64,000 nucleotides of DNA from Terriglobia bacterium (lineage in GTDB: Bacteria > Acidobacteriota > Terriglobia > Acidiferrales > UBA7541). Position numbers and translations under genes: made by a program. The notes under the pieces are model-generated. The model was given only the letters and a program-made list of their open reading frames with translations, searched no databases and was not told the origin of the DNA. Numbering within the stretch: position 1 is the first letter of the stretch; each line of letters starts with the position of its first letter. Where the stretch lies: positions 33,982 to 97,981 of the forward strand of contig JAIQGC010000004.1 in the NCBI GenBank assembly GCA_020072805.1, read 5' to 3'. Below are positions 1 through 64,000 of this stretch, piece by piece.

Positions 1-336
1 ACGACTGTGGCAGGGGCGCGGAAACAAAGGGGAAGGCAGAAGCTGCATCCCGCAACAAAAACGTTTCTGGCGCTGCGGATAGCGGTGAATCGAGAGATGG
101 AGGAACTCGGGCAGTTTCTATTCCACGCTCCCGCCACAATGAATTCGGGAGGACGGTTGGTGGTGTTGAGTTACCACTCGGGGGAAGACCGCAAGGTGAA
201 GCAGGCATTTCAGGAGAGCGCGCGTCAGGGAACAATGAGGATTCTGACGAAGCACGTGGTGGTCCCCGGGGAGCAGGAGATCGCGGCGAATCCGCGGGCG
301 CGGAGCGCGAAACTGCGCTGCGCGGAGAAAGTGTGA
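1..336 (+). CDS. rsmH: RsmH (MraW), 16S rRNA C1402 N4-methyltransferase, 3' end
   Basis: This is the C-terminal part of the S-adenosylmethionine-dependent methyltransferase that modifies C1402 of 16S rRNA; the start lies left of the window. The visible end has the family's conserved tail: [17 protein letters not shown], then [15 protein letters not shown], then [10 protein letters not shown] near the stop. These correspond to the helical and substrate-binding end of the protein, while the SAM-binding half is missing because of the window edge. It is the first gene of the dcw cluster, as in most bacteria (mraZ would be expected upstream). Its stop overlaps the GTG start of the next gene by four bases, which suggests translational coupling to the FtsL-like gene. 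Confidence 0.93.
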
Positions 337-761
337 GCGTTTTGAGAGGAAACAAAAAACAGCGGGCGGGGATGGCGGAGTTTCATACCGTCAAGCGGAT
401 TGATAACTCGCGGCTGGTGCGCGCGGTGCAGCCGGCGCGCGCGCGGGAACTGGCGCGGACAGTGGCGCTGTGGTGCCTGGTGGCGGGGTGCTTTCTGCTG
501 TACGGATATCAGAGGTTCCGGTGTATCGAGCTGGGATTCCAACTGGAAGATTTGAAGACCAAGCAGGCGCAGGCCTCGGCGGTGAATACGGAGCTGAAGC
601 TGGAGGTGGCCGGGCTGCGCAGTCCGATGAGGATCGACCGGATCGCGCGGAGGCAGCTGGGGCTGACGGATGCGCTGCCGGGACAGATGGAAATGGGCGA
701 GGCTCCGGCGGGAGCGGAAGTGGCGGCGGTGAGCTATCCGCGGACAGGCCGCGCGCGGTGA
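333..761 (+). CDS. ftsL: FtsL-like divisome protein
   Basis: Short bitopic membrane protein of 142 residues with a GTG start overlapping the rsmH stop. It has a basic cytoplasmic N-terminus, one membrane segment (about residues 40-62) and a periplasmic coiled coil (about 65-105) with heptad-like leucines, ending in an [11 protein letters not shown] motif. That motif is typical of FtsL and FtsB/DivIC-type septum proteins. The position between rsmH and ftsI is the canonical FtsL position. In known systems FtsL forms a complex with FtsB and FtsQ that activates FtsW-FtsI. FtsL sequences diverge strongly, so the call rests mainly on topology and gene order. Confidence 0.8.
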
Positions 762-847
762 TGGGAGCGGGGCAGGGAAGCGGGAAGCGCGGGAGAGATT
801 GGACATCCAGGAACAGCCGGGCGGAAGGACCGTCGGTCTGAAACCGC

Positions 848-2947
848 ATGCAAACGCATCGTTTCCACGCACGTTTGGTGATTGTCGCCGGCGTAGCGGC
901 GCTGTGGATGCTGGCCGTGGCGGGACGCCTGGGCTGGCTGCAACTTTACCAATACAGTGAATTTCTAGGGCGCGCCCAGCGCCAGCAGCAGCGCATCGTG
1001 GAGGTGACTCCGCGGCGCGGCTCGATCTACGACCGCAACCTGCATCCCCTGGCCATGAGCATTCCGGTGGACTCCTGCTTTGCCGTGCCCGGAGAGATTC
1101 GGGACGTGCGGCTGGCGGCGCGGCTGCTCTCGAGCGTGCTGCACATTCCGCGGGAGATTCTGGAGGCGCGGCTGGACCCGGCGCGGTCGTTCGTATGGAT
1201 TGCGCGGAAGCTGCCGCCGGAGAAGATGCAGGCGATCGCGGCGCTGAATCTGCGGGGCATATACTTCCAAAAGGAAAATCAGCGATTTTATCCGAAGCGG
1301 GAACTGGCCGCGCACGTGCTGGGGTACGTGGATTTGGACGAGAAGGGCCTGGCGGGAATCGAGTACGAGCTGGACGGGCAGATCCGCAGCAAGCCGGAAA
1401 AGATACTGGTGCAGTCGGACGCGCGGCACCGCTGGATGGATTCGGGCGAATCGACGCGGGAGGCGGGGGCCAGCGTGGTGCTGACGCTGGATGAAAAGAT
1501 CCAGTACATTGCGGAGCGGGAGCTGGCGGCGGCGATTGAGCGCACGCATGCGATTGCCGGGACGGTGGTGGTGCAGAACCCGGCGAACGGGGAGCTGCTG
1601 GCGGTGGCCAACTGGCCGCGGTTCAATCCCAACGCGCCGGGGGATAGTCCCTCCGAGGCGCACATGAACCGGGCGGTGGCGGCGCTGTACGAGCCGGGTT
1701 CGACATTCAAACTGATTACTTTGGCGGCGGCGTTTGACGAGCGGCTGATCCGCGCGGACGAGGTATTCGATTGCCAGAACGGAGCAGTGTACATCGCGGG
1801 GCACCGCATAAGGGACCACAAGGCGTTCGGGCGGCTGACGGTGGCGCAGATCCTGGCGGAATCGAGCGACGTGGGGGCGATCAAGATCGCGCTGCGTCTG
1901 GGAGCGCCGAAATTCCACGAATACATCCGGGCGTTTGGGTTTGGGGCCACCACGGGAGTGGATTTGCCCGGGGAGAGCAAGGGATTGCTGAGGAGGCTGG
2001 AGAACTGGACGCCGATATCGCTGGGTTCGGTGTCGATGGGGCAGGAAGTGGGAGTGACGCCGCTGCAGCTAGTGAGCGCGGTCTCGGCGATAGCCAATGG
2101 AGGAGTGCTGCACAAGCCGCGGATGGTGCGGGAGTTGCGGCGCGGCGATGAAGTACTAGCGGGGATGGGAACGGGCAACGAGGAGGACGGGCGGCGGGTG
2201 ATTCGTCCGGAAACGGCGGCGACGCTGCGGCGGCTGATGGAAGGGGTGGTGTTGAACGGAACGGGAGAACTGGCGCGGCTGGACGGGTGGACGGCGGGAG
2301 GGAAGACGGGGTCGGCGCAGAAGATCGATCCGGCGACGGGGAGATATTCGGCGACGCAGTTCATCGCATCATTTTCGGGATTTGCGCCGCTGAATTCGCC
2401 GGCGATCGCGGTGTTGGTGTCGCTGGATTCGCCGCAGGGGCAGCATGAAGGAGGGCAGGTGGCGGCGCCGGTGTTCAAGAGGATTGCGGAGCAGGTGCTG
2501 AGCTATCTGGATGTGCCGCGGGACGTGCCGGGCGGGGCGCGGGTGATGAAGGCGGCGTACCGGCAGGAGCGAGGGGAAGGGGCGGGGAGCCTGGAGGATT
2601 TTGCGGCGGTGGATTTTGCCGTACAGCCGGAAGCGGCCGATAATGAATCAAAGAAAGAGAAGAAGGAGAAGGCGGAAACGACGGTCGTGACAGTGGCGGT
2701 GGATGAGGGGGGAAGCGTGGCGGCGCCCGCGCTGGCGGGGAAGACGATGCGGGAAGTGACGCGGGAATGCCTGGCGCTGGGAATTGAGCCGGTGCTGGTG
2801 GGGACGGGAGTGGCCATCGAGCAGGCTCCGGTAGCCGGGGCCAAGCTGCGGCACGGAGGAAAAATAGTGGTGCGGTTTGGGGCTGCGGCGGCTCCGGCGC
2901 AACGGGAGAACGAGGGGACGCGCGGCGCGCGGAGAGGGAGTAGATGA
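848..2947 (+). CDS. ftsI: FtsI/PBP3-type class B penicillin-binding protein with PASTA domain
   Basis: Septal peptidoglycan transpeptidase of 699 residues. An N-terminal membrane anchor (about 8-28) is followed by the class B dimerisation domain (RRGSIYDRN, about 57-65) and the transpeptidase domain. The active-site motifs are S285-T-F-K288, S339-S-D341 and K486-T-G488. The second motif is SxD rather than the more usual SxN of FtsI; SxD is known in MrdA/PBP2-type proteins. After the catalytic domain comes a charged linker rich in Lys and Glu, then one PASTA domain (about 620-685). PASTA domains are typical of Gram-positive PBP2x and SpoVD. The stop overlaps the possible murE start as ATGA. 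It should work with FtsW encoded downstream. Confidence 0.95.
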   Translation: MQTHRFHARLVIVAGVAALWMLAVAGRLGWLQLYQYSEFLGRAQRQQQRIVEVTPRRGSIYDRNLHPLAMSIPVDSCFAVPGEIRDVRLAARLLSSVLHIPREILEARLDPARSFVWIARKLPPEKMQAIAALNLRGIYFQKENQRFYPKRELAAHVLGYVDLDEKGLAGIEYELDGQIRSKPEKILVQSDARHRWMDSGESTREAGASVVLTLDEKIQYIAERELAAAIERTHAIAGTVVVQNPANGELLAVANWPRFNPNAPGDSPSEAHMNRAVAALYEPGSTFKLITLAAAFDERLIRADEVFDCQNGAVYIAGHRIRDHKAFGRLTVAQILAESSDVGAIKIALRLGAPKFHEYIRAFGFGATTGVDLPGESKGLLRRLENWTPISLGSVSMGQEVGVTPLQLVSAVSAIANGGVLHKPRMVRELRRGDEVLAGMGTGNEEDGRRVIRPETAATLRRLMEGVVLNGTGELARLDGWTAGGKTGSAQKIDPATGRYSATQFIASFSGFAPLNSPAIAVLVSLDSPQGQHEGGQVAAPVFKRIAEQVLSYLDVPRDVPGGARVMKAAYRQERGEGAGSLEDFAAVDFAVQPEAADNESKKEKKEKAETTVVTVAVDEGGSVAAPALAGKTMREVTRECLALGIEPVLVGTGVAIEQAPVAGAKLRHGGKIVVRFGAAAAPAQRENEGTRGARRGSR

Positions 2948-4506
2948 GGGCTGCGGCAGCGCGAGAGGAATTGGGAACGGAAAGTGCAGCAGGAGCAGGG
3001 CAAGCCGGAACGAGCGGGACGGGGCCAATGAGACTGGAAGAAGTGATGAAGGGCGTGGAGGTGGTTTCCGCGGGAACGGCGGCAGGAGCGGAGATCCGCC
3101 AAGTGGCCTGCCATTCGGGGAAGGCGGGAGCGGGGTCGCTATTTTTTGCGCTGCACGGGGCCAAGGCGGACGGGAATAAATACGTGGCGGAGGCGGTGGC
3201 CGGCGGGGCGGTGGTGGTGGCCAGCGAGGAGGAGCGTCCGGCGGGATTGGATGCGCGGATTGGGTGGGTGCGGGTGAAGGAAGCGCGCAAGGCGCTGGCG
3301 ATAGCGGCGGGAAATTTTTTCGGGCATCCGGCGGAGGCGTTGCAGTTGGTTGCGGTGACCGGGACGAACGGGAAGACCACGACGACGCACGTGATCAATT
3401 CGATTCTGAAGGCCGGGGGAGCCAAGACCGGGCTTTTCGGGACGATTGAATATCACACGCCGCGAGGGGTCTATCCCTCGCCGAACACGACGCCGGAGTC
3501 GGTGGACTTGCAGGGATTTCTGGCGGAGATCCGGGACGAGGGCGGGCGGTACGCGGTGCTGGAAGCGAGTTCGCATGCGCTGACGATGGAGCGGCTGTGG
3601 GGCTGCCGGTTCGCCGCGGCTGTGTTCACGAACCTGACGCGCGAGCACATGGATTATCACAAGACGTTCGAGGAGTACTTCGCGGCGAAGAGGAGATTGT
3701 TCGAGGGGACCGGAGCGGGCGCGCCGGAGTGCGCGGTATTGAACGCGGACGATGAATACGGGCCGAGGCTGGCGGGGCTGGCGAAGAGGACGGTGACGTA
3801 CGGGATCGAGGAGCGCGCGGATATTTCGGCGAAGAAATTCAGCCTCTCGTTCGAGGGGCTGGCATTCACGGCGCAGACGCCGGAGGGGAAGATCGCGGTG
3901 CGTTCGCCGCTGGTGGGGCGCATCAATGTTTACAATATTCTGGCGGCGATCGGAGCGGCGCAGGCTCTGGGGATTTCGAACGAGCAGATCGCGCTGGGAG
4001 TGGAGCAACTGGAAAGCGTGGCGGGGCGGTTTCAGCGGATTGATCTGGGGCAGCCGTATCTGGTGGTGGTGGATTATGCGCACACGGATGACGCCATCGA
4101 GAATCTGATCAAGACGGCGCGGGAGCTGAACCCGAAGGGGCGGGTGATTCTGCTCTTCGGCTGCGGCGGAGGCAAGGACCGCACGAAGAGGCCGGTGATG
4201 GGAGAAGTGGCGGGGCGGCTGAGCGATCTGACGGTAGTGTCCAGCGACAACCCGCGGCATGAGGATCCGCTGTCGATCATCAACGACATTGTGGTGGGAC
4301 TACAGAAGGCTTCGGGGAAATATCTTGTTGAGCCGGACCGGGAGAAGGCCATCAGTCTGGCGTTTGATCAGGCGCGGGAAGGGGACATCGTGCTGCTGGC
4401 GGGGAAGGGGCACGAGAACCGGCAGATCATGGCCGACCGGACGTTTGAGTTTGACGACCGGGAAATGGCGCGGCGGGCGCTGCGCGAACGCGGGTTTGGC
4501 ACGTGA
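2944..4506 (+). CDS. murE: MurE, UDP-MurNAc-L-Ala-D-Glu:meso-diaminopimelate ligase
   Basis: Cytoplasmic ATP-dependent ligase adding the third amino acid to the peptidoglycan stem. The Mur ligase P-loop TGTNGKTTTT and the C-terminal motif DNPRHEDP are present. DNPR is the signature of enzymes using meso-diaminopimelate rather than lysine. Two starts are possible. The ATG at 2944 overlaps the ftsI stop (ATGA) and gives 520 residues with a 28-residue Ala/Gly-rich extension. The ATG at 3028 gives MRLEEVMKGV, which aligns better with where family members normally begin. The longer form is listed because of the coupling overlap; the mature start is uncertain. Confidence 0.95.
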   Translation: MRAAAAREELGTESAAGAGQAGTSGTGPMRLEEVMKGVEVVSAGTAAGAEIRQVACHSGKAGAGSLFFALHGAKADGNKYVAEAVAGGAVVVASEEERPAGLDARIGWVRVKEARKALAIAAGNFFGHPAEALQLVAVTGTNGKTTTTHVINSILKAGGAKTGLFGTIEYHTPRGVYPSPNTTPESVDLQGFLAEIRDEGGRYAVLEASSHALTMERLWGCRFAAAVFTNLTREHMDYHKTFEEYFAAKRRLFEGTGAGAPECAVLNADDEYGPRLAGLAKRTVTYGIEERADISAKKFSLSFEGLAFTAQTPEGKIAVRSPLVGRINVYNILAAIGAAQALGISNEQIALGVEQLESVAGRFQRIDLGQPYLVVVDYAHTDDAIENLIKTARELNPKGRVILLFGCGGGKDRTKRPVMGEVAGRLSDLTVVSSDNPRHEDPLSIINDIVVGLQKASGKYLVEPDREKAISLAFDQAREGDIVLLAGKGHENRQIMADRTFEFDDREMARRALRERGFGT

Positions 4507-4645
4507 CACGCTCTATCATCTATTAACCGCTTGAGGAGCCGGGTCACGTTCCAGAGGGAGACTTCCGAAAGGGGGAAACCTCAGAACCGGTGAAAACAAA
4601 ATCGGGAGCGGACACGGTCCGCAAGACAAGCGTATTGAGGAACTT

Positions 4646-6082
4646 ATGCGGTGGACGCTTACACAGGTGGCTGGCGCTTTGCGCGCGAAGGCGGGAGAGG
4701 GGCTCGACCCCATGGCCCGGATGGCCGGCGTCTCGATTGATTCTCGGACGATCCGAGCCGGAGAGCTGTTTATCGCCATCCACGGACCGCGTCATAACGG
4801 ACACGAGTATGTGGGGGCGGTGCTGGATCGCGGGGCTGTGGCAGCGGTGGTGTCGCGCGGAGAAGCCGGGAGATACGAGGAGGCGGTGCGCGGACGGTGC
4901 ATCGTCGTGGAGGATACCTTCCAGGCGCTGCAGCAACTGGGGAGAGCGCAGAGGGAAGCGTGGGGAAAGCGTCTTGCGGCGGTCACGGGGTCGGTGGGGA
5001 AGACCAGCACGAAAGAGATCCTGGCGGCTTTGCTGGGCGCGAAATTCCGCGTACTGAAGTCGGAGGGAAATCTCAATAACGAGTACGGACTGCCGCTGAC
5101 GCTGTGCCGTCTGGAGGAGGAGCACGAGGCGGCGGTGCTGGAGATGGGGATGTCGCGGAGGGGCGAGCTGGCGCGGCTGGCGGCGGTGGCGCGGCCGGAC
5201 GTGGCGGTGGTGACAAGGGTGACGCCGGCGCATCTGGAGTTTTTTTCGGCGGTGGAGGAAATTGCGCTGGCGAAGAGGGAACTGGTGGAGGGGTTGAACG
5301 GAACGGAGTCGGTGGCTGTGCTGAACGCGGACGATGCGCGGGTGGCGGCGTTTGCGAAGTATGCGCCGGGGCGGGTGCTGACGTACGGAGTGGAGCAGGA
5401 AGCGGAGTTTCGCGCGGAGGGGATCGAGGACCGCGGGGCGATGGGAACGGTGTTCACATATGTGGGGCCGGGGGAGCGGGCAAGGCTGAGCCTGCCGCTG
5501 GCGGGGCGGCACCAGGTGGGGAATGCGCTGGGAGCGCTGGCGGCGGCGAGCGTGTGGGGAGTGGGAGCGCGGGAAGCGCAGCAGGTTTTTCCGCTCTTGC
5601 ATGCGGCGGCGATGCGCGGGGAGCTGATGCGGTTTGACGACGGGGCGGCGGTGATCAACGACAGTTACAATTCGAGCCCGGCGTCGCTGGGCGCGGCGAT
5701 CGAGCTGCTGGGGGCGACGCCGAATTTTGCGCGGCGGATCCTGGCGGCGGGAGAGATGCGCGAACTTGGAGCGGCGTCGGCGGAGCTGCACCGGGAAGCG
5801 GGGCGGGCGGCGGCGCGAAGCGGGAAGGTGGACTGGATCTTCACGGTGGCGGGGGACGCGGAAAGGATTTTCGAAGCGGCGGTGGAGGCGGGACATCCGC
5901 GGGAGCAGGGAGCGCATTTTGCAACGTCGGAGGAAGCGGCGAAATTTCTGGGCGGATTTCTGGCGCCGGGGGACTTGCTGCTGGTGAAGGGATCGCGGAG
6001 CGTGAAGATGGAACGAATCGTGGAGGCGCTGCTGGCGCGCCGCATGCCGGAAAAAGCATCGGAGATGGGGGCGCGCCACTAG
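4646..6082 (+). CDS. murF: MurF, UDP-MurNAc-tripeptide:D-Ala-D-Ala ligase
   Basis: Cytoplasmic ligase of 478 residues that adds the D-Ala-D-Ala dipeptide to UDP-MurNAc-tripeptide. The Mur ligase P-loop is [11 protein letters not shown]. The MurF-type signature NDSYNSSP, in which the NP of other Mur ligases is replaced, lies in the central domain. The gene is preceded by 139 bases without an ORF, the largest gap in this half of the cluster. It ends two bases before mraY, and the MurF-MraY order is universal in dcw clusters. No ddl gene is in the window, so D-Ala-D-Ala must be made elsewhere. Confidence 0.95.
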
Positions 6083-6083
6083 C

Positions 6084-7217
6084 ATGCTGTACTACCTCTT
6101 TTACGAATTGTTGCGGCCGTATTTCAGCGCGTTCAACGTGTTCCGCTACTTGACGGTGAGGACGGCGTACGCCAGCCTGACGGGGCTGTTTCTGGCACTG
6201 GTGTTCGGGCCGTGGGTGATTCGCAAGCTGCGGGAGCTGCAGATCGGGCAATACATCCGGGAGGAAGGGCCGCAGGGGCACCAGAAGAAGGCGGGCACGC
6301 CGACGATGGGAGGAGTGCTGATCGTGCTGGCGACGGTGGTGCCGACGCTGCTGTGGGCCAACCTGACCAACAGTTTCGTGCAACTGGCGCTGTTTTCGAT
6401 GGTGGGGTTCGCGGTGATTGGATTTTTCGACGATTACGCGAAGGTGGCGCGGCGGAAGAATCTGGGGATCAGCGGGCGGCAGAAGATCCTGTTGCAGGGA
6501 ATGGTGAGCGTGGTGGTGGGGATTGTGCTGCTGGTGCTGGCGAGGCACAGCGCGTATTCGACGGAATGGGTGGTGCCGTTCTTCAAGAAGGTGCATCCGG
6601 ACATGGTGATCCATTCGCTGGCGAAGCATCCGCAATTGTGGCCGCTGGCGTTTCTACCTTTCCTGGTGTTCGTGGCGCTGGTGATCGTGGGGTCGTCGAA
6701 CGCGGTGAACCTGACGGACGGGCTGGACGGGCTGGCCATCGGGTGCACGGTGATCGCGGCGAGCGCGCTGACGGTGCTCACCTACGTGAGCAGCAACGCG
6801 CGGTGGGCCAGCTATCTGGATATTCAGTACATTCCGCGGGTGGGAGAGCTGACGGTATTTTGCGGGGCGCTGGTGGGGGCCTCGCTGGGATTTTTGTGGT
6901 ACAACGCGCATCCGGCCGAGGTGTTCATGGGGGATGTGGGTTCGCTGTCGCTCGGAGGAACGCTGGGAGTGATCGCGGTGATCATCAAGCAGGAGATTCT
7001 GCTGTTTTTCGTGGGCGGAATTTTCGTGGTGGAGGCGCTTTCGGTGATCATTCAGGTGGCGTCATTCCGGCTGAGGGGGAAGAGGGTGTTTCGAATGGCG
7101 CCGATTCATCATCATTTCGAGCTGATTGGGTGGAGCGAATCGAAGGTGATTGTGAGGTTCTGGATCGCGGCGCTGATTTTCGCGCTGTTTGCATTGACTA
7201 CGCTGAAGCTGAGGTAA
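6084..7217 (+). CDS. mraY: MraY, phospho-N-acetylmuramoyl-pentapeptide transferase
   Basis: Polytopic inner-membrane enzyme of 377 residues that transfers phospho-MurNAc-pentapeptide to undecaprenyl phosphate, forming lipid I. Visible family motifs are GTPTMGG (about residues 72-78), the FDDY aspartate pair (about 115), [10 protein letters not shown] (about 210) and the histidine motif MAPIHHHFE near the C-terminus. About ten hydrophobic segments are spread over the protein. The length is close to the usual 360 residues. The ATG is separated from the murF stop by one base. Confidence 0.97.
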
Positions 7218-7243
7218 GGGGCGGCGGGATTTGAGAATGCGGG

Positions 7244-8659
7244 ATGAGGAATGAAACCGATCTCCGGGGCAAGCGGGTGCTGGTGGTGGGACTGGCGCGG
7301 ACGGGCGTGGCCACGGCGCTGTTCTGCGCGGAGCGCGGAGCGCGGGTCACGGCGAGCGAATCGCGCGGCGAAAAAGAGATAGGCGCGGATGTTGCGCGGC
7401 TGCGGGCGGCAGGGTGCGCGCTGGAGCTGGGCGGGCACCGCGCGGAAACGTATCTGGCGCAGGATCTGATTATTCCCAGCCCGGGCGTGCCGGCGGAGGA
7501 TGCACTGTTGCGCGCCGCGGCGGCGGCCGGGGTGACGATCTGGAGCGAGGTGGAACTGGCCGGGCGGTTCGTGGAAGGCCGGGTGATCGGGATTACCGGG
7601 TCGAACGGAAAGACCACGACGACTTCGCTGATTGCGCATCTGCTGGAGGGGGCTGGGGTTCCGGTGATCCTGGCGGGAAATATCGGGACGCCGCTGATTG
7701 GCTGTGTGGAGCGTACGAACAAAGAGACGATTGCGGTGGTGGAGCTTTCCAGTTTTCAGCTGGAGCTGATTTCCGCGTTTCGCCCGGACATCAGCGTGTT
7801 CCTGAATTTGACTCCCGACCATCTGGACCGGCACGGGACGCTGGCGGCATACGCCGGAGCGAAGACGCGGATTTTCGAAAATCAGACGGAGCGGGACTGC
7901 GCGGTGGTGAACGCGGATGATGCGCCGGCGGCTGGGCTGGCGCCGCGGCGTCCGCGAGTGTACTGGTTCAGCCGGAAGAGGGAAGTGGAGCAGGGAGCGT
8001 TCGTGCGCGGCGGAGAGGTTATTTTCCGGGAAGGGGGGAGGGAAGAAATTTTGCTTTCGGTTGCCGATATAACCCTGCCCGGGGCGCACAATCTGGAAAA
8101 TGTGCTGGCGGGGGCGCTGGCGGCTCGGCTGGCGGGGGCGAGACCGGAGGCGATTGCGCGCGGCGTGCGGGGGTTCGCGGGAGTGGAGCACCGGCTGGAG
8201 TTCGCGGGGGAGATTGGCGGGGTGCGCTACTACAACGATTCGAAAGCGACGAATGTGGACGCGACGCTGAAGGCGCTGGAGGCGTTTGCGGAGCGGATGG
8301 TCGTGATTCTGGGCGGCAAGGACAAGGGAAGCGATTACCGGCCGCTGCGCGGGCCGCTGGGAGAGAAAGCTCGGGTGGTGCTGCTGATCGGAGCGGCGGC
8401 GGGAAAGATCGAAGAGCAGATCGCGGGGAGCGCGCCGCTGGAGCGCGCGGGAACGCTGGAGCGCGCCGTGGAAATGGCGGCGGAGCAGGCGCGGAGCGGG
8501 GACGTGGTGGTGCTGGCGCCGGCGTGCGCGAGTTTCGACCAGTTTGAGAATTACGAGCATCGCGGGCGCGTATTCAAGGAACTGGTAAGCAAGTTGGCCG
8601 GGCGAGCGGCGGATTCGGGCAGGCCGCAGGCGGCCAACGCGCCGGCGGGGCAGGTGTAG
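7244..8659 (+). CDS. murD: MurD, UDP-MurNAc-L-alanine:D-glutamate ligase
   Basis: Cytoplasmic ligase of 471 residues adding D-glutamate to UDP-MurNAc-L-Ala. It has an N-terminal Rossmann-like UDP-binding domain (VLVVGLARTGVA), the ATP-binding P-loop ITGSNGKTTTTS (about 119), the conserved NLTPDHLDRHG motif, and the C-terminal ligand domain with YYNDSKATN and GGKDKG. All are typical of MurD. The ATG at 7244 follows a purine-rich stretch and lies 26 bases after mraY. FtsW starts three bases after its stop. Confidence 0.96.
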   Translation: MRNETDLRGKRVLVVGLARTGVATALFCAERGARVTASESRGEKEIGADVARLRAAGCALELGGHRAETYLAQDLIIPSPGVPAEDALLRAAAAAGVTIWSEVELAGRFVEGRVIGITGSNGKTTTTSLIAHLLEGAGVPVILAGNIGTPLIGCVERTNKETIAVVELSSFQLELISAFRPDISVFLNLTPDHLDRHGTLAAYAGAKTRIFENQTERDCAVVNADDAPAAGLAPRRPRVYWFSRKREVEQGAFVRGGEVIFREGGREEILLSVADITLPGAHNLENVLAGALAARLAGARPEAIARGVRGFAGVEHRLEFAGEIGGVRYYNDSKATNVDATLKALEAFAERMVVILGGKDKGSDYRPLRGPLGEKARVVLLIGAAAGKIEEQIAGSAPLERAGTLERAVEMAAEQARSGDVVVLAPACASFDQFENYEHRGRVFKELVSKLAGRAADSGRPQAANAPAGQV

Positions 8660-8661
8660 GG

Positions 8662-9795
8662 ATGCCGCGGCGGCTGGAGATGGACCGCTGGCTGTTTGGA
8701 GTGACGCTGACACTGTGTCTACTGGGAGCGGTGATGGTGTACAGCGCGTCGGCGGTGACGGCGGGTGAGGAGTACGGACATTCGGCGCATTTTCTGGTGC
8801 GGCAATTGCTGTGGCTGGGGATCGGGCTGGGCGCGCTGCTGGCGCTGATGCGGCTGGATTATCAGCGGCTGCGGGAGCCGGCGGTGGTTTTTTCGGCGGT
8901 GTGCGTGGTGTTCGTGCTGCTGGTGGGAGTTTTTTTTCTGGATAAATCGCACGCCACGCACCGGTGGATCCGTTTCGGGAGTTTGGGGGGGATTCAGCCG
9001 TCGGAACTGGCCAAGCTGGCGGTGATTCTGTATCTGGCGTGGTTTCTGGGGCAGAAGAGGAGGCAGACGGCGACGTTGGAATTCACCAAAGAGGATCTGG
9101 TGAAGACGCTGGGGCCGGCGCTGGCTCCGGTGCTGCTTTTTTTCGGGTTGATCGTGCTGCAGCCGGATTTGGGGACATCAGTGGAGCTGGTGCTGATCGC
9201 GGCGGCGATTCTATTCGTCGCGGGGCTTTCGCCGAAATGGCTGGGAGCGGGAGCGGCGTTGGGGCTGCCGGGGCTGTACCTGCTGATTATGAAGGTGAGT
9301 TACCGGCATGACCGCGTGCTTGGATTCCTGAATCCGGAGGCCGATCCGCAGGGGAAGGGATTTCAACTGTTGCAATCGCTGATTGCGGTGGGCTCGGGCG
9401 GGTTCACGGGAGTGGGGCTGATGGAGAGCAAGCAAAAGCTTTTCTATCTGCCGGAGGCGCATACGGATTTTATTTTCGCGGTAATTTGCGAGGAGCTGGG
9501 ATTTGCCGGGGCGCTGATTCTGATCACGCTGTTCGTGCTGTATGCGTGGCGGGGGTTGCGCGCGGCGTTTGGAGCGCCGGACAATTTCGGGAGGCTGCTG
9601 GCGCTGGGGATCACGGCGATGATCACCAGCCAGGCGCTGATTAATTTTGCGGTGGTGCTGGGCATGATGCCGACGAAGGGGATTCCGCTGCCGTTTGTGA
9701 GCTACGGAGGATCGAGCCTGGTGGTGATGCTGGCGGCCACGGGAGTGCTGCTGAATATCAGCCAGCAGGCGCGGCCGCAGGATTGGCAGGAATGA
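8662..9795 (+). CDS. ftsW: FtsW, SEDS-family septal peptidoglycan glycosyltransferase
   Basis: Polytopic SEDS protein of 377 residues with about ten membrane segments. Conserved features include the QPSELAKLA motif after the large loop (about 112-120) and PFVSYGGSSL near the C-terminus, both hallmarks of FtsW/RodA/SpoVE. Its place between murD and murG identifies it as FtsW rather than RodA. In known systems it polymerises lipid II in complex with the class B PBP, here the PASTA-bearing FtsI encoded upstream. The start lies directly after the murD stop. Confidence 0.96.
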   Translation: MPRRLEMDRWLFGVTLTLCLLGAVMVYSASAVTAGEEYGHSAHFLVRQLLWLGIGLGALLALMRLDYQRLREPAVVFSAVCVVFVLLVGVFFLDKSHATHRWIRFGSLGGIQPSELAKLAVILYLAWFLGQKRRQTATLEFTKEDLVKTLGPALAPVLLFFGLIVLQPDLGTSVELVLIAAAILFVAGLSPKWLGAGAALGLPGLYLLIMKVSYRHDRVLGFLNPEADPQGKGFQLLQSLIAVGSGGFTGVGLMESKQKLFYLPEAHTDFIFAVICEELGFAGALILITLFVLYAWRGLRAAFGAPDNFGRLLALGITAMITSQALINFAVVLGMMPTKGIPLPFVSYGGSSLVVMLAATGVLLNISQQARPQDWQE

Positions 9796-9799
9796 GCGG

Positions 9800-10906
9800 G
9801 TGGCAAGAATGAAGCTATTGATCGCGGGAGGAGGCACCGGCGGCCACGTGTTTCCTGCGATTGCGATTGCGCGGGAATGGCTGGCGCGAGGAGCAGCGGG
9901 AGGAGAAGCCAGGGAAGTGGTGCTGGTGGGGACGGAGCGGGGATTGGAAGCGCGGCTGGTGCCGCAAGCGGGATTGCCGCTGGAGACGCTGCGCGTGGCG
10001 GGACTGAAAGGGAAGGGCGGAGCGACGCTCGCGAAAAATCTGGCCATGCTGTTTCCGGCGATGTGGGATGCGGCGCGGATTCTGCGGAAGCACCGGCCGG
10101 ACGTGGCGTTTGGCGTGGGGGGCTATGCGGCGGGGCCGATGCTGCTGGCGGCGTGGCTGGGCGGAGTGCCCACGGTGATCTTCGAGCCCAACGCGGAGCC
10201 GGGATTTACCAACCGCGTGCTGGCGCGGATTGCTACGCGCATCGCGACGGCGTACGAAGAGCCGGCACGGCGGTGGGGAGCGAAAGCGGTGCTGACGGGC
10301 TGCCCGGTGCGCCAGGAGTTTTTTGCGGCCCCGGCGCGGAGGGTTTGGCCGCGCTATCGCCTGCTGATCACCGGAGGAAGCCAGGGGGCACGGGCGGTGA
10401 ACCGGGCGTTCGTGGAAGGGATGGAGCGGCTGGCGACGCGAGAAGGAGAACTGGTGGTGGTGCACCAAACGGGCGAGCGCGACCTGGGGGAAGTGCAGGC
10501 GGCTTATGTGAGGTGGGGATTTCCGGCGGAGGTAGTGCCGTTCGTGGGGAACATGGCGGAGCGGTTTGCGTGGGCGGATTTGATTGTGTGCCGCGCCGGG
10601 GCCATTACCGCGGCGGAAGTTGCCGCGGCGGGGCGGGCGGCGATCTTTATTCCGTTTGGAGCGGCCACGGACAGCCACCAGTTGCGCAACGCGCAGGAGA
10701 TGGCGCGGGCCGGCGCGGGGCGGGTGATTGCGGAGCCGGAATTGACGGGTGAACGGCTGATGGCGGAGATTTTCTCGCTGATGGACCAGCCGGGGGAAAT
10801 CGAGAAGCTGGCACAGGGAGCGAAGCGGCTGGGGCGGGCCGGAGCGGCGGGAGAGATCGTGAATCTGATCGAAGCGGCGGCGAAGACCAGGGGGGCGCGG
10901 GGATGA
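9800..10906 (+). CDS. murG: MurG, lipid II-forming GlcNAc transferase
   Basis: Peripheral membrane GT28 enzyme that adds GlcNAc from UDP-GlcNAc to lipid I. The N-terminal glycine-rich loop [11 protein letters not shown] and the second loop [12 protein letters not shown] are clear. A donor-site region ([15 protein letters not shown]) is also visible. The frame opens with a GTG at 9800 (368 residues), but the ATG at 9809 gives the usual [13 protein letters not shown] start and may be the true one. The stop overlaps the murC start as ATGA. Confidence 0.96.
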
Positions 10907-12327
10907 TGGTGACGTTTCGAAATTTTCAGCGGATCCATCTGGTGGGCATCGGGGGCATCGGCATGAGCGGGATTGCCGAGGTGCTGCTGACGCTGGGGTA
11001 TTCGGTGAGCGGCTCGGACACGAAGCTGTCGGCGATCACGGAGCGGCTGGAGAGTCTGGGGGCGACGGTGCACGAGGGACACGCGGCGCAAAACGTGGAA
11101 GGCGCGCACGTGGTGGTGATTTCCTCGGCGGTGAAGGCGGAGAACCCGGAAGTGGTGGAGGCGCACACGCGGAAGATTCCGGTGATTCCGCGGGCGGAGA
11201 TGCTGGCGGAGCTGATGCGCCTGAAGTACGGGATCGCCGTGGCGGGAGCGCACGGGAAGACCACGACGACTTCGATGGTGGCCTCGGTGCTGGCGGCGGC
11301 GCATCTGGACCCCACGTTCGTGATCGGCGGGCGGGTGAACCAGGCGGGGACGACGGCGCGCCTGGGCAGGGGCGAATATTTCGTGGTGGAGGCGGACGAG
11401 AGCGACCGGAGTTTTTTGCTGTTGGCGCCGGTGGTGGCGGTGGTGACGACGATTGACCGCGAGCATCTGGACCAGTACGCGTCGCTTGAGGATATTCAGC
11501 AGGCGTTTGTGGAGTTCGTGAACCGCGTGCCGTTTTACGGGGCCGCGATTTTGTGCCTGGACGAGCCCAACGTGCAGGCGATCATTCCGCACGTGAAGCG
11601 GCCCATCATTACCTACGGGACGTCGAGCCAGGCCGACCTGGTGATCACGGAGACGGAGATGAAGGGGCTGGGGAGCGAATTCCGGCTGACGTACAAGGGA
11701 GATGACCTGGGGAAGTTCCGGCTGGCGACGCCGCCGGGGATGCACAACGTGCGCAACGCCGCGGCGGCGGCGGCGGTGGCGCTGTATCTGAATGTCCCGG
11801 CGGAGCTGATTCGCGAGGGGCTGGAGAAATTCTCCGGAGTGGGGCGGCGGTTCGACGTGAAGGGCGTGGCCAACGAGATCACCGTGATTGACGATTACGG
11901 CCACCATCCGGCGGAGATTCGGGCGACGCTGGAGGCGGCGCGGGGATGCGGGTTCAGCCGGATATTGGCGCTGTTCCAGCCGCACCGCTACACGCGGACG
12001 CAGCATCTGTGGGACGAGTTCTGCCGCGCGTTCAATCAGGCGGATGTGGTGGTGCTGACGGATATTTACGCGGCGAGCGAGGCGCCCATTGCCGGGGTTA
12101 CCAGCGAAGCGCTGGCGGCGGCGATTCGTGGGGCGGGGCACAAAAACGTGGTGTATTGCGCGTCCATGCAGGAGGGCATCGAACGGCTGCTGCGGGAGGC
12201 GCGGCCGGGGGATGCGCTGCTGACGATCGGAGCGGGGAGCGTGAGCCGCGCAGGAAGCGAGTTGGCGCAACTGCTGGCGGCGCAATATTCGGCGCAGGAA
12301 AAGAAAGTGAAGAGCGATGAAGCTTGA
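10903..12327 (+). CDS. murC: MurC, UDP-N-acetylmuramate:L-alanine ligase
   Basis: Cytoplasmic ligase of 474 residues that starts the peptide stem by adding L-alanine to UDP-MurNAc. It has the UDP-binding glycine-rich loop [12 protein letters not shown], the P-loop [10 protein letters not shown], the EADESDRSF motif and [10 protein letters not shown], all diagnostic of MurC. Its ATG overlaps the murG stop and its own end overlaps murB by 11 bases, giving a tightly packed murG-murC-murB unit. The sequence gives no sign of feedback-regulatory additions. Confidence 0.97.
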
Positions 12328-13225
12328 AGACGCCAAACTTTTGGCGGCGCTGGCCGGGCTGGACGTGGAGCTGCGCAGCGGGGTGTCGCTGGCCAGCCTG
12401 ACGTCGCTGGGGATCGGGGGGACGACGGACCTGCTGCGGCTGCGGAGGCACGAGACGATCCCGGAGGTGGTGCGGCTGCTGGATGAGCAGGGGATCGCCC
12501 ACCGGTTTCTGGGCGGCGGGTCGAACCTGCTGGTTCGCGACGGGGAGCTGCCGTGGGTGGTGCTGCAACTGGCGCGGGCCGAGCAGGAGGTGCGCATCGA
12601 GGGGAATATCGTGGAAGTGGATGCGGCGGCGGATCTGGGGCGAACGGTGACGTACTGCGCGAAAAACAATCTGGGGGGGATGGAAGGGCTGATCGGAGTG
12701 CCGGGGACGGTGGGCGGGGCGCTGCGGATGAACGCGGGGGCCTACGGGATGCAGATCGGGAGCTACGTGCGGGAAGTGACGGTCTACCGGGCGGCCAGCC
12801 GGCGGATCGAGACCCTGAGGGGGGAGCAAATTTCTTTCGAATACCGGCACACTTCTTTTGCGCCTGATGATATGATGCTCGCGGTGAAACTGGAACTGCC
12901 CTCCAAACCGTTCCGTGAAATTTTAGATGGGATTCGTATCTGCAACGAGAAGCGGCGCTCGTCCCAGCCGCTGAATCAAAAAAGCGCGGGCTGCATATTT
13001 AAAAATCCTCCCGGAGCATCGGCGGGGCGGATGATCGACGAGCTGGGCTTGAAGGGCCACGCGGTGGGCGGAGCGCGGGTGAGCGAGCGGCACGCGAATT
13101 TTTTCGTGAACGCGGGAAATGCGACGTCGGCGGACATGCTGGCGCTGATCGCCGATGTGCGGGAGCGGGTGCGCGCGGCGTACGGATTTGAGCTGGAAAA
13201 CGAGGTCGTGATTTGGAACGAGTAA
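12317..13225 (+). CDS. murB: MurB, UDP-N-acetylenolpyruvoylglucosamine reductase
   Basis: FAD-dependent reductase of 302 residues that completes UDP-MurNAc synthesis after MurA. The FAD-binding motifs [10 protein letters not shown] and [15 protein letters not shown] are intact, and the short length fits type II MurB. The proton-donor motif reads [11 protein letters not shown]. Cys226 occupies the place of the serine that donates the proton in the E. coli enzyme (GSFFKNP). The C-terminal [10 protein letters not shown] motif is present. It overlaps the murC end by 11 bases and is followed five bases later by the preferred ftsQ start. Confidence 0.95.
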
Positions 13226-13230
13226 AACCA

Positions 13231-14196
13231 ATGGCGAAAAGCCGGATGACGGCGGCGACGGCGGCGGACGAGAGCGGCTACCAGCCGGACATGCTGGCCG
13301 AGGAAGAGCCGCGTTATCTGCGCCGGCAGAAGCCGGTGGAGATCCGCAAGCGCAAGTTCGCGAAGCGCTCGTGGGCGTTTTACCGGCGGCTGCTGATTGT
13401 GCTGGGAGTGCTGCTGGCGTGCGGCTGGGCAGTATTCGTGGCCGGGCGGTTTTTTCTGTATTCGCCGCAGGTGCTGCTGACCAGGCCGGAGCAGATCGAG
13501 CTGACGGGCGGGCAGATGGTCGGGCGGGAAGCGATTGTTTCGAAATTTTACGCCGACCGCGGGCGCAGCGTGCTGCGGGTGCCGCTGGAAGAGCGCCGGC
13601 GGGCAATCGAGGAGTTGCCGTGGGTGGAATCGGCGAGCGTGCAGCGGATCCTGCCGAACCGCGTGAGGGTGGAGATCACGGAGAGAACGCCGGTGGCGTT
13701 TCTGCGCAGCGGGACGGACCTGGCGCTGATTGATGCGCGGGGCGTGATTCTGGACCGACCGGCGGGACACGATTTTCAGTTTCCGATCGTGAGCGGAGTG
13801 CAGGAAAGCGTGGGACGCGAGGAGCGCGAGCGGCGCATGCAGGTGTACGAGGAATTCATGAAGGGGATCGAGCTGATCCGGGCGGGGTCGTCGGAGATGG
13901 TGAGCGAAGTGGACCTTTCGAATCCGAAGAACCTGCGGGTGGTGATGACCGGGCTGGCGGGGCCGGGGAGCGAAGGGCAGGCGGTGACCATCCAGTTCGG
14001 GAACGACAATTTCGTGAAGAAGTACGAGATGCTGGTGAAGAACTTCGGAGAATGGCAGGCCAGCCACGGACGGGTGCAGTCGATCGATTTGCAGTACACG
14101 CGGCAGGTGGTGATCAACCCGGAAGCGGGAAGCGCCGCCGCGCCGCCCGCGCCGGAGCCGGCCGCGAAAAAACAGCAACCTCGAAAAAAGAGGTAA
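13231..14196 (+). CDS. ftsQ: FtsQ/DivIB-type divisome protein with POTRA domain
   Basis: Bitopic division protein of 321 residues. It has a long basic cytoplasmic N-terminus (about 1-55), one membrane segment (about 58-80), a POTRA domain starting near IELTGGQMVGREAI and the FtsQ beta domain with LPWVESASVQRILPNRV and EITERTPVAF, the family's best-conserved stretch. A Pro/Ala- and Lys-rich tail closes it. The frame is also open from a TTG at 13213 inside murB, but the ATG at 13231, just after the murB stop, is the more natural start. It should bridge FtsL/FtsB and the septal synthase. Confidence 0.92.
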   Translation: MAKSRMTAATAADESGYQPDMLAEEEPRYLRRQKPVEIRKRKFAKRSWAFYRRLLIVLGVLLACGWAVFVAGRFFLYSPQVLLTRPEQIELTGGQMVGREAIVSKFYADRGRSVLRVPLEERRRAIEELPWVESASVQRILPNRVRVEITERTPVAFLRSGTDLALIDARGVILDRPAGHDFQFPIVSGVQESVGREERERRMQVYEEFMKGIELIRAGSSEMVSEVDLSNPKNLRVVMTGLAGPGSEGQAVTIQFGNDNFVKKYEMLVKNFGEWQASHGRVQSIDLQYTRQVVINPEAGSAAAPPAPEPAAKKQQPRKKR

Positions 14197-14209
14197 GGGA
14201 GCAGGGACC

Positions 14210-15424
14210 TTGGGAAAGAAAGACCGCTACCTGGCAGGGCTGGACATCGGAAGCACGAAGACGTGCGTGTTGATCGCGGAAATCGACAATGAGCAGGTGA
14301 AATTTCTGGGCCTGGGCGCGGCGGAATCGAAGGGGCTGCGCAAGGGCCTGATCGTGAATCTGGATTCGACGGTGAGTTCGATCCGCCGGGCGGTGGAGGA
14401 AGCGGAGAGCGTGGCTGGCGTGCCGGTGGAATCGGCGGTGATCGGCGTGGCGGGCGGGCACGTGCGCGGGGTAAACAGCCGGGGCGGAGTGACGCTGGGG
14501 AACCGGGCGCGGGACATCGAGCGCGAGGACGTGCGGCGGGCGGTGGACGCGGCTCGGAACATCACGCTGCCGGAAGACCGGGAAGTGTTGCACGTCCTGC
14601 CGCATGAATTCATGGTGGACGCGCAGGAGGGGATTCGCGATCCGCTGGGAATGGTGGGGCAGAGGCTGGAAGCGAATGTGCACGTGGTGACGACGTCGTC
14701 TTCGGCGACACAGAATCTGGTGACGGCGGCGAACAAGGCGGGAATCCTGGTGAGCGACACGGTGCTGGAGCCGCTGGCTTCGGCGGAGGCCAGCCTGACG
14801 CAGGACGAAAAGGAACTGGGCTGCTGCCTGCTGGATATCGGCGGCGGGACGACGGAGCTGATTGTGTACGCCGGGGGAGTGGTGTTGCACACCAGCGCGG
14901 TGCCGGTGGGCGGTGACCATTTTACAAATGATTTGGCGGTGGGATTGCGCACGCCGATTCCGGAAGCGGAAAAGATCAAGCGGATGCACGGGTGCGCGGC
15001 GGCGGCGCTGCTGCGTGACGACGCGAGCATCGAGATTGCCAGCGTGGGCGACCGGCCGCCGCGGACGGTCTTTGCGCACATGCTGACGGAAATTCTGGAG
15101 CCGCGCGCCCAGGAATTGCTTGCGCTGATTCGCGATGATTTGCAGCGCGAGGGTCTGGCGGGAATGATTCCGGCGGGGTTCGTGCTGGCGGGGGGCGGAG
15201 GGCGGCTGCGCGGCCTGGATGAACTGGCCGAGCGGACGTTCCAGCATCCGGTGCGCATGGCGGAAGCGCGGGGAATGATGGAGCTGCCGGAGGCGGTGGC
15301 GCAGCCGGAATACGCGACGGTGGCCGGGCTGGTGCTGTACGCGGCGCGGGCGCGGCGCACGGCGCAGCAGCGGCAGGGGAATTTCGTGACCAAGCTGAAG
15401 GCCATGTTCGCGGGCGCGTCCTGA
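14210..15424 (+). CDS. ftsA: FtsA, actin-like membrane tether of FtsZ
   Basis: Actin-fold ATPase of 404 residues. The phosphate-1 loop [11 protein letters not shown] is at the N-terminus, the phosphate-2 motif [12 protein letters not shown] (about 207) in the middle, and the adenosine motif [11 protein letters not shown] (about 325) near the end. The C-terminus finishes in a short amphipathic stretch, [12 protein letters not shown], suitable as a membrane-targeting helix. The start is a TTG at 14210, with a GGAGCAGGG ribosome-binding region upstream; no ATG or GTG fits the conserved N-terminus. It precedes ftsZ by 49 bases. Confidence 0.95.
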
Positions 15425-15473
15425 GCGGCGGGATGCGGCGCGCGGCGGAGAAAAGAATCGAAAGGGGGAAAGC

Positions 15474-16691
15474 ATGACAGCGAAAGACGCGGGAATCCGG
15501 ATGAGCTTCACGGACGAACTGCAGGCGGCGAAGATCAAGGTGGTGGGAGTGGGCGGGGGCGGGTGCAACGCCGTCAACCGCATGATCCGCGCCAAAGTCG
15601 AAGGCATCGAGTTTATCGCCGCGAACACGGACTTGCAGGCGCTGAAGCTTTCCCAAGCCGCGGTGAAGCTGCAATTGGGCGGAAAGCTGACCAAGGGGCT
15701 GGGCGCGGGAGCCAATCCGGAGATTGGGCGCAAGGCGGCGCTGGAAGACACGGAAAAAATTATCGAGGCGCTGGAAGGCGCGGACATGGTGTTCATCACC
15801 TCGGGGCTGGGCGGAGGCACGGGAAGCGGAGCAGCGCCGGTGGTGGCCTCGCTGGCTTCGGAGCTGGGCGCGCTGACGGTGGCGGTGGTGACCAAGCCGT
15901 TTGCTTTTGAAGGGAAGCGGCGGATGCTGCAGTCGGAGCAGGCCCTGGCGGAGCTGGTGGGAGTGGTGGACACGGTGATCGTGATCCCCAATGAACGGCT
16001 GATGGATACGGTGGAGAAGGGCACGAGCTTTTTCGATGCCTTCCGCATCGCGGACGATATTTTGCGGCAGGCGGTGCAGGGGATCTCGGACATCATCACG
16101 GTGCCGGGGATCATCAACCGGGACTTCGCGGACGTGAAGGCCATCATGCAGGGGCAGGGGTACGCGGTGATGGGCACGGCGGTGGCCACGGGAGCGAACC
16201 GGGCGATGGACGCGGCGCACCGGGCGATTTCCAGCCCTTTGCTGGAGGATAATTCCATCAACGGGGCGCACGGGATACTGATCAACATCAGCGGGAGCTC
16301 GAGCGTGACGCTGCATGAGGTGCACGAAGCGTCCTCGGTGATCCAGCAGGCGGCGCACGAAAACGCGAATATTATTTTCGGTGCGGTGCAGGACGATTCG
16401 CTGAAGGAAGCGATCAAGATCACGGTGATCGCGGCGGGATTCAAGGAAGTGAAGAAAGGCATGCCGCACGCGCGGCCGCATTTCCTGCCCAAGACGTGGA
16501 AAGAGGGGCGCGAAGGGGCTCCACAGCAGGCGGCAGCAGCAGCGGCGGCCGGGGCGGGAGCGGGGCAGGCCGCGGCGGCTTCCAACGTGGTGCGCGAGGT
16601 GCAGCAGAACGTGCGCGACGTGAGCGGGGAGATGCCCGCGGATGATCTGGATGTGCCGACGTTCTTGCGGAGGCAGGCGTCGAAGGCCTGA
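15474..16691 (+). CDS. ftsZ: FtsZ, tubulin-like division GTPase
   Basis: Forms the cytokinetic Z-ring. The protein has 405 residues. The nucleotide-binding motifs [13 protein letters not shown] and the tubulin signature [12 protein letters not shown] are intact. The C-terminal peptide [11 protein letters not shown], which binds FtsA and other partners, follows an Ala/Gly-rich linker. A strong ribosome-binding site (AAAGGGGGAAAGC) precedes the ATG at 15474; an internal ATG at 15501 would remove nine residues. It closes the dcw cluster. No obvious rho-independent hairpin follows, so the transcript may continue. Confidence 0.98.
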
Positions 16692-16806
16692 CCCTTCGCG
16701 GGCGGCAGTAACGGAATGAGCAAGCGGCGGTTGACGAGCGCGAGACGCGCGGTGTAGCTTCTAAGGGATTTATAGGGTCGCCGCAGATCTTCAGGGAGAA
16801 ACCACG

Positions 16807-17334
16807 ATGCGTAAAAAACTGATGGCGCTTTTTTCGATACTGGGTTTGACCGGACCGTTGAGCGTGGCGCTCCCGGCCGGTGCGCAGGAAAAGCCCGCGG
16901 GCGCTCCCGCGCCGGGGACCACGGCGCCGAACAAGCCGCAGGCGCAGACGCCCAGAGAAGTGGAACTGAAAAAGCAGCAGGACGAACTGGCGCGCAAGGA
17001 AGCGGCGCGGCAACTGGAGATCAAACTCCAGAAAGAGGCCGAGTACCTTAAGCTCCAGAAACAGGCCGAGTATCTCAAGCTGCAAAAGGCGGACGCCGAG
17101 AAACAGGCCGAGCAGAACCGCGTGAAGGACAAGTGGCTGAAGAACGAAGCGGCCATCAAGGGCGAGAAATCCGCCACAGAGCAGAAGATCGAGAAAGACG
17201 CTTTCACCGTGAAACTGAAGAAGAGCGAGGCGGAGAGCAAGGCCGAGCGGGACCGCCAGGCACTCAAGCTGGACAAGAACGCCGCGGGCCAGGCGCCCGC
17301 CGCGACTCCGCCGCAGAACAATCAGAAACAGTAA
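16807..17334 (+). CDS. Secreted Lys/Glu-rich coiled-coil protein, unknown function
   Basis: Not assigned to a known family. It has a signal peptide (basic MRKK, hydrophobic core, Ala-x-Ala before Gln27) followed by a Pro/Ala-rich linker and a long charged helix of about residues 50-150, predicted as coiled coil. A near-identical seven-residue unit, EYLKLQK, occurs twice in tandem at about 79-93, with weaker copies around it. The tail is Ala/Pro/Gln-rich. It lies 115 bases downstream of ftsZ and 26 bases before the methyltransferase. A periplasmic structural or scaffolding role is possible but is not shown by the sequence. Confidence 0.75.
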   Translation: MRKKLMALFSILGLTGPLSVALPAGAQEKPAGAPAPGTTAPNKPQAQTPREVELKKQQDELARKEAARQLEIKLQKEAEYLKLQKQAEYLKLQKADAEKQAEQNRVKDKWLKNEAAIKGEKSATEQKIEKDAFTVKLKKSEAESKAERDRQALKLDKNAAGQAPAATPPQNNQKQ

Positions 17335-17360
17335 ACCGCGGAACGAAGGAAGGACTGGCG

Positions 17361-17945
17361 ATGCCCATTGCCGGATGGCGCCGTTGTGCGAGCCTGCTCG
17401 CGCGATGCCGAGAACTGTTTTCCCGAAGCCCCAAAGGAGTTCCCTATTGCCCGACGCCGTTCGCGGTGGCGCGGCAGATGCTGGAGTTCGCCAGCGTGAC
17501 GCCCGGGGACGTGCTGTATGACCTGGGGTCGGGCGACGGGCGGGTGGCCATCCTGGCCGCGCAGGAATTCGGGTGCCGCGCGGTGGGAGTGGAAATCAAC
17601 GGAAAGCTATGGCGCGAGTCCAGCGAACAGGCGAGGCGGCTGGGGCTGGAAGGGCAAGTGGAGTTCCGGCAGGGCAGCTTTTTCGAAACGGATGTGCGCG
17701 CGGCCACGGTGGTGACGCTGTATCTTCTGACGGCGACGAATGGAGCGCTGCAATTTCATCTGGCCAGCCAGTTGCGGGCCGGGGCGCGCGTGGTGACGGT
17801 GGATTACCCCGTGCCGGGATGGCGTGCGGAGCAGCAGGTCGAAGTGAAGTCGGAGAACAACGTTTCCTATACGTTGTTTCTGTATCGGCGCCAGGCGGCG
17901 CCCGCCGTGGAGGCGGCAACTGCCGCGCGTTTGCGCGAAGTATGA
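17361..17945 (+). CDS. Class I SAM-dependent methyltransferase
   Basis: Protein of 194 residues with a Rossmann-type SAM-binding motif I, DLGSGDGRVAI (residues 54-64), followed by GVEIN at strand beta2 and a TLYLLT stretch in the motif IV region. The overall pattern resembles small stand-alone methyltransferases with PTPFAVARQML before motif I. The substrate cannot be told from the sequence. The frame extends upstream into the previous gene, but the ATG at 17361, preceded by AAGGAAGGACTGGCG, is the first start compatible with that gene's end. A clear terminator follows at 18011. Confidence 0.85.
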   Translation: MPIAGWRRCASLLARCRELFSRSPKGVPYCPTPFAVARQMLEFASVTPGDVLYDLGSGDGRVAILAAQEFGCRAVGVEINGKLWRESSEQARRLGLEGQVEFRQGSFFETDVRAATVVTLYLLTATNGALQFHLASQLRAGARVVTVDYPVPGWRAEQQVEVKSENNVSYTLFLYRRQAAPAVEAATAARLREV

Positions 17946-18010
17946 GGTGGATGGATGCCGTTGCGGCGATTGGATCGCCGCCGTGAGATGATCTGAGGAG
18001 TTTTGTTTAC

Positions 18011-18042
18011 GGGGGCACGGTAAAACGTGCCCCCCTTTTTTT
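18011..18042 (+). terminator. Rho-independent terminator after the methyltransferase
   Basis: A perfect 9-bp stem (GGGGGCACG, 18011-18019, with CGTGCCCCC, 18026-18034) and a six-base GTAAAA loop are followed by a run of seven T. It lies 66 bases after the methyltransferase stop and probably ends the transcript carrying the coiled-coil and methyltransferase genes. Confidence 0.9.
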
Positions 18043-18344
18043 GTGGTGTGGGCACAGGATAGTGCGGCGGGCAATTTCGTAGCAGGGGTGAACGCGGTGG
18101 CGGAGGAGGATGCGTGGAAGAACGGAAACAGGAAAATGAGACATATCCAATAATTTAGAAAATCATAAGAATGAAGGATTTGCAGCGGCTTAGTTCCGAA
18201 TCAGGCCAAACAGGAGGGAAAAGTGCCAAATTGAAAAAAGAGAATGGAAAAGAGAGAGGCACGCCTTGAATTAAGAAGTGTAACGCGAAGAAATGTAAGA
18301 GTTTGTGCAGGAAGGGTCGAGGAGAAGTTTGGCTATGAGCTTGC
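18043..18344. other. Non-coding stretch, nothing recognised
   Basis: About 300 bases, less GC-rich than the neighbouring genes and purine-rich on the + strand. No convincing ORF, tRNA or repeat was found. It separates the methyltransferase terminator from the promoter of the candidate RNA. Confidence 0.5.
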
Positions 18345-18558
18345 TAAATAGAAAGTGTGGACGCGTTTCGAATGACGATCTGAACAGAGAACCGAGCGAG
18401 GGGGAAGGGGCTTGCTCGGGGCTTTGAACAGGTCGTTCCCACCTGCCTCTGAGAGGGAAGCTAGGATGGATGACCCCACGCTCCGGTGTGAAAACGACGC
18501 CGGAAACGAAACGCGTCTTCGGGGGTTCCGGGTCCCAAGCCGGAACCCCCATTTTTTT
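18345..18558 (+). ncRNA. Candidate structured small RNA with its own promoter and terminator
   Basis: A possible -10 box TAAATA (18345-18350) sits about 7 bases before a region with strong folding signs. A perfect 11-bp closing helix pairs GACGCGTTTCG (18360-18370) with CGAAACGCGTC (18507-18517). Inside it are four local hairpins: 18392-18400 with 18411-18419 (one G-U), 18429-18433 with 18441-18445, 18446-18449 with 18453-18456, and 18483-18489 with 18497-18503 (one G-U). A rho-independent terminator follows immediately. No ORF explains the region. The roughly 200-nt length is compatible with 6S RNA or an Acidobacteria-specific RNA class, but no diagnostic motif was matched, and no good -35 box was found. 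Confidence 0.6.
18521..18558 (+). terminator. Rho-independent terminator of the candidate RNA
   Basis: A perfect 10-bp stem (GGGGGTTCCG, 18521-18530, with CGGAACCCCC, 18541-18550) and a ten-base loop are followed by A and seven T. It points along the + strand although no + strand protein gene lies between it and the previous terminator, which supports a transcribed non-coding unit upstream. The DUF5916 gene ends on the other strand 113 bases further right. Confidence 0.88.
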
Positions 18559-18670
18559 GTTCCGCCCATGGTTTAACCTGCCTGAGAATTTCCACCTATA
18601 TGAAAAAATTCCGCAATGTGAATTGGTGAAACTGCGTCCTGGTGCAGCGGGGGCGCGGACGGGGACGCGC

Positions 18671-20968
18671 TTAGAAGTGGAGGAGGTAGGAGAGTTTGAA
18701 GAAGAACTCGTTGCCGAGGTCGGAGGGGCGGCGGGGGAGGAAGGGAGGGATGGGGGAGGACTGAAAAATGTCGCGGCTGTTCTGGTAGTTGTAGCCGAGG
18801 AGGAAGGCGGAGCGCGCGGTGAAATCGTAGGCGACGATGGAGTTGATGTTCCAGGAGGGACCGTGGCGGTCGTTGCTGAACTGGGCGAGGATGCGGGCGC
18901 GCCATTTGGGGGAGAACTGCTCGTTGATGCGGGTAATGAAGAGGCGGCGGTCCTGGAAGGGAGAGCCGTCGAGGAGGAATTCGCGGTCGAAGACCCCGGA
19001 GAAGCCGATTTTGGTGCGGCCAAAGGCGTGGAGGAGCATGCCGAGTTCGTGGCGCTGTTCGCGGCCGTAAAAGTACTCGTAATATTCGGCCTCCTTGCGC
19101 TGGCGGAAGGTGTAGTTGAAGGAGACGGCGCGATTTTCGTTGGTGGTGATCTGGAACTGGATGCGCGGCTGGATATAGATGCGGGTGGGGGTGAGTATGC
19201 CGAACGAGGGAGTGAACTGGTTGAAGCGGGTGCGGTCGTAGGACAAGCGGGTGGTGAGCTTCCAGAAATTTTTCAACTGGGCGCTGGCTTCGGCGTCCGC
19301 GCCCGCGTCCTGGAGGAGGCCGGAGGTGTCGATGGCGTTGTCGTAGTTGAGGAGGAGAAAGAGCTGGCGGATGAAGTAGCGGTTGAGGAAGGGTTTATAG
19401 AGGAAAGACATCTGGGAGGCGTGGCGGTCGATTTCGGGCTCGATGCCGATCTGGCTGACGTCGAACCCGCGGCCGAGGAACTTGTACATGGCGCTGAATT
19501 CCCATTTGTCGGAGTTGTATTTGGCGAGGGAGCCAAGGGCAAGGCGCTGGATGCCGCCGTCGGCGGTGATCTCATTCTGGTTGTAGGCGGCCTGGCTCAT
19601 CCAGGTCCAGTGAGGGCCGAGGACGAGGTTGAGGTCCACGGCGTGGACGTGCTCGGCGGAGCCGAAGGAGCTGAAGTCCTGGTCGCGATTGACGGTGAGG
19701 AAGCCAATGGAGGAGTTGCGGCCAATGTCATGGGCGATGCGCAGGACGAAGAAGTTGGAGCCGGGGGCAAATTCCGGGAGGCGGCTGCCGGTGGAGGGAT
19801 CGGTTAGATAGAAATGAGTGTCCTGGGTGACGCTCTCGAGAAGGCCGATGGACCAGGGCCCTTGCTTGCCGGTCAGTTTTCCGCCGAAGAGGATGCGCTG
19901 GGGCTGGCCGTTGGTGACGCCGTACAGAGGGGAGAGGATGTCCTGAACGGCGAGGCGTGCGCCGATGCGGCGGGAATAGAAGAGATTCATGGGGGTGGAG
20001 AAGTAGTTGGCGCCTTCGGTGAAAAAAGTGCGTTTTTCGGGGAAAAAGAGTTCGTAGCGGGAGATGGTGAAATTGATTTCGTCGGCTTCGGTGTCGGCGA
20101 AGTCAGGATTGAGGGTGGCGTTGAAGGTGAGGTTAGGTCCCCAGCCCCAGCGGAGGTCGGCACCGGCGTTGTAATTCTGGCCGTTATCGAGGGGGTTGGG
20201 AGCGTTGCGGCGGGCGCGCGGGGAAAAGTAGGGTATGACTTCGAGATTGCGGCCGTGGCGATTATTTTCGACGCCGGTGAGGATGCCGGCTTTGGAGGGG
20301 CGCATGAAGCCGTCGAAGAGGGTGACCAGTTGCCAGTTGGCGTTTTCGTTCTTGCGCACGATGTCGCGGCCGAGATTGAGGCCCCAGGGCACGCCGGGAT
20401 GGAAACGGATGGACTTGAAGGGGATGGCGACTTCGGCGGACCAGCCCCAGGGTTCCAGGCGCGCGGCGCTCTGCCAGATGCCGTCCCAGGTGGGATCGAA
20501 CTTCTGGCCCTCCTGCATGAGCGCGTCGTACTGGACGCCGCGGGCGTTGACGCTGAAGAAGTAGCCGGTGCGGCGGTCGCCGAAGGGATCGATGAAGATG
20601 TTGACGCTGTCGGAATTGGTGCGGGCGTCGTGGGTGTCGTAACGGGCCACGATCTTGCCGGGCTCGGAATCGTAGCACTTGAATCCGAAATAAAGATTTT
20701 CGTCGTCGTAGAAAAGATAGGCTTCGGTCTTCTCGCTGACCGGCGCGCCTTCGGTGGGAATGGTCTGGACGAAATGGGTGATGGGGGTGAGCTGGCTCCA
20801 GACGGGTTCATCGAGGCGGCCGTCCACGCGGATTTTAGCGAGGATGCGGCGGATGGAGGTTTGCTGGGTAGGGGGCTCCTGCGCGCGGGGAGGCGAGCTC
20901 AGGCCCGCGGCGAGGAGGGCCAGGAGAGCGAATCGGGCAGGCAGCCAGCGATGGCGAAACGGTCGCAC
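18671..20968 (-). CDS. CBM9-like/DUF5916 outer-membrane-type protein
   Basis: Secreted protein of about 765 residues. A signal peptide (hydrophobic stretch, then SPPRAQ) leads to a family-9 carbohydrate-binding-like domain of about 190 residues: IRVDGRLDEPVW, then YLFYDDENLYFGFKCYD and TGYFFSVNARG. The rest matches the DUF5916 architecture, a long strand-rich region with FFPEKRTFFTEG and alternating aromatic residues, likely an outer-membrane barrel, ending in F. The frame opens with GTG at 20998, but the GTG at 20968 has GGGAG five bases upstream and starts just before the signal peptide. An extended -10 box (TGCTATACT, 21020-21028 on the minus strand) lies upstream. The ligand is unknown. 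Confidence 0.85.
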   Translation of the reverse strand: MRPFRHRWLPARFALLALLAAGLSSPPRAQEPPTQQTSIRRILAKIRVDGRLDEPVWSQLTPITHFVQTIPTEGAPVSEKTEAYLFYDDENLYFGFKCYDSEPGKIVARYDTHDARTNSDSVNIFIDPFGDRRTGYFFSVNARGVQYDALMQEGQKFDPTWDGIWQSAARLEPWGWSAEVAIPFKSIRFHPGVPWGLNLGRDIVRKNENANWQLVTLFDGFMRPSKAGILTGVENNRHGRNLEVIPYFSPRARRNAPNPLDNGQNYNAGADLRWGWGPNLTFNATLNPDFADTEADEINFTISRYELFFPEKRTFFTEGANYFSTPMNLFYSRRIGARLAVQDILSPLYGVTNGQPQRILFGGKLTGKQGPWSIGLLESVTQDTHFYLTDPSTGSRLPEFAPGSNFFVLRIAHDIGRNSSIGFLTVNRDQDFSSFGSAEHVHAVDLNLVLGPHWTWMSQAAYNQNEITADGGIQRLALGSLAKYNSDKWEFSAMYKFLGRGFDVSQIGIEPEIDRHASQMSFLYKPFLNRYFIRQLFLLLNYDNAIDTSGLLQDAGADAEASAQLKNFWKLTTRLSYDRTRFNQFTPSFGILTPTRIYIQPRIQFQITTNENRAVSFNYTFRQRKEAEYYEYFYGREQRHELGMLLHAFGRTKIGFSGVFDREFLLDGSPFQDRRLFITRINEQFSPKWRARILAQFSNDRHGPSWNINSIVAYDFTARSAFLLGYNYQNSRDIFQSSPIPPFLPRRPSDLGNEFFFKLSYLLHF

Positions 20969-21115
20969 AATACTCCCATCACGAAATTTGAAAAGCACTG
21001 CCGGGAATTGCGAAAAAAAAGTATAGCAGGCCCGGGGAAAAAGCCGGGGACTTTTCGGGCGTATGGCGAAGGCAGGAGAGTTTCCGCACCTGGAAAAACA
21101 GCGCGGGAGGCCGGA

Positions 21116-21337
21116 TCAATTGATGCGGTGCTTGACGGCCACGCCGGCCTTGCCGAGAACCTGGGCCACCTGGGTTTCGCGGAGGCGCGAGCCGTCGTAT
21201 TCGAACGAGAGCAGATGATTGGCTTCGTCCACGCGGAAGCGGCGGAGGCCGTAGGTGTTGGCGAACTGAGCGATGCGGCGGAGTTCGTCCATGCTGAGGG
21301 GAGCGCGAAGGGCGTAGGTGACTTCGAGAAGTGTCAT
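21116..21337 (-). CDS. Small conserved-looking protein divergent from csoR
   Basis: A 73-residue protein not assigned to a family. The alternation of predicted strands and helices (TLLEVTYALRAP, a helix with MDELRRIAQFA, RRFRVDEANHLLSFEY, a second helix with ETQVAQVLGKAGV) resembles a ferredoxin-like fold such as HMA domains. However, it has no cysteine, so a metal-binding CxxC site is absent. The start is the ATG at 21337; a TATAAT box ends six bases upstream, so the message would be leaderless. It is transcribed away from the copper repressor through a shared 91-bp region, which suggests but does not prove a link to metal homeostasis. Confidence 0.65.
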   Translation of the reverse strand: MTLLEVTYALRAPLSMDELRRIAQFANTYGLRRFRVDEANHLLSFEYDGSRLRETQVAQVLGKAGVAVKHRIN

Positions 21338-21343
21338 GGAGGC

Positions 21344-21371
21344 ATTATAGCAATTTGGGAGGGCAGGTGAA
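21344..21371 (-). promoter_or_regulatory. Probable promoter giving a leaderless transcript
   Basis: On the minus strand, TTCACC (21366-21371), a 16-base spacer and a perfect TATAAT (21344-21349) precede the ATG at 21337 by only six bases. Transcription would begin at or next to the start codon. No Shine-Dalgarno-like sequence is present before this ATG, consistent with leaderless translation. Confidence 0.6.
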
Positions 21372-21384
21372 GCGCGGGAGAGGA

Positions 21385-21413
21385 TTGACAGGGGAAGGGC
21401 GCGGGGTTAGTAT
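21385..21413 (+). promoter_or_regulatory. csoR-copA sigma-70 type promoter
   Basis: A consensus -35 TTGACA (21385-21390), a 17-base spacer and a -10 TAGTAT (21408-21413) point at the csoR start. The predicted transcription start near 21420 leaves only about nine bases before the ATG at 21429. The -10 box is partly covered by the adjoining palindrome, so a bound repressor would exclude RNA polymerase. Confidence 0.75.
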
Positions 21414-21429
21414 ACCCCAGGGGGGTATA
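21411..21429. promoter_or_regulatory. CsoR-type operator palindrome
   Basis: The 19-base palindrome TATACCCCAGGGGGGTATA has 8-base arms and a 3-base centre. The pattern TACCCC-N-GGGGTA is the known recognition form of copper-sensing CsoR proteins. It spans the end of the -10 box, the transcription start and the first base of the csoR start codon, fitting autorepression relieved by Cu(I). Confidence 0.85.
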
Positions 21430-21797
21430 TGAAGCGGGAGCGGTCGAAACAGAGGAGTCACAGCGGGGCAGCGCCCGGCTGCGGGTGCGCGGGGCAAGCG
21501 GGCGGACGCAAGGCCGTGGCGGTGGATGCCCAGATCAAGACCGCCAATCTGCACCGGCTGCGACGGATCGAGGGGCAGGTGCGCGGCCTGGAGAAAATGG
21601 TTGAGGATGAGCGCTATTGCGCGGACATCCTGGTGCAGGTGGCCGCAGTGCAGGAGTCGCTGCGGGCCGTGAGCCGGGAGTTGATGCACAATCACCTGCG
21701 GCACTGCGCGGCGGAGGCCATTCGCAAGGGGAGCGGCGCGGAGGCCGAGGCCATGTACGACGAACTGGTGGGATTGATGGACCGGCACGGGCGATGA
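21429..21797 (+). CDS. csoR: CsoR-family copper-sensing transcriptional repressor
   Basis: Protein of 122 residues with the all-helical CsoR/RcnR fold: [30 protein letters not shown]. The three copper ligands of CsoR are present as Cys64, His89 and Cys93 (spacing H-x3-C), which favours copper over nickel, cobalt or formaldehyde sensors. The N-terminal 30 residues are an extra basic and Cys/Gly-containing extension (PGCGCAG). If leaderless translation does not occur, a GTG at about 21516 could be the start and the extension would disappear. The gene is followed immediately by the copper ATPase. Apo-protein should repress both genes and Cu(I) should release it. Confidence 0.9.
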
Positions 21798-21811
21798 TCG
21801 GGAGAGCAGAC

Positions 21812-24373
21812 ATGGAAAAAGATCCGGTATGCGGAATGACGGTGGACCCGGCAAAGGCGGCGGCGCGGGAGGAATGGAAGGGAAAGGCGTATTTTTTCTG
21901 CAGCGCGGGATGCGCCAGGAAATTTGCGGCTGATCCGGAGAAGTATGTGTCCGCGGCGCAAGGGAAGCCGGCGGTGGGATTGAACATCGTCGGAGGAAGC
22001 TTGCCGGTTCTGGGCGGAGGCGGAGCGCTGCCGGTGATTTCCGCGGGACCGCTCGAGAAGGACCCGGTGTGCGGGATGATGGTCGCGCGGGAGAAGGCCG
22101 CGGCGACGGCGGAGCACGAAGGGAAGAAATATTACTTTTGCTCGGTGCGCTGCGCGGAGAGATTTCGCGCGGAGCCGCGGCGGTTTCTGGCCGCGCCAGG
22201 GACGGCGGGGATGGAAAGCGCCGGCGGGAAGACCGGCGCGCCAAAAGCCGAAGAAAAAAATGTGCGCTACACCTGCCCGATGGACCCGGAGATTGTGCAG
22301 ATGGGGCCGGGGGTGTGCCCGAAGTGCGGGATGGCGCTGGAGCCGATGGACGTGATTGCGGAGACGGGGCCGGACCCGGAACTGGTCGCGATGACCCGGA
22401 GATTCTGGGTGAGCGTGCCGCTGGCGCTGCCGGTGCTCCTGCTGGGAATGTTCGGCGAGAGATTGCACGGCGTGCTGCCGCATGGGGCGCTGGCGTGGAT
22501 CGAGATGGCGCTGGCTTCGCCCGTGGTGCTGTGGGGAGGATGGCCGTTTTTCGTGCGCGGATGGAGGTCGGTGGTGAACCGCAGCCCGAACATGTTCACG
22601 CTGATTGCCATGGGGACGGGCGCGGCGTACGTGGAAAGCGTGGCGGCAACGGTTGCGCCGGGATGGTTTCCGGCGTCGTTTCGCACGGGGATGGGGGAGG
22701 TGCCTGTCTATTTTGAAGCGGCGGCGGTGATCACGACGCTGGTGCTGCTCGGGCAGGTGCTGGAACTGCGCGCGCGGCAGCGGACTTCGGGGGCGATCCG
22801 GGCGCTGCTGCAACTCGCGCCGCAGAAGGCCCAGCGGGTGGAAGCAGATGGCACGGAACGGGAAGTGCCGCTCGATGAAGTGCGCAGAGGAGACCGGCTG
22901 CGGGTGCGGCCGGGCGAGTGCGTTCCGGTGGACGGCGCGGTGCGGGAGGGAGCGAGCGCGGTGGACGAGTCCATGATCACGGGCGAGCCACTGCCGGTGG
23001 AGAAATCGCCGGGGAGCGCGGTGACCGGCGGAACGCTGAACACCAGCGGAAGTTTTGTGATGGAGGCGCAGCGCGTGGGCAGCGAGACGCTGCTGGCGCA
23101 GATTGTGAAGACGGTGAGCGAGGCGCAGCGTAGCCGCGCGCCGATTCAGCGCATTGCGGACCGCGTGGCGGGATATTTTGTGCCGGCCGTGGTGGTCGCG
23201 GCGCTGCTGGCGTTCGCGGGCTGGGCGCTGTACGGGCCGGAGCCGCGCCTGGCGCATGGCCTGGTGAGCGCGGTGTCCGTGCTGATTATTGCGTGCCCCT
23301 GCGCGCTGGGGCTGGCCACGCCCATGTCCATCATGGTGGGCGTGGGGCGCGGGGCGGCGGCGGGCGTGCTGATTCGCAACGCGGAGGCGCTCGAGCGGCT
23401 GGCCAGGGCGGACACGTTGATCGTGGACAAGACCGGAACGCTGACAGAGGGGCGGCCGGTGGTGGCGGGTTTGCAGGTATTTGCGGGAGGAAAGATCACG
23501 AAGGAGGAGCTGCTTTCGCTGGCGGGAAGCCTGGAGCGGTCGAGCGAACATCCGCTGGGTCGGGCGATTGTGCGCGCGGCGGAGGAAGCGAAGGTACCAC
23601 TGTCGCCGGCCACGGATTTTCTGGCATCGGCGGGCGGAGGAGTGGAGGGGCGCGTACTCGGGAAAGCGGTTTTGGCGGGAACGGCGGACTTTCTGCGGGC
23701 GCGGCGTGTGGATTTGGGGGAATTGCAGGAACAGGAAAAGGATGCGGCGGCCGGAGCGGGCGGCACACGGATATTGGTGGCGGTGGAGGGGCGGCTGGCC
23801 GGATTTTTTCTACTGCGCGATGCGATCAAGGCGACGACGCGCGAGGCCGTGCGGGCGCTGCTCGCGGATGGGCTGCGGCTGGTGATGATCACGGGCGACC
23901 GGAGGGAAGCGGCGGCGGAAGTGGCGCGGGAACTGGGCATTGAGGAGTTCGAGGCGGCCGTGCTGCCCGCGCGGAAGGCGGAGATTGTGCGACGCTACCG
24001 GCAGCAGGGGCGCGTGGTGGCCATGGCCGGCGACGGGGTGAACGACGCACCGGCGCTGGCCGAGGCGGAGATTGGCATTGCCATGGGTAACGGCACGGAC
24101 GTGGCCATCGAGAGCGCGGGAATCGTGCTGGTTAAGGGCGACCTCAGGGGAATCGTGCGCGCGCGGGCGCTGAGCCGAGCGACGCTGCGCAATATCCGAC
24201 AAAACCTGGTTTGGGCGTTTTTATATAACGCGCTGGGCGTGCCGGTGGCCGCGGGCGTGTTTTATCCGGTGTTTGGGTGGCTGCTGAGTCCGATGCTGGC
24301 CAGCGCGGCGATGAGTTTCAGCTCGGTTTCGGTGATTGCCAACGCGCTGCGGCTGAGCAAGGCTAAGTTGTAA
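21812..24373 (+). CDS. copA: Cu(I)-exporting P1B-type ATPase with two YHS domains
   Basis: Inner-membrane copper pump of 853 residues. Its N-terminus is unusual: two YHS domains (about 2-45 and 81-126, each with DPVCGM and FFC/YFC plus a second Cys) and a heavy-metal-binding module with YTCPMDPE and CPKCGM (about 152-180) stand in place of HMA domains. The P-type core follows, with transmembrane CPC (C495-P-C497), the phosphorylation motif D539KTGTLTEG and [10 protein letters not shown]. The ATG at 21812 has GGGAGAG upstream; an ATG at 21794 overlapping the csoR stop would add six residues. Co-transcribed with csoR, it should confer copper tolerance. Confidence 0.94.
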
Positions 24374-24524
24374 GGGCTTCCCAGGCAGAGATTTCCTCTC
24401 CTTTTTCCTCTATTCTTCAAACGATTCGATTGCCCCTCCGTCCAACCACGGTAAGAGTGGGAACATTTTGCCGTGGGCTGCGTATTTAAGAATGACAGGC
24501 AGTTTTCGGCGAAGGGGTGCGGCT

Positions 24525-25760
24525 ATGTCCAGCAATAGCAATGGGATAGTCAACGGGAATGGCAGGAACGGAAAGAAGCGCAGCCGCAGGAAGCTGTGGA
24601 TCGGGCTGGCCGTGGGCCTTCTGGCAGGCGGCTACGGCGTGACGGCGGCGCTACGGCCGAACCGGGAGATTGACCCCTCGAAGCTGGCCGCAGTCGAGCG
24701 CGGCGACCTGGCGCGGGTGGTGGTGGCGACGGGGAAGATCCAGCCGCTGGCGAAGGTGGAGATCAAATCCAAGGCCAGCGGAATCGTGAAGAAATTGTAC
24801 GTGGACTATGGCGACCGGGTGAAAGCCGGACAGTTGCTGGCGGAGCTGGACAAGGTGCAGTTGCAGGCCAATGTGCGCGAGGCCCAGGCCAATTTGCAGG
24901 TGGCCCAGGCGGCGCGGGATTCGGCGCTGGCGGCGCTGGAGCGCAACAAGGTGGACGCGGAGGGGCCCGACGTGCCCTTCCTGAAGTCCAACATGGAACG
25001 CGCGGAGAAGATGTTCAAGGACGGGATCATCTCCAAGTCGTTCGTGGAGGATGCGGAGAAGAATTATCAGATGGGGCTGAACCGGCAGATGAGCGCGCAG
25101 CGGAGCCTGGCGGTGGCCCGTGCGGAGATTGCGCGGGCAGAGGCGCAGGTGGCGCAATCGCGCGCGGCGCTCGAGCGGGTGACCGAGGATCTGCGGAATT
25201 CGACGATTGTCAGCCCGATCGACGGTCTGGTGCTTTCGCGGGACGTGCAGGTGGGCGACGCGGTCAGCTCGATCCTGGTGCTGGGGTCGCAGGCGACACT
25301 GCTCTTTAATTTGGGCGACATCCGCGAGGTGTACGTACAGGGGAAAGTGGACGAAGCGGACATCGGGAAGGTCTACCTGAACCAGCCGGCGCGAATCGTG
25401 ATCGAGTCGTTCAAGGATAAGAAGCTGACCGGGAAGGTGACCAAGATTTCGCCGTTGGGGAAGGAAAAGGACAACGTGACCACGTTCGAGGTGCGCGTTT
25501 CCATCTCCAATCCGGGCGGGGAGCTAAAGGCCAACATGAGCGCCAACGCGGAAATCCTGCTGGAAGAGAAGAAGAACGTGCTGATGATTCCCGAAGCGGC
25601 GCTGATCTACGACAAAGAGCGGAAAGCGTCGGTGGAGACGCCGGATGGAAAAGAGAAGAACGGGAAGAAGAAGGTGGACGTGAAGCTGGGGATATCCAAC
25701 GGGGTCAAGACGGAAATTGTGGCGGGGCTGAACGAGAAGCAGCAGGTGGTGCTGCAGTAG
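24525..25760 (+). CDS. MacA/HlyD-type periplasmic adaptor (membrane fusion protein)
   Basis: Protein of 411 residues. It has a polar Asn/Gly-rich N-terminus, a membrane anchor (about 22-42), a lipoyl half-motif KVEIKSKASGIVKKLYVDYGDRV (beginning about residue 78), a long helical hairpin (about 105-215) rich in Ala, Gln and Arg, the second lipoyl half STIVSPIDGLVLSRDVQVGDAV, and a beta-barrel domain. This order is that of RND/MacA-type adaptors. The frame is open further upstream, but ATG 24525 with GAAGGGG before it gives a normal N-terminus. It is followed by two permease genes and probably links them to an outer-membrane channel encoded elsewhere. Confidence 0.9.
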   Translation: MSSNSNGIVNGNGRNGKKRSRRKLWIGLAVGLLAGGYGVTAALRPNREIDPSKLAAVERGDLARVVVATGKIQPLAKVEIKSKASGIVKKLYVDYGDRVKAGQLLAELDKVQLQANVREAQANLQVAQAARDSALAALERNKVDAEGPDVPFLKSNMERAEKMFKDGIISKSFVEDAEKNYQMGLNRQMSAQRSLAVARAEIARAEAQVAQSRAALERVTEDLRNSTIVSPIDGLVLSRDVQVGDAVSSILVLGSQATLLFNLGDIREVYVQGKVDEADIGKVYLNQPARIVIESFKDKKLTGKVTKISPLGKEKDNVTTFEVRVSISNPGGELKANMSANAEILLEEKKNVLMIPEAALIYDKERKASVETPDGKEKNGKKKVDVKLGISNGVKTEIVAGLNEKQQVVLQ

Positions 25761-25781
25761 CGGGCAACAGGAGCGGGGAAC

Positions 25782-27038
25782 ATGTCGTTTTGGGATCTAT
25801 TGCGGGATACGTTCCAGACGCTCAAAGCGCATAAGCGGCGCACGCTGCTGACCATGTTCGGAATCGCCTGGGGCATCATTTCGGTCACGCTGATGGTGGC
25901 GGCGAGCGAGGGCCTGGGCAAGGGCATCGAGAAGCAAAATGAGAATTTCGGCAAGGACGTGATGATTGTCTTTTCCGGGCGCACCAGCATGCAGGCCGGA
26001 GGCACGCGCAGCGGGCGCAAGGTGAATTGGGACGAAGATGATTACCTCGCGGTGAGGGCCGAATCTCCCGCCTGCAAATACGTCATGCCGGAGCTGGGCA
26101 GCAAAGCTCAGGTGCGCAGCCTGTTCAACAGCGGCTCAATCAGCACGGTGGGATCCCTCCCGCCTTTTGCCGAGATTCGCAGTATCGGCGTGGCCGAAGG
26201 CCGTTTCTATAACGAGCAGGACAACGAGGAAGGGCGGCGCGTGGCTTTCCTCGGAAGCGACACGAAAAAACAATTGTTCGCCGACCGCGAGGCACTGGGC
26301 GCCGACATCTGGATGGATGGCATTCCCTACACGGTGATCGGGGTGATGAAGGCCAAGGACCAGAATTCCAGCTACGACGGTTTCGATGTCCGCAAGGTTT
26401 TTATCCCCTTCAATGCCATGCGCCGGGATTTTCCGAACAAACCGCCGGCCGCGGAGCACAGCGTGGACCAGATGCTTGTGGCTCCGTGGTCGCTCGAGAC
26501 GCATCCCGATTGCGAGCGGCAGGTGCGCCGCAGCCTGGGGCGGCTGCATGGCTTTGACCCCCGCGACAAGGAAGCCGCGAGCATCTGGGATACGGTCAAG
26601 GACGCACAGGCGACGCACATGCTGATCGTGGGCATGGAGTTGTTCATGGGCGCGGTGGGGATCATGACCATGTTTCTGGGCGGGCTGAGCGTGATGAACG
26701 TGATGCTGGTGTCCGTGCGGGAGAGGACGCGCGAGATTGGCGTACGCATGGCCCTGGGAGCGACCCGCAAGTCCATCCTGAGGCAATTTTTCATGGAAAC
26801 GGTGATCGTGGCCGGATTAAGCGGCGGCGCGGGCCTGGTGATTTCTTACGGCTTTTGTGCGCTCGTAAATCTGCTGCCCATGCCGCCCTTTTTCGCGGGC
26901 ATGCTGGCAAGTTGGAAGCTGGGGCTTCTCTCGGTAACGCTGCTGGCGGCCATCGCGGTGCTCTCGGGAATTTATCCGGCGAACCGGGCGGCCTCGGTGG
27001 ATCCGATTGAGGCGCTGCGCTTTGAAGCGGGCGGGTGA
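25782..27038 (+). CDS. MacB-like ABC permease (FtsX domain), first copy
   Basis: Protein of 418 residues with the MacB permease plan: one N-terminal membrane segment (about 20-42, with RRTLLTMFGIAWGIISV), a large periplasmic domain (about 45-275) and three C-terminal membrane segments carrying the FtsX signature (VSVRERTREIGVRMALGATRKSI). No nucleotide-binding domain is fused or adjacent. It starts 21 bases after the adaptor and four bases before the second permease. It may form a heterodimer with that permease and use an ATPase encoded elsewhere. Confidence 0.88.
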   Translation: MSFWDLLRDTFQTLKAHKRRTLLTMFGIAWGIISVTLMVAASEGLGKGIEKQNENFGKDVMIVFSGRTSMQAGGTRSGRKVNWDEDDYLAVRAESPACKYVMPELGSKAQVRSLFNSGSISTVGSLPPFAEIRSIGVAEGRFYNEQDNEEGRRVAFLGSDTKKQLFADREALGADIWMDGIPYTVIGVMKAKDQNSSYDGFDVRKVFIPFNAMRRDFPNKPPAAEHSVDQMLVAPWSLETHPDCERQVRRSLGRLHGFDPRDKEAASIWDTVKDAQATHMLIVGMELFMGAVGIMTMFLGGLSVMNVMLVSVRERTREIGVRMALGATRKSILRQFFMETVIVAGLSGGAGLVISYGFCALVNLLPMPPFFAGMLASWKLGLLSVTLLAAIAVLSGIYPANRAASVDPIEALRFEAGG

Positions 27039-27042
27039 GAGC

Positions 27043-28296
27043 ATGCTGACCGATATCTTCAAGGAATCCTGGGCCGCGCTGGGACGCAACCGCGTGCGTA
27101 GCCTCCTGACCATGACGGGCATCGCCTGGGGCATCGTGGCGGTGACGCTGCTGCTCAGCTACGGATCCGGGTTCCGCAGCGTGCTGATGTACACCTTCGA
27201 GGTGTTCGGCAAGGGCGCGGTCGTCTGCTGGCCGGGGACGACCAGCGAGCAGGCGGGCGGAGAGCGCGCGGGGAAGACGGTGCGCTTCGAGAAAGAGGAC
27301 GCCGAGTGGGTGAAGGCCCAATCGCCGCTGGTGAAGCGGGTGACACTCGAAACGGTTAAGTTTTTAGGCATTTCCCACGACGAGCGGCTTTCGGACACGG
27401 CCATTCGGGGGGTCTATCCCGAATACGGGGAGATGCGCAACGAAGTGCCGATCGAAGGGCGCTGGATTTCCCCCGAGGATATCGCCGAGCGGCACCGGGT
27501 GGTCTTTCTAGGAGCGCGGCTGCGCAAGAAGCTCTTCAGCGGGACTCCGGCGATGGGCGAGACGGTGCGCATCAACGGCGTGCGCTTCAGCGTGATTGGC
27601 GCGATGGATACAAAATTTTCCGACAGCAGCTATTTTAGTAGCGACGACGATTCAGCCTTCATTCCGTATAGCGCCGCGGGCGATCTGTGGGACACGCGCT
27701 ATGCCAGCGTGATGCTGTTCGAGCCGGTTGCGCCGCAGTTCGAGGCGCGGGCCATCCAGCAGGTGCGCAGCGCGGTGGCTTCCCGGCAGCGCTTTTCAGC
27801 TTCGGACAAGCGGGCCATCACCGTGTTCGGGCGCGAGGAGTTCAAGCCCATCATGGAGGGCATCACCATCGGCATCGAGGCGCTTCTGTTTTTCGTGGGC
27901 TCGCTGACGCTGGGCATCGGCGGTGTGGGTGTGATGAACATCATGCTGGTGTCGGTCGAGGAGCGAGTGCGGGAGATCGGCCTGCGGCGGGCGCTGGGAG
28001 CGAAGCGATCGCATATTCGCTGGCAGTTTCTGATGGAAGCGCTGGTACTGACGCTCGTGGCAGGGGCCATCGGGATGCTTCTTTCGGCAGCAATTACTTC
28101 GGCCATCGGGACGCTGCCGTTTCTCGGCGCGGCCTATGAGGACGACAGCGGCAAGGTGGACATTCATTTGCAGCTTTCGATGCTGACGCTGCTGCTCTCG
28201 ACGGGCATCCTGATCGTGGTGGGAGTGATCAGCGGGTGGGTGCCGGCAATGCAGGCGGCGCGGCTGGACCCGGTGGAAGCCCTGCGCTACGAGTAA
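27043..28296 (+). CDS. MacB-like ABC permease (FtsX domain), second copy
   Basis: A 417-residue paralogue of the preceding permease with the same layout: N-terminal segment with NRVRSLLTMTGIAWGIVAV, periplasmic domain, then GVGVMNIMLVSVEERVREIGLRRALGAKRSHI and the last membrane segments ending ARLDPVEALRYE. The ATG at 27043 follows the upstream stop by four bases. Divergence between the two copies suggests an obligate pair rather than a recent duplication. The substrate is unknown; MacB relatives move peptides, lipoproteins, siderophores or macrolides. Confidence 0.88.
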   Translation: MLTDIFKESWAALGRNRVRSLLTMTGIAWGIVAVTLLLSYGSGFRSVLMYTFEVFGKGAVVCWPGTTSEQAGGERAGKTVRFEKEDAEWVKAQSPLVKRVTLETVKFLGISHDERLSDTAIRGVYPEYGEMRNEVPIEGRWISPEDIAERHRVVFLGARLRKKLFSGTPAMGETVRINGVRFSVIGAMDTKFSDSSYFSSDDDSAFIPYSAAGDLWDTRYASVMLFEPVAPQFEARAIQQVRSAVASRQRFSASDKRAITVFGREEFKPIMEGITIGIEALLFFVGSLTLGIGGVGVMNIMLVSVEERVREIGLRRALGAKRSHIRWQFLMEALVLTLVAGAIGMLLSAAITSAIGTLPFLGAAYEDDSGKVDIHLQLSMLTLLLSTGILIVVGVISGWVPAMQAARLDPVEALRYE

Positions 28297-28312
28297 ACCC
28301 TTCGGAACGATT

Positions 28313-28396
28313 CGCCACGGAGACACAGAGGCACAGAGAAAAGAACAGAATGGTCTGGTTCTTGGTTTTCTCTGTGTCTCTGTGATTCTGTGGCGG
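28313..28396. repeat. Imperfect inverted repeat of CACAGAG type between convergent genes
   Basis: The left arm (28313-28341, CGCCACGGAGACACAGAGG and on) is largely complementary to the right arm (about 28365-28395, ending GATTCTGTGGCG), separated by roughly 25 bases. The long A/T-flanked hairpin lies between two genes that converge, so it may end transcription from both sides. Similar CCACGGAGACACAGAG text is, to my recollection, a dispersed repeat in several environmental bacterial genomes. Confidence 0.7.
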
Positions 28397-28411
28397 TTTT
28401 ATTCTTGTGGG

Positions 28412-28942
28412 TCAGTTCTTGCCGAGCAGCGCGTCGAAATAGGCCAGCATCTCGGGAGAGTCCCACTTCTGCGGGCCGATAATTTTGCGGGCGAGCTTGC
28501 CGTCGCGGCCGATAATGTAGGTTTCCGGATACATGGACGTGCCGTAGTCGAGGGCAATCTTCTTCGCGGGGTCGCGGTAGGTGGGGAAGACCACGCCCTG
28601 CTTCTGCAGGAAGAGGTCGTAAGCGGACTGGTCTTCATCCACGCTGACGCCCAGGACCATGGCCTTGCGCGAAGCAATGTGCTGCTGCAGGCGGTTGAGC
28701 GCGGGAGTTTCCTCGACGCAAGGCGGGCACCAGGTGGCCCAGAAGTTGAGGACGACGACCTGGCCGCGGAGATCGGCGAGGGTTGCGGGCTTTTGCGCGA
28801 GAGTGAAGGAGAACTCAGGAGCCTTCATTCCGGCAATGGAGGTTTCGCCCTGCCGGTAGAGCGGGCGGAAGAAGGCCAGCAGCAGAAGGACTGCGAGAAG
28901 TGGTCCGCCCCAGGTAAACAGTTTCCGAATGAGGTTGTCCAT
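28412..28942 (-). CDS. TlpA/ResA-like membrane-anchored thioredoxin
   Basis: Protein of 176 residues. An N-terminal membrane anchor (about 12-28) is followed by a periplasmic thioredoxin fold with FWATWCPPCVEE; the redox cysteines are C72 and C75. The strand-helix order and the YPETYIIG segment with the cis-proline loop fit the AhpC-TSA/TlpA group. Such proteins reduce disulfides in cytochrome c maturation or other exported substrates; no cytochrome gene is nearby to narrow this. It is transcribed away from the glycosyltransferase at 29011. Confidence 0.88.
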   Translation of the reverse strand: MDNLIRKLFTWGGPLLAVLLLLAFFRPLYRQGETSIAGMKAPEFSFTLAQKPATLADLRGQVVVLNFWATWCPPCVEETPALNRLQQHIASRKAMVLGVSVDEDQSAYDLFLQKQGVVFPTYRDPAKKIALDYGTSMYPETYIIGRDGKLARKIIGPQKWDSPEMLAYFDALLGKN

Positions 28943-29010
28943 CGAATGCTATAATACAACTTCTGCCCCGGACTGCGAAGCGGTCTGATTCCCCCGCACG
29001 GCCTGGAACA

Positions 29011-30111
29011 ATGAACAGCGACCATTCCAACCAGATGCCAAGGCCTGGAGCCATCGGCGCGTTCGGCGGCGTGTTCGGCGGAGGAGATGCGTGCATCAGC
29101 GCCATCGTTCCGGCGCGGAATGAGGCGGCGGTGATTGCGGGATGCGTGGAGTCGCTGGCGCGGCAGGCGGAGATTGGGGAGATCTGGGTGGTCAACGACG
29201 GCTCGACGGACGAGACGCTTGCGGTTTTGCAGGAGTTGCGGAAAACCGAGCCGCGTCTGCGGGTGCTCGATGCGCGGGAGGTTCCGGCGGGATGGGTGGG
29301 CAAGAATCACGCGGCGTGGCAGGGGGCGGCGCAGGCGAGGCTGCCCTGGCTGCTTTTCACGGATGCGGATTCGCAGCACCTCCCAGCCGGCGCGGCGCGC
29401 GCGCTGCGCATTGCCGCGGAGCACGAAGCGGCGCTGGTTTCGTTTTCGCCGGCGCAGGTGACCCGCCAGTGGTGGGAGAAGTCGCTCATCCCGTTTATTT
29501 TTTGCCGGCTGGCGCAGCGCTTTTCCTACGCGGAGGTGAATGACCCGGCCTCGCCCGCGGCGGCGGCCAACGGGCAATACCTGCTGATCCGGCGGGAAGC
29601 CTACGACGCGGTGGGCGGGCACGAAGGCGTGGCCGGAGAGATTCTGGAGGATGTGGCACTGGCGCGGCGGGTGAAGCGCGCGGGCTACCGGCTGTGGTTC
29701 GGTTCCGGCGCGGGCGCAGTGGACGTGCGCATGTACCGCAGCTTCGCGGCGATGTGGGAAGGGTGGAAGAAGAACCTCTACCGCCTGATGGGAGACAGCG
29801 GAGCGGGGATGCGCCGCGAGTTGCTGCAGGTGGTACCGTGGGCGCCCTGCGCGCTGTTGCTGGCGGGATGGCGCTGGCCGGCGCTGGCACTGGCGGGCGC
29901 GGCGCTGCTGGCGCTGCGGCTGGCGGCGTATGCGCTGGTGCTGGCGCGCAATGGATTTCCGGTATCGCGAATGTTCTACTATTTACCCGCGGTGGGGCTG
30001 TACACGGGCGTGCTGGCGGCTTCCTGGAGGAGTCACGCGCGGGGGCGGGTGAAGTGGAAGGGCCGCGAGTACGCGGTGGGAAAAGCGGCGGCGGAGGGTT
30101 CGGGACACTGA
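29011..30111 (+). CDS. GT2 family glycosyltransferase (HpnB/CrtQ-like)
   Basis: Protein of 366 residues with a GT-A fold: ISAIVPARNEAAVIAGCVESL, WVVNDGSTDETL, the metal-binding TDADS motif and a WVGKNHAAWQGA stretch. The last of these resembles the group containing hopanoid-associated HpnB and carotenoid glycosyltransferases. Two or three hydrophobic segments occupy the C-terminal 90 residues, so it is probably membrane-bound. The acceptor is not evident. Its stop overlaps the first PTPS start by one base (TGATG), which links it to the pterin genes, perhaps for glycosylating a pterin or merely by operon packing. Confidence 0.82.
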   Translation: MNSDHSNQMPRPGAIGAFGGVFGGGDACISAIVPARNEAAVIAGCVESLARQAEIGEIWVVNDGSTDETLAVLQELRKTEPRLRVLDAREVPAGWVGKNHAAWQGAAQARLPWLLFTDADSQHLPAGAARALRIAAEHEAALVSFSPAQVTRQWWEKSLIPFIFCRLAQRFSYAEVNDPASPAAAANGQYLLIRREAYDAVGGHEGVAGEILEDVALARRVKRAGYRLWFGSGAGAVDVRMYRSFAAMWEGWKKNLYRLMGDSGAGMRRELLQVVPWAPCALLLAGWRWPALALAGAALLALRLAAYALVLARNGFPVSRMFYYLPAVGLYTGVLAASWRSHARGRVKWKGREYAVGKAAAEGSGH

Positions 30112-30533
30112 TGGTTACGATCACGCGCAAGATTGAATTTTCGGCTTCGCACCGCTACGACAATCCGGCGTTTTCGCCGGAGGAGAACCGCCGCGTCTTC
30201 GGCAAATGCAATAACCCCCACGGCCACGGGCACAACTACACGCTGGAAGTAACCGTGGCGGGAGAGCCGGACCCGGCGACGGGGATGGTGCTGGATTTGA
30301 AAGAGTTGAAAGAGCTGCTGGAGAGGGAAGTGATGCGGCGCATGGACCACCGCCACCTGAATTTCGAGGTGCCCGAACTGGCCGGAAAGATTCCCACCTG
30401 CGAGAACATCGCGCGGGTGCTCTGGGAGCTGCTCGAACCGAAAATCACGCAGGGGCGCCTGCACAAAATCCGCCTGTACGAATCTCCGGATTTGTACGCG
30501 GAATGCCGGCGCAACGGGACGGGCGGGGCATGA
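30111..30533 (+). CDS. 6-pyruvoyl-tetrahydropterin synthase family protein, first copy
   Basis: Protein of 140 residues. The motif GKCNNPHGHGHNY closely follows the animal-type PTPS motif. Zinc ligands His14, His39 and His41, the catalytic Cys33, and Asp79-His80 with Glu124 are all present. The usual bacterial relatives are QueD (queuosine) and PTPS-III (folate, with Glu for Cys); the intact Cys and NNP insertion argue for true PTPS or a close relative. The ATG overlaps the glycosyltransferase stop, and the stop overlaps the second copy as ATGA. It acts on dihydroneopterin triphosphate, the product of FolE encoded next door. Confidence 0.9.
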   Translation: MVTITRKIEFSASHRYDNPAFSPEENRRVFGKCNNPHGHGHNYTLEVTVAGEPDPATGMVLDLKELKELLEREVMRRMDHRHLNFEVPELAGKIPTCENIARVLWELLEPKITQGRLHKIRLYESPDLYAECRRNGTGGA

Positions 30534-30961
30534 GCGCAGCGGGCGGAGCGGGGCTCGAGATTGTGCTGGGCCGGCGCTACCATTTTGCGGCGTCGCACCG
30601 TCTGCACAGCGCGAAGCTGAGCGCGGAAGAGAACCGGCGGGTGTACGGCAAGTGCAACAATCCGTACGGGCACGGGCACAATTACGTGCTGGAAGTGCAG
30701 GTGAGCGGCGAGGTGGACCCGGCGACGGGGATGATCGCGAATCTGGCGGATCTGGATGCGTTCGTCGGGCGGGAAGTGCTGGAGGCCTTCGACCACCGCA
30801 ATCTGAACGAGGAAGTTGCGGCGTTCCGCGAGGTCGTGCCGACCACGGAGAACCTGTGCAAGGAAGCGTATGCGCGCATCAAAGGGCATGGCGCGGCACG
30901 GCTGCTGCGCGTGCGCATCGAGGAAACCGGCAACAACAGTTTTGAATACGACGGAAAGTAA
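30530..30961 (+). CDS. 6-pyruvoyl-tetrahydropterin synthase family protein, second copy
   Basis: A 143-residue paralogue of the preceding gene with the full catalytic set: His23, His48 and His50 for zinc, Cys42, and Asp88-His89. These are the same residue numbers I recall for the rat enzyme. The motif GKCNNPYGHGHNY differs by one residue from the first copy. The tail RIEETGNNSFEY also resembles the animal-type C-terminus, whereas the first copy diverges there. The start ATG overlaps the preceding stop. Two adjacent copies suggest either a heteromeric enzyme or division into two different pterin reactions. Confidence 0.9.
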   Translation: MSAAGGAGLEIVLGRRYHFAASHRLHSAKLSAEENRRVYGKCNNPYGHGHNYVLEVQVSGEVDPATGMIANLADLDAFVGREVLEAFDHRNLNEEVAAFREVVPTTENLCKEAYARIKGHGAARLLRVRIEETGNNSFEYDGK

Positions 30962-30973
30962 CGGGAGCCAATC

Positions 30974-31576
30974 ATGGGCAAGCAAGCGACGACCATCGTG
31001 CTGAATGAGAAAAAGGGCGAGACCATCGCCGGCCTGGTGCGCCGGATGCTCGCGCTGGTGGGCGAAGACCCCGGCCGCGAAGGGCTGCTGAAGACTCCGG
31101 AGCGCTTCGAGAAGGCCATGAAGTTTCTGACCAGCGGCTACCACATGAATCTCGACCAGGTGCTCAATGGGGCGACCTTCAGCGTGTGCTACGACGAAAT
31201 GGTGGTGGTGAAGGACATCGAATTTTTCAGCCTGTGCGAGCACCACCTCCTGCCGTTTTTTGGAAAATGCCACGTGGCCTACCTGCCCAGCAAGAAGGTC
31301 ATCGGGCTGAGCAAAGTGGCCCGGCTGGTGAATATGTACGCGCGGCGCCTGCAGATTCAGGAGCGCCTGACCAGCGAGGTGGCCCAGGCGATTCAGGAGA
31401 AGATCAGCCCGGAGGGCGTGGGAGTGATTATCGAGGCGCGGCATCTGTGCATGCAGATGCGCGGCGTGGAAAAGCAGCACGGGCAGGCGGTCACCAGCGC
31501 CATGCTGGGGGCCTTCCGCACCAGCAAGCAGACGCGCGACGAGTTCTTGTCGCTGGTGCGCACACGGCGAGACTGA
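30974..31576 (+). CDS. folE: GTP cyclohydrolase I (FolE)
   Basis: Protein of 200 residues converting GTP to 7,8-dihydroneopterin triphosphate, the entry to folate, biopterin and (through PTPS/QueD) queuosine. Zinc ligands Cys88, His91 and Cys159 are present in [13 protein letters not shown] and [11 protein letters not shown], in the same spacing as the E. coli enzyme. The end carries QTRDEFLSL, as is usual. It sits 12 bases after the second PTPS gene, so enzyme and consumer are co-expressed. No sepiapterin reductase, folB or folK is in the window. Confidence 0.97.
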
Positions 31577-31593
31577 AAGTCCAATCGTTCCGG

Positions 31594-33219
31594 CTAAATC
31601 GCTTCGGCCACTGCGCGCGCCGGTTTGTTCCCGTCGCGGTGGTCGGCATAATGGATCACCCGGTCATAGGCATCCCGGATCAGGTCGTTAATGGGAATGA
31701 CCGTGCCGCTGACGCTCTGCTCGGCCAGTAAGTCCAAGTCCACATCGGAGATGACCATCTGTTCCTGGTTGACGATGCCTTCCGCCGCCACCCCGTCGCG
31801 CGCAAAGAAATAGTCCGAGGGGGTCAGGATGGCGGCCTGGCCGTAGTGCGTGGCCATGCACGGCACATCGGGAAGATTGCCCACGGTGCCCGCCATGGAC
31901 ACGTAGATCTGATTCTCGATCGCGCGGGCCTGCGCACAGTAGCGCACCCGGCAGAATCCCTGGCGCTCGTCCGTGCAGGAGGGCACGAAGAGAATCTGGG
32001 CCCCGCCTTCCGCCAGCACCCGCGCGGCTTCGGGAAACTCCACGTCATAACAGACCAGAATGGCAATCCTGCCGTAATCTGTATGGTAGACATAAAATCC
32101 GTGGCCCCGGCTCATCTGGTAGAGATTCTTTTCGGTGGGCGTGAGGTGCACCTTTTTCTGGCGGAACACCCGGCCGTTAGGGGTGAACAGATGCGCGGCG
32201 TTATACAGCGCGCCTTGCTGGATCACCGGATGCGTCCCGGCAATGATGTAGAGCCCGGTGTCCGCCGCCAGCCGCTGGAAGAGGTCTTCATATTCCGAAG
32301 TGAGCTGGGCCAGGCGGCGCACCGCACGCCCGGGAGCCGGCTCGCGCAAGTAGCTCAGCAGTTGCATGGTGAAGTATTCGGGGAAGACCACGAAGTGGCT
32401 GCGGTAATCGCGGGCGCTGCGTACGAAGAACTCGACCTGGGTGGCAAAGTCCGCAAAACAGGTGATGGGGCGGAGCAGATACTGCAGCGCGGCGATGCGC
32501 ACGCGCGAAGGGCCGGCTCGCTCGCGCAGGGCCTCTGCTCCGGGTTCCTCCAGGGCGGCGTGCTGTTCGCTGGCCTCCAGGCTTACGGTGGCCACGTATT
32601 CCGGGTTCAGCCATTCCAGCAGCGTGGCGAAGCCTCGCGACTCAATGTCATCCAGATATTCCGGGACGACGTCCAGAACCACCAGCCCGTTGGCCAGTTG
32701 GAAGCTCAGCGTCGGGTCCTTTCTTTTTCCCTGCACCACCTCTTCCACGTATTCCCGCGAGGTCATCTCCTTCGCGACCTGCGCGTAGCCTGGAATCCGT
32801 CCGCCGGTCAGCAGACGCTTCAGCCCGCGCTCCCGCACCAACTTCTTGCGCGCGTCGTAGAAGTCCGAGCCCACGCCATTGCGGCGCACCATCGGGTCCA
32901 CGCACATGTCCGCGCCGTAGAGGGTCATGCCCAGCGGATCATGGGTGTCGAAGGTCCCCCGTCCGGTGATCGTGGACCACTGTGCGGATTCGGCGTAGTC
33001 GTCCCAGTCAATGATGAGGGAACTCGCCGAACCCAGCAGACGGCCGGTTTCGTCCAAGGCGACCAGTTGCCCTTCGGGGAAGACGGTAAGGTGGTGGGAG
33101 AGCTCTTCGACCGTCCAGCGCAGCATTTCCGGGAAGACTCGCGCTTGCAGCTCCACTACCCCCGGTATGTCCTGCGGGGTCATCGGTCTTACCAGCACGC
33201 GAGCTTTCTCGGCGTTCAT
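31594..33219 (-). CDS. Fused GNAT acetyltransferase and nitrilase-family amidohydrolase
   Basis: A 541-residue two-domain protein. Residues about 8-215 are a GNAT acetyltransferase with the acetyl-CoA loop CVDPMVRRNGVGSDFY. Residues about 238-520 are a carbon-nitrogen hydrolase with the Glu-Lys-Cys triad E281 (VFPEYF), K364 (HLTPTEK) and C390 (LVCYDVEFPE). This fusion is a recognised family in several phyla, but its substrate is not established to my knowledge. It converges with folE, 17 bases away, and no terminator hairpin was seen there. Confidence 0.9.
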   Translation of the reverse strand: MNAEKARVLVRPMTPQDIPGVVELQARVFPEMLRWTVEELSHHLTVFPEGQLVALDETGRLLGSASSLIIDWDDYAESAQWSTITGRGTFDTHDPLGMTLYGADMCVDPMVRRNGVGSDFYDARKKLVRERGLKRLLTGGRIPGYAQVAKEMTSREYVEEVVQGKRKDPTLSFQLANGLVVLDVVPEYLDDIESRGFATLLEWLNPEYVATVSLEASEQHAALEEPGAEALRERAGPSRVRIAALQYLLRPITCFADFATQVEFFVRSARDYRSHFVVFPEYFTMQLLSYLREPAPGRAVRRLAQLTSEYEDLFQRLAADTGLYIIAGTHPVIQQGALYNAAHLFTPNGRVFRQKKVHLTPTEKNLYQMSRGHGFYVYHTDYGRIAILVCYDVEFPEAARVLAEGGAQILFVPSCTDERQGFCRVRYCAQARAIENQIYVSMAGTVGNLPDVPCMATHYGQAAILTPSDYFFARDGVAAEGIVNQEQMVISDVDLDLLAEQSVSGTVIPINDLIRDAYDRVIHYADHRDGNKPARAVAEAI

Positions 33220-33361
33220 GGAACAGCTCTATCGAGAAGGATAGCAAATAATAAACAAGAAAGTCATGCTTTTGGCGGTTTGCCGCAGCAGAAGGAATCC
33301 GGCAAAGCTCCGCAGGGGCCTTTGCCGGAATCGGCCTGCAGGGACCGGGATGCGCCGCGCC

Positions 33362-34069
33362 CTAGCTGATCAGGCGGGCTATGAGGAAGGCCGCGCCGGC
33401 GGCCAGCCCGCCTGTAAATACGGTTTGCCAGGCGCCGCGCAGCGTGGAGATGCCGGTGAAGTGGGCCTTGATGGCGCCGAAGGCGGCCAGGGCGAGCAGG
33501 GTAATGGCCACCGAAAACCACAGGCCGGTGAGGACATGGCTGGCGATCATATAGGGCGCCAGGGGGATCAGCCCGCCGAAAATGTAGGATCCGGCGATGG
33601 TCATGGCGCTCAGGCGGGCGCGGCGGGGAAGGGGCTCCTCAAGGCCCAGTTCGAAGCGCATCATGAAGTCCACCCAGCGTTTATCGTCGGCGCAGACGGC
33701 CTTGACGACGGGAGCCATCTCTTGCGGGGAGAGGCCGTAGCCCTTGAAAACGTCTTCCACTTCCGCGATTTCATGGTCGCGCAACTCGATGATTTCGCGG
33801 TATTCGCGCTGCAGTTCGGAGGCGTAATGCTCGGCGTCGGTTTTGGCGGCGAGATAGCCGCCCAGTCCCATGGCGATGGAGCCGGCAACGATTTCCGCAA
33901 GCCCCGCGGTGACCACCAGATGGGTGGCCTGCGCGGAAGCAGCCACGGCGCCGGTGATGCCGGCGGCCAGGGCGAAGGGCACGGTGAGGCCGTCGGCCAT
34001 GCCGATGACCACATCGCGCACGGTAGCGCTGGCGGTAAAATGGGATTCGATATGGGGCGTGGTGGGCAT
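33362..34069 (-). CDS. VIT1/CCC1-family iron/manganese transporter
   Basis: Membrane protein of 235 residues. It begins with a hydrophobic region carrying DVVIGMADGLTVPFALAAG and AEIVAGSIAMGLGGYLAAKTDAEHY, a hallmark of the VIT/CCC1 family. A charged cytosolic helical segment (about 80-140, with EYREIIELRDHEIAEVEDVF) corresponds to the metal-binding domain, and three further membrane segments follow. The longer frame starts at 34114, but ATG 34069 has GAGGAA upstream and is preferred. It probably moves Fe(II) or Mn(II) out of the cytosol. Confidence 0.88.
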   Translation of the reverse strand: MPTTPHIESHFTASATVRDVVIGMADGLTVPFALAAGITGAVAASAQATHLVVTAGLAEIVAGSIAMGLGGYLAAKTDAEHYASELQREYREIIELRDHEIAEVEDVFKGYGLSPQEMAPVVKAVCADDKRWVDFMMRFELGLEEPLPRRARLSAMTIAGSYIFGGLIPLAPYMIASHVLTGLWFSVAITLLALAAFGAIKAHFTGISTLRGAWQTVFTGGLAAGAAFLIARLIS

Positions 34070-34221
34070 GGGCGGTTCCTCGGCCGGGCGGCCGTGGAAA
34101 CCGGCGCCTGGCAAGCCAGAAGCGCGCGCAGTATATCATTGGATGGGGCCCGGCGGGTGCGCCGGGGCGGGAAATCCTCGCGCGGGGAAAAGGCGGGAGC
34201 CCCGGGAAGGTTTTACATTTC

Positions 34222-34251
34222 TTTACACTTTCCCGAATGTTGTGTTAGCCT
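34222..34251 (+). promoter_or_regulatory. Possible rpsO promoter
   Basis: TTTACA (34222-34227), an 18-base spacer and TAGCCT (34246-34251) lie about 45 bases before the rpsO start in an AT-richer pocket. The -10 match is weak (three of six), so this is tentative. Confidence 0.3.
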
Positions 34252-34296
34252 AATGAAGGTCGAAGAGAAGAGGAAAATCAAGTACTAAAGGGAACG

Positions 34297-34572
34297 ATGG
34301 AGATGGCAAACTTGAGCAACGCGAAACCGGTGTTGATCGAGCAGTTCCGGCGAGACGTCAAAGATACGGGTTCACCGGAAGTACAGATTGCGCTTTTGAG
34401 CGAGCGAATCAGCTACCTCACCACGCATCTCAAGTCCCATATGAAGGACCACGCATCGCGGCGGGGGTTGATCATGATGGTCAACAAGCGCCGGCGTCTG
34501 CTGGACTATCTGAACCGTCGGGACCCGGATCGGTATCACGAGATTGTGGAACGTCTTAGTCTGCGCAAGTAG
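34297..34572 (+). CDS. rpsO: 30S ribosomal protein S15
   Basis: Protein of 91 residues, the normal size for S15, with the family core [42 protein letters not shown] and KRRRLLDYL. It binds 16S rRNA early in assembly of the small-subunit platform. The ATG at 34297 follows AAAGGGAACG; an ATG two codons later is possible. The gene precedes pnp, the near-universal rpsO-pnp arrangement. Confidence 0.98.
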
Positions 34573-34789
34573 CCGGCGCAAAAACCGGCTTCTTCCTCAA
34601 CAATACGAAAACAGTCCCGTGCAGCGGAATCAGCCCTGTGCGTGTGGGGAAGCATGTCCCGCGCCGTGGAACGAGTCTGTCTGAAGCCTTTTGGGCATGG
34701 TTCCTCGCTGTACTTCTTCTCAACGCCGCCCGAAGGAGCATTGCGCTCCACGGAAAATGGCCCCGAACGGGGAAAAAAGGAAGTGACTC

Positions 34790-36943
34790 ATGTCTGAAAA
34801 ATCACATTTGCCCAAGCCTCATGTGGTGACCGTGGAAGTCGGCGGACGCACGCTGACGCTGGAAACGGGCAAGATTGCCCGGCAGGCCAATGGCGCCATC
34901 ACCGCGCGCTACGGCGATACGGTCGTGCTGACCACCGCCTGCATGGCCTCGACCATGAACGACCGCGACTTTTTGCCCCTGACGGTGGACTACCGCGAAT
35001 ATACGTATTCGGCGGGAAAAATTCCCGGCGGCTTCTTCAAGCGCGAAGGGCGCCCCTCCGAAAAGGAAATTCTGACCTCCCGGCAGATTGACCGCCCCAT
35101 GCGCCCCCTGTTTCCCGAAGGCTGGAGGAACGAGACTCAGATCGTGGCCATGGTGCTTTCCGCGGACAGCGAGAACGATCCCGACGTGATCGCCATGACC
35201 GGCGCATCCGCCGCGGCGTTCTGCTCGGACCTGCCCTTCACCACGCCCATCGCGGCGGTGCGCGTGGGCATGCTGGAAGGCAAACTGGTGGCCAACCCCA
35301 CGGTGGCCGAACAGAAGGTCAGCACCCTGAACATCACCATTGCGGGCAGCGAAGAAGCCATCGTCATGGTGGAATCGGGCGCCCTCGAAGTTTCCGAAGA
35401 TCAGGTGGTCGAAGCGCTGGAATTCGGCCATGCCCAGATCAAGCGCATCATCGCGGCCATCCGCGAACTGCACGCCAAAGTCGCCCCGGTGAAAGTGACC
35501 GTCCCCCCGGTGCCGTTTGACGAGGCCCTGTACAAGGCGTTCGAAGCGAAGTACGGTGCACGGCTGCAGGACGCTCTGAACACCGAAAAGCACCCCAAGA
35601 AGGAAAGCTACCACTTGGTGGATACGCTGAAGGACGAAATCAAGGCGGCCTATCCCAAGGAAGAAGCGGAAAAGCTGAAGCTGGCCATGCGCGCCTTCGA
35701 GCGCCTGCGCGAAAGCATCTTCCGCAGCGACATGCTCGATAAGAAGCGGCGTCCCGACGGTCGGCGCTTCGATCAGGTCCGCCCCATCACCTGCGAAACG
35801 GGGCTACTCCCCCGCGTGCACGGTTCGGCGCTCTTTACCCGTGGCGAAACCCAGGCTCTGGCCACTCTGACCCTGGGCACCAAGGAAGACATGCAGCGCC
35901 AGGACCTGCTCTTCGAGCAGGACACCTTCAAGCGCTTCATGCTCCATTACAACTTCCCGCCGTTCAGCGTCGGCGAGGTAAAATTCCTGCGCGGACCGGG
36001 ACGGCGTGAAATCGGCCACGGAGCGCTGGCGGAACGCGCGCTGGCGAATCTCCTGCCCGCGGAAGCCGAATTCCCCTACGCCATGCGCCTGGTTTCGGAC
36101 ATTCTCGAATCCAACGGCTCGTCTTCGATGGCCACGGTCTGCGGCGGGTCGCTCGCGCTGATGGATGCGGGTGTGCCGCTCAAATCGCCGTGCGCGGGCA
36201 TTGCCATGGGCCTGGTGGTCGAGAGCCCCAGCAAGTACGCCATTCTGACCGATATCGCCGGAGCGGAAGACCACTACGGCGACATGGACTTCAAGGTGGC
36301 GGGAACCCGTGCGGGTATCACCGCGCTGCAGATGGATATCAAGGTGGGCGGGATCAGCATCGGCATGATGCGGGAAGCGCTGGCGCAAGCCAAGACCGCG
36401 CGTCTCCATATCCTGGACATCATGGACCAGACCCTCAGCACGCATAAGCCGGAGATGTCTTCCTTTGCGCCGCGCCTGATCATGCTCTCCATTCCCACGG
36501 ACAAGATCCGCGACCTGATCGGTCCCGGCGGCAAGAAGATCAAGTCCATCATCGAAGCCACCGGCGTCAAAATCGACGTCATGGACGACGGCAAGGTGCA
36601 CATCTTCGCCACCAGCGGCACCGCCGGCGACCAGGCCTTGCAGATGGTTCGCGACGTCACCGCCTCGGCGGAAATCGGCAAGACCTACCTGGGCAAGGTC
36701 GTGCGCATCGCCGATTTCGGCGCTTTCGTCGAACTTTTTCCGGGCACCGACGGCCTGCTGCACATCAGCGAAATCTCCGAACATCGCATCCGCGAGGTTC
36801 GCGATGAGCTGAAGCTCGGCGATCAGGTTCTGGTGAAAGTCCTGGCCATCGAGGGCAACAAGGTCCGCCTTTCCCGCAAGGCTCTCATCAAGGAAGCCCG
36901 CGAGAAGCAGCAGAAGGAAACCGGAACTGTCACCGCTGACTGA
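34790..36943 (+). CDS. pnp: Polynucleotide phosphorylase
   Basis: Protein of 717 residues: two RNase PH domains (about 5-230 and 310-550) separated by a helical linker, then a KH domain (IRDLIGPGGKKIKSIIEATGVKID) and an S1 domain (YLGKVVRIADFGAFVELFPGTDGLLHISEI). It degrades RNA phosphorolytically from the 3' end and takes part in the degradosome. A ribosome-binding site AAGGAAG precedes the ATG. The 217-base gap after rpsO has several short inverted repeats (for example CCCCGAACGGGG just before the start), where RNase III autocontrol occurs in other bacteria; this is not demonstrated here. Confidence 0.98.
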   Translation: MSEKSHLPKPHVVTVEVGGRTLTLETGKIARQANGAITARYGDTVVLTTACMASTMNDRDFLPLTVDYREYTYSAGKIPGGFFKREGRPSEKEILTSRQIDRPMRPLFPEGWRNETQIVAMVLSADSENDPDVIAMTGASAAAFCSDLPFTTPIAAVRVGMLEGKLVANPTVAEQKVSTLNITIAGSEEAIVMVESGALEVSEDQVVEALEFGHAQIKRIIAAIRELHAKVAPVKVTVPPVPFDEALYKAFEAKYGARLQDALNTEKHPKKESYHLVDTLKDEIKAAYPKEEAEKLKLAMRAFERLRESIFRSDMLDKKRRPDGRRFDQVRPITCETGLLPRVHGSALFTRGETQALATLTLGTKEDMQRQDLLFEQDTFKRFMLHYNFPPFSVGEVKFLRGPGRREIGHGALAERALANLLPAEAEFPYAMRLVSDILESNGSSSMATVCGGSLALMDAGVPLKSPCAGIAMGLVVESPSKYAILTDIAGAEDHYGDMDFKVAGTRAGITALQMDIKVGGISIGMMREALAQAKTARLHILDIMDQTLSTHKPEMSSFAPRLIMLSIPTDKIRDLIGPGGKKIKSIIEATGVKIDVMDDGKVHIFATSGTAGDQALQMVRDVTASAEIGKTYLGKVVRIADFGAFVELFPGTDGLLHISEISEHRIREVRDELKLGDQVLVKVLAIEGNKVRLSRKALIKEAREKQQKETGTVTAD

Positions 36944-36967
36944 ACCACGCATCTCGAACTGAAAAAA

Positions 36968-36999
36968 GGCCCGGCTGAAATTTAGCCGGGCCTTTTTTT
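36968..36999 (+). terminator. Rho-independent terminator of rpsO-pnp
   Basis: A perfect 9-bp stem (GGCCCGGCT, 36968-36976, with AGCCGGGCC, 36984-36992), a 7-base loop and seven T lie 25 bases after the pnp stop. A run of six A precedes the stem, so it could also act on the other strand. Confidence 0.93.
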
Positions 37000-37287
37000 G
37001 CCACTTTGTTCCGCGCAACCCGCACCAGATTTGCCCCAGGATGGATTAAGGCGGAACGGAAGGAATGGCGCAAGCTGCGGGGGATGACGTCTTGTGAAGA
37101 TTAGAGTTGCAGTACAGGTGCGGTACTAGTACCATAAGCTAATGATTTTGAACTCTTTGGGGGAGTTTCTATTCCTAAGAACGCGGGCATGATTAGGCTG
37201 GGTCAGGTAGAACCCCAGGGGCGAAGAATTTTAGGAATGCGCAGTCCGGTTCCCTCCACCGGACAGAAAGCGTAACGAGGAGAGCAC
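37000..37287 (+). promoter_or_regulatory. Structured leader upstream of the YaiO-like gene
   Basis: These 288 bases hold several nested inverted repeats. There is a perfect 12-base palindrome GGTACTAGTACC (37122-37133). An 8-bp helix ATTCCTAA (37171-37178) with TTAGGAAT (37231-37238) encloses an inner helix CTGGGT with ACCCCAG (about 37198-37218, one bulge). A hairpin GTCCGG (37244-37249) with CCGGAC (37259-37264) lies 12 bases before the GAGGAGAG ribosome-binding site (37277-37284). The arrangement suggests a regulated 5' leader, but no known riboswitch consensus was matched. Confidence 0.45.
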
Positions 37288-38565
37288 GTGAATCCGTTGA
37301 AGAGGACTGATGCAAAACGGGTACGGGGGATCAGTTTGCGCGCATGCACGCTCCTGGCGCTCTGCGTGATGGCCGCAGCGTCGCTGCGCGGGCAGCAGGC
37401 GGCGGATTGGCAGGAGCAGGTGAAGGGCCTGGTGGCGCAGCAGCATTTGGACGAAGCGCTGCGGATTACGGAGAAGCGACTGGAAACCGCGCCGCAAGAC
37501 GTGGAAGCGCGGGGATGGCGGGCGCGTCTGCTGACGTGGGCAAATCGCCTTCCGGAAGCGGAGGCGGACTACCGTCTGGCGCTGGCCGGTGCGCCGAAAG
37601 ACACGGACCTGATGAGCGGGCTGGCGGTAGTGCTGACGCGAGAGCAGCGCTTTGACGATGCGCTCAAGGTGCTGACCGAAGCGAAGGCCTTGGACCCCCG
37701 GCGAAGCGACATTCGGGTGCAACGGGGGCGGGCGCTGCGGGCCTTGGGGCGCTACCCGGAGGCGCGCAAGGAGTTTGCGGAGGCGGCGCGGCTGGACCCC
37801 AAGGATGAGGAGGCCCGCGCCGGCTTGAAATCGATTCCCGTGGAGCCGCGGCATCTGCTACGAGCGGGCAACGACACGGATTTTTTCAACTACACGGATA
37901 CGGCACAGACGCAGACCGTCAGCTTGGATTCGCGCTGGACGCAAAGGTGGTCCACGAGCTTCGCCGGCGGCGCTTGGCAGCGTTTTGGAGTGAATGCGGG
38001 GAAGTTTACGGCGGGCGCAACTTTCCATTTCAATCCGCGCACTTCGCTGACCGCCGGAGCCGCGGCGGCCAACGATCAGGCCGTCATCCCGCACAGCGAG
38101 GTTTTCTTCGAACTGGACCGCGGCATTCATCTGAGCGACCATGCCGCACTGCGCGGGATTGATGCCGCCTACCGCCAGCACTGGTTCTGGTATCAGGGCG
38201 CGCACGTGCTGACCATCATGCCCTCGCTGCTCTTCTACCTGCCGTGCGACTGGACGTTTCAACTGAGCGGAATCGCGGCGCGCAGCGGCTTTGCGGGCAT
38301 CGCGCCGGAATGGCGCCCTTCGGGAGTAGGCAAGCTGGGCATCCCCCTGGCTGAAAAAGTGACGGGCAACCTGTTTTTCGCGGTGGGCGCGGAGAATTTC
38401 GCCCAAGTGGACCAGCTGGGAAGCTTTTCCGCGCGGACCTATGGCGGCGGCCTGAAAGTTCAATTTACGCCGCGGCAGGACGTGAGCGGGGTGGTCTCCT
38501 ATCAGAGCCGCACGCAGAGCCGCACACAAACGAGTTTTGGACTGAGTTATGGGCTGCGTTTCTAA
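37288..38565 (+). CDS. YaiO-like outer-membrane barrel with TPR repeats
   Basis: Protein of 425 residues. After a signal peptide (about 18-35), tetratricopeptide repeats fill about residues 40-190 (for example AEADYRLALAGAPKDTDLMSGLAVVL). The remaining 230 residues alternate polar and aromatic residues, as in beta-barrels, and end in SYGLRF with a terminal Phe. This TPR-plus-barrel plan is that of the YaiO family. GTG start with a strong GAGGAGAG upstream. In E. coli, yaiO neighbours a family-2 glycosyltransferase, as here two genes downstream. The likely role is export or modification of a polysaccharide through the outer membrane. Confidence 0.82.
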   Translation: MNPLKRTDAKRVRGISLRACTLLALCVMAAASLRGQQAADWQEQVKGLVAQQHLDEALRITEKRLETAPQDVEARGWRARLLTWANRLPEAEADYRLALAGAPKDTDLMSGLAVVLTREQRFDDALKVLTEAKALDPRRSDIRVQRGRALRALGRYPEARKEFAEAARLDPKDEEARAGLKSIPVEPRHLLRAGNDTDFFNYTDTAQTQTVSLDSRWTQRWSTSFAGGAWQRFGVNAGKFTAGATFHFNPRTSLTAGAAAANDQAVIPHSEVFFELDRGIHLSDHAALRGIDAAYRQHWFWYQGAHVLTIMPSLLFYLPCDWTFQLSGIAARSGFAGIAPEWRPSGVGKLGIPLAEKVTGNLFFAVGAENFAQVDQLGSFSARTYGGGLKVQFTPRQDVSGVVSYQSRTQSRTQTSFGLSYGLRF

Positions 38566-39805
38566 CCTGCCGCTGATGGCCGTGTTGATTTCGCCGGGCA
38601 CGCCGGGGCGTTTTGTGCTCCAGGCGATTGCAGTTACGTTCGTGGGCATCGCGCTGCTTCTGCTCTTCATTCTGGGGAGGCGCGGGCTGCGCCGGCGCTA
38701 TTTTCACCGCAGGGATCTGCGGGTTTTCGCGCTGCGCAAGGATTGGGAAGGAATTCTGAGCGGGTCGGTGCCGCCGGAAAGCTGGCGCCGGCATTCGCTG
38801 GACAGCGAGATCGTCGAGGAGATGCTTTTCGAGGGGATGGAAGCGGCGCATGCCGCCGGACAGTGGGAAGAAGCTGTCCGGCTGTTGAATGTCCTGCGCA
38901 CCAGCGGATTGCTCTCCACGCGGATGCATGAAGCCAGCGAATACGGCGGATGGAGAAAGCGCCGGGCGCTGGTGGCGCTGGGACGGACGCGTGCGCCGGA
39001 AGTGGTTCCGGTGCTGGCCGGCGCGCTCGAGGACGAGGACCCGGAAACGCGCGTCGCCGCCGTGCGCGGCCTGGGTGGCACGGGATTGGCCGCGGCGGCA
39101 ACCGAGATGATGGACCGCGTGGTGGGGCGCGGATTGAGCACGCCGGGGCTGACGCTGCAGAATTCGCTGCTGCACTGCTGCCAGGGGCGTCCGGAAATAT
39201 TGCAGCCGTACCTGCGGCAGGCGCAGGGGGGCGCGCGGGAAATGCTCTCGCGCGTGCTGGGTGAACTGGCCACCCCGGACATGGAAGAGGATATCTTGTT
39301 GCTGGCGGCGGACCCGCTGCCGGAAGTGCGGGCTTCGGCGGCGCGCGCGCTGGGTGTGGCGCGGCCGGTGGCGGCGCTCGAGCTTCTGGGCGAACTGGTG
39401 AAGGACAAGGAGTGGTTCGTGCGCCTGCGGGCGGTGGTGGCCCTGGGCTCCATCGAGGATGCCCGGGTCATTCCCATTCTGATCGAGTCGCTCTGCGACG
39501 AGAACCGTTATGTGCGGCTGCGCGCCGCGGGTGCGCTGGCCCATATGGGGCCGCGGCTCGAGCAGATCGTCGAAAAAGTGATCGAGACGCGCGACCGCTT
39601 CGCCCTGCATGCGATTATTTCGGAAATCGAGCGCGCCGGCGGCATCGCCCACCTCTTTGGCGCCATTTCCGATCCCAACCGCCGGGAAGAGGCCACCGCC
39701 ACACTGATGCAAGCGCTGAAAGCGGGGCAGGAGCAGATGCGCACCGCGGCGCGGGGTGAGTTACGGCCGGTGACAGCGCTGAAACCGGGAAAGGCCGGCT
39801 CCTGA
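38549..39805 (+). CDS. Membrane-anchored HEAT-repeat protein
   Basis: Protein of 418 residues. One membrane segment (about 22-43) is followed by a basic loop and about seven HEAT/PBS-lyase-like helical repeats (about 135-390), recognisable as (E/D)xxVRxxAAxALG units such as DPLPEVRASAARALG and DENRYVRLRAAGALAHMG. HEAT repeats act as protein-binding scaffolds. The start overlaps the YaiO-like gene by 17 bases; an ATG at 38576 would avoid this. Its stop overlaps the GT2 start. Placed between an outer-membrane barrel and an inner-membrane synthase, it could couple the two or regulate the synthase. Confidence 0.82.
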   Translation: MGCVSNLPLMAVLISPGTPGRFVLQAIAVTFVGIALLLLFILGRRGLRRRYFHRRDLRVFALRKDWEGILSGSVPPESWRRHSLDSEIVEEMLFEGMEAAHAAGQWEEAVRLLNVLRTSGLLSTRMHEASEYGGWRKRRALVALGRTRAPEVVPVLAGALEDEDPETRVAAVRGLGGTGLAAAATEMMDRVVGRGLSTPGLTLQNSLLHCCQGRPEILQPYLRQAQGGAREMLSRVLGELATPDMEEDILLLAADPLPEVRASAARALGVARPVAALELLGELVKDKEWFVRLRAVVALGSIEDARVIPILIESLCDENRYVRLRAAGALAHMGPRLEQIVEKVIETRDRFALHAIISEIERAGGIAHLFGAISDPNRREEATATLMQALKAGQEQMRTAARGELRPVTALKPGKAGS

Positions 39806-41223
39806 TGCTGCACCGGTTCATCTCCATCTCCAACATCACCCTATTCGTCTATTACCTCGCCTCCAATCTGATCTATCTGGCGCTGCTGATTATCGCCCTG
39901 TTCGCCAGCCTGCGCCACCGCCGGCGCCTGGCCAGCATCCGCCTCGAGCGTATGCGCACCTCGCCCCTGGCTCCGCCCATCACCGTGCTGGCCCCGGCGC
40001 ACAACGAGGAAAAATCGATCATTGAATCGGCGCGCGGGCTGCTCGCGCTCGATTATCCCGAACTCGAACTGATCATCATCAACGACGGTTCCGCCGACCG
40101 AACCCTGGAAGTCCTCCGCGAGCATTTCCAATTGCGTCCCGCCGACGTGCTCTACCTCCCCGAGCTGCACTCGGCCCCGGTGCGCGGCGTCTATATGAGC
40201 CAGAACGAGCCGCGCCTGCTGGTGGTGGACAAGGAGCCCGGGGGGAACAAGGCGGACGCGGTGAATGCCGGGCTGAACGCCGCCACCAAGCCTTATGTGT
40301 GCGTGGTGGACGCCGACTCCATCCTCGAACGCGATTCGCTCCTGCGCATCATGGTGCCCATCCTGGCCGATCCGCGGCGCGTCGTCGCCGCCGGGGGCAT
40401 TGTGCGCGTGCTCAACGGCTCGCGCGTGCGCGACGGCCAGCTGACCGAAGTGCGCCTGCCCAAGGGCTGGCTGGAAGTGCTCCAGGTGATCGAATACCTG
40501 CGCGCCTTCCTGATCGGGCGGGAGGCCTGGGCGGCGGGCAACATGCTCAACATTATTTCGGGAGCGTTCGGGATTTTCCGGCGCGACCTGGTGCGCGCCG
40601 TGGGCGGCTACCGCACCAATGCCATCGGCGAGGATTTCGATCTGGTGACGCGGATGCACCGCTACCTGCTCGAACAGAAGATGGATTACCGCATCAGCTT
40701 CGTGCCCGACCCGGTGTGCTGGACCGAGGTGCCTTCCGACCTGCGCTCGCTCGCGCGCCAGCGGGCCCGCTGGCACAAGGGCCTGCTCGACGTGCTCTGG
40801 CCCAACCGCGACATGCTTTTCCGGCGCACCTACGGCCGGCTGGGCTCCATCGGCCTGCCCTACATGTGGATCTTCGAGCTGCTGGCGCCGGTGGTCGAAC
40901 TGGTGGGCTACACCACGATCATTCTCGCGGCGGTCCTGGGAGTGCTCAGCAGGGAATTTTTCATTCAGTTTCTGATCTACGGCTACGCCTTCGGTACCAT
41001 GATCTCCATCGGTGCGGTGATGCAGGAAGAGATCACCTACAAACGCTATAACGACTGGCGGGACGTGATCCGCCTGGTGCTCTACTGCTTCTTCGAACAT
41101 TTCCCTTATCGGCAGATGTATCTGGTCTGGCGGCTGCAGGGCTTCTGGCAGTACTTCCGCAAGGACTTTGTGTGGCGGCCGATGAAGCGCATCGGCTTCC
41201 ATGGCGCCGATACCGGCAAATAG
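39805..41223 (+). CDS. Processive GT2 polysaccharide synthase
   Basis: Inner-membrane glycosyltransferase of 472 residues. Membrane segments lie at about 12-35 and, as three or more, after residue 350. The GT-A catalytic core includes APAHNEE, INDGSADRT, DADS (169-172), GED (275-277) and the QRARW motif (319-323). The D,D,D,QxxRW pattern marks processive synthases of the BcsA/NodC/PgaC type, which polymerise and move a polysaccharide across the membrane. No PilZ domain is fused, though a separate PilZ gene lies 12 kb away. The polymer is unknown. Confidence 0.9.
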   Translation: MLHRFISISNITLFVYYLASNLIYLALLIIALFASLRHRRRLASIRLERMRTSPLAPPITVLAPAHNEEKSIIESARGLLALDYPELELIIINDGSADRTLEVLREHFQLRPADVLYLPELHSAPVRGVYMSQNEPRLLVVDKEPGGNKADAVNAGLNAATKPYVCVVDADSILERDSLLRIMVPILADPRRVVAAGGIVRVLNGSRVRDGQLTEVRLPKGWLEVLQVIEYLRAFLIGREAWAAGNMLNIISGAFGIFRRDLVRAVGGYRTNAIGEDFDLVTRMHRYLLEQKMDYRISFVPDPVCWTEVPSDLRSLARQRARWHKGLLDVLWPNRDMLFRRTYGRLGSIGLPYMWIFELLAPVVELVGYTTIILAAVLGVLSREFFIQFLIYGYAFGTMISIGAVMQEEITYKRYNDWRDVIRLVLYCFFEHFPYRQMYLVWRLQGFWQYFRKDFVWRPMKRIGFHGADTGK

Positions 41224-41293
41224 CCATCCTTCATCGGGAACTTCCCTAATCAAACATTTCAGGGCAAGAAATAAAGTGGTCATTCCGACCGGA

Positions 41294-41364
41294 GGGACGG
41301 CGCATTTCGCCGTCCCGGAGCGGAGGAACCGCTGCCCCATCGCTCATGGTTCTTATGAGCGATG
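41294..41364. repeat. Two adjacent hairpins between convergent genes
   Basis: The first is a perfect 9-bp stem, GGGACGGCG (41294-41302) with CGCCGTCCC (41308-41316), with a five-base loop. The second is a perfect 10-bp stem, CATCGCTCAT (41338-41347) with ATGAGCGATG (41355-41364), with a seven-base loop. Neither is followed by a T run. They lie between the GT2 synthase and murA, which converge, so they may stabilise 3' ends or be dispersed repeats. Confidence 0.7.
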
Positions 41365-41405
41365 AATCTCTCTTCGAAGTAGGATTTCGCGCGGGCGATC
41401 CCGGT

Positions 41406-42689
41406 TCAGGACGTCGGCGCGTGGACGCGCCGGATATCGGCGCCGAGGTCGGAAAGTTTTTCGACGATGTGCTCGTAGCCGCGGTCAATGTGGTAGACGC
41501 GATCAATCAGCGTTTCGCCCTGGGCCACCAGCCCGGCCAGAACCAGTGACGCGCTGGCCCGCAGGTCGGAGGCGATGATGGTCGTGCCGGTGAGCGCGGC
41601 GGGCCCGCGGACGACGGCTCGGCGGCCGTCGATGGAGATGTTGGCGCCCATGCGCATCATCTCGCTGGCGTGCAGGAAGCGGTTTTCGAAAATTGTCTCG
41701 GTGATCACCGAAGCGCCCTCGGCTTGCGTGGCCAGGGCCATGTATTGCGCCTGCATGTCCGTGGCGAAGCCGGGATACTCCTCGGTGGTCATGTCCGCGG
41801 CCACCAGTTTCTCCGCGGGGCGCACGCGCATCTGCCCCGGCGTGTCCGTGTCAATGCGCACGCCCGTCTGGCGCAGTTTTTCGATGACCGCGCCGAGATG
41901 CTCGGCATCGCAATGGGTCAGCAGGAGATCTCCGCCGGTGATGGCCCCGGCCACCAGAAACGTGCCGGCCTCGATGCGGTCGGGAATGACGGAATGCTCG
42001 GCGCCGCGCAGCTTTTCCGCGCCGCGAATGCGCAGCGTGGAAGTGCCGTCGCCTTCGATGTGCGCCCCCATCTTGCGCAACAGTTCCACCAAATCGGTGA
42101 CCTCCGGCTCGCGCGCGGAGTTTTCCAGAATGGTTTCGCCCTCGGCCAGCGCCGCGGCCATCAGGATATTCTCCGTGCCGGTCACGGTAATTTTCTCGAA
42201 GACGATGTGCGCGCCTTTCAGCCGGCCGTTCTTGGGCACAGCCGCTTCCACGTAGCCGTGGCTGGTGGTGATCACCGCGCCCATTTTCTCCAGCGCCTTC
42301 AGGTGCAGGTCTACCGGGCGGGCGCCGATGGCGCAGCCGCCGGGAAGGGAAACACGGGCCTTGCCCAGGCGGGCGACGAGCGGCCCCAGCGTCAGGATGG
42401 AGGCGCGCATGGTGCGCACCAGTTCGTAAGGAGCTTCCGCGTCGCTCACCGTCTGCGCTTCGATGGTGTAGTCGGTGCCGGGAAATTCGTTGGTGACGAC
42501 GTGCGCGGACATGTGCGCGAGCAGCTTGCCCATGGTGATGATGTCGCGCACGCGGGGAAGATTGTGCAGCTTCACGGGTTCGGTGGTCAGCAGCGCCGCG
42601 GCCATCACCGGCAGCGCGGAGTTTTTGGCCCCGCTGATCCTTACCGTGCCGTGCAGCGGCTTGCCGCCGCGTATCAGAAAGTTGTCCAT
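41406..42689 (-). CDS. murA: MurA, UDP-GlcNAc 1-carboxyvinyltransferase
   Basis: Cytoplasmic enzyme of 427 residues catalysing the first committed step of peptidoglycan synthesis, transfer of enolpyruvate to UDP-GlcNAc. The inverted alpha/beta barrel motifs are clear: the N-terminal GAKNSALP with Lys22-Asn23, and the loop LPGGCAIGARPVDLH with Cys119, the residue alkylated by fosfomycin. It ends a minus-strand set read as NagZ fusion, murQ, murA. Finding MurA behind recycling genes rather than near the dcw cluster suggests that recycled GlcNAc is channelled straight back to synthesis. Another murA copy elsewhere cannot be excluded. Confidence 0.97.
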   Translation of the reverse strand: MDNFLIRGGKPLHGTVRISGAKNSALPVMAAALLTTEPVKLHNLPRVRDIITMGKLLAHMSAHVVTNEFPGTDYTIEAQTVSDAEAPYELVRTMRASILTLGPLVARLGKARVSLPGGCAIGARPVDLHLKALEKMGAVITTSHGYVEAAVPKNGRLKGAHIVFEKITVTGTENILMAAALAEGETILENSAREPEVTDLVELLRKMGAHIEGDGTSTLRIRGAEKLRGAEHSVIPDRIEAGTFLVAGAITGGDLLLTHCDAEHLGAVIEKLRQTGVRIDTDTPGQMRVRPAEKLVAADMTTEEYPGFATDMQAQYMALATQAEGASVITETIFENRFLHASEMMRMGANISIDGRRAVVRGPAALTGTTIIASDLRASASLVLAGLVAQGETLIDRVYHIDRGYEHIVEKLSDLGADIRRVHAPTS

Positions 42690-42707
42690 GCGTTGCCCTT
42701 CGCTCCC

Positions 42708-43610
42708 TTATTCGCCCAGTGCCCGCCGCAGATTGCCGCCGGCGCGGCGCAGGCGCCCCCGCGCTTCCGCCGGCGTCCCGCCGCGCTTGAGCAGCACCAG
42801 CGCCGCGCGCAGTTCGTTCCCGCACAGCCGCAAGGCCTTCTCCGCAGCGGGCGTTTTACAGCTGCCAGCCTCGGCCAGGATGCGCACGCCGCGCGCGCGC
42901 AGCTTGCGGTTGGTCAGCGCCACATCAATCATCCAATTATCGTACACATGGCCCAGCCGCACCAATGCGGCGGTGGAAAGCATATTCAGCACCAGCTTCT
43001 GCGCCGTCCCGGCCTTCAGCCGCGTGGACCCGGCAATCACCTCCGGCCCGGTTTCCGGCACGATGCAGATGCGCGCGGCGCGGGCCAGCGGGGAATTGCG
43101 GTTGGCGGTGACGGCCACGGTCGCCGCCCCGCGCTTTTTGGCGTAGGCGATGGCCCCCAGGACGAAAGGAGTGCCGCCGCTGGCGGCGATCCCCACCACA
43201 ACGTCGCGCGCGCCGAGTTTTCTGCGCTTCAGTTCGCGCGCCCCTGCGGCGGCGTCATCTTCAGCCCCTTCCACGGCGCCGGTGATGGCGCGTTTTCCGC
43301 CGGCGATCAGCGCCTGCACGAGTTTGGGAGAAATGCCGAAGGTGGGCGGACATTCCGCTGCATCCAGCACGGCCAGCCGTCCGCTGGTGCCCGCGCCCGC
43401 GTAGAAAAGCCTTCCGCCGCCGCGCAGCGATTTCACGATGGCGTCCACGGCGCGGGCGATGGCGGGAATCTCCCGGCCCACGGCGCGTGCTACCTTTGCG
43501 TCCTCGCGGTTCATCACCCGCAGAATGGCCGCGGCGGACATGCGGTCGAGCCCGCGCGAAGCGGGATTGCGGCCTTCGGTGCGCCGCTTTTCTCTCATGG
43601 CTGGAGGCAT
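42708..43610 (-). CDS. murQ: MurQ, N-acetylmuramic acid 6-phosphate etherase
   Basis: Protein of 300 residues cleaving the lactyl ether of MurNAc-6-phosphate to give GlcNAc-6-phosphate and lactate. The SIS-fold signature is intact: TEGRNPAS at the N-terminus, GAGTSGRLAVLDAAECPPTFG with the catalytic Glu86, AASGGTPFVLGAI, and AGSTRLKAGTAQKLVLNMLS. It lies 18 bases upstream of murA and 121 bases downstream of the NagZ fusion, all on the same strand. Two in-frame ATGs, at 43610 and 43598, could both serve as start. Confidence 0.96.
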   Translation of the reverse strand: MPPAMREKRRTEGRNPASRGLDRMSAAAILRVMNREDAKVARAVGREIPAIARAVDAIVKSLRGGGRLFYAGAGTSGRLAVLDAAECPPTFGISPKLVQALIAGGKRAITGAVEGAEDDAAAGARELKRRKLGARDVVVGIAASGGTPFVLGAIAYAKKRGAATVAVTANRNSPLARAARICIVPETGPEVIAGSTRLKAGTAQKLVLNMLSTAALVRLGHVYDNWMIDVALTNRKLRARGVRILAEAGSCKTPAAEKALRLCGNELRAALVLLKRGGTPAEARGRLRRAGGNLRRALGE

Positions 43611-43731
43611 CGCCGCATTATACCCACGGAAAGAGCGGACGCGCGGGCGCGGCGTCGGGATGGCGTGCGGAAATGGTCACCTTTACCTATTTGTTGAGGC
43701 GGGTTGCCGGGCGTAGCCGCGCAGCACGCGC

Positions 43732-46692
43732 TCAACGCGAACCCTGCGGGGAAGCCGGCGCGGCCAGGCCCAGCGCCTGGATCACCGCGTCATGCACGGC
43801 GGGGCGCACTTCGGCGATTTTCTGATTTTCGCGCGTGGGATGCACGCGGTTGCTCAGCAGGATCACAAAGAGCTGCCGGTCGGGATCGATCCAGATGGAC
43901 GTGCCGGTGTAACCGGTGTGCCCGAAACTGTGTTTGGAAAGAAAATGGCCGCCCGAGGAGTTTTCCGTGGGCACCATCCAGCCCAGTGTGCGCGTGCCGC
44001 CGGAAAGTTTTTCCGGCGTGGTGAACTGCGTGACGGTCGAGCGGCGCAGCAAACGGCGGTGCGCGTAGCTGCCGCCGTTCAGCAGCATCTGGCAGAAGGC
44101 GGCCAGGTCCGGGGCGGTGCTGAAGACGCCGGCGTGGCCGGAGACGCCGCCGATGGCGAAGGCGTTTTCGTCGTGGACTTCGCCGCGCACCAGGCGGTGG
44201 CGCAGTTGCGCATCGAATTCGGTCGGAGCGATGCGCGGCCACAGTTTTTTCGCCGGATTGTACTGGCTGTCCTTCATCCCCAGCGGCGCGAAAACATCCT
44301 GGCGGGCCAGCGCATCGAGCGGCTCTCCGGTGAGGCGCTCGATAATTTCCGCCAGCAGGATGATGCCCAGGTCGGAGTAGAGAGTTTTCGTGCCGGGTTC
44401 GTATTCGAGCGGCTCCGCGAAAATCTTCGCCAGCGTTTCGTTCTTGCTCTTCGAGGTGCGCCAGTATTCCTTGAACGGGGGCAGACCGGAGGTGTGCGTC
44501 AGCAGGTGGCGCACGGTCACGCGCTGGCGCCATTCGGGCTGCGGGCCGGTCTTCCATTCGGGCAGAAAGCGCGCAATGGGCAGATCGAGATCGAGAGGAA
44601 CGGGAAAATCGCCTTCGGCGAGGCGCGCCGTCAGCGTCGTCGTGCTGACGGCTTTGCTCAGCGAAGCGATATCGTAAATCGTGTCCGCGGCCACCGGCGC
44701 GGCCCCCGCTTCGTAGCTCAGCTTGCCGAACGCGTGCACGGTGACTTTCCCGCGATAGCCCACGGCCAGCACCGCTCCGGGAAAAGCCTTCTCCGCGACG
44801 GCGCGTTCCATGACATCGAAAGCGGGCCGCAGTTGCGCCTCGGTGCGCACGTCCATCGGCTGGATGGTCATGGCCGTGGCGGGAAGCTGAATGCCGTCAC
44901 CGGCCTTCAGATTCGCGCCCGGAATGCTCACCGGCAGATGGCCGGTGACGGGAATCTGCCCGAACAGCGCTCGCGCCGCGGATATCTGCGCCACGTCGCT
45001 GATGCCGAAGGTGGCCAGCCAGGTCTGCGCCTGCGGATATTTTTCGATCAGGTAGGGGCTGCCGAAGGCCAGGCAGACCACCGGCTTGCCGCTGGTGAAC
45101 GCCTGCTGCACCAGCGCAGCCTGGTCCGCGGGGACGTCCACATTGCCCTTGCGGTCGCTGACGCGGACGAACAGGGCCACGATGGCGATGTCGTAGGAAT
45201 CCGCAGGAGGCAGCTTGAGCGTCGAGGCTTTGACGAATTTCGTGTCCATGCGCAAGGTGGTGAGCGAATCCACGCGCGTGCGCAGTTCGCGCTCCAGGTC
45301 CTCGCCAGGATAGGGCTCGTGATCGCTGTAGGCCGCCAGCAGCAGCGCGCGCAGCGGCTTGGTGGCATCCAGCGGCAGGCGGCGCTCGCTGTCGCGCAGC
45401 AGGGTAACGCCACGGTCGGAGATGTTCTGCGCGGCGCGCTCGAACTCCGCCAGAGCGAAGTGGCTGTTGAGCGCGGCCACGTCCACCATGCGGTTCTTGT
45501 GCAGATTCAGGCGGGCCTTGGCGCTCAGTATGCGCCGGACGGATTCCTCGATGCGCTGCCGCGGAATCCGCCCCGAGGCCACCGCGGCCTTCAGCGATTT
45601 AAACGCGGCTTCCGGCACCGGCGGCATCAGGATGCAGTCCGCTCCGGCGAGCACCGCGCGCACCGCCGCTTCCCCCGGAGTGTAGCGCACGGTCACTCCG
45701 CCCATGTCCATGGCGTCGGTGACGATCAAGCCGTCGAAGCCCATCTGCTGGCGCAGCAGCCCGGTCAGTATGTTCGAGGAGAGCGTCGCGGGCGTGTCCG
45801 CATCGGGCTCGAGAGCGTGCACGGCCAGGTGCCCGGTCATGATGCTGCTCACTCCGGCGGCAAGCGCCGCGCGAAAGGGAACCAGTTCGAGATGATCGAG
45901 CCGCTCCTTGTCCGCGGAAACCACCGGCAGGTCGAGATGGGAATCCATGGCGGTGTCGCCGTGGCCAGGAAAATGCTTGGCGGTGGCCAGGGCTCCGTTG
46001 TCTTCCACGCCGCGGATGAATTGCGTGACGAACTCGGAAACGCGCGCCGGGTCTTCCCCGAACGAGCGTGTATTGATGATGGGATTCTGCGCGTTGCTGT
46101 TCACGTCGGCGTCCGGCGCGTACACCCAGTGAACCCCCACGGCGCGCGCTTCCAGCGCGGTCACCTTGCCCGCGGTGTAGGCGTCCTCCGGGCGGCCCGC
46201 GGCGGCGATCGCCATGGCCATGGGGAAAGAAGTCCCCTCGTCGAGACGCATGGCGGTGCCGCGTTCGAAATCCGCCCCGATCAGCAGGGGAACCTTGGCC
46301 AGGCCCTGCAACTGGTTGGCCAGCACCGCTGTTGGGTACGCCTGGCTCTTCACGATCCCCAGCGGCGAGCCCACGGTGATGTTGATCAACCCGCCGACGT
46401 GCAGTTGCTTGACGTCTTCCTCGAGTTGAGCGTAAGCGGCGCGATCGGTGGCCACCAGCGTGCCGTGGTAAGTGGTGAAGAGAAGCTGCCCGATTTTTTC
46501 ATCGAGGCTCATCTTGCGCAGCGTCGCCTCCACCCATTTCCGCGCGGCGGGGGTGAGCGCGTGAGTCTCCGGCGCGGTCTTGCGCGTTTCGGCGCGGAAA
46601 GTTTTTTTCTGTGGTTTGCTCTGGCTGCGTGCGTTGTTGGTCATGAGAATCAGCAAGGGGAGAAGCAGCGCCCCGGCGGTTCGTCCTCTCAT
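43732..46692 (-). CDS. NagZ-type beta-N-acetylglucosaminidase fused to a serine (SxxK) hydrolase
   Basis: A 986-residue exported protein: signal peptide (about 5-23), a GH3 glucosaminidase (about 45-600) and a class C beta-lactamase-like domain (about 620-980). The GH3 part has KHFPGHGDT (K239-H240) and the D250-S-H252 catalytic dyad specific to NagZ, plus the nucleophile Asp326 (VTDAMDMGG). The second part has S677-L-S-K680, HLLTHTSGLPP, YSD in place of YxN, and HTG. B. subtilis encodes NagZ and the amidase AmiE as separate adjacent genes that act in sequence on muropeptides. Here both would sit in one chain. Removal of GlcNAc and then of the peptide is inferred. Confidence 0.92.
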   Translation of the reverse strand: MRGRTAGALLLPLLILMTNNARSQSKPQKKTFRAETRKTAPETHALTPAARKWVEATLRKMSLDEKIGQLLFTTYHGTLVATDRAAYAQLEEDVKQLHVGGLINITVGSPLGIVKSQAYPTAVLANQLQGLAKVPLLIGADFERGTAMRLDEGTSFPMAMAIAAAGRPEDAYTAGKVTALEARAVGVHWVYAPDADVNSNAQNPIINTRSFGEDPARVSEFVTQFIRGVEDNGALATAKHFPGHGDTAMDSHLDLPVVSADKERLDHLELVPFRAALAAGVSSIMTGHLAVHALEPDADTPATLSSNILTGLLRQQMGFDGLIVTDAMDMGGVTVRYTPGEAAVRAVLAGADCILMPPVPEAAFKSLKAAVASGRIPRQRIEESVRRILSAKARLNLHKNRMVDVAALNSHFALAEFERAAQNISDRGVTLLRDSERRLPLDATKPLRALLLAAYSDHEPYPGEDLERELRTRVDSLTTLRMDTKFVKASTLKLPPADSYDIAIVALFVRVSDRKGNVDVPADQAALVQQAFTSGKPVVCLAFGSPYLIEKYPQAQTWLATFGISDVAQISAARALFGQIPVTGHLPVSIPGANLKAGDGIQLPATAMTIQPMDVRTEAQLRPAFDVMERAVAEKAFPGAVLAVGYRGKVTVHAFGKLSYEAGAAPVAADTIYDIASLSKAVSTTTLTARLAEGDFPVPLDLDLPIARFLPEWKTGPQPEWRQRVTVRHLLTHTSGLPPFKEYWRTSKSKNETLAKIFAEPLEYEPGTKTLYSDLGIILLAEIIERLTGEPLDALARQDVFAPLGMKDSQYNPAKKLWPRIAPTEFDAQLRHRLVRGEVHDENAFAIGGVSGHAGVFSTAPDLAAFCQMLLNGGSYAHRRLLRRSTVTQFTTPEKLSGGTRTLGWMVPTENSSGGHFLSKHSFGHTGYTGTSIWIDPDRQLFVILLSNRVHPTRENQKIAEVRPAVHDAVIQALGLAAPASPQGSR

Positions 46693-46843
46693 TGTAGGTG
46701 TGTCCCCCGGTGCATCAGCCCCCGTTAACCCTTCCAGCTACGCGTTTGTATATAACATACGGCTTTTGCGCTCACAACGAAGTGCCAATGATAGAGTTCC
46801 AGCATATCATTGGGAGCGCCCGTTTTTGGAGGACAGGAAAAAG

Positions 46844-48124
46844 ATGAGGAACCAGGGGAACTCCATGCGCCGGACGATACGATTTCTTTTCTGCCTGCTG
46901 GCGGGGTTGGCGCTGCTGCCGCCCGCGGCGGCGCTTGCGGCGGCTAAGAACCGCCGTCCCGCCGCCAAGCCGCGCCGCAGCCGCGCTCACGGCGTGCAGA
47001 CGCAGACCGGCCTGGACGTCTTTGCCGCGGAGAAATTCGCGCCGCTGCGGGGCAAGCGCGTGGGCCTGATAACCAATCACACCGGCGTGGACGCGCAGGG
47101 ACGCACGGCCATCGAGTTGCTGAAAAAAGCGCCGGGCGTGCGATTGGTGGCCCTCTTCAGCCCGGAACACGGCATCGCCGGACACGCCGATGAAAAAGTG
47201 AATTCCACGAAAGACCCTGCGAGCGGGCTTCCCATTTACAGCCTCTATGGCGAGAGCCGCCGCCCCGACGATGAAATGCTCGAGGGCCTGGACGCCCTGG
47301 TCTTCGATATTCAGGATGCCGGCGTGCGCTTCTACACCTACACGACGACCATGGCCTACTGCATGGAAGCGGCCGCCAGACGCGGCATTGCCTTCTATGT
47401 TCTCGACCGCCCCAATCCGCTGGGCGGGGAAGTGGTCGAAGGGCCGCTGCTGGATAAGGACAAGACCAGCTTCGTGGGATATTTCCCGCTCCCGGTGCGC
47501 TATGGGCTGACCATCGGCGAACTGGCGCAGCTCTTCAACGAGGAAAATAAAATTCATTGCGATCTGCACGTCATCGCCATGCGCAACTGGCGCCGCGCCG
47601 AATACTTCGACAATACCGGTATACGCTGGATTCCTCCTTCGCCGGCCCTGCGTACCCTCAAGGGCGCGGTGCTCTATCCCGGCCTCGAAATTTTGCAGAA
47701 TGCCGGCGTTTCCGTGGGTCGCGGAACCGAAGCGCCCTTCGAGGAATTCGGCGCCCCTTGGATGGACGGCGAACGCGTGGCCGATGCCCTCAACGCCCGC
47801 GACCTGCCGGGGCTGAATTTTAAGCCAATGCAATTCGTCCCTGCGGAGGGGCCGTTTACGGGCCGGCGCTGCAGCGGCGTCTCCGTGCGCGTGAGCAATC
47901 GCTCCGCGGCCCGCCCCCTGCGCATGGGCATCGAAATCGCCACCGCGCTGCGCAATCTCTATCCCGAACAGTTCGACCCCGCCAAACTCCTGCTCCTGCT
48001 GGGCAATGAGTCCACGGTGAAATTGCTGGAAGATGGCGCGAAGCCGGAAGAGATCGTGCGCGGCTGGGCCGACGATTTGGCCGCGTTCGAAACCATGCGC
48101 CGCAAATATTTCCTCTACAAATAA
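46844..48124 (+). CDS. namZ: NamZ/YbbC-type exo-beta-N-acetylmuramidase (DUF1343)
   Basis: Exported protein of 426 residues. The signal peptide (about 9-30) is followed by a basic linker and the DUF1343 domain: GLDVFAAEKFAPLRGKRVGLITNHTG, LFSPEHGI, YSLYGESRRP, VFDIQDAGVRFYTY and VLDRPNPLGG. The family's founding member, B. subtilis YbbC (NamZ), releases terminal MurNAc from peptidoglycan chains and is encoded beside nagZ, amiE and murQ. Here it is divergent from the NagZ fusion across 151 bases. The start is ATG 46844 (GGAGGACAGG upstream), with ATG 46865 as alternative. Confidence 0.92.
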   Translation: MRNQGNSMRRTIRFLFCLLAGLALLPPAAALAAAKNRRPAAKPRRSRAHGVQTQTGLDVFAAEKFAPLRGKRVGLITNHTGVDAQGRTAIELLKKAPGVRLVALFSPEHGIAGHADEKVNSTKDPASGLPIYSLYGESRRPDDEMLEGLDALVFDIQDAGVRFYTYTTTMAYCMEAAARRGIAFYVLDRPNPLGGEVVEGPLLDKDKTSFVGYFPLPVRYGLTIGELAQLFNEENKIHCDLHVIAMRNWRRAEYFDNTGIRWIPPSPALRTLKGAVLYPGLEILQNAGVSVGRGTEAPFEEFGAPWMDGERVADALNARDLPGLNFKPMQFVPAEGPFTGRRCSGVSVRVSNRSAARPLRMGIEIATALRNLYPEQFDPAKLLLLLGNESTVKLLEDGAKPEEIVRGWADDLAAFETMRRKYFLYK

Positions 48125-48153
48125 ATATTGCGCATTATCGGCCGGGTAAGATT

Positions 48154-49554
48154 TCAGACAGAATCTGCCCTGCGTCTCCAATAGCGGTAAAACGGCAGCC
48201 CCGCGAGAATGATCAGCAGCCCGATCGAAGACCGCCCCGGTCGGTCCAGCCACAGGCTCACCGTTAGCGCCAGCGCTCCCGCGACGAACAGTCCCGGAAC
48301 CCACGGATAGCCGAAGCAGCGATAGGGCCGCGGCATGTCCGGCTCGATTTTCCGCAGGCGGAACAGCGCCACTACCGCCAAGCCGTAAAAAATCCATCCC
48401 GCGAAGATGAACAGATTGGTCAGCTCCTCGAACGTCCCGGTAAGCGCCATGGCGCCGGCCAGCACGCCCTGGAAAATCAGCGCGCGGCCGGGCGTGCGGA
48501 ATTTCGGGTGGATGCCGCCGGCAATGCGAAAAAAAACGCCGTCGCGCGCCATGGCATAAGGTACGCGCGCCCCGCTCAAAATCGAGGAGTTCATCGAGCC
48601 CAGCGCGGAAACGGCCATGGCCAGCGTGATCCACAGCGCCGCGCCGCTTCCCGCCACGCGCTGCACCACGTCCGAAGCCACATGCTGCGAAGCGGCCACA
48701 TCCGCGAAGGGCAGCACGTGCAGCGTGGCCGCGCTGAACAGCATGTAGATTGCCCCCACCAGAATCACCCCGCCCACCAGCGCCCGCGGCATATTCCTCT
48801 GCGGATTTTCCACTTCCGAGCCGACCAGATTCAAATCCTCCCAGCCGTCATAGGCCCACAGCGCCGCGGCCAGCGCCGCCAGAAACGCCCGCAGCACGCC
48901 GCTGTCGAGCGCCGTCGGCCACAGCGGATCGTGCGCTTGCCCGCCATGCGCCGGCGCAAACAAAGCCACGCCGATCACCACGATCACGGAGACAACTTTA
49001 ATCAGCGTCAGCGCCACCTGCACGCCGCCGCCTAGACGCACGCCAAGATAATTTACTCCGGTCATCACCGCCAGCCAGAAAACCGCCAGCGGCTGCGCCC
49101 AGGTGAAAACAAATTCATACGGCGGAATCCATCCGGTCAATCCGGGGATGGCCAGATGCACCGTAAAAATCGGCGTAGCCACCGCGGGAATCAGGAAACC
49201 CAGAAATCGCATCAGCCCCGCGGCGATGGAAGCCGCCGAAGCCGTCCGCCCCACCGTCGAGTGCATCCAGCCGAACAAAAATCCCCACACGGGTCCGAAG
49301 CCCTGGCGCAGGTAGGCGTATTCGCCGCCGGCCTCGGGAATGGCCGCGCCCAGTTCCGCATAGGAGAGCGCGCCAAAGAGCGAAAGTATCCCGCCGACGA
49401 TCCACGCGGCGAAGACCACGCTGACGAAGCGCCCTTCGCGGGCCATCTCCGCCGGCTTCAGGAAAATTCCCGTGCCGATCATCGTGCCCACGACGATGGC
49501 TCCGGAAGCCCACGGGCCCAGGCCGCGCACCAGTTCCAGCCGCTTTTCGCTCAT
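48154..49554 (-). CDS. APC-superfamily amino acid permease
   Basis: Integral membrane protein of 466 residues with about twelve hydrophobic segments. The first carries IVVGTMIGTGIFL, the substrate-binding glycine motif of APC/LAT-type transporters. SYAELGAAIPEAGGEYAYL follows at segment 2 and the GWEDLNLVGSEVENPQRNMPRA loop is typical of the family. The start overlaps the stop of the sodium:solute symporter by four bases, so the two transporters are co-transcribed. In this context it may take up amino acids or small peptides released from muropeptides, which is inference. Confidence 0.9.
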   Translation of the reverse strand: MSEKRLELVRGLGPWASGAIVVGTMIGTGIFLKPAEMAREGRFVSVVFAAWIVGGILSLFGALSYAELGAAIPEAGGEYAYLRQGFGPVWGFLFGWMHSTVGRTASAASIAAGLMRFLGFLIPAVATPIFTVHLAIPGLTGWIPPYEFVFTWAQPLAVFWLAVMTGVNYLGVRLGGGVQVALTLIKVVSVIVVIGVALFAPAHGGQAHDPLWPTALDSGVLRAFLAALAAALWAYDGWEDLNLVGSEVENPQRNMPRALVGGVILVGAIYMLFSAATLHVLPFADVAASQHVASDVVQRVAGSGAALWITLAMAVSALGSMNSSILSGARVPYAMARDGVFFRIAGGIHPKFRTPGRALIFQGVLAGAMALTGTFEELTNLFIFAGWIFYGLAVVALFRLRKIEPDMPRPYRCFGYPWVPGLFVAGALALTVSLWLDRPGRSSIGLLIILAGLPFYRYWRRRADSV

Positions 49555-51008
49555 GCCTTTCCGTCTCCCGAAAAACTATTCTCGCGCGCCGATGCCAGGC
49601 GGCTCGCCGCCGCGCCCACTGCGCAGGTCACTGTGGCCCCCGCCAGAACGTACCAGGTAAAGGCCACGGGCGTGAAGAAGTATAGGCCGAGCGTCGCCGC
49701 CAGTCCGCTGAACATTCCGGCGAGCGCTCCGTTGGCCGTGGACCGCCGGTCAAACGTGCCCAGCAAGAAAAGCCCCAGCAAGCTGCCGAAAGAAATGGAA
49801 GCCACGGTCAGCCCAGCCTTGAGCAGCGGTCCCCATCTCACCATCCCGAAGCACAGCAGCACCGCTCCCCACGCCAGCGTCATCCAGCGCGAAAGCCGCA
49901 GAAACCGCGCCGGATCGGTGTTCATCCCGCGTAGCCGCGCAAAATCAAAAACGCTCGAAGCCGCCAGCGAATTCAGCGAGCCGCTGGCGTTGGACATGGC
50001 CACCGCCAGAATCGACGCCAGCAGCAGCCCGGCCAGCCCCACGGGCATCTCGCGCACCAGGAAGAGCGGCAGGATGCGGTCGGCGCGCTCGCCGGGCCCC
50101 AGCAGCGGCCAGTGCTGCGCGAAAACGAAGAGGAGCACGCCGACGAGCAGGAAGAGCGTGAACTGAAATAGGACGATCACGCCGCTGGCCAGCAGCGCGC
50201 GGCGGCTTTCGCGCTGGTCGCGCGCCGCCAGCAGCCGCTGCACAATCGTCTGGTCCGTGCCGTGGCTGGCCATGGTCAGGAACGCGCCTCCGATCAGGCC
50301 CGACCAGATCGTGAATTCCGCTGACGGGTGCCACGAAAAAGTCAGAATGCCCAGCTTGCCTCCCGCCGCCGCGGCCGCTTGGGTCACTTCATGCCATCCG
50401 CCGGGAATCCGGTGCAGCAGCAGCAGGAAAGTCACCGCCGAGCCGGTCATATACAGAATGAGCTGGGCCACGTCGGTCCAGATCACCGCCTTCATCCCGC
50501 CCTCGAACGTATAAATAATCGTGAGCGTGATAACGATAAAGACCGCCAGGCGCTCGGAGGTTCCCAGCACCACGCTGACTACCAGCGCGATCGCCGAGAC
50601 GCGCACGCCTTCGGCCACCGCCCGCGTCACCAGGAATGTGCTGGCGGCCACCGCGCGCATACGCTCGCCGTAGCGCTTCTGAATCAGTTCGTACGCCGTA
50701 AAATATTCCCCGCGGAAATAGCCGGGCAGCAGCAAAAAAACAATCAGCACGCGCCCCAGCAGATAGCCGAAGACCAGCTGCAGAAACGCCATATTGCCGG
50801 CGTAGGAAATTGCCGGCGTGCCGATGATCGTTAGCGTGGACGTCTCCGTGGCCACGATGGAAAACGCCAGCGCCCACCACGGCGCCGTGCGCCCTCCCAG
50901 AAAATAGTCGCGCACGCTGTTCTGCCCGCGCCGGAAGCGCATCCCCAGCGCCGTGACCCCCAGCAGATAAACGACGACGATGGCCAGATCCATCCAGTGA
51001 ATTCGCAT
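49551..51008 (-). CDS. Sodium:solute symporter (SSS family)
   Basis: Membrane protein of 485 residues with about thirteen hydrophobic segments. SSS features include FRRGQNSVRDYFLGGRTAPWWALAFS at segments 1-2, ATETSTLTIIGTPAI, the TFEGGMKAVIWTDVAQ motif of segment 6 and MASHGTDQTIVQR. It is divergent from the sugar kinase, 128 bases apart, and coupled to the APC permease. SSS transporters carry sugars, amino acids or sialic acid. The neighbourhood suggests amino sugars such as MurNAc or GlcNAc; a transporter, MurT, next to murK and murQ in Tannerella is, to my recollection, a precedent. Confidence 0.9.
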   Translation of the reverse strand: MRIHWMDLAIVVVYLLGVTALGMRFRRGQNSVRDYFLGGRTAPWWALAFSIVATETSTLTIIGTPAISYAGNMAFLQLVFGYLLGRVLIVFLLLPGYFRGEYFTAYELIQKRYGERMRAVAASTFLVTRAVAEGVRVSAIALVVSVVLGTSERLAVFIVITLTIIYTFEGGMKAVIWTDVAQLILYMTGSAVTFLLLLHRIPGGWHEVTQAAAAAGGKLGILTFSWHPSAEFTIWSGLIGGAFLTMASHGTDQTIVQRLLAARDQRESRRALLASGVIVLFQFTLFLLVGVLLFVFAQHWPLLGPGERADRILPLFLVREMPVGLAGLLLASILAVAMSNASGSLNSLAASSVFDFARLRGMNTDPARFLRLSRWMTLAWGAVLLCFGMVRWGPLLKAGLTVASISFGSLLGLFLLGTFDRRSTANGALAGMFSGLAATLGLYFFTPVAFTWYVLAGATVTCAVGAAASRLASARENSFSGDGKA

Positions 51009-51136
51009 GCAAAGTGCGATGAGGATAGAAGGCCCGCGCCGTGCCCGTCAAGCGAAGCTTTACCCCCGTCGGTCATTGGGCAACGCCCGCCGCGGGAAGT
51101 GCGCCATTCCGCCCCGTTCTGGATTATTCTTTTTCC

Positions 51137-52075
51137 ATGCGCTGCGTGATCGGCTTGGACGGCGGCGGAACAAAAACGGAATGCGTGCTGATGGACGAGC
51201 AACAGCGCGTCCTCGCGCGCAGCCGCTCGGGCGCGTCCAACCCGTTTCGTTGTGGCGTCGGGCCCGCGGTGGCCGCACTGCGCGTGGCGGTGGAAGAAGC
51301 GTTGCGGCTGGCGCAAGCGGTTCCGCGCGACCTGCTGGCCATCGTCGCCGCACTCGCCGGAGCCGGCCGCCTGGACTTGGCCGAAGCCGTGCGCGCCCAA
51401 CTCCTTCACGTCTATCCCGATTCGAAAGTCCGGGTAATCACCGATCTCGATGCGGCCCTGGCCGCGATGGAACCCGGCCCCGCGCTGGTGCTGGTCGCCG
51501 GCACCGGCTCCGCCGCCATCGGGCGCGACGCCGCGGGGCGCGTGCTGCGCGGCGGAGGTCACGGCGCGTTCACCGGAGATGAGGGCAGCGCGCAGGACAT
51601 CGGGCGCAAAGCCATCGCGGCGCTCCTGCGCGAACGCCAAGCCGCCCATGCCGATTCGGCTCTCGAACGCGCCATCCTCCACGAACTGGCCTTCCCCTCC
51701 TGGCGCGACCTGCAATCCATTGCACCCGACGCCGTTGACGATACATATCCGCGCGTTTGCCGCGTCGTGCTCCAGGCCGCGGACGCGGGCGATCCTCTGG
51801 CGCAAAGCCTGCTCCGCGAGGCCGCCGGGCAGCTTGCCCGTCTGGCCGCCGATCTCGCCGCGCGGCTCGCTCTCGCCGGCGCTCCCTTTCGCCTGGGGAA
51901 AACCGGAGGCCTCTGCGGCCGCGCCGATTTTTTCGATCAGCTTCTGGACGAACTGTTGCGCCAGGAGGTGCCCCAGGCCACCATCGTCCCCTTGCCACGC
52001 TCCGCCGGCAAAGCCGCGGCGCTCCTGGCACTGCAATTGTCGGTGGAAAAACCGGCCACGGCGGACCATCGTTGA
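51137..52075 (+). CDS. BadF/BadG-type sugar kinase, candidate MurNAc/GlcNAc kinase
   Basis: Protein of 312 residues of the ASKHA fold: phosphate-1 GLDGGGTKTECVLMD at the N-terminus, VLVAGTGSAAIGRD in the middle, and GGHGAFTGDEGSAQDIGRKAI, characteristic of GlcNAc kinase-like members. In Clostridium, MurK of this family phosphorylates both MurNAc and GlcNAc. Its position beside the symporter, a few kilobases from murQ and namZ, supports the same role, giving MurNAc-6P for MurQ. The frame is open upstream, but ATG 51137 is the only start giving a normal N-terminus. The stop overlaps the next gene (TGATG). Confidence 0.85.
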   Translation: MRCVIGLDGGGTKTECVLMDEQQRVLARSRSGASNPFRCGVGPAVAALRVAVEEALRLAQAVPRDLLAIVAALAGAGRLDLAEAVRAQLLHVYPDSKVRVITDLDAALAAMEPGPALVLVAGTGSAAIGRDAAGRVLRGGGHGAFTGDEGSAQDIGRKAIAALLRERQAAHADSALERAILHELAFPSWRDLQSIAPDAVDDTYPRVCRVVLQAADAGDPLAQSLLREAAGQLARLAADLAARLALAGAPFRLGKTGGLCGRADFFDQLLDELLRQEVPQATIVPLPRSAGKAAALLALQLSVEKPATADHR

Positions 52076-52881
52076 TGGATGACTCGAACACAATCCGCGA
52101 ACGCGCTCTGACGGCCAGCGCCGAAGAACTCTCCGCGATGGTCCACCATCCCGACGGGGAAGTGCTGCGCGCCATCCTTCAGAATCCCGCCTTCAACGAG
52201 GCCCATCTCCTTCTTCTCCTCGAACGCAAGGATCTTTCCGGCGAAATTCTCGAAGAAGTCGCCCGCCGCCGCTTCCTGCTGAAAAATTACCGCATCAAGC
52301 GCGCCATTGTCTTTCATTCCCAGGTGCCCCGCCTGGTCTGCCTGCGCCTCCTCCGCGATCTCTATCTCATGGACCTGGTGCAGTTCACCCTCTCCGTCTC
52401 CGCCAAAGCCGAACTCAAGATCAAAGCCGAAGAGCAACTCCTTGCCCGCCTTCCCCAATTGCCTCTGGGGCAGAAAGTGACTCTGGCGCGGCGCGGTCCC
52501 GGACGCCTCGCCGCCACGCTGCTCGCCGAAGGTCATCCCCGGATTCTCGAAGTCGTCCTGGATAATCCCTACCTGAACGAAGGCCATCTCCTCAAGGCGC
52601 TCTCCCACGAAAAGCTGCCGGAGGCTGTCATCGTCGCGGTGGCCCGCCATCGCCGCTGGTCCGTCTTCTACAATGTGCGCATCGCCATTGTCCGCCATCC
52701 GCGTTCCCCTCTGGCCGTGGTCCTCGGTTTCCTCCCGCACATCACCCTCGGCGACCTCCGCGAGCTTGTCGCTCCCGGCCTGCTCGCGGACTCCCTGCGC
52801 AACTATCTGCAGGCCGAAATTGCCCGCCGGCTCGCTCCCCCCTCCTCCAAACCGATCCCGGAATCGCCTTCGCAAACCTAG
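52075..52881 (+). CDS. Helical-repeat cytoplasmic protein, unknown function
   Basis: Not recognised. The 268-residue protein is almost entirely helical, without signal peptide or membrane segment. Two similar blocks, NPAFNEAHLLLLLERKDL (from about residue 36) and NPYLNEGHLLKALSHEKL (from about 163), followed in both by RR-containing helices, indicate an internal duplication of HEAT-like or DUF2336-like repeats. The C-terminus is Pro/Ser-rich. Its ATG overlaps the kinase stop, so it is translated from the same message, but no catalytic motif is visible. A protein-binding or regulatory role is possible. Confidence 0.75.
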   Translation: MDDSNTIRERALTASAEELSAMVHHPDGEVLRAILQNPAFNEAHLLLLLERKDLSGEILEEVARRRFLLKNYRIKRAIVFHSQVPRLVCLRLLRDLYLMDLVQFTLSVSAKAELKIKAEEQLLARLPQLPLGQKVTLARRGPGRLAATLLAEGHPRILEVVLDNPYLNEGHLLKALSHEKLPEAVIVAVARHRRWSVFYNVRIAIVRHPRSPLAVVLGFLPHITLGDLRELVAPGLLADSLRNYLQAEIARRLAPPSSKPIPESPSQT

Positions 52882-52954
52882 ACCAATCCGCTTGCTCCGG
52901 GAACATAATCTTTCCGCCCGGTGTCTCTTATAGGTCCAGGGGTCTCTATCTTCC

Positions 52955-52983
52955 TTGACAGCCGCGCCGGCAATTCGTAGCAT
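52955..52983 (+). promoter_or_regulatory. Sigma-70 type promoter for the PilZ gene
   Basis: A consensus TTGACA (52955-52960), 17-base spacer and TAGCAT (52978-52983) predict transcription from about 52990, giving a leader of roughly 28 bases to the GTG at 53018. Confidence 0.7.
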
Positions 52984-53017
52984 CACGCGCAAATGGCAAG
53001 TTGAAGCGAGGGCGCCC

Positions 53018-53368
53018 GTGGACCAGGGAAACAAACGTGTGATCAAGGCTTCGCGACAGACGGAGCGGCGGCACGCGCCGCGCTTCGGCTGCGACACGCG
53101 GCTGGAAATGGAATGGGGTTCGGCCCTGCTGCACGGGCGCATCCGCGACGTCAGCGCCAGCGGCATGTTCATCGAAGTGTCCGATCCGCTGTGGGTGGGC
53201 GCGGGATTCCGCGCGCGCCTGTTTCTGGAGGAACCGGTGCAAGTGGACTGTTTTGTGCGTCGCGTCGAGCCCGGCTGCGGCATGGGCGTCAGTGTGGACC
53301 TGCCGGAGAACGGCCTGCGCGAGCGCTATTTGGGTTTTGTCCAGGCTCTTTCCCGGCAGCGCCCATGA
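53018..53368 (+). CDS. PilZ-domain protein (c-di-GMP binding)
   Basis: A single PilZ domain of 116 residues. Both halves of the c-di-GMP site are present: RHAPR near residues 18-22 (RxxxR) and DVSASG about 25 residues later (D/NxSxxG). The frame is open from a TTG at 52955, but that TTG is the -35 box of a promoter, so the GTG at 53018 with GCGAGGG upstream is chosen. It overlaps the start of the zinc-ribbon membrane protein by four bases (ATGA). Possible targets in this window are the GT2 synthase and the pilus genes, but no direct link is visible. Confidence 0.87.
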   Translation: MDQGNKRVIKASRQTERRHAPRFGCDTRLEMEWGSALLHGRIRDVSASGMFIEVSDPLWVGAGFRARLFLEEPVQVDCFVRRVEPGCGMGVSVDLPENGLRERYLGFVQALSRQRP

Positions 53369-53955
53369 ACCGCTGCCCTGCATGCGGCGCCGAGCGCGCC
53401 GCGGTGCTGTGCCCTGCCTGCGGCCTCACCCAGGAGGCTGCCGAAGTGGTCCTGCGCCGCCGCCTCATCGTGCACACCCTCGTGTTTCTTCCCGGCTCTC
53501 TGCTTTTCCCCTTCCTCAGCCAGCTCTATCCTCCCCTCGATCTCGACGCCATGCTGGTTTTCTTCGGCACTCTCTTCTTTCTGGCCATTTTCCTGGTCGT
53601 TCTGATTGACCGCAGGACTCGCGCCCACCAGGACGTCGAACTTCTCAAGCGCATCTTCTTCGGACTTACCCCTTTGCCCTGGGTACTGGGCGCGGCCCTC
53701 TTCCTCAATGGCCGCCTGGATCGCGGCAAGCCGGAGTTTCACCCCACCAGTGTCGTGAGCCGATTTGAAATGAAAGGACTGGTGCGTGGAAGCCGGCGTC
53801 TGATGGTCTATTCCTGGCGGGAAAGCCATCGCCTCGAGCGCCTGGCGGCGGAACCCGATGATTTCGCGCGCTTCCGCGATGGCGATGCCGTGGTGGTGGG
53901 CGTGATGCCCGGCGCGCTGGGCATTCCCTGGCTGTACGGGGTCTACCGAAAATAG
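53365..53955 (+). CDS. Zinc-ribbon membrane protein, unknown function
   Basis: Protein of 196 residues. The N-terminus has two CPxC pairs (MNRCPACGAERAAVLCPACG), a zinc ribbon, followed by two membrane segments (about 32-52 and 56-78) and a third near 100. The C-terminal 80 residues are soluble and mixed. No family is assigned. It overlaps the PilZ gene as ATGA, so the pair is probably expressed together, and the PilZ protein could act on it. Confidence 0.75.
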   Translation: MNRCPACGAERAAVLCPACGLTQEAAEVVLRRRLIVHTLVFLPGSLLFPFLSQLYPPLDLDAMLVFFGTLFFLAIFLVVLIDRRTRAHQDVELLKRIFFGLTPLPWVLGAALFLNGRLDRGKPEFHPTSVVSRFEMKGLVRGSRRLMVYSWRESHRLERLAAEPDDFARFRDGDAVVVGVMPGALGIPWLYGVYRK

Positions 53956-53991
53956 CGTGCCGCGGGCGCACGCGCCGGTCTCTTCATCACA

Positions 53992-54579
53992 TCAATACAT
54001 CGGCCGCCCGTTGAGCTTCAGCGGAATCTGTAGTTCCAGGATATGCCCGTCCTTGCCCAGCCGGAAGCGGATGCGGTGCATGGGCCCGATGTCGCGCTCG
54101 TTCCATTCGCGTGTGGGCAGGGGATTGTCCGGAAATTCCGGGTTGTTCCACAGCAGCGTCTCGCCCTTCAGCGTAAAGCTCTGCGGATCAATGTCGTACA
54201 CTTCCTCCTCCCTGAGCCCCACCAGAAGATACCGTTTCCAAAGCCGCAGCATCAGCCATCCGCGCTTCCCGCTGTAGTACATGTTCCAGGATCTCGGCGG
54301 CTCGTTGTTCAGCTTCACGATGCCCATCACCACCTGTTTCCATTCCACGCTCTCCGCCGGCGCTGGCACCTGCGCGGGAGCCTTCTCCCCGCTGAATCCC
54401 AGAAAGGCCCCACAGGCCAGCAGGATGGCGATTCGCCGGCCCCAGGCCAGCCGCCGGGGCGCTGCGCAGGAGGTCGGGTTGTTGCTTCTTGGCTTTGCGC
54501 TCAGGACAAATCTCCTCGCAAAATGAGATGAACTCGAACAGTGTACGCTGCGGCACATTCCCCGGCAAGATGAGGGCAT
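53992..54579 (-). CDS. Exported protein of unknown function
   Basis: Frame of up to 195 residues. A membrane segment or signal peptide (RRIAILLACGAFLGFSG, then KAPAQ) starts near residue 48, so the first 40 residues may not be translated. ATG starts exist at 54579 and 54558, and a CTG with GAGGAG upstream lies further in; the start is uncertain. The mature part (VEWKQVVMGIVKLNNEPPRSWNMYY, with WKRYLLVGLREEEVYDID) looks like a compact strand-rich domain with many Trp and Tyr. No family is recognised. It converges with the zinc-ribbon gene. Confidence 0.65.
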   Translation of the reverse strand: MPSSCRGMCRSVHCSSSSHFARRFVLSAKPRSNNPTSCAAPRRLAWGRRIAILLACGAFLGFSGEKAPAQVPAPAESVEWKQVVMGIVKLNNEPPRSWNMYYSGKRGWLMLRLWKRYLLVGLREEEVYDIDPQSFTLKGETLLWNNPEFPDNPLPTREWNERDIGPMHRIRFRLGKDGHILELQIPLKLNGRPMY

Positions 54580-54621
54580 TTGCGCATTGGCCTATGCGCA
54601 TTGCCCGGTATACTGCTTTCC

Positions 54622-55464
54622 ATGCGATTTACCGCCAGGATAGCGACCCGCGCTTACCGCACGCTGCGGCGCGTCTTTCCTCGCTGCGCGACCCTTTCCC
54701 AGGCCATTGCCTTCAATCTTTTCCTGGCTTTTTTCCCCACACTCCTCATGGCCATTGCCCTGGCCACCACTCCCGTCGGCGGCCGTGCCAACCTCCTCGA
54801 ACTCATCCGCGATTTCACCAAAATGCTTCCACCGGATAGCCAGCAAATCGTCTCCGAGTTTCTGGTCAAGCGCGGACCGGACGCCTGGCGCTGGTTCCTG
54901 CTCGGATGGACCGGAACCCTGCTGGCCGGCTCTCAAGTGATGATGCTGCTCATGGATGGAATTCGCGTGATCTATGACGACCCGCAGCGCATGGCCTTTC
55001 ACAAGCGCCTCGTCCGCGGCTTGCTCCTTCTGGTCGTCACCATGGTTCCTATGCTCTCCGCTGCGATTCTCGGCGTCCTGGGGCGCCCTTTGCGCCACTG
55101 GCTGGCCGCTCACTTCGGCCAGAGCAGCCTCCTGCGCGCCGACTGGACCGTCTTCTTTCAGCTCATCGCCATCCTGCTGGGAATTATCGCCCTGACCATC
55201 ATCTATCGCATGGCTCGCCCCGCCGAACGCACCCTGCGCGGCGTGCTGCCCGGTGCCATCCTGGCCACCCTGCTGTGGTGGCTGGTGGACGTGATTTTCG
55301 GCACCTACGTGCGTAAAATGCAGTATGGTGTAGTCTATGGCGGCCTGGCGGCGGCCATCGGCCTGCTCCTGTGGATGCAGATCTCCGCTTCCGTCATTTT
55401 TCTCGGCGCCGCCTGGAACGCGGAATCCTCCGCGCGCCATCGCAAACTCCGCTCCGCGGATTGA
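54622..55464 (+). CDS. YihY/BrkB-family inner-membrane protein
   Basis: Protein of 280 residues with about six membrane segments and the family landmarks SQAIAFNLFLAFFPTLLMAIAL, the central DGIRVIYDDP region and LRGVLPGAILATLLWWLVDVIFGTYV near the end. Members are called ribonuclease BN-like or BrkB, but their transport or lipid-related function is not settled. The frame opens at 54580, but ATG 54622 gives the usual N-terminus. It precedes the small protein gene by 12 bases. Confidence 0.88.
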   Translation: MRFTARIATRAYRTLRRVFPRCATLSQAIAFNLFLAFFPTLLMAIALATTPVGGRANLLELIRDFTKMLPPDSQQIVSEFLVKRGPDAWRWFLLGWTGTLLAGSQVMMLLMDGIRVIYDDPQRMAFHKRLVRGLLLLVVTMVPMLSAAILGVLGRPLRHWLAAHFGQSSLLRADWTVFFQLIAILLGIIALTIIYRMARPAERTLRGVLPGAILATLLWWLVDVIFGTYVRKMQYGVVYGGLAAAIGLLLWMQISASVIFLGAAWNAESSARHRKLRSAD

Positions 55465-55476
55465 AAGGCAGAGCCA

Positions 55477-55725
55477 GTGCCCGCAACACCCAAACCTGCA
55501 ACGCTTCTGCTCGTGCAATGCTACGCCGGCTATCGCGGCGATGAGCGCCCCCGCAGTTTCGTCCTCGCCGGGCGCACTTTCGAGGTTTCCGAGGTGGAAG
55601 ACAAATGGTATTCCCCCGGCGCCACATTCTTCCGCGTGCGCACTCCCGATGAGGACCGCTACATTCTCCGCCACGATGACGCCCAGGACGTTTGGAGCCT
55701 GGAGGGCTACTCCGCCAAACGCTGA
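55477..55725 (+). CDS. Small conserved-looking cytoplasmic protein
   Basis: An 82-residue protein with GTG start and AAGGCAGAG upstream, 12 bases after the BrkB gene. It has a strand-rich pattern (ATLLLVQCYAGYRGDERPRSFVLAG, VSEVEDKWYSPGATFFRVRT, RYILRHDDAQDVWSLEGY) suggestive of a small beta-barrel or SH3-like domain. No family is assigned. Composition and operon position support a real gene. Confidence 0.65.
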   Translation: MPATPKPATLLLVQCYAGYRGDERPRSFVLAGRTFEVSEVEDKWYSPGATFFRVRTPDEDRYILRHDDAQDVWSLEGYSAKR

Positions 55726-55960
55726 ATCCCGGCTCTTCCATATCTGTTTTCCGCTCCGTGCGGACGCTGCTTTACTAAAATTGTTTCCTTTCTACCCGCG
55801 CCGAAAAGCTTTCTCCGAAAAACTCTGCGCCAAATCGTTTTACTACACAGATAGAGAAGGAGTTATGGCCAGTCCAGCGACTGGTACTCCAAATGCGTAG
55901 TCTTCAGTAATAGCTAGTGGCCGTTTGGTCTGAGCGTATTACGAGCTGCTCGGGCCCCGG

Positions 55961-55992
55961 GAGCAATCGCGTGTGCGCACACGCGATTGCTC
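55961..55992. repeat. Perfect 32-base palindrome
   Basis: GAGCAATCGCGTGTGC (55961-55976) is followed without spacer by its exact reverse complement (55977-55992). No T run follows. The core GCGTGTGC/GCACACGC recurs in the hairpin at 62480-62506. It could be a protein-binding site, a cruciform or a REP-like element. Confidence 0.9.
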
Positions 55993-56000
55993 ATCAATCG

Positions 56001-56036
56001 GACGAACGTGCCGGATTTTCCTGCGGCACTTTCGTC
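56001..56036. repeat. Hairpin next to the 32-base palindrome
   Basis: GACGAACGTGCCG (56001-56013) pairs with CGGCACTTTCGTC (56024-56036) with a single mismatch, around a ten-base loop. It lies eight bases after the palindrome and has no T run. Confidence 0.75.
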
Positions 56037-56414
56037 TCGAATTGGCCACGTTCTGTTTTCTTGCCGAAGTGGTTTTTCAGAGAACCGGAAAGAAAAAACT
56101 CGATCCGCGGAAAGCCGTTTTTGCCTGGCCCATTCGAGCCCGGCGAAAGCGGCTTCTTTTTTGCGCCATGCTCGGTTCAATCCTTACGCAGGAGACTGGC
56201 CTTGCTTTAAGAATGCGGCTGCTGCTGCGTTCGGTATCAGAGAACATACCGGGTAGTAACGCTTTCCAGGCCGATCGCGAGAAGACAGGTAACGACTATG
56301 TGACATTTTCGGACATTGGAAAATGACAATCTACGCTGCGACCGAGCACAACCATCTACCCAGGATTTTCGTAAGTTGTTGTAAATACAACTGTTAATAT
56401 GTTTCCACCTGGAA

Positions 56415-56430
56415 TGGCCAAACGAATGCA
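56415..56430 (+). promoter_or_regulatory. Possible sigma-54 promoter of the minor-pilin operon
   Basis: TGGCCAAACGAATGCA has the GG-N10-GC core and TGGC / TGCA ends of -24/-12 elements. It lies about 80 bases before the first pilin gene. Pilin genes in other bacteria are often sigma-54 dependent. The match to the full consensus is partial. Confidence 0.4.
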
Positions 56431-56454
56431 CTATTAAATCTTAACTTAGGTTCC

Positions 56455-56484
56455 AGTACTTTCTAAGCAAAAGTTGTAGTACTT
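56455..56484. promoter_or_regulatory. Paired AGTACTT direct repeats before the pilin operon
   Basis: AGTACTT occurs at 56455-56461 and again at 56478-56484, 23 bases apart, about two helical turns. Each contains the palindrome AGTACT. They lie between the possible promoter and the start codon and may be regulator sites. Confidence 0.4.
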
Positions 56485-56509
56485 AAATCCGGTAAGGGAG
56501 GCCGATCCC

Positions 56510-57100
56510 ATGGTCGTAGCTCGGTGCGGACGTGTGCGCAATGAAGTTCAGCGCAAGGCACAGGCTGGTTTCAGCCTGGTGGAAGTGCTGGTGGCGATGC
56601 TCGTTTTGATTGTTGGAGTCGTGGCGTTGGCGCAAGTGGTGCCGACGGCTCTGGACCTGGACGCGCGGAATCTCGCCAGCAGCCAGGCGGTGATCGCGGC
56701 CCAGAAAGAACTGGAACAGATGGCCAGACAGCCCATGGCAGTCCAGAACGCGGGGCTGGCCCTGGGCCATTACAACTTCGTGGATCAAGACGGGGATTTG
56801 ATCTATCTGGGGGCCGCGGCGCCGCCCTCTCCGGGGTTAGGGATTGCTCCTGCTTCCGTGCAGACCGGATGCCCCATGGCTGGCAATGCCATCGATTTCA
56901 GCGTGCCCTGCACCGTGCCGGGGCATTCCAAGAAGCGCATCATGAGTGGAAGAACTTTTGACATCCGCTGGAGCGTGTTGACGGTGTACGGCAATGAGCG
57001 GGGCGTCGTCCGGCCGGTGACCAAGCGCATCAGCATCGCGGCAAAGAGCAATGTGCGTTCGATGACGCCCCTGACGCTCAATCTGTTGGTTTCCTACTAG
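56510..57100 (+). CDS. PilV-like type IV minor pilin
   Basis: Protein of 196 residues with a class III signal peptide cleaved by prepilin peptidase: a basic leader ending in Gly20, then Phe21 and the hydrophobic helix FSLVEVLVAMLVLIVGVVAL with Glu25 at position +5. The remainder is a globular domain with one Cys pair candidate in the middle. PilV-type proteins prime pilus assembly as part of the tip complex. The ribosome-binding site TAAGGGAGG precedes the ATG. It is the first gene of a three-gene operon. Confidence 0.88.
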   Translation: MVVARCGRVRNEVQRKAQAGFSLVEVLVAMLVLIVGVVALAQVVPTALDLDARNLASSQAVIAAQKELEQMARQPMAVQNAGLALGHYNFVDQDGDLIYLGAAAPPSPGLGIAPASVQTGCPMAGNAIDFSVPCTVPGHSKKRIMSGRTFDIRWSVLTVYGNERGVVRPVTKRISIAAKSNVRSMTPLTLNLLVSY

Positions 57101-57109
57101 GAGAACTTC

Positions 57110-57847
57110 ATGCGCATAAATAAAAACAAGTCGCGTGGCGCTTCGCTGATCGAACTGCTGGTGTCCATGGCGATTCTTGGAACGATTATGACAACGATGT
57201 TCCAGCTGTTGCGTGATTCCCAGTATCGGGTTACGGCCGAGCAGGATTTCACGCCGGTGTTCCAGGAGGTCCGTAACAGCGTGGACCTGATCATCCGGGA
57301 CATCCATCGAGCGGGCTATCCCTCGCCGTTTACCTACGCGGCCACCCCCGACGACCCGTTACTGGCCCCCGCGCCCTTGCAGAATATGTTTTCCGTGGGA
57401 TTGGTCGGGCTGCCCACGCAGACCTGCTTGCCCACGGTCACCTGCGCCGTGCCCAATGGCTTCGACCTGCTCCTGGAGGTCAATCCAGACACGAACAGCG
57501 TGGTCTTTAAGGACCAGGTGCAGTGGGTCGAGTACCGGCTGGTGCGGCCGGCCGGCAGCCAGACGGGAACGCTGATGCGCAGCATGATCCCGAAAGCCTC
57601 GGGCACGGACCCGTACTCCACCGCAAAACTGACGCCGGTCATTGAAAATGTCTTGAACGATCCGGCCAATCCCGCGGACGCCATTTTCACCTACTCCTGC
57701 GCTCCGGCGGCTTGCACCAAGACCGGAGACATCAACCAGGTTCTGGTCAATGTGCGTGTGCGTTCCTACCACAGGGACATGCAGACCAACCAATATCGCG
57801 TGGTTACGGTTGCCGGCCTTGCGCAGAAAATGAATCCAGGCTACTGA
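57110..57847 (+). CDS. PilW-like type IV minor pilin
   Basis: Protein of 245 residues. The short leader ends at Gly10, cleavage gives Ala11, and Glu15 is at +5 (ASLIELLVSMAILG). The N-terminal helix continues with RDSQYRVTAEQDF and the DIHRAGYPSP motif, which is typical of PilW. The globular part contains cysteine pairs (QTCLPTVTC, SCAPAAC). It follows the PilV-like gene by nine bases and precedes the PilX-like gene by 26. It probably joins the same tip complex. Confidence 0.88.
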   Translation: MRINKNKSRGASLIELLVSMAILGTIMTTMFQLLRDSQYRVTAEQDFTPVFQEVRNSVDLIIRDIHRAGYPSPFTYAATPDDPLLAPAPLQNMFSVGLVGLPTQTCLPTVTCAVPNGFDLLLEVNPDTNSVVFKDQVQWVEYRLVRPAGSQTGTLMRSMIPKASGTDPYSTAKLTPVIENVLNDPANPADAIFTYSCAPAACTKTGDINQVLVNVRVRSYHRDMQTNQYRVVTVAGLAQKMNPGY

Positions 57848-57873
57848 CAAGAAAAAGAACAGGGGAAACGACA

Positions 57874-59523
57874 ATGAAAAAACAGATTCAAGCACGCAGA
57901 CTTTCCGAACGCGGAATCGCCCTCTTGACCGTTCTGATGGCCCTGGTCATGATGTCGGCCTTGACGGTGGCCATTCTTCTGGTGGCCAGCCAGGAGAGCT
58001 TCATGGCGGGCAAGCATCGCAACAATGCCAGTGTGTTCTACGCGGCTACGGCGGGTCTTGCCGAAGCGCGCGGGCGCATGCTCTATTTCCATCCCAACGC
58101 CCTCACTGGCGGGTCGGCGCCCGTCAACCTGCCCTATTCAGCCAACGAGGTTGTCTACCTCCTGAATCCCGCTCCGGGAGAGGTCGTGGACCCCGTGAAT
58201 CTTGCTAATAAGTACGCGGACATGGAGTATATGCGGGAATTCGGTACCACCGTTCCCACGGTCACCAAAGTCCCCCCTGTGGCGGGGAGCGTCTCCGCGA
58301 CGATCCCCTTCAAATGGGTGCGCATCACCGTGAAGACGGAGCAATCCGCCAACACGGACATCAACGGCGACGGCGTAATCGACGCAACCACCCCCGTTTT
58401 TTACGATGGCAAGCGGCAGAACCTCGCCTTCAACGGCGACATGGTGTACCGCCTGACTGGGTTGGCGGTCTTGCCCAATGGGGCCAATCGCATTGTGCAA
58501 ACTGACGTTGCGGGACAGCTCAAGGGCTTTGACTACGCTCTGGCCGTGGACGGCACCTGTGAGATGGAACCCATGGGGGTGACCGCTACAGTCATGGGAA
58601 ATGTGCAGTGCAATAGCCACATCTCCCTGCAGGGCACCATGGCCGTCAGTGGAACCTTCGCCTCCGGCGGCCAAATCACGGGACCGGGCGCCGTCAGTCT
58701 CACTTCCGCCGCCGGTCAGGTTCAAGCCAATGGCCCCGTGACCGTCGGCGTGACCAACACCACCGGAGCTCCTCCTAGCGTTACCACCGGCTCCGGCACG
58801 GTGACCCCGATGGTGTCTCCTGCGACTCCCACCCCGGCCCCCTTGCCTTTGAACACAATGCCCAATCCCAGCGCGACCGCTCTCATCGCCGCGGTGACTC
58901 AGACCAATCCCGTCGGCACTTGCGTCGGCGGCAACCTTGTCTTCGATCTGGGCAATGCCATTCCCAAGCAGGTCTTCGAGTTCAATGGCACGCCCTACAT
59001 GACCGCCTGCGGCACCATCCTCGATCCCACCAATTTTCCGGCGAACGTGGTGTTCAGCGGTACGGGCACCATCTGGCTCAGCAATTCCCCTGGGCAGGAC
59101 ACCAAATTCAACAACAATTTCGGCACGCCGACGACCCCGGTGAATCTCAACATCATCGTCCGCCCCCGGGATAACACGGTGGGCACCGGCGAAGTCGAAT
59201 TTGCGGGGGGCGTGAACAACATCCGCGGTTTGATTTACGTCCAGGGCGAAATCGAAACGGAACCGGCCAAGGTAAAGGCCGCAGGCGGAATCGGCCACCC
59301 CACCTGCCCCAAGATTGCCAGCCAGCAATTCACTCTTTCGGGCGCCATGATGGCATATGGTCCGAATGCCGAGTTCGAGATCAGCTCCTGCAGCACCAAC
59401 GTAGGCATCACCTACAACCCCTTGCAACTCTTGCGCGGCAACCCTCCTCCGGGCTTTGGCGGACTGCTGGTCTTCGGCATTGGCAACTCCGTCGTCCTGA
59501 ACTGGCGGGACATTGTCCTGTAA
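57874..59523 (+). CDS. Large PilX-like minor pilin with calcium-loop motif
   Basis: Protein of 549 residues, much longer than typical PilX (about 200). The leader ends ERG14, followed by IALLTVLMALVMMSALTVAI. Position +5 is Thr, not Glu, as in GspK/PilX-type subunits. A D-x-N-x-D-G-x-I-D loop at residues 162-170 matches EF-hand/dockerin calcium loops. The C-terminal 350 residues are rich in Thr, Gly, Pro and Asn with repeated short strands, as in adhesin-like or beta-helical domains. ATG 57874 follows CAGGGGAAACG. It could be the tip-exposed subunit. A terminator follows. Confidence 0.82.
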   Translation: MKKQIQARRLSERGIALLTVLMALVMMSALTVAILLVASQESFMAGKHRNNASVFYAATAGLAEARGRMLYFHPNALTGGSAPVNLPYSANEVVYLLNPAPGEVVDPVNLANKYADMEYMREFGTTVPTVTKVPPVAGSVSATIPFKWVRITVKTEQSANTDINGDGVIDATTPVFYDGKRQNLAFNGDMVYRLTGLAVLPNGANRIVQTDVAGQLKGFDYALAVDGTCEMEPMGVTATVMGNVQCNSHISLQGTMAVSGTFASGGQITGPGAVSLTSAAGQVQANGPVTVGVTNTTGAPPSVTTGSGTVTPMVSPATPTPAPLPLNTMPNPSATALIAAVTQTNPVGTCVGGNLVFDLGNAIPKQVFEFNGTPYMTACGTILDPTNFPANVVFSGTGTIWLSNSPGQDTKFNNNFGTPTTPVNLNIIVRPRDNTVGTGEVEFAGGVNNIRGLIYVQGEIETEPAKVKAAGGIGHPTCPKIASQQFTLSGAMMAYGPNAEFEISSCSTNVGITYNPLQLLRGNPPPGFGGLLVFGIGNSVVLNWRDIVL

Positions 59524-59562
59524 CCCAAACGGGCTGCATCGCTCATTAGCAACAAAAAAAAA

Positions 59563-59587
59563 GGGCGGCCCCTGGCCGCCCTTTTTT
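59563..59587. terminator. Bidirectional rho-independent terminator
   Basis: An 8-bp stem GGGCGGCC (59563-59570) with GGCCGCCC (59574-59581) and a three-base loop is followed by six T and preceded by a run of A. It lies between the pilin operon and the pyrophosphatase gene, which converge, and can serve both. Confidence 0.92.
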
Positions 59588-59632
59588 CAGCTTTCCACGG
59601 ACTGCTAAAAACTGACCACTGACGACTAGTTC

Positions 59633-62092
59633 CTACTGGGCTTCCTTCCGAATGCTCATCCCATAAAACGACCGGTAAACAAACACAAACGACACCGCGA
59701 AGAACGCCGCGGAAAAGACATGCGTCAGCCCCGCTCCGCCGGCTTCCCGCGTCAGTGTGACCGCCAGCTGCACCGCCAGCAGCCCGAACAGCGTGGTGAA
59801 CTTGATCACCGGGTTGAGCGCCACCGACGATGTGTCCTTGAACGGATCGCCCACCGTGTCTCCCACCACCGTCGCGTCATGCAGCGGCGTGCCCTTTTGC
59901 TTCATCTCCACTTCGACGATTTTCTTGGCGTTGTCCCACGCCCCGCCGGCGTTGGCCATGAAGATAGCCTGGTACAAGCCGAAAACCGCGATCGAAATTA
60001 GGTAGCCGATGAAGAAGAACGGCTCCAGGAACGCGAACGACAGCGTGGCGAAGAACACGGCGATGAAAATATTCAGCATGCCCTTCTGCGCGTACTTCGT
60101 GCAGATCTCCACCACCTTCTTGCTGTCTTCCACCGAAGCCTTGATCACCCCTTCCAGCTTGATGTTGGCCTTGATGAATTCCACCGCGCGGTACGCCCCG
60201 GTGGTCACTGCCTGCGTGGACGCTCCGGTGAACCAGTAAATCATCGCCCCGCCGGTGATCAGCCCCAGGAAGAACGGAGCATGCAGCAGCGAGAGCTTTT
60301 CCACGTTGATGGTCAGCCCATGCGTGAGCGCCATGATGATCGAGAAAATCATCGTCGTGGCTCCCACCACCGCCGTGCCGATCAGCACCGGCTTGGCCGT
60401 GGCCTTGAACGTGTTTCCCGCTCCGTCGTTGGCTTCCAGTTGGTGCTTGGCCCGCTCGAAGTTCACGTCAAATCCATGCGTCTTCTTCAACTCTTCCTTG
60501 ATCCCCGGAACCTGCTCGATCAGCGACAGTTCATAAACCGACTGTGCGTTGTCCGTCACCGGCCCGTAGGAGTCCACCGCAATCGTTACCGGGCCCATGC
60601 CCAGGAAGCCGAAAGCCACCAGTCCGAACGCGAAGACCGGCGCCGCGATCATCAGCGCCCCCAGCCCGTGCAGGCTCACCAGGTAGCTGATGGACATCAG
60701 CAGCACCATGGCCATGCCCAGGTAGTAGCCCGAAAAATTCCCCGCCACGAATCCCGAAAGAATGCCCAGCGACGCTCCGCCCTCCTGCGCCGAGGCCACC
60801 ACTTCCTTCACGTGCCGCGATTCGGTCGAAGTAAACACCTTCACCAGCTCCGGAATAATCGCGCCCGCCAGCGTTCCGCAGGAAATAATCGTCGCCAGCT
60901 TCCACCACTGCGTGGTGTCGCCGTTGAGCGTCGGAACCATCTGGTAGGAGACGAAATAGGTCAGCGCGATGGAGACGATGGAAGTGATCCACACCAGCGA
61001 AGTCAGCGGCGCCTCGAAATTCATCTCATCCGCATGGGCAAAGCGCGCCTTGGCGATGATGCTGTTGATGAAATAGGCCGCTGCGCTGGCGAACAGCATG
61101 ACGATGCGCATCGCGAAGATCCACACCAGCAACTGCACCTGCACCGTGGGGTTCTTCACGCCCAGCAGAATGAACGTGATCAGCGCCACCCCGGTCACGC
61201 CATAGGTCTCGAATCCGTCCGCGCTGGGGCCCACCGAATCTCCCGCGTTATCTCCTGTGCAGTCCGCGATCACTCCCGGATTGCGCGCGTCGTCTTCCTT
61301 GATCTTGAAGACGATCTTCATCAGGTCCGCGCCGATGTCCGCAATCTTGGTGAAGATTCCTCCGGCGATGCGCAGCGCCGCCGCTCCCAGCGATTCCCCG
61401 ATGGCGAACCCGATGAAGCACTGCCCCGCGTAATCCCCGGGAATAAAGAGCAAAATGAACAACATCATCAGCAGTTCCACGCTGATCAGCATCATCCCGA
61501 TGCTCATGCCCGCTTCCAGTGGAATCTTGTAGATCGAAAAGGGCTTCCCGCGCAGGCTGGCGAACGCCGTCCGCGAGTTCGCGAACGTGTTCACCCGGAT
61601 GCCGAACCAGGCCACCCCGAAGCTTCCCGCGATGCCCACCAGGCTGAACAGCAGGATGATCCCCACGCGCACCGGCTCCATTTTCAGCAGCACGCCGAAG
61701 TACAGCACGATCACCACCGCGATGAAGCTCTCCAGCAGCAATAGGAATTTTCCCTGCGTCACCAGGTACGTCTTGCAGGTCTCGTAAATCAGCTCGGAAA
61801 TCTCTAGCATGCACTTGTGCACCGGCAAATTCTTCAGCTTGGTGTAGATCACCAGTCCGAAGACCAGCCCCAGCACGCAGAACAGCAGCCCCACGGTCAG
61901 CAGCCGGTGTCCGTCAATTCCCCCCAGAAACTGTACCTTCGAGAGGTCCGGCAGCCTCAGGCTCGCTTCGCCTCCCTCGTCGTTTGCCGCTGTCTGCGCC
62001 ATCATCGCCGGCGCGCCCATCAGCAGCAGCGCCAGCGCCGCCACCATTGCTTTTCCCGCGCTTGCGCGCAGACTCTTCATCCAGATGCTCAT
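59633..62092 (-). CDS. hppA: Membrane-bound ion-pumping pyrophosphatase, divergent form
   Basis: Integral membrane protein of 819 residues (typical members 650-770) that couples pyrophosphate hydrolysis to H+ or Na+ transport. Key motifs are GIFTKIADIGADLMK, EDDARNPGVIADCTGDNAGDSVG, GPVTDNAQSVYEL, and NAGGAWDNAKK with GDTVGDPFKDTS near the end. The residue that sets potassium dependence (Ala or Lys in GNTxxA) is Lys563 in GNTFKAT, pointing to potassium independence. An extra N-terminal signal-like segment and an insertion around 530-560 are unusual. ATG 62092 has GGAGGAGAG seven bases upstream and is preferred to 62134. Confidence 0.93.
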   Translation of the reverse strand: MSIWMKSLRASAGKAMVAALALLLMGAPAMMAQTAANDEGGEASLRLPDLSKVQFLGGIDGHRLLTVGLLFCVLGLVFGLVIYTKLKNLPVHKCMLEISELIYETCKTYLVTQGKFLLLLESFIAVVIVLYFGVLLKMEPVRVGIILLFSLVGIAGSFGVAWFGIRVNTFANSRTAFASLRGKPFSIYKIPLEAGMSIGMMLISVELLMMLFILLFIPGDYAGQCFIGFAIGESLGAAALRIAGGIFTKIADIGADLMKIVFKIKEDDARNPGVIADCTGDNAGDSVGPSADGFETYGVTGVALITFILLGVKNPTVQVQLLVWIFAMRIVMLFASAAAYFINSIIAKARFAHADEMNFEAPLTSLVWITSIVSIALTYFVSYQMVPTLNGDTTQWWKLATIISCGTLAGAIIPELVKVFTSTESRHVKEVVASAQEGGASLGILSGFVAGNFSGYYLGMAMVLLMSISYLVSLHGLGALMIAAPVFAFGLVAFGFLGMGPVTIAVDSYGPVTDNAQSVYELSLIEQVPGIKEELKKTHGFDVNFERAKHQLEANDGAGNTFKATAKPVLIGTAVVGATTMIFSIIMALTHGLTINVEKLSLLHAPFFLGLITGGAMIYWFTGASTQAVTTGAYRAVEFIKANIKLEGVIKASVEDSKKVVEICTKYAQKGMLNIFIAVFFATLSFAFLEPFFFIGYLISIAVFGLYQAIFMANAGGAWDNAKKIVEVEMKQKGTPLHDATVVGDTVGDPFKDTSSVALNPVIKFTTLFGLLAVQLAVTLTREAGGAGLTHVFSAAFFAVSFVFVYRSFYGMSIRKEAQ

Positions 62093-62479
62093 ACGAACTC
62101 TCTCCTCCATGGGGATTTCTCCCTCATCTTCCATCTAAGATTTCCATCTGCCAAAACTCTGGGCGTTTCTCCCCGTCCGTTTCAACCGAACACTTGTTCC
62201 ACAACCCGCCGGGCTGCGGCGTTCTGCCGGGTCTTCACTTTGCGCTCCCGATGCAATGACGGGGAAGGGTACGATCGCCTGCGCTCGCCAGTCTCGGGCC
62301 CTATTGCTTCCACAAGCCGGCCTTTCACACCCCTGGCAAGGTGATTTTTTATAACATGACCCGCCCCCACGGTCAAACCCCCCAGCCAGCCGCTTGGACA
62401 CCCTTTGCCGGCTTTGATTTCTCATCCCTAGCTCCCCCCGGTGGGAGGCCGGGAACCAATCTGCAGAGGCCAGCGGGTG

Positions 62480-62506
62480 CCGCACACGCCGTTTTTGCGT
62501 GTGCGG
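62480..62506. repeat. Perfect 10-bp hairpin
   Basis: CCGCACACGC (62480-62489) pairs exactly with GCGTGTGCGG (62497-62506) around a seven-base CGTTTTT loop. It shares the GCACACGC/GCGTGTGC core with the palindrome at 55961. Confidence 0.85.
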
Positions 62507-62787
62507 GTTTAGAGTTAGCCTTTATTCCAACTTATGCTTACCCATCCCCCAACCACCCCTTATTCATCTTGCGCCAGACACTATCCCCGTCCTCTTTCGC
62601 GGGCTTTCGAAAGATACTACGCGATAATAATATTGAGTATTGACGATTGGTAACATCCATGCTACCCTTCCTCGTGACATCGCGCCCCCCACGTCCCCGC
62701 GCCGTCAACTTCCCTCCTGGCCTCCTTTCATTATTTCCTCACCTCGCCATCCCACTACCTCCTTGTTCTTTTTCCGCTATCCTCTTT

Positions 62788-62885
62788 GTATTCAGCAGTT
62801 GCAAAAATACTTCCGTAACCCTTGTAGAATCAGCAGTTCCAAAACAAAGGACTTCATCTCCCGTAGAATCTGCAGTTACAGAAAA
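62788..62885. repeat. Three degenerate direct repeats with AGCAGTT core
   Basis: GTATTCAGCAGTTGCAAAA starts at 62788, a GTAGAATCAGCAGTTCCAAAA-like copy at 62824 and a GTAGAATCTGCAGTTACAGA copy at 62863. The start-to-start spacings are 36 and 39 bases. They lie 150-250 bases before the propeller gene. Confidence 0.6.
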
Positions 62886-63040
62886 ACATGGGGGGTGGGG
62901 GTCATATTGTTAACTTCCCAGCCATCCCCGCCACGGGTCACGAACCACAAGTCACAAGTCACGGACACGGCTTACCCAGCGACATTGCAGCCCGGACAGA
63001 GCCGGGTTATGCTCGGCGTTCCACAACGGAGGAAACCAGA

Positions 63041-64000
63041 ATGAAACTGCGGCTGAGGACGGCGGTTCTGATGGCAATAATTCTGCTCGCGGCGGGCGCG
63101 GCGGCGGCCCAGCAGATCGACCCCAAACTCTATGCCGAGATGAAGTGGCGCTGCATCGGCCCGTTCCGCGGCGGACGCACCATGGCTATCGCCGGCGTGC
63201 CCAAGCAGCCCAACGTCTTCTATATGGCTGCGGTGAACGGCGGCATCTGGAAGACCACGGATTTCGGCAATACTTGGAGGCCCATCTTCGACGGGCAGGA
63301 CACCGGCTCTGTGGGCGCGCTGGCCGTGGCCCCCTCCAATCCGGACGTGATCTATGCGGGCAGCGGCGAAGGTTTGCAACGCCCGGATCTTTCCGTGGGC
63401 GACGGGGTGTACCGCTCGAACGACGCGGGAAAGACCTGGAAACATCTGGGTCTGGCCGATGCGCAGCAGATCACCGCGATCGCGGTGGACCCCAAAGACG
63501 CCGAGCGTGTCTACGTGGCCGTGCTCGGCCATCCCTACGGGCCTAACGCCGAACGCGGCGTCTTCCGCTCGGCCGACGGCGGAAAAAATTGGGAGCGCGT
63601 GCTCTATCAGGACGAGAATACCGGCGCGGCCGAACTGCTGATGGATCCCGCGAATTCGCAGACGCTCTACGCAGTCTTATGGGCTGCGCGCGTGGCGCCC
63701 TGGGAGGCGCGCAGCGGCGCTTCCATCAACGGGCCGGGCAGCGGCCTCTACAAATCCACTGACGGCGGAAGCAATTGGGTGCCGCTGACCAATGGCTTGC
63801 CGACCTTCGCCGATGGCCTGGGGCGCATGGGAATTGCCATCGCACACAGCAATCCGAGCTGGGTCTACGCCTCAGTCGAGGCCAAGAAGGGCGCGGGCGT
63901 CTATCGCTCGGATGATGCAGGGCAGTCCTGGGAACGCGTCAACGGCGACCGGAGGATTGGTGGACAGGGGCCGGGCGCAATGGGCATTGCGGTGAGTTCG
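63041..64000 (+). CDS. Secreted BNR/sortilin-like beta-propeller protein, 5' part
   Basis: The frame is open to the window edge (320 codons seen). The signal peptide (MKLRLRTAVLMAIILLAAGAA, cut after the Ala run) is followed by KWRCIGPFRGGRTMAIAG and repeated propeller blades. Each blade carries an Asp-box-like S/TxDGGxxW unit: KTTDFGNTW, RSNDAGKTW, RSADGGKNW, KSTDGGSNW and RSDDAGQSW, alternating with VDPKDAERVYVAV-type strands. This is the VPS10/BNR-repeat architecture common in Acidobacteriota, often called glycosyl hydrolase, although catalytic activity is not shown. GGAGGAAACCAGA precedes the ATG. Related full proteins are about 1,000 residues, so most of the gene probably lies beyond the edge. 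Confidence 0.9.
   Translation, partial: MKLRLRTAVLMAIILLAAGAAAAQQIDPKLYAEMKWRCIGPFRGGRTMAIAGVPKQPNVFYMAAVNGGIWKTTDFGNTWRPIFDGQDTGSVGALAVAPSNPDVIYAGSGEGLQRPDLSVGDGVYRSNDAGKTWKHLGLADAQQITAIAVDPKDAERVYVAVLGHPYGPNAERGVFRSADGGKNWERVLYQDENTGAAELLMDPANSQTLYAVLWAARVAPWEARSGASINGPGSGLYKSTDGGSNWVPLTNGLPTFADGLGRMGIAIAHSNPSWVYASVEAKKGAGVYRSDDAGQSWERVNGDRRIGGQGPGAMGIAVSS

Follow-up and report, generated by a model that had tools for sequence, protein, structure and literature searches.

Within the window (the whole 64,000-nucleotide stretch of Terriglobia bacterium DNA that was analyzed), a module of three overlapping ORFs was found on the plus strand, on which all features given below lie. Gene A (37288..38565, GTG start, 425 aa) encodes a protein with TPR repeats and an outer-membrane barrel, gene B (38549..39805, 418 aa) a HEAT protein with one transmembrane (TM) helix, and gene C (39805..41223, 472 aa) an inner-membrane synthase of glycosyltransferase family 2 (GT2). 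Genes A and B overlap by 17 nt, genes B and C by 1 nt. A preliminary description of this DNA had proposed such a triad of overlapping genes for a TPR barrel, a membrane-anchored HEAT protein, and a QxxRW-containing GT2, and the ORFs, profiles, and motifs all bear this out. From a reading of the sequence, the module is flanked by PNPase-like and MurA-like genes, and itself consists of the three genes only. No Rfam leader or c-di-GMP riboswitch was detected upstream of the module at the gathering threshold, while the sub-threshold Rfam matches directly past the PNPase-like gene resembled chance matches. A reading as a defence system was likewise discarded, as PADLOC gave HEAT matches of weak score only.

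The protein encoded by gene A starts with a signal-peptide-like N-terminus (residues ~1-36), followed by a periplasmic TPR domain (residues ~41-182, nt 37408-37833; TPR_19, 4.6e-15) and a predicted C-terminal outer-membrane β-barrel (residues ~189-424, nt 37852-38559), and carries a C-terminal Phe. Its AF2 model consists of helical TPRs and a 14-stranded barrel (pLDDT 86, pTM 0.60). The best full-length fold matches were BcsC (9b8a) and PelBC (9h80), at TM-scores of merely 0.37-0.38. The barrel had initially been described as YaiO-like, which is a fair likeness, yet gene A is not called as a member of the YaiO family, because its scores fall under the curated cut-offs (PF19413, 14.5 vs 23.9; TIGR04390, 16.6 vs 32). 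Among the barrels of the family, 15 of 26 matched TIGR04390 at E<=1e-3. The gene A equivalent of one Idiomarina locus (L144) matches YaiO at 66 bits, and the equivalents in Mesorhizobium, Emticicia, and Legionella are named YaiO by NCBI.

Gene C encodes a GT2 enzyme (Glyco_tranf_2_3, 9.1e-23) with the characteristics of a processive GT2 synthase: a nucleotide-sugar-binding Asp, a DxD motif, a TED-type Asp, a QxxRW motif, and a membrane-embedded protein. The first of these is D94 of the NDGS motif (40084..40086), which is invariant in the GT2 alignment. The DxD motif reads DAD (residues 169-171, 40309..40317), the TED-type catalytic Asp is found in ED (residues 276-277, 40630..40635), and the processive-GT2 signature reads QRARW (residues 319-323, 40759..40773). 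D169, D171, E276, D277, Q319, R320, R322, and W323 were invariant in an alignment of 13 GT2s, as were ED, QR.RW, and further columns across 77 GT2s. Hydrophobic segments comprise an N-terminal TM (residues ~12-30) and C-terminal stretches (~346-407). These features suggest that the enzyme makes a polymer. QxxRW and DxD are in themselves no proof of a polymer, and some such GT2s carry a glycolipid synthase label from automatic annotation.

The HEAT repeats of gene B (HEAT_2, 1.1e-27) follow a single N-terminal membrane anchor (residues ~19-47, nt 38603-38689) of predicted N-out/C-in orientation. Its core transmembrane helix (38615..38677) is succeeded by RRGLRRRYFHRRDLR, consistent with the positive-inside rule, and past this basic stop segment the HEAT α-solenoid extends to residue ~404. 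The AF2 model is a helical solenoid (pLDDT 92.9). One Lys or Arg residue was counted before the TM and 8 after it, and a clear Lys/Arg excess on the HEAT side was present in 77 of the 79 homologues with a detectable TM, with the reverse in 0. As the excess sits on the HEAT side, the positive-inside rule predicts the solenoid to be cytoplasmic, beside the GT2 rather than between the membranes. The Legionella HEAT homologue carries a signal-peptide-like stretch ahead of its TM, which fits the same N-out/C-in orientation.

All 15 same-family loci whose sequence extends to both sides show the genes in the triad order. Conservation of the HEAT gene at the middle position was a check set by the preliminary description, and it holds in relatives. 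In an independent sample, collected by the GT2 alone and comprising 80 loci of about ten phyla, a HEAT gene lay directly upstream of the GT2 gene in 77, most commonly with a 4-nt overlap. Two of the exceptions are at contig edges (L070 and L135), and in the third (L080) the GT2 is broken by a deletion and a frameshift. The pairing was also present at eight further GT2 matches in one gammaproteobacterial family and in 11 of 12 distinct plasmid records (three haloarchaeal), compared with 0 of 10 control PgaC-like GT2s with upstream sequence. A HEAT protein accompanies the GT2 of this clade across many phyla of bacteria as well as in archaea. Distances among the HEAT proteins and among the GT2s were correlated (Spearman 0.52, n=62, 0/1000 permutations), a co-divergence that may reflect joint inheritance. 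The pair is present in monoderms and haloarchaea, where the barrel is nearly always missing; the barrel also went undetected next door in many diderm loci, and a second HEAT-GT2 pair in the genome of the window has none. No naturally fused HEAT-GT2 or HEAT-receiver protein was seen among the homologues, a PDB sequence search with the Bacillota partner protein gave no match, and neither a description of a HEAT-GT2 module nor an experiment on one of its members was found in the open-access PMC literature.

A stand-alone gene for a CheY-like receiver (<=150 aa) was the next gene upstream in 31 of 85 loci, and was absent from about half of the loci; the module in the window has no receiver gene adjacent to it. 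The receivers (117-139 aa) have no output domain by length and are encoded directly upstream in the same orientation, and the phospho-Asp is present in 31 of 32. Their distances track those of the HEAT proteins given the GT2s (partial r 0.58, 0/2000), and do not track the GT2s given the HEAT proteins (0.10, p 0.19). Histidine kinase genes were among the neighbours of the relatives' loci.

We consider it likely, at a probability of roughly 65%, that the module is a synthase-dependent polysaccharide system, in which the GT2 works with a HEAT subunit at the cytoplasmic face, is gated by a receiver in many relatives, and has gained an outer-membrane barrel in diderms. The look of the triad likewise favors the earlier assignment to polysaccharide synthesis and export. 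In the proposed mechanism, the GT2 would build a polymer chain from a nucleotide sugar on the cytoplasmic side and thread it across the inner membrane. The HEAT protein would be a subunit of the synthase, its single TM beside the GT2 and its solenoid by the catalytic domain, where it may act as a regulatory docking platform, comparable to the PgaD, PilZ, and MshEN modules of other synthases. The CheY-like receiver encoded upstream in many relatives probably docks on the HEAT protein and switches the synthase, and input would therefore come from a phosphorelay. The TPR-barrel protein, presumably an add-on of diderms, would gather the chain in the periplasm and release it through the outer membrane. 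Known polysaccharide synthases of similar architecture are mostly switched by c-di-GMP. It is conceivable, though we hold this only tentatively, that the module represents a separate, undescribed class of processive synthases in bacteria and archaea, with an obligate membrane-anchored HEAT subunit, a CheY-like phospho-receiver as the switch rather than c-di-GMP, and an exporter added in diderms. If true, two-component signals could act directly on polymer secretion, whether in monoderms, diderms, or haloarchaea, and a function would be assigned to many genes labelled merely "HEAT repeat domain-containing protein" or "glycosyltransferase family 2".

Alternatively, the HEAT protein could be a non-regulatory chaperone for the assembly or stability of the GT2, with the receiver controlling transcription or something else. 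The HEAT gene is indeed retained where no receiver is adjacent, the window included, and other targets are known for stand-alone receivers; however, the divergence of the receivers follows HEAT rather than GT2, and their length and position argue against such a role, which we regard as rather unlikely. Less probable still is that the product of the HEAT-paired GT2 is a membrane glycolipid or a glycosylated protein, with the barrel functioning separately. This would suit the few hydrophobic stretches of the GT2 (a single N-terminal one and two to three at the C-terminus), the pairs found without a barrel, and the automatic annotation of FeOB GT2s of similar general type as monoglucosyldiacylglycerol synthase (PMC4643136), but the QxxRW and TED-type motifs are a usual mark of processive synthases, and partners of the deacetylase, sulfatase-fold, and TPR-barrel kinds are found repeatedly, as they are in the systems for PNAG, cellulose, and Nfr. 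Finally, the preliminary description had a periplasmic HEAT domain link the synthase in the inner membrane to the TPR barrel in the outer one, a model suggested by the position of the HEAT gene between the other two in the window family and by HEAT solenoids being protein-binding scaffolds, and now rejected as very improbable because of the topology (basic segment right after the TM, Legionella stretch ahead of it) and the occurrence of the pair without a barrel in Actinomycetota, Bacillota, and haloarchaea, monoderms and archaea having no outer membrane to be joined, with the barrel non-adjacent or on the opposite side of the GT2 in many phyla.

The synthase-dependent system proposed here resembles several known systems, and it is none of the known PNAG, cellulose, or NfrAB systems, in line with the preliminary description for the first two. 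In the PNAG system, PgaA combines TPRs with a barrel, and PgaC is accompanied by PgaD, a small TM protein. The PgaA barrel has 16 strands, whereas 14 are predicted for gene A. Among the GT2 models of NCBIfam, that of PgaC comes closest to gene C, yet the score (TIGR03937, 132.6 bits) misses the cut-off of 422.3, and the module contains a HEAT protein instead of PgaB or PgaD. The CelA cut-off was also missed (TIGR03030, 40.8 vs 699.1 bits), and unlike the cellulose (BcsA/BcsB/BcsC) and Pel (PelB) systems, the module has no PilZ, BcsB, PelA, or PelD partner. In Escherichia coli, an outer-membrane YaiO barrel is likewise encoded near a GT2 and a deacetylase, in yaiS-yaiP-yaiX-yaiO, which lacks a HEAT gene, as the preliminary description had remarked. 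However, YaiP scores 53 bits with the GT2 family model (family members, 380-780), and YaiO (257 aa) lacks a TPR part and gave no profile match to the gene A barrel family.

NfrA/NfrB of E. coli, involved in the N4 glycan, share with the module an inner-membrane QxxRW GT2 with a cytoplasmic regulatory part, a TPR-barrel outer-membrane protein, and a short gene overlap. NfrB is a GT2 with a fused MshEN that binds c-di-GMP (PMC8669469, PMC8669472), whereas the module has a separate membrane-anchored HEAT protein and, in many relatives, CheY-like receivers; no Pfam match to an NfrB-type MshEN was obtained in gene C or gene B. The same kind of GT2 is found in Sfz2 of stalk-forming Zetaproteobacteria, an MshEN-GT2 (PMC8250860). 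We also considered xagABC(D) of Xanthomonas, a glycosyltransferase-based biofilm operon in which deletion of xagA or xagB reduces biofilm (PMC3609779). The relatives described in the literature suggest an MshEN-GT2 type (PMC4643136, PMC8250860), and as the xag-like Sfz2 is of this type, identity with xagABC was dropped as a likely non-match, judged by these relatives.

The neighbours in relatives include genes for a polysaccharide deacetylase (one relative, L109), a sulfatase-fold protein, and a YaiO scoring above the cut-off. Near relatives' pairs, we further observed a gene for an LTA-synthase-like protein, glmS with a nucleotidyltransferase gene next to the pair of Halosolutus, and genes for a nucleotide-sugar dehydrogenase and epimerases.

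The preliminary description placed three overlapping genes in the window, at coordinates that agree with the called ORFs. Gene A (37288-38565, +) encodes TPR repeats and a C-terminal barrel whose last residue is Phe. It shares 17 nt with gene B (38549-39805, +), which encodes a single N-terminal transmembrane (TM) segment and HEAT repeats, and gene B in turn shares 1 nt with gene C (39805-41223, +), encoding a GT2 with the motifs NDGS, DAD, ED, and QRARW. The AF2 model of gene B is confident (mean pLDDT 92.9), with the TM segment carried by a long helix (19-64) followed by the solenoid, and its fold matches were generic HEAT/ARM solenoids. The model of gene A is fair (pLDDT 85.9, pTM 0.60), with TPRs at 41-182 and then a barrel of 14 strands, as counted from this one model; in the fold search, BcsC and PelBC were its top TPR-barrel matches (TM-score about 0.37), and OmpG matched the barrel in size.

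To survey the pairing of the HEAT and GT2 genes, GTDB contigs were queried with the GT2 alone, which yielded 80 loci from Acidobacteriota, Bacteroidota and relatives, Thermoleophilia, Bacillota, Alpha- and Gammaproteobacteria, Bdellovibrio, Nitrospirota, Aquificaceae, Bipolaricaulota, and one Thermoplasmatota MAG. In 77 of them, the GT2 was immediately preceded by a HEAT gene (profile E ≤ 1e-4) in the same orientation. Two exceptions (loci L070 and L135) start at or near a contig edge. The third, L080, is the sole locus with upstream sequence and no HEAT gene; its GT2 lacks model positions of about 368-406 and has its remainder in a different frame, and is thus a broken gene. Among ten PgaC-like control GT2s, each with at least 1 kb of upstream sequence and scoring 68-164 with the family model, none had a HEAT gene upstream. 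All GT2s scoring above 380 did, in a set found partly through HEAT, and through the GT2 for loci L184-L189 and L198-L205. On plasmids, a protein named by NCBI as "HEAT repeat domain-containing protein" adjoins the GT2 in Mesorhizobium, Erythrobacter, Haloarcula, Halosolutus, Salinirubellus, Deinococcus, Bacteroides, Devosia, Planococcus, and Legionella, and an HMM detected it in a Paenibacillus record; in an Emticicia record, the gene in this position encodes a 289-aa "hypothetical" that the HEAT model did not match. The GT2s of L163 and L164 (201 and 165 bits) belong to a subfamily that has diverged further and likewise adjoin a HEAT gene, so the pairing may extend beyond the clade surveyed here. 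The pair also occurs in a phage-deposited record from human faeces (L183, MT836222.1, "Bacteriophage sp."), more likely a bacterial fragment than a phage.

Of 35 same-genus genomes, 14 carry a full-length homolog of the HEAT protein (E < 1e-80), as does one same-family genome. The 15 loci of this kind with flanking sequence all have the order barrel-HEAT-GT2, bearing out the arrangement first described. The order is looser in more distant class members, where the barrel gene follows the pair or lies opposite, and even there HEAT is directly upstream of GT2. Across the phylum, the pair has a patchy distribution, at about 21 of 149 genomes as counted from near-full-length HEAT matches. The window's own genome carries a second pair (contig G000:C93, locus L039, 7978-10619, - strand), with no barrel gene in the approximately 1.1 kb remaining to the contig end; the window barrel is the only full-length barrel match in this genome. 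Since the second copy groups with the genus orthologs in the GT2 tree and the window copy falls outside them, the window copy is, judging from this tree, either a duplicate of older origin or one acquired by transfer.

The HEAT protein had been proposed to join the inner-membrane synthase to the outer-membrane barrel, a role that the following results do not support. Topology was predicted by the positive-inside rule, from Lys/Arg counts flanking the TM segment. These residues are clearly in excess after it in 77 of 79 HEAT homologs with a detected TM segment, with two ties and no reversals. The first TM segment of the GT2 has a like pattern (family mean 0.4 before and 2.9 after), and the soluble domains of both proteins should therefore be cytoplasmic. 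A Legionella homolog has a signal-peptide-like stretch before the TM segment, matching the requirement for an N-out orientation, and in Halosolutus the TM part is its own 86-aa ORF immediately before the HEAT ORF. A barrel match was absent from 21 of 22 monoderm-type or archaeal loci, the lone one with a match being L136, in a MAG labelled Clostridia. Together, these observations group the HEAT protein with the GT2 rather than with the outer membrane.

In 31 of 85 loci, the gene immediately before the pair encodes a stand-alone CheY-like receiver (≤150 aa). This applies to 13 of 15 loci from Alphaproteobacteria and 7 of 10 from Thermoleophilia, and such a gene is also present in haloarchaea; no receiver gene adjoins the window copy. 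The phospho-acceptor Asp is retained in 31 of 32 receivers, and histidine kinases adjoin several of these loci. A partial test on distance matrices (n = 30) showed receiver distances following HEAT given GT2 (0.58, 0 of 2000 permutations) but not GT2 given HEAT (0.10, p 0.19), the difference staying above 0.26 whichever single locus was dropped. As related loci are not independent, this is only suggestive of receiver divergence tracking HEAT and not GT2. A domain search of genes B and C detected no PilZ, MshEN, or GGDEF domain.

The module is predicted to work similarly to PgaACD, BcsAC, and NfrBA, but does not qualify as a member of any of these systems. Nfr combines a GT2, a cytoplasmic regulatory domain, and a TPR-barrel protein (PMC8669469); NfrB is the closest in logic, with the HEAT protein standing where NfrB has its regulatory domain. 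No paper describing a HEAT-GT2-barrel module was found in the open-access PMC literature, and as this was the literature covered, priority is not proven.

The genes flanking the module in the window are, by sequence reading, PNPase-like and MurA-like, and none is for polysaccharide. Polysaccharide-type neighbors in relatives include a polysaccharide deacetylase (locus L109), sulfatase-fold proteins (L115 and L102), a YaiO scoring above threshold (L144), an LTA-synthase-like protein with YaiO (Emticicia), and a nucleotide-sugar dehydrogenase with epimerases (Legionella). On a Halosolutus gelatinilyticus plasmid (L247, 3103-8427), genes for a sugar-phosphate nucleotidyltransferase and glmS come after the pair, which suggests an amino-sugar polymer in this haloarchaeon. 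Five Bacillota loci share a conserved protein of 670-1035 aa encoded beside the pair (L117, 3356-5368; L137, 3388-5403; L145, 2850-4973; L139, 8494-11601; L180, 1752-4763). It has no Pfam or PDB match and carries glycosidase-like motifs of the FASYHIYPYYPDF and VAEFGVP types, and may represent a new glycoside hydrolase family that acts on the polymer.
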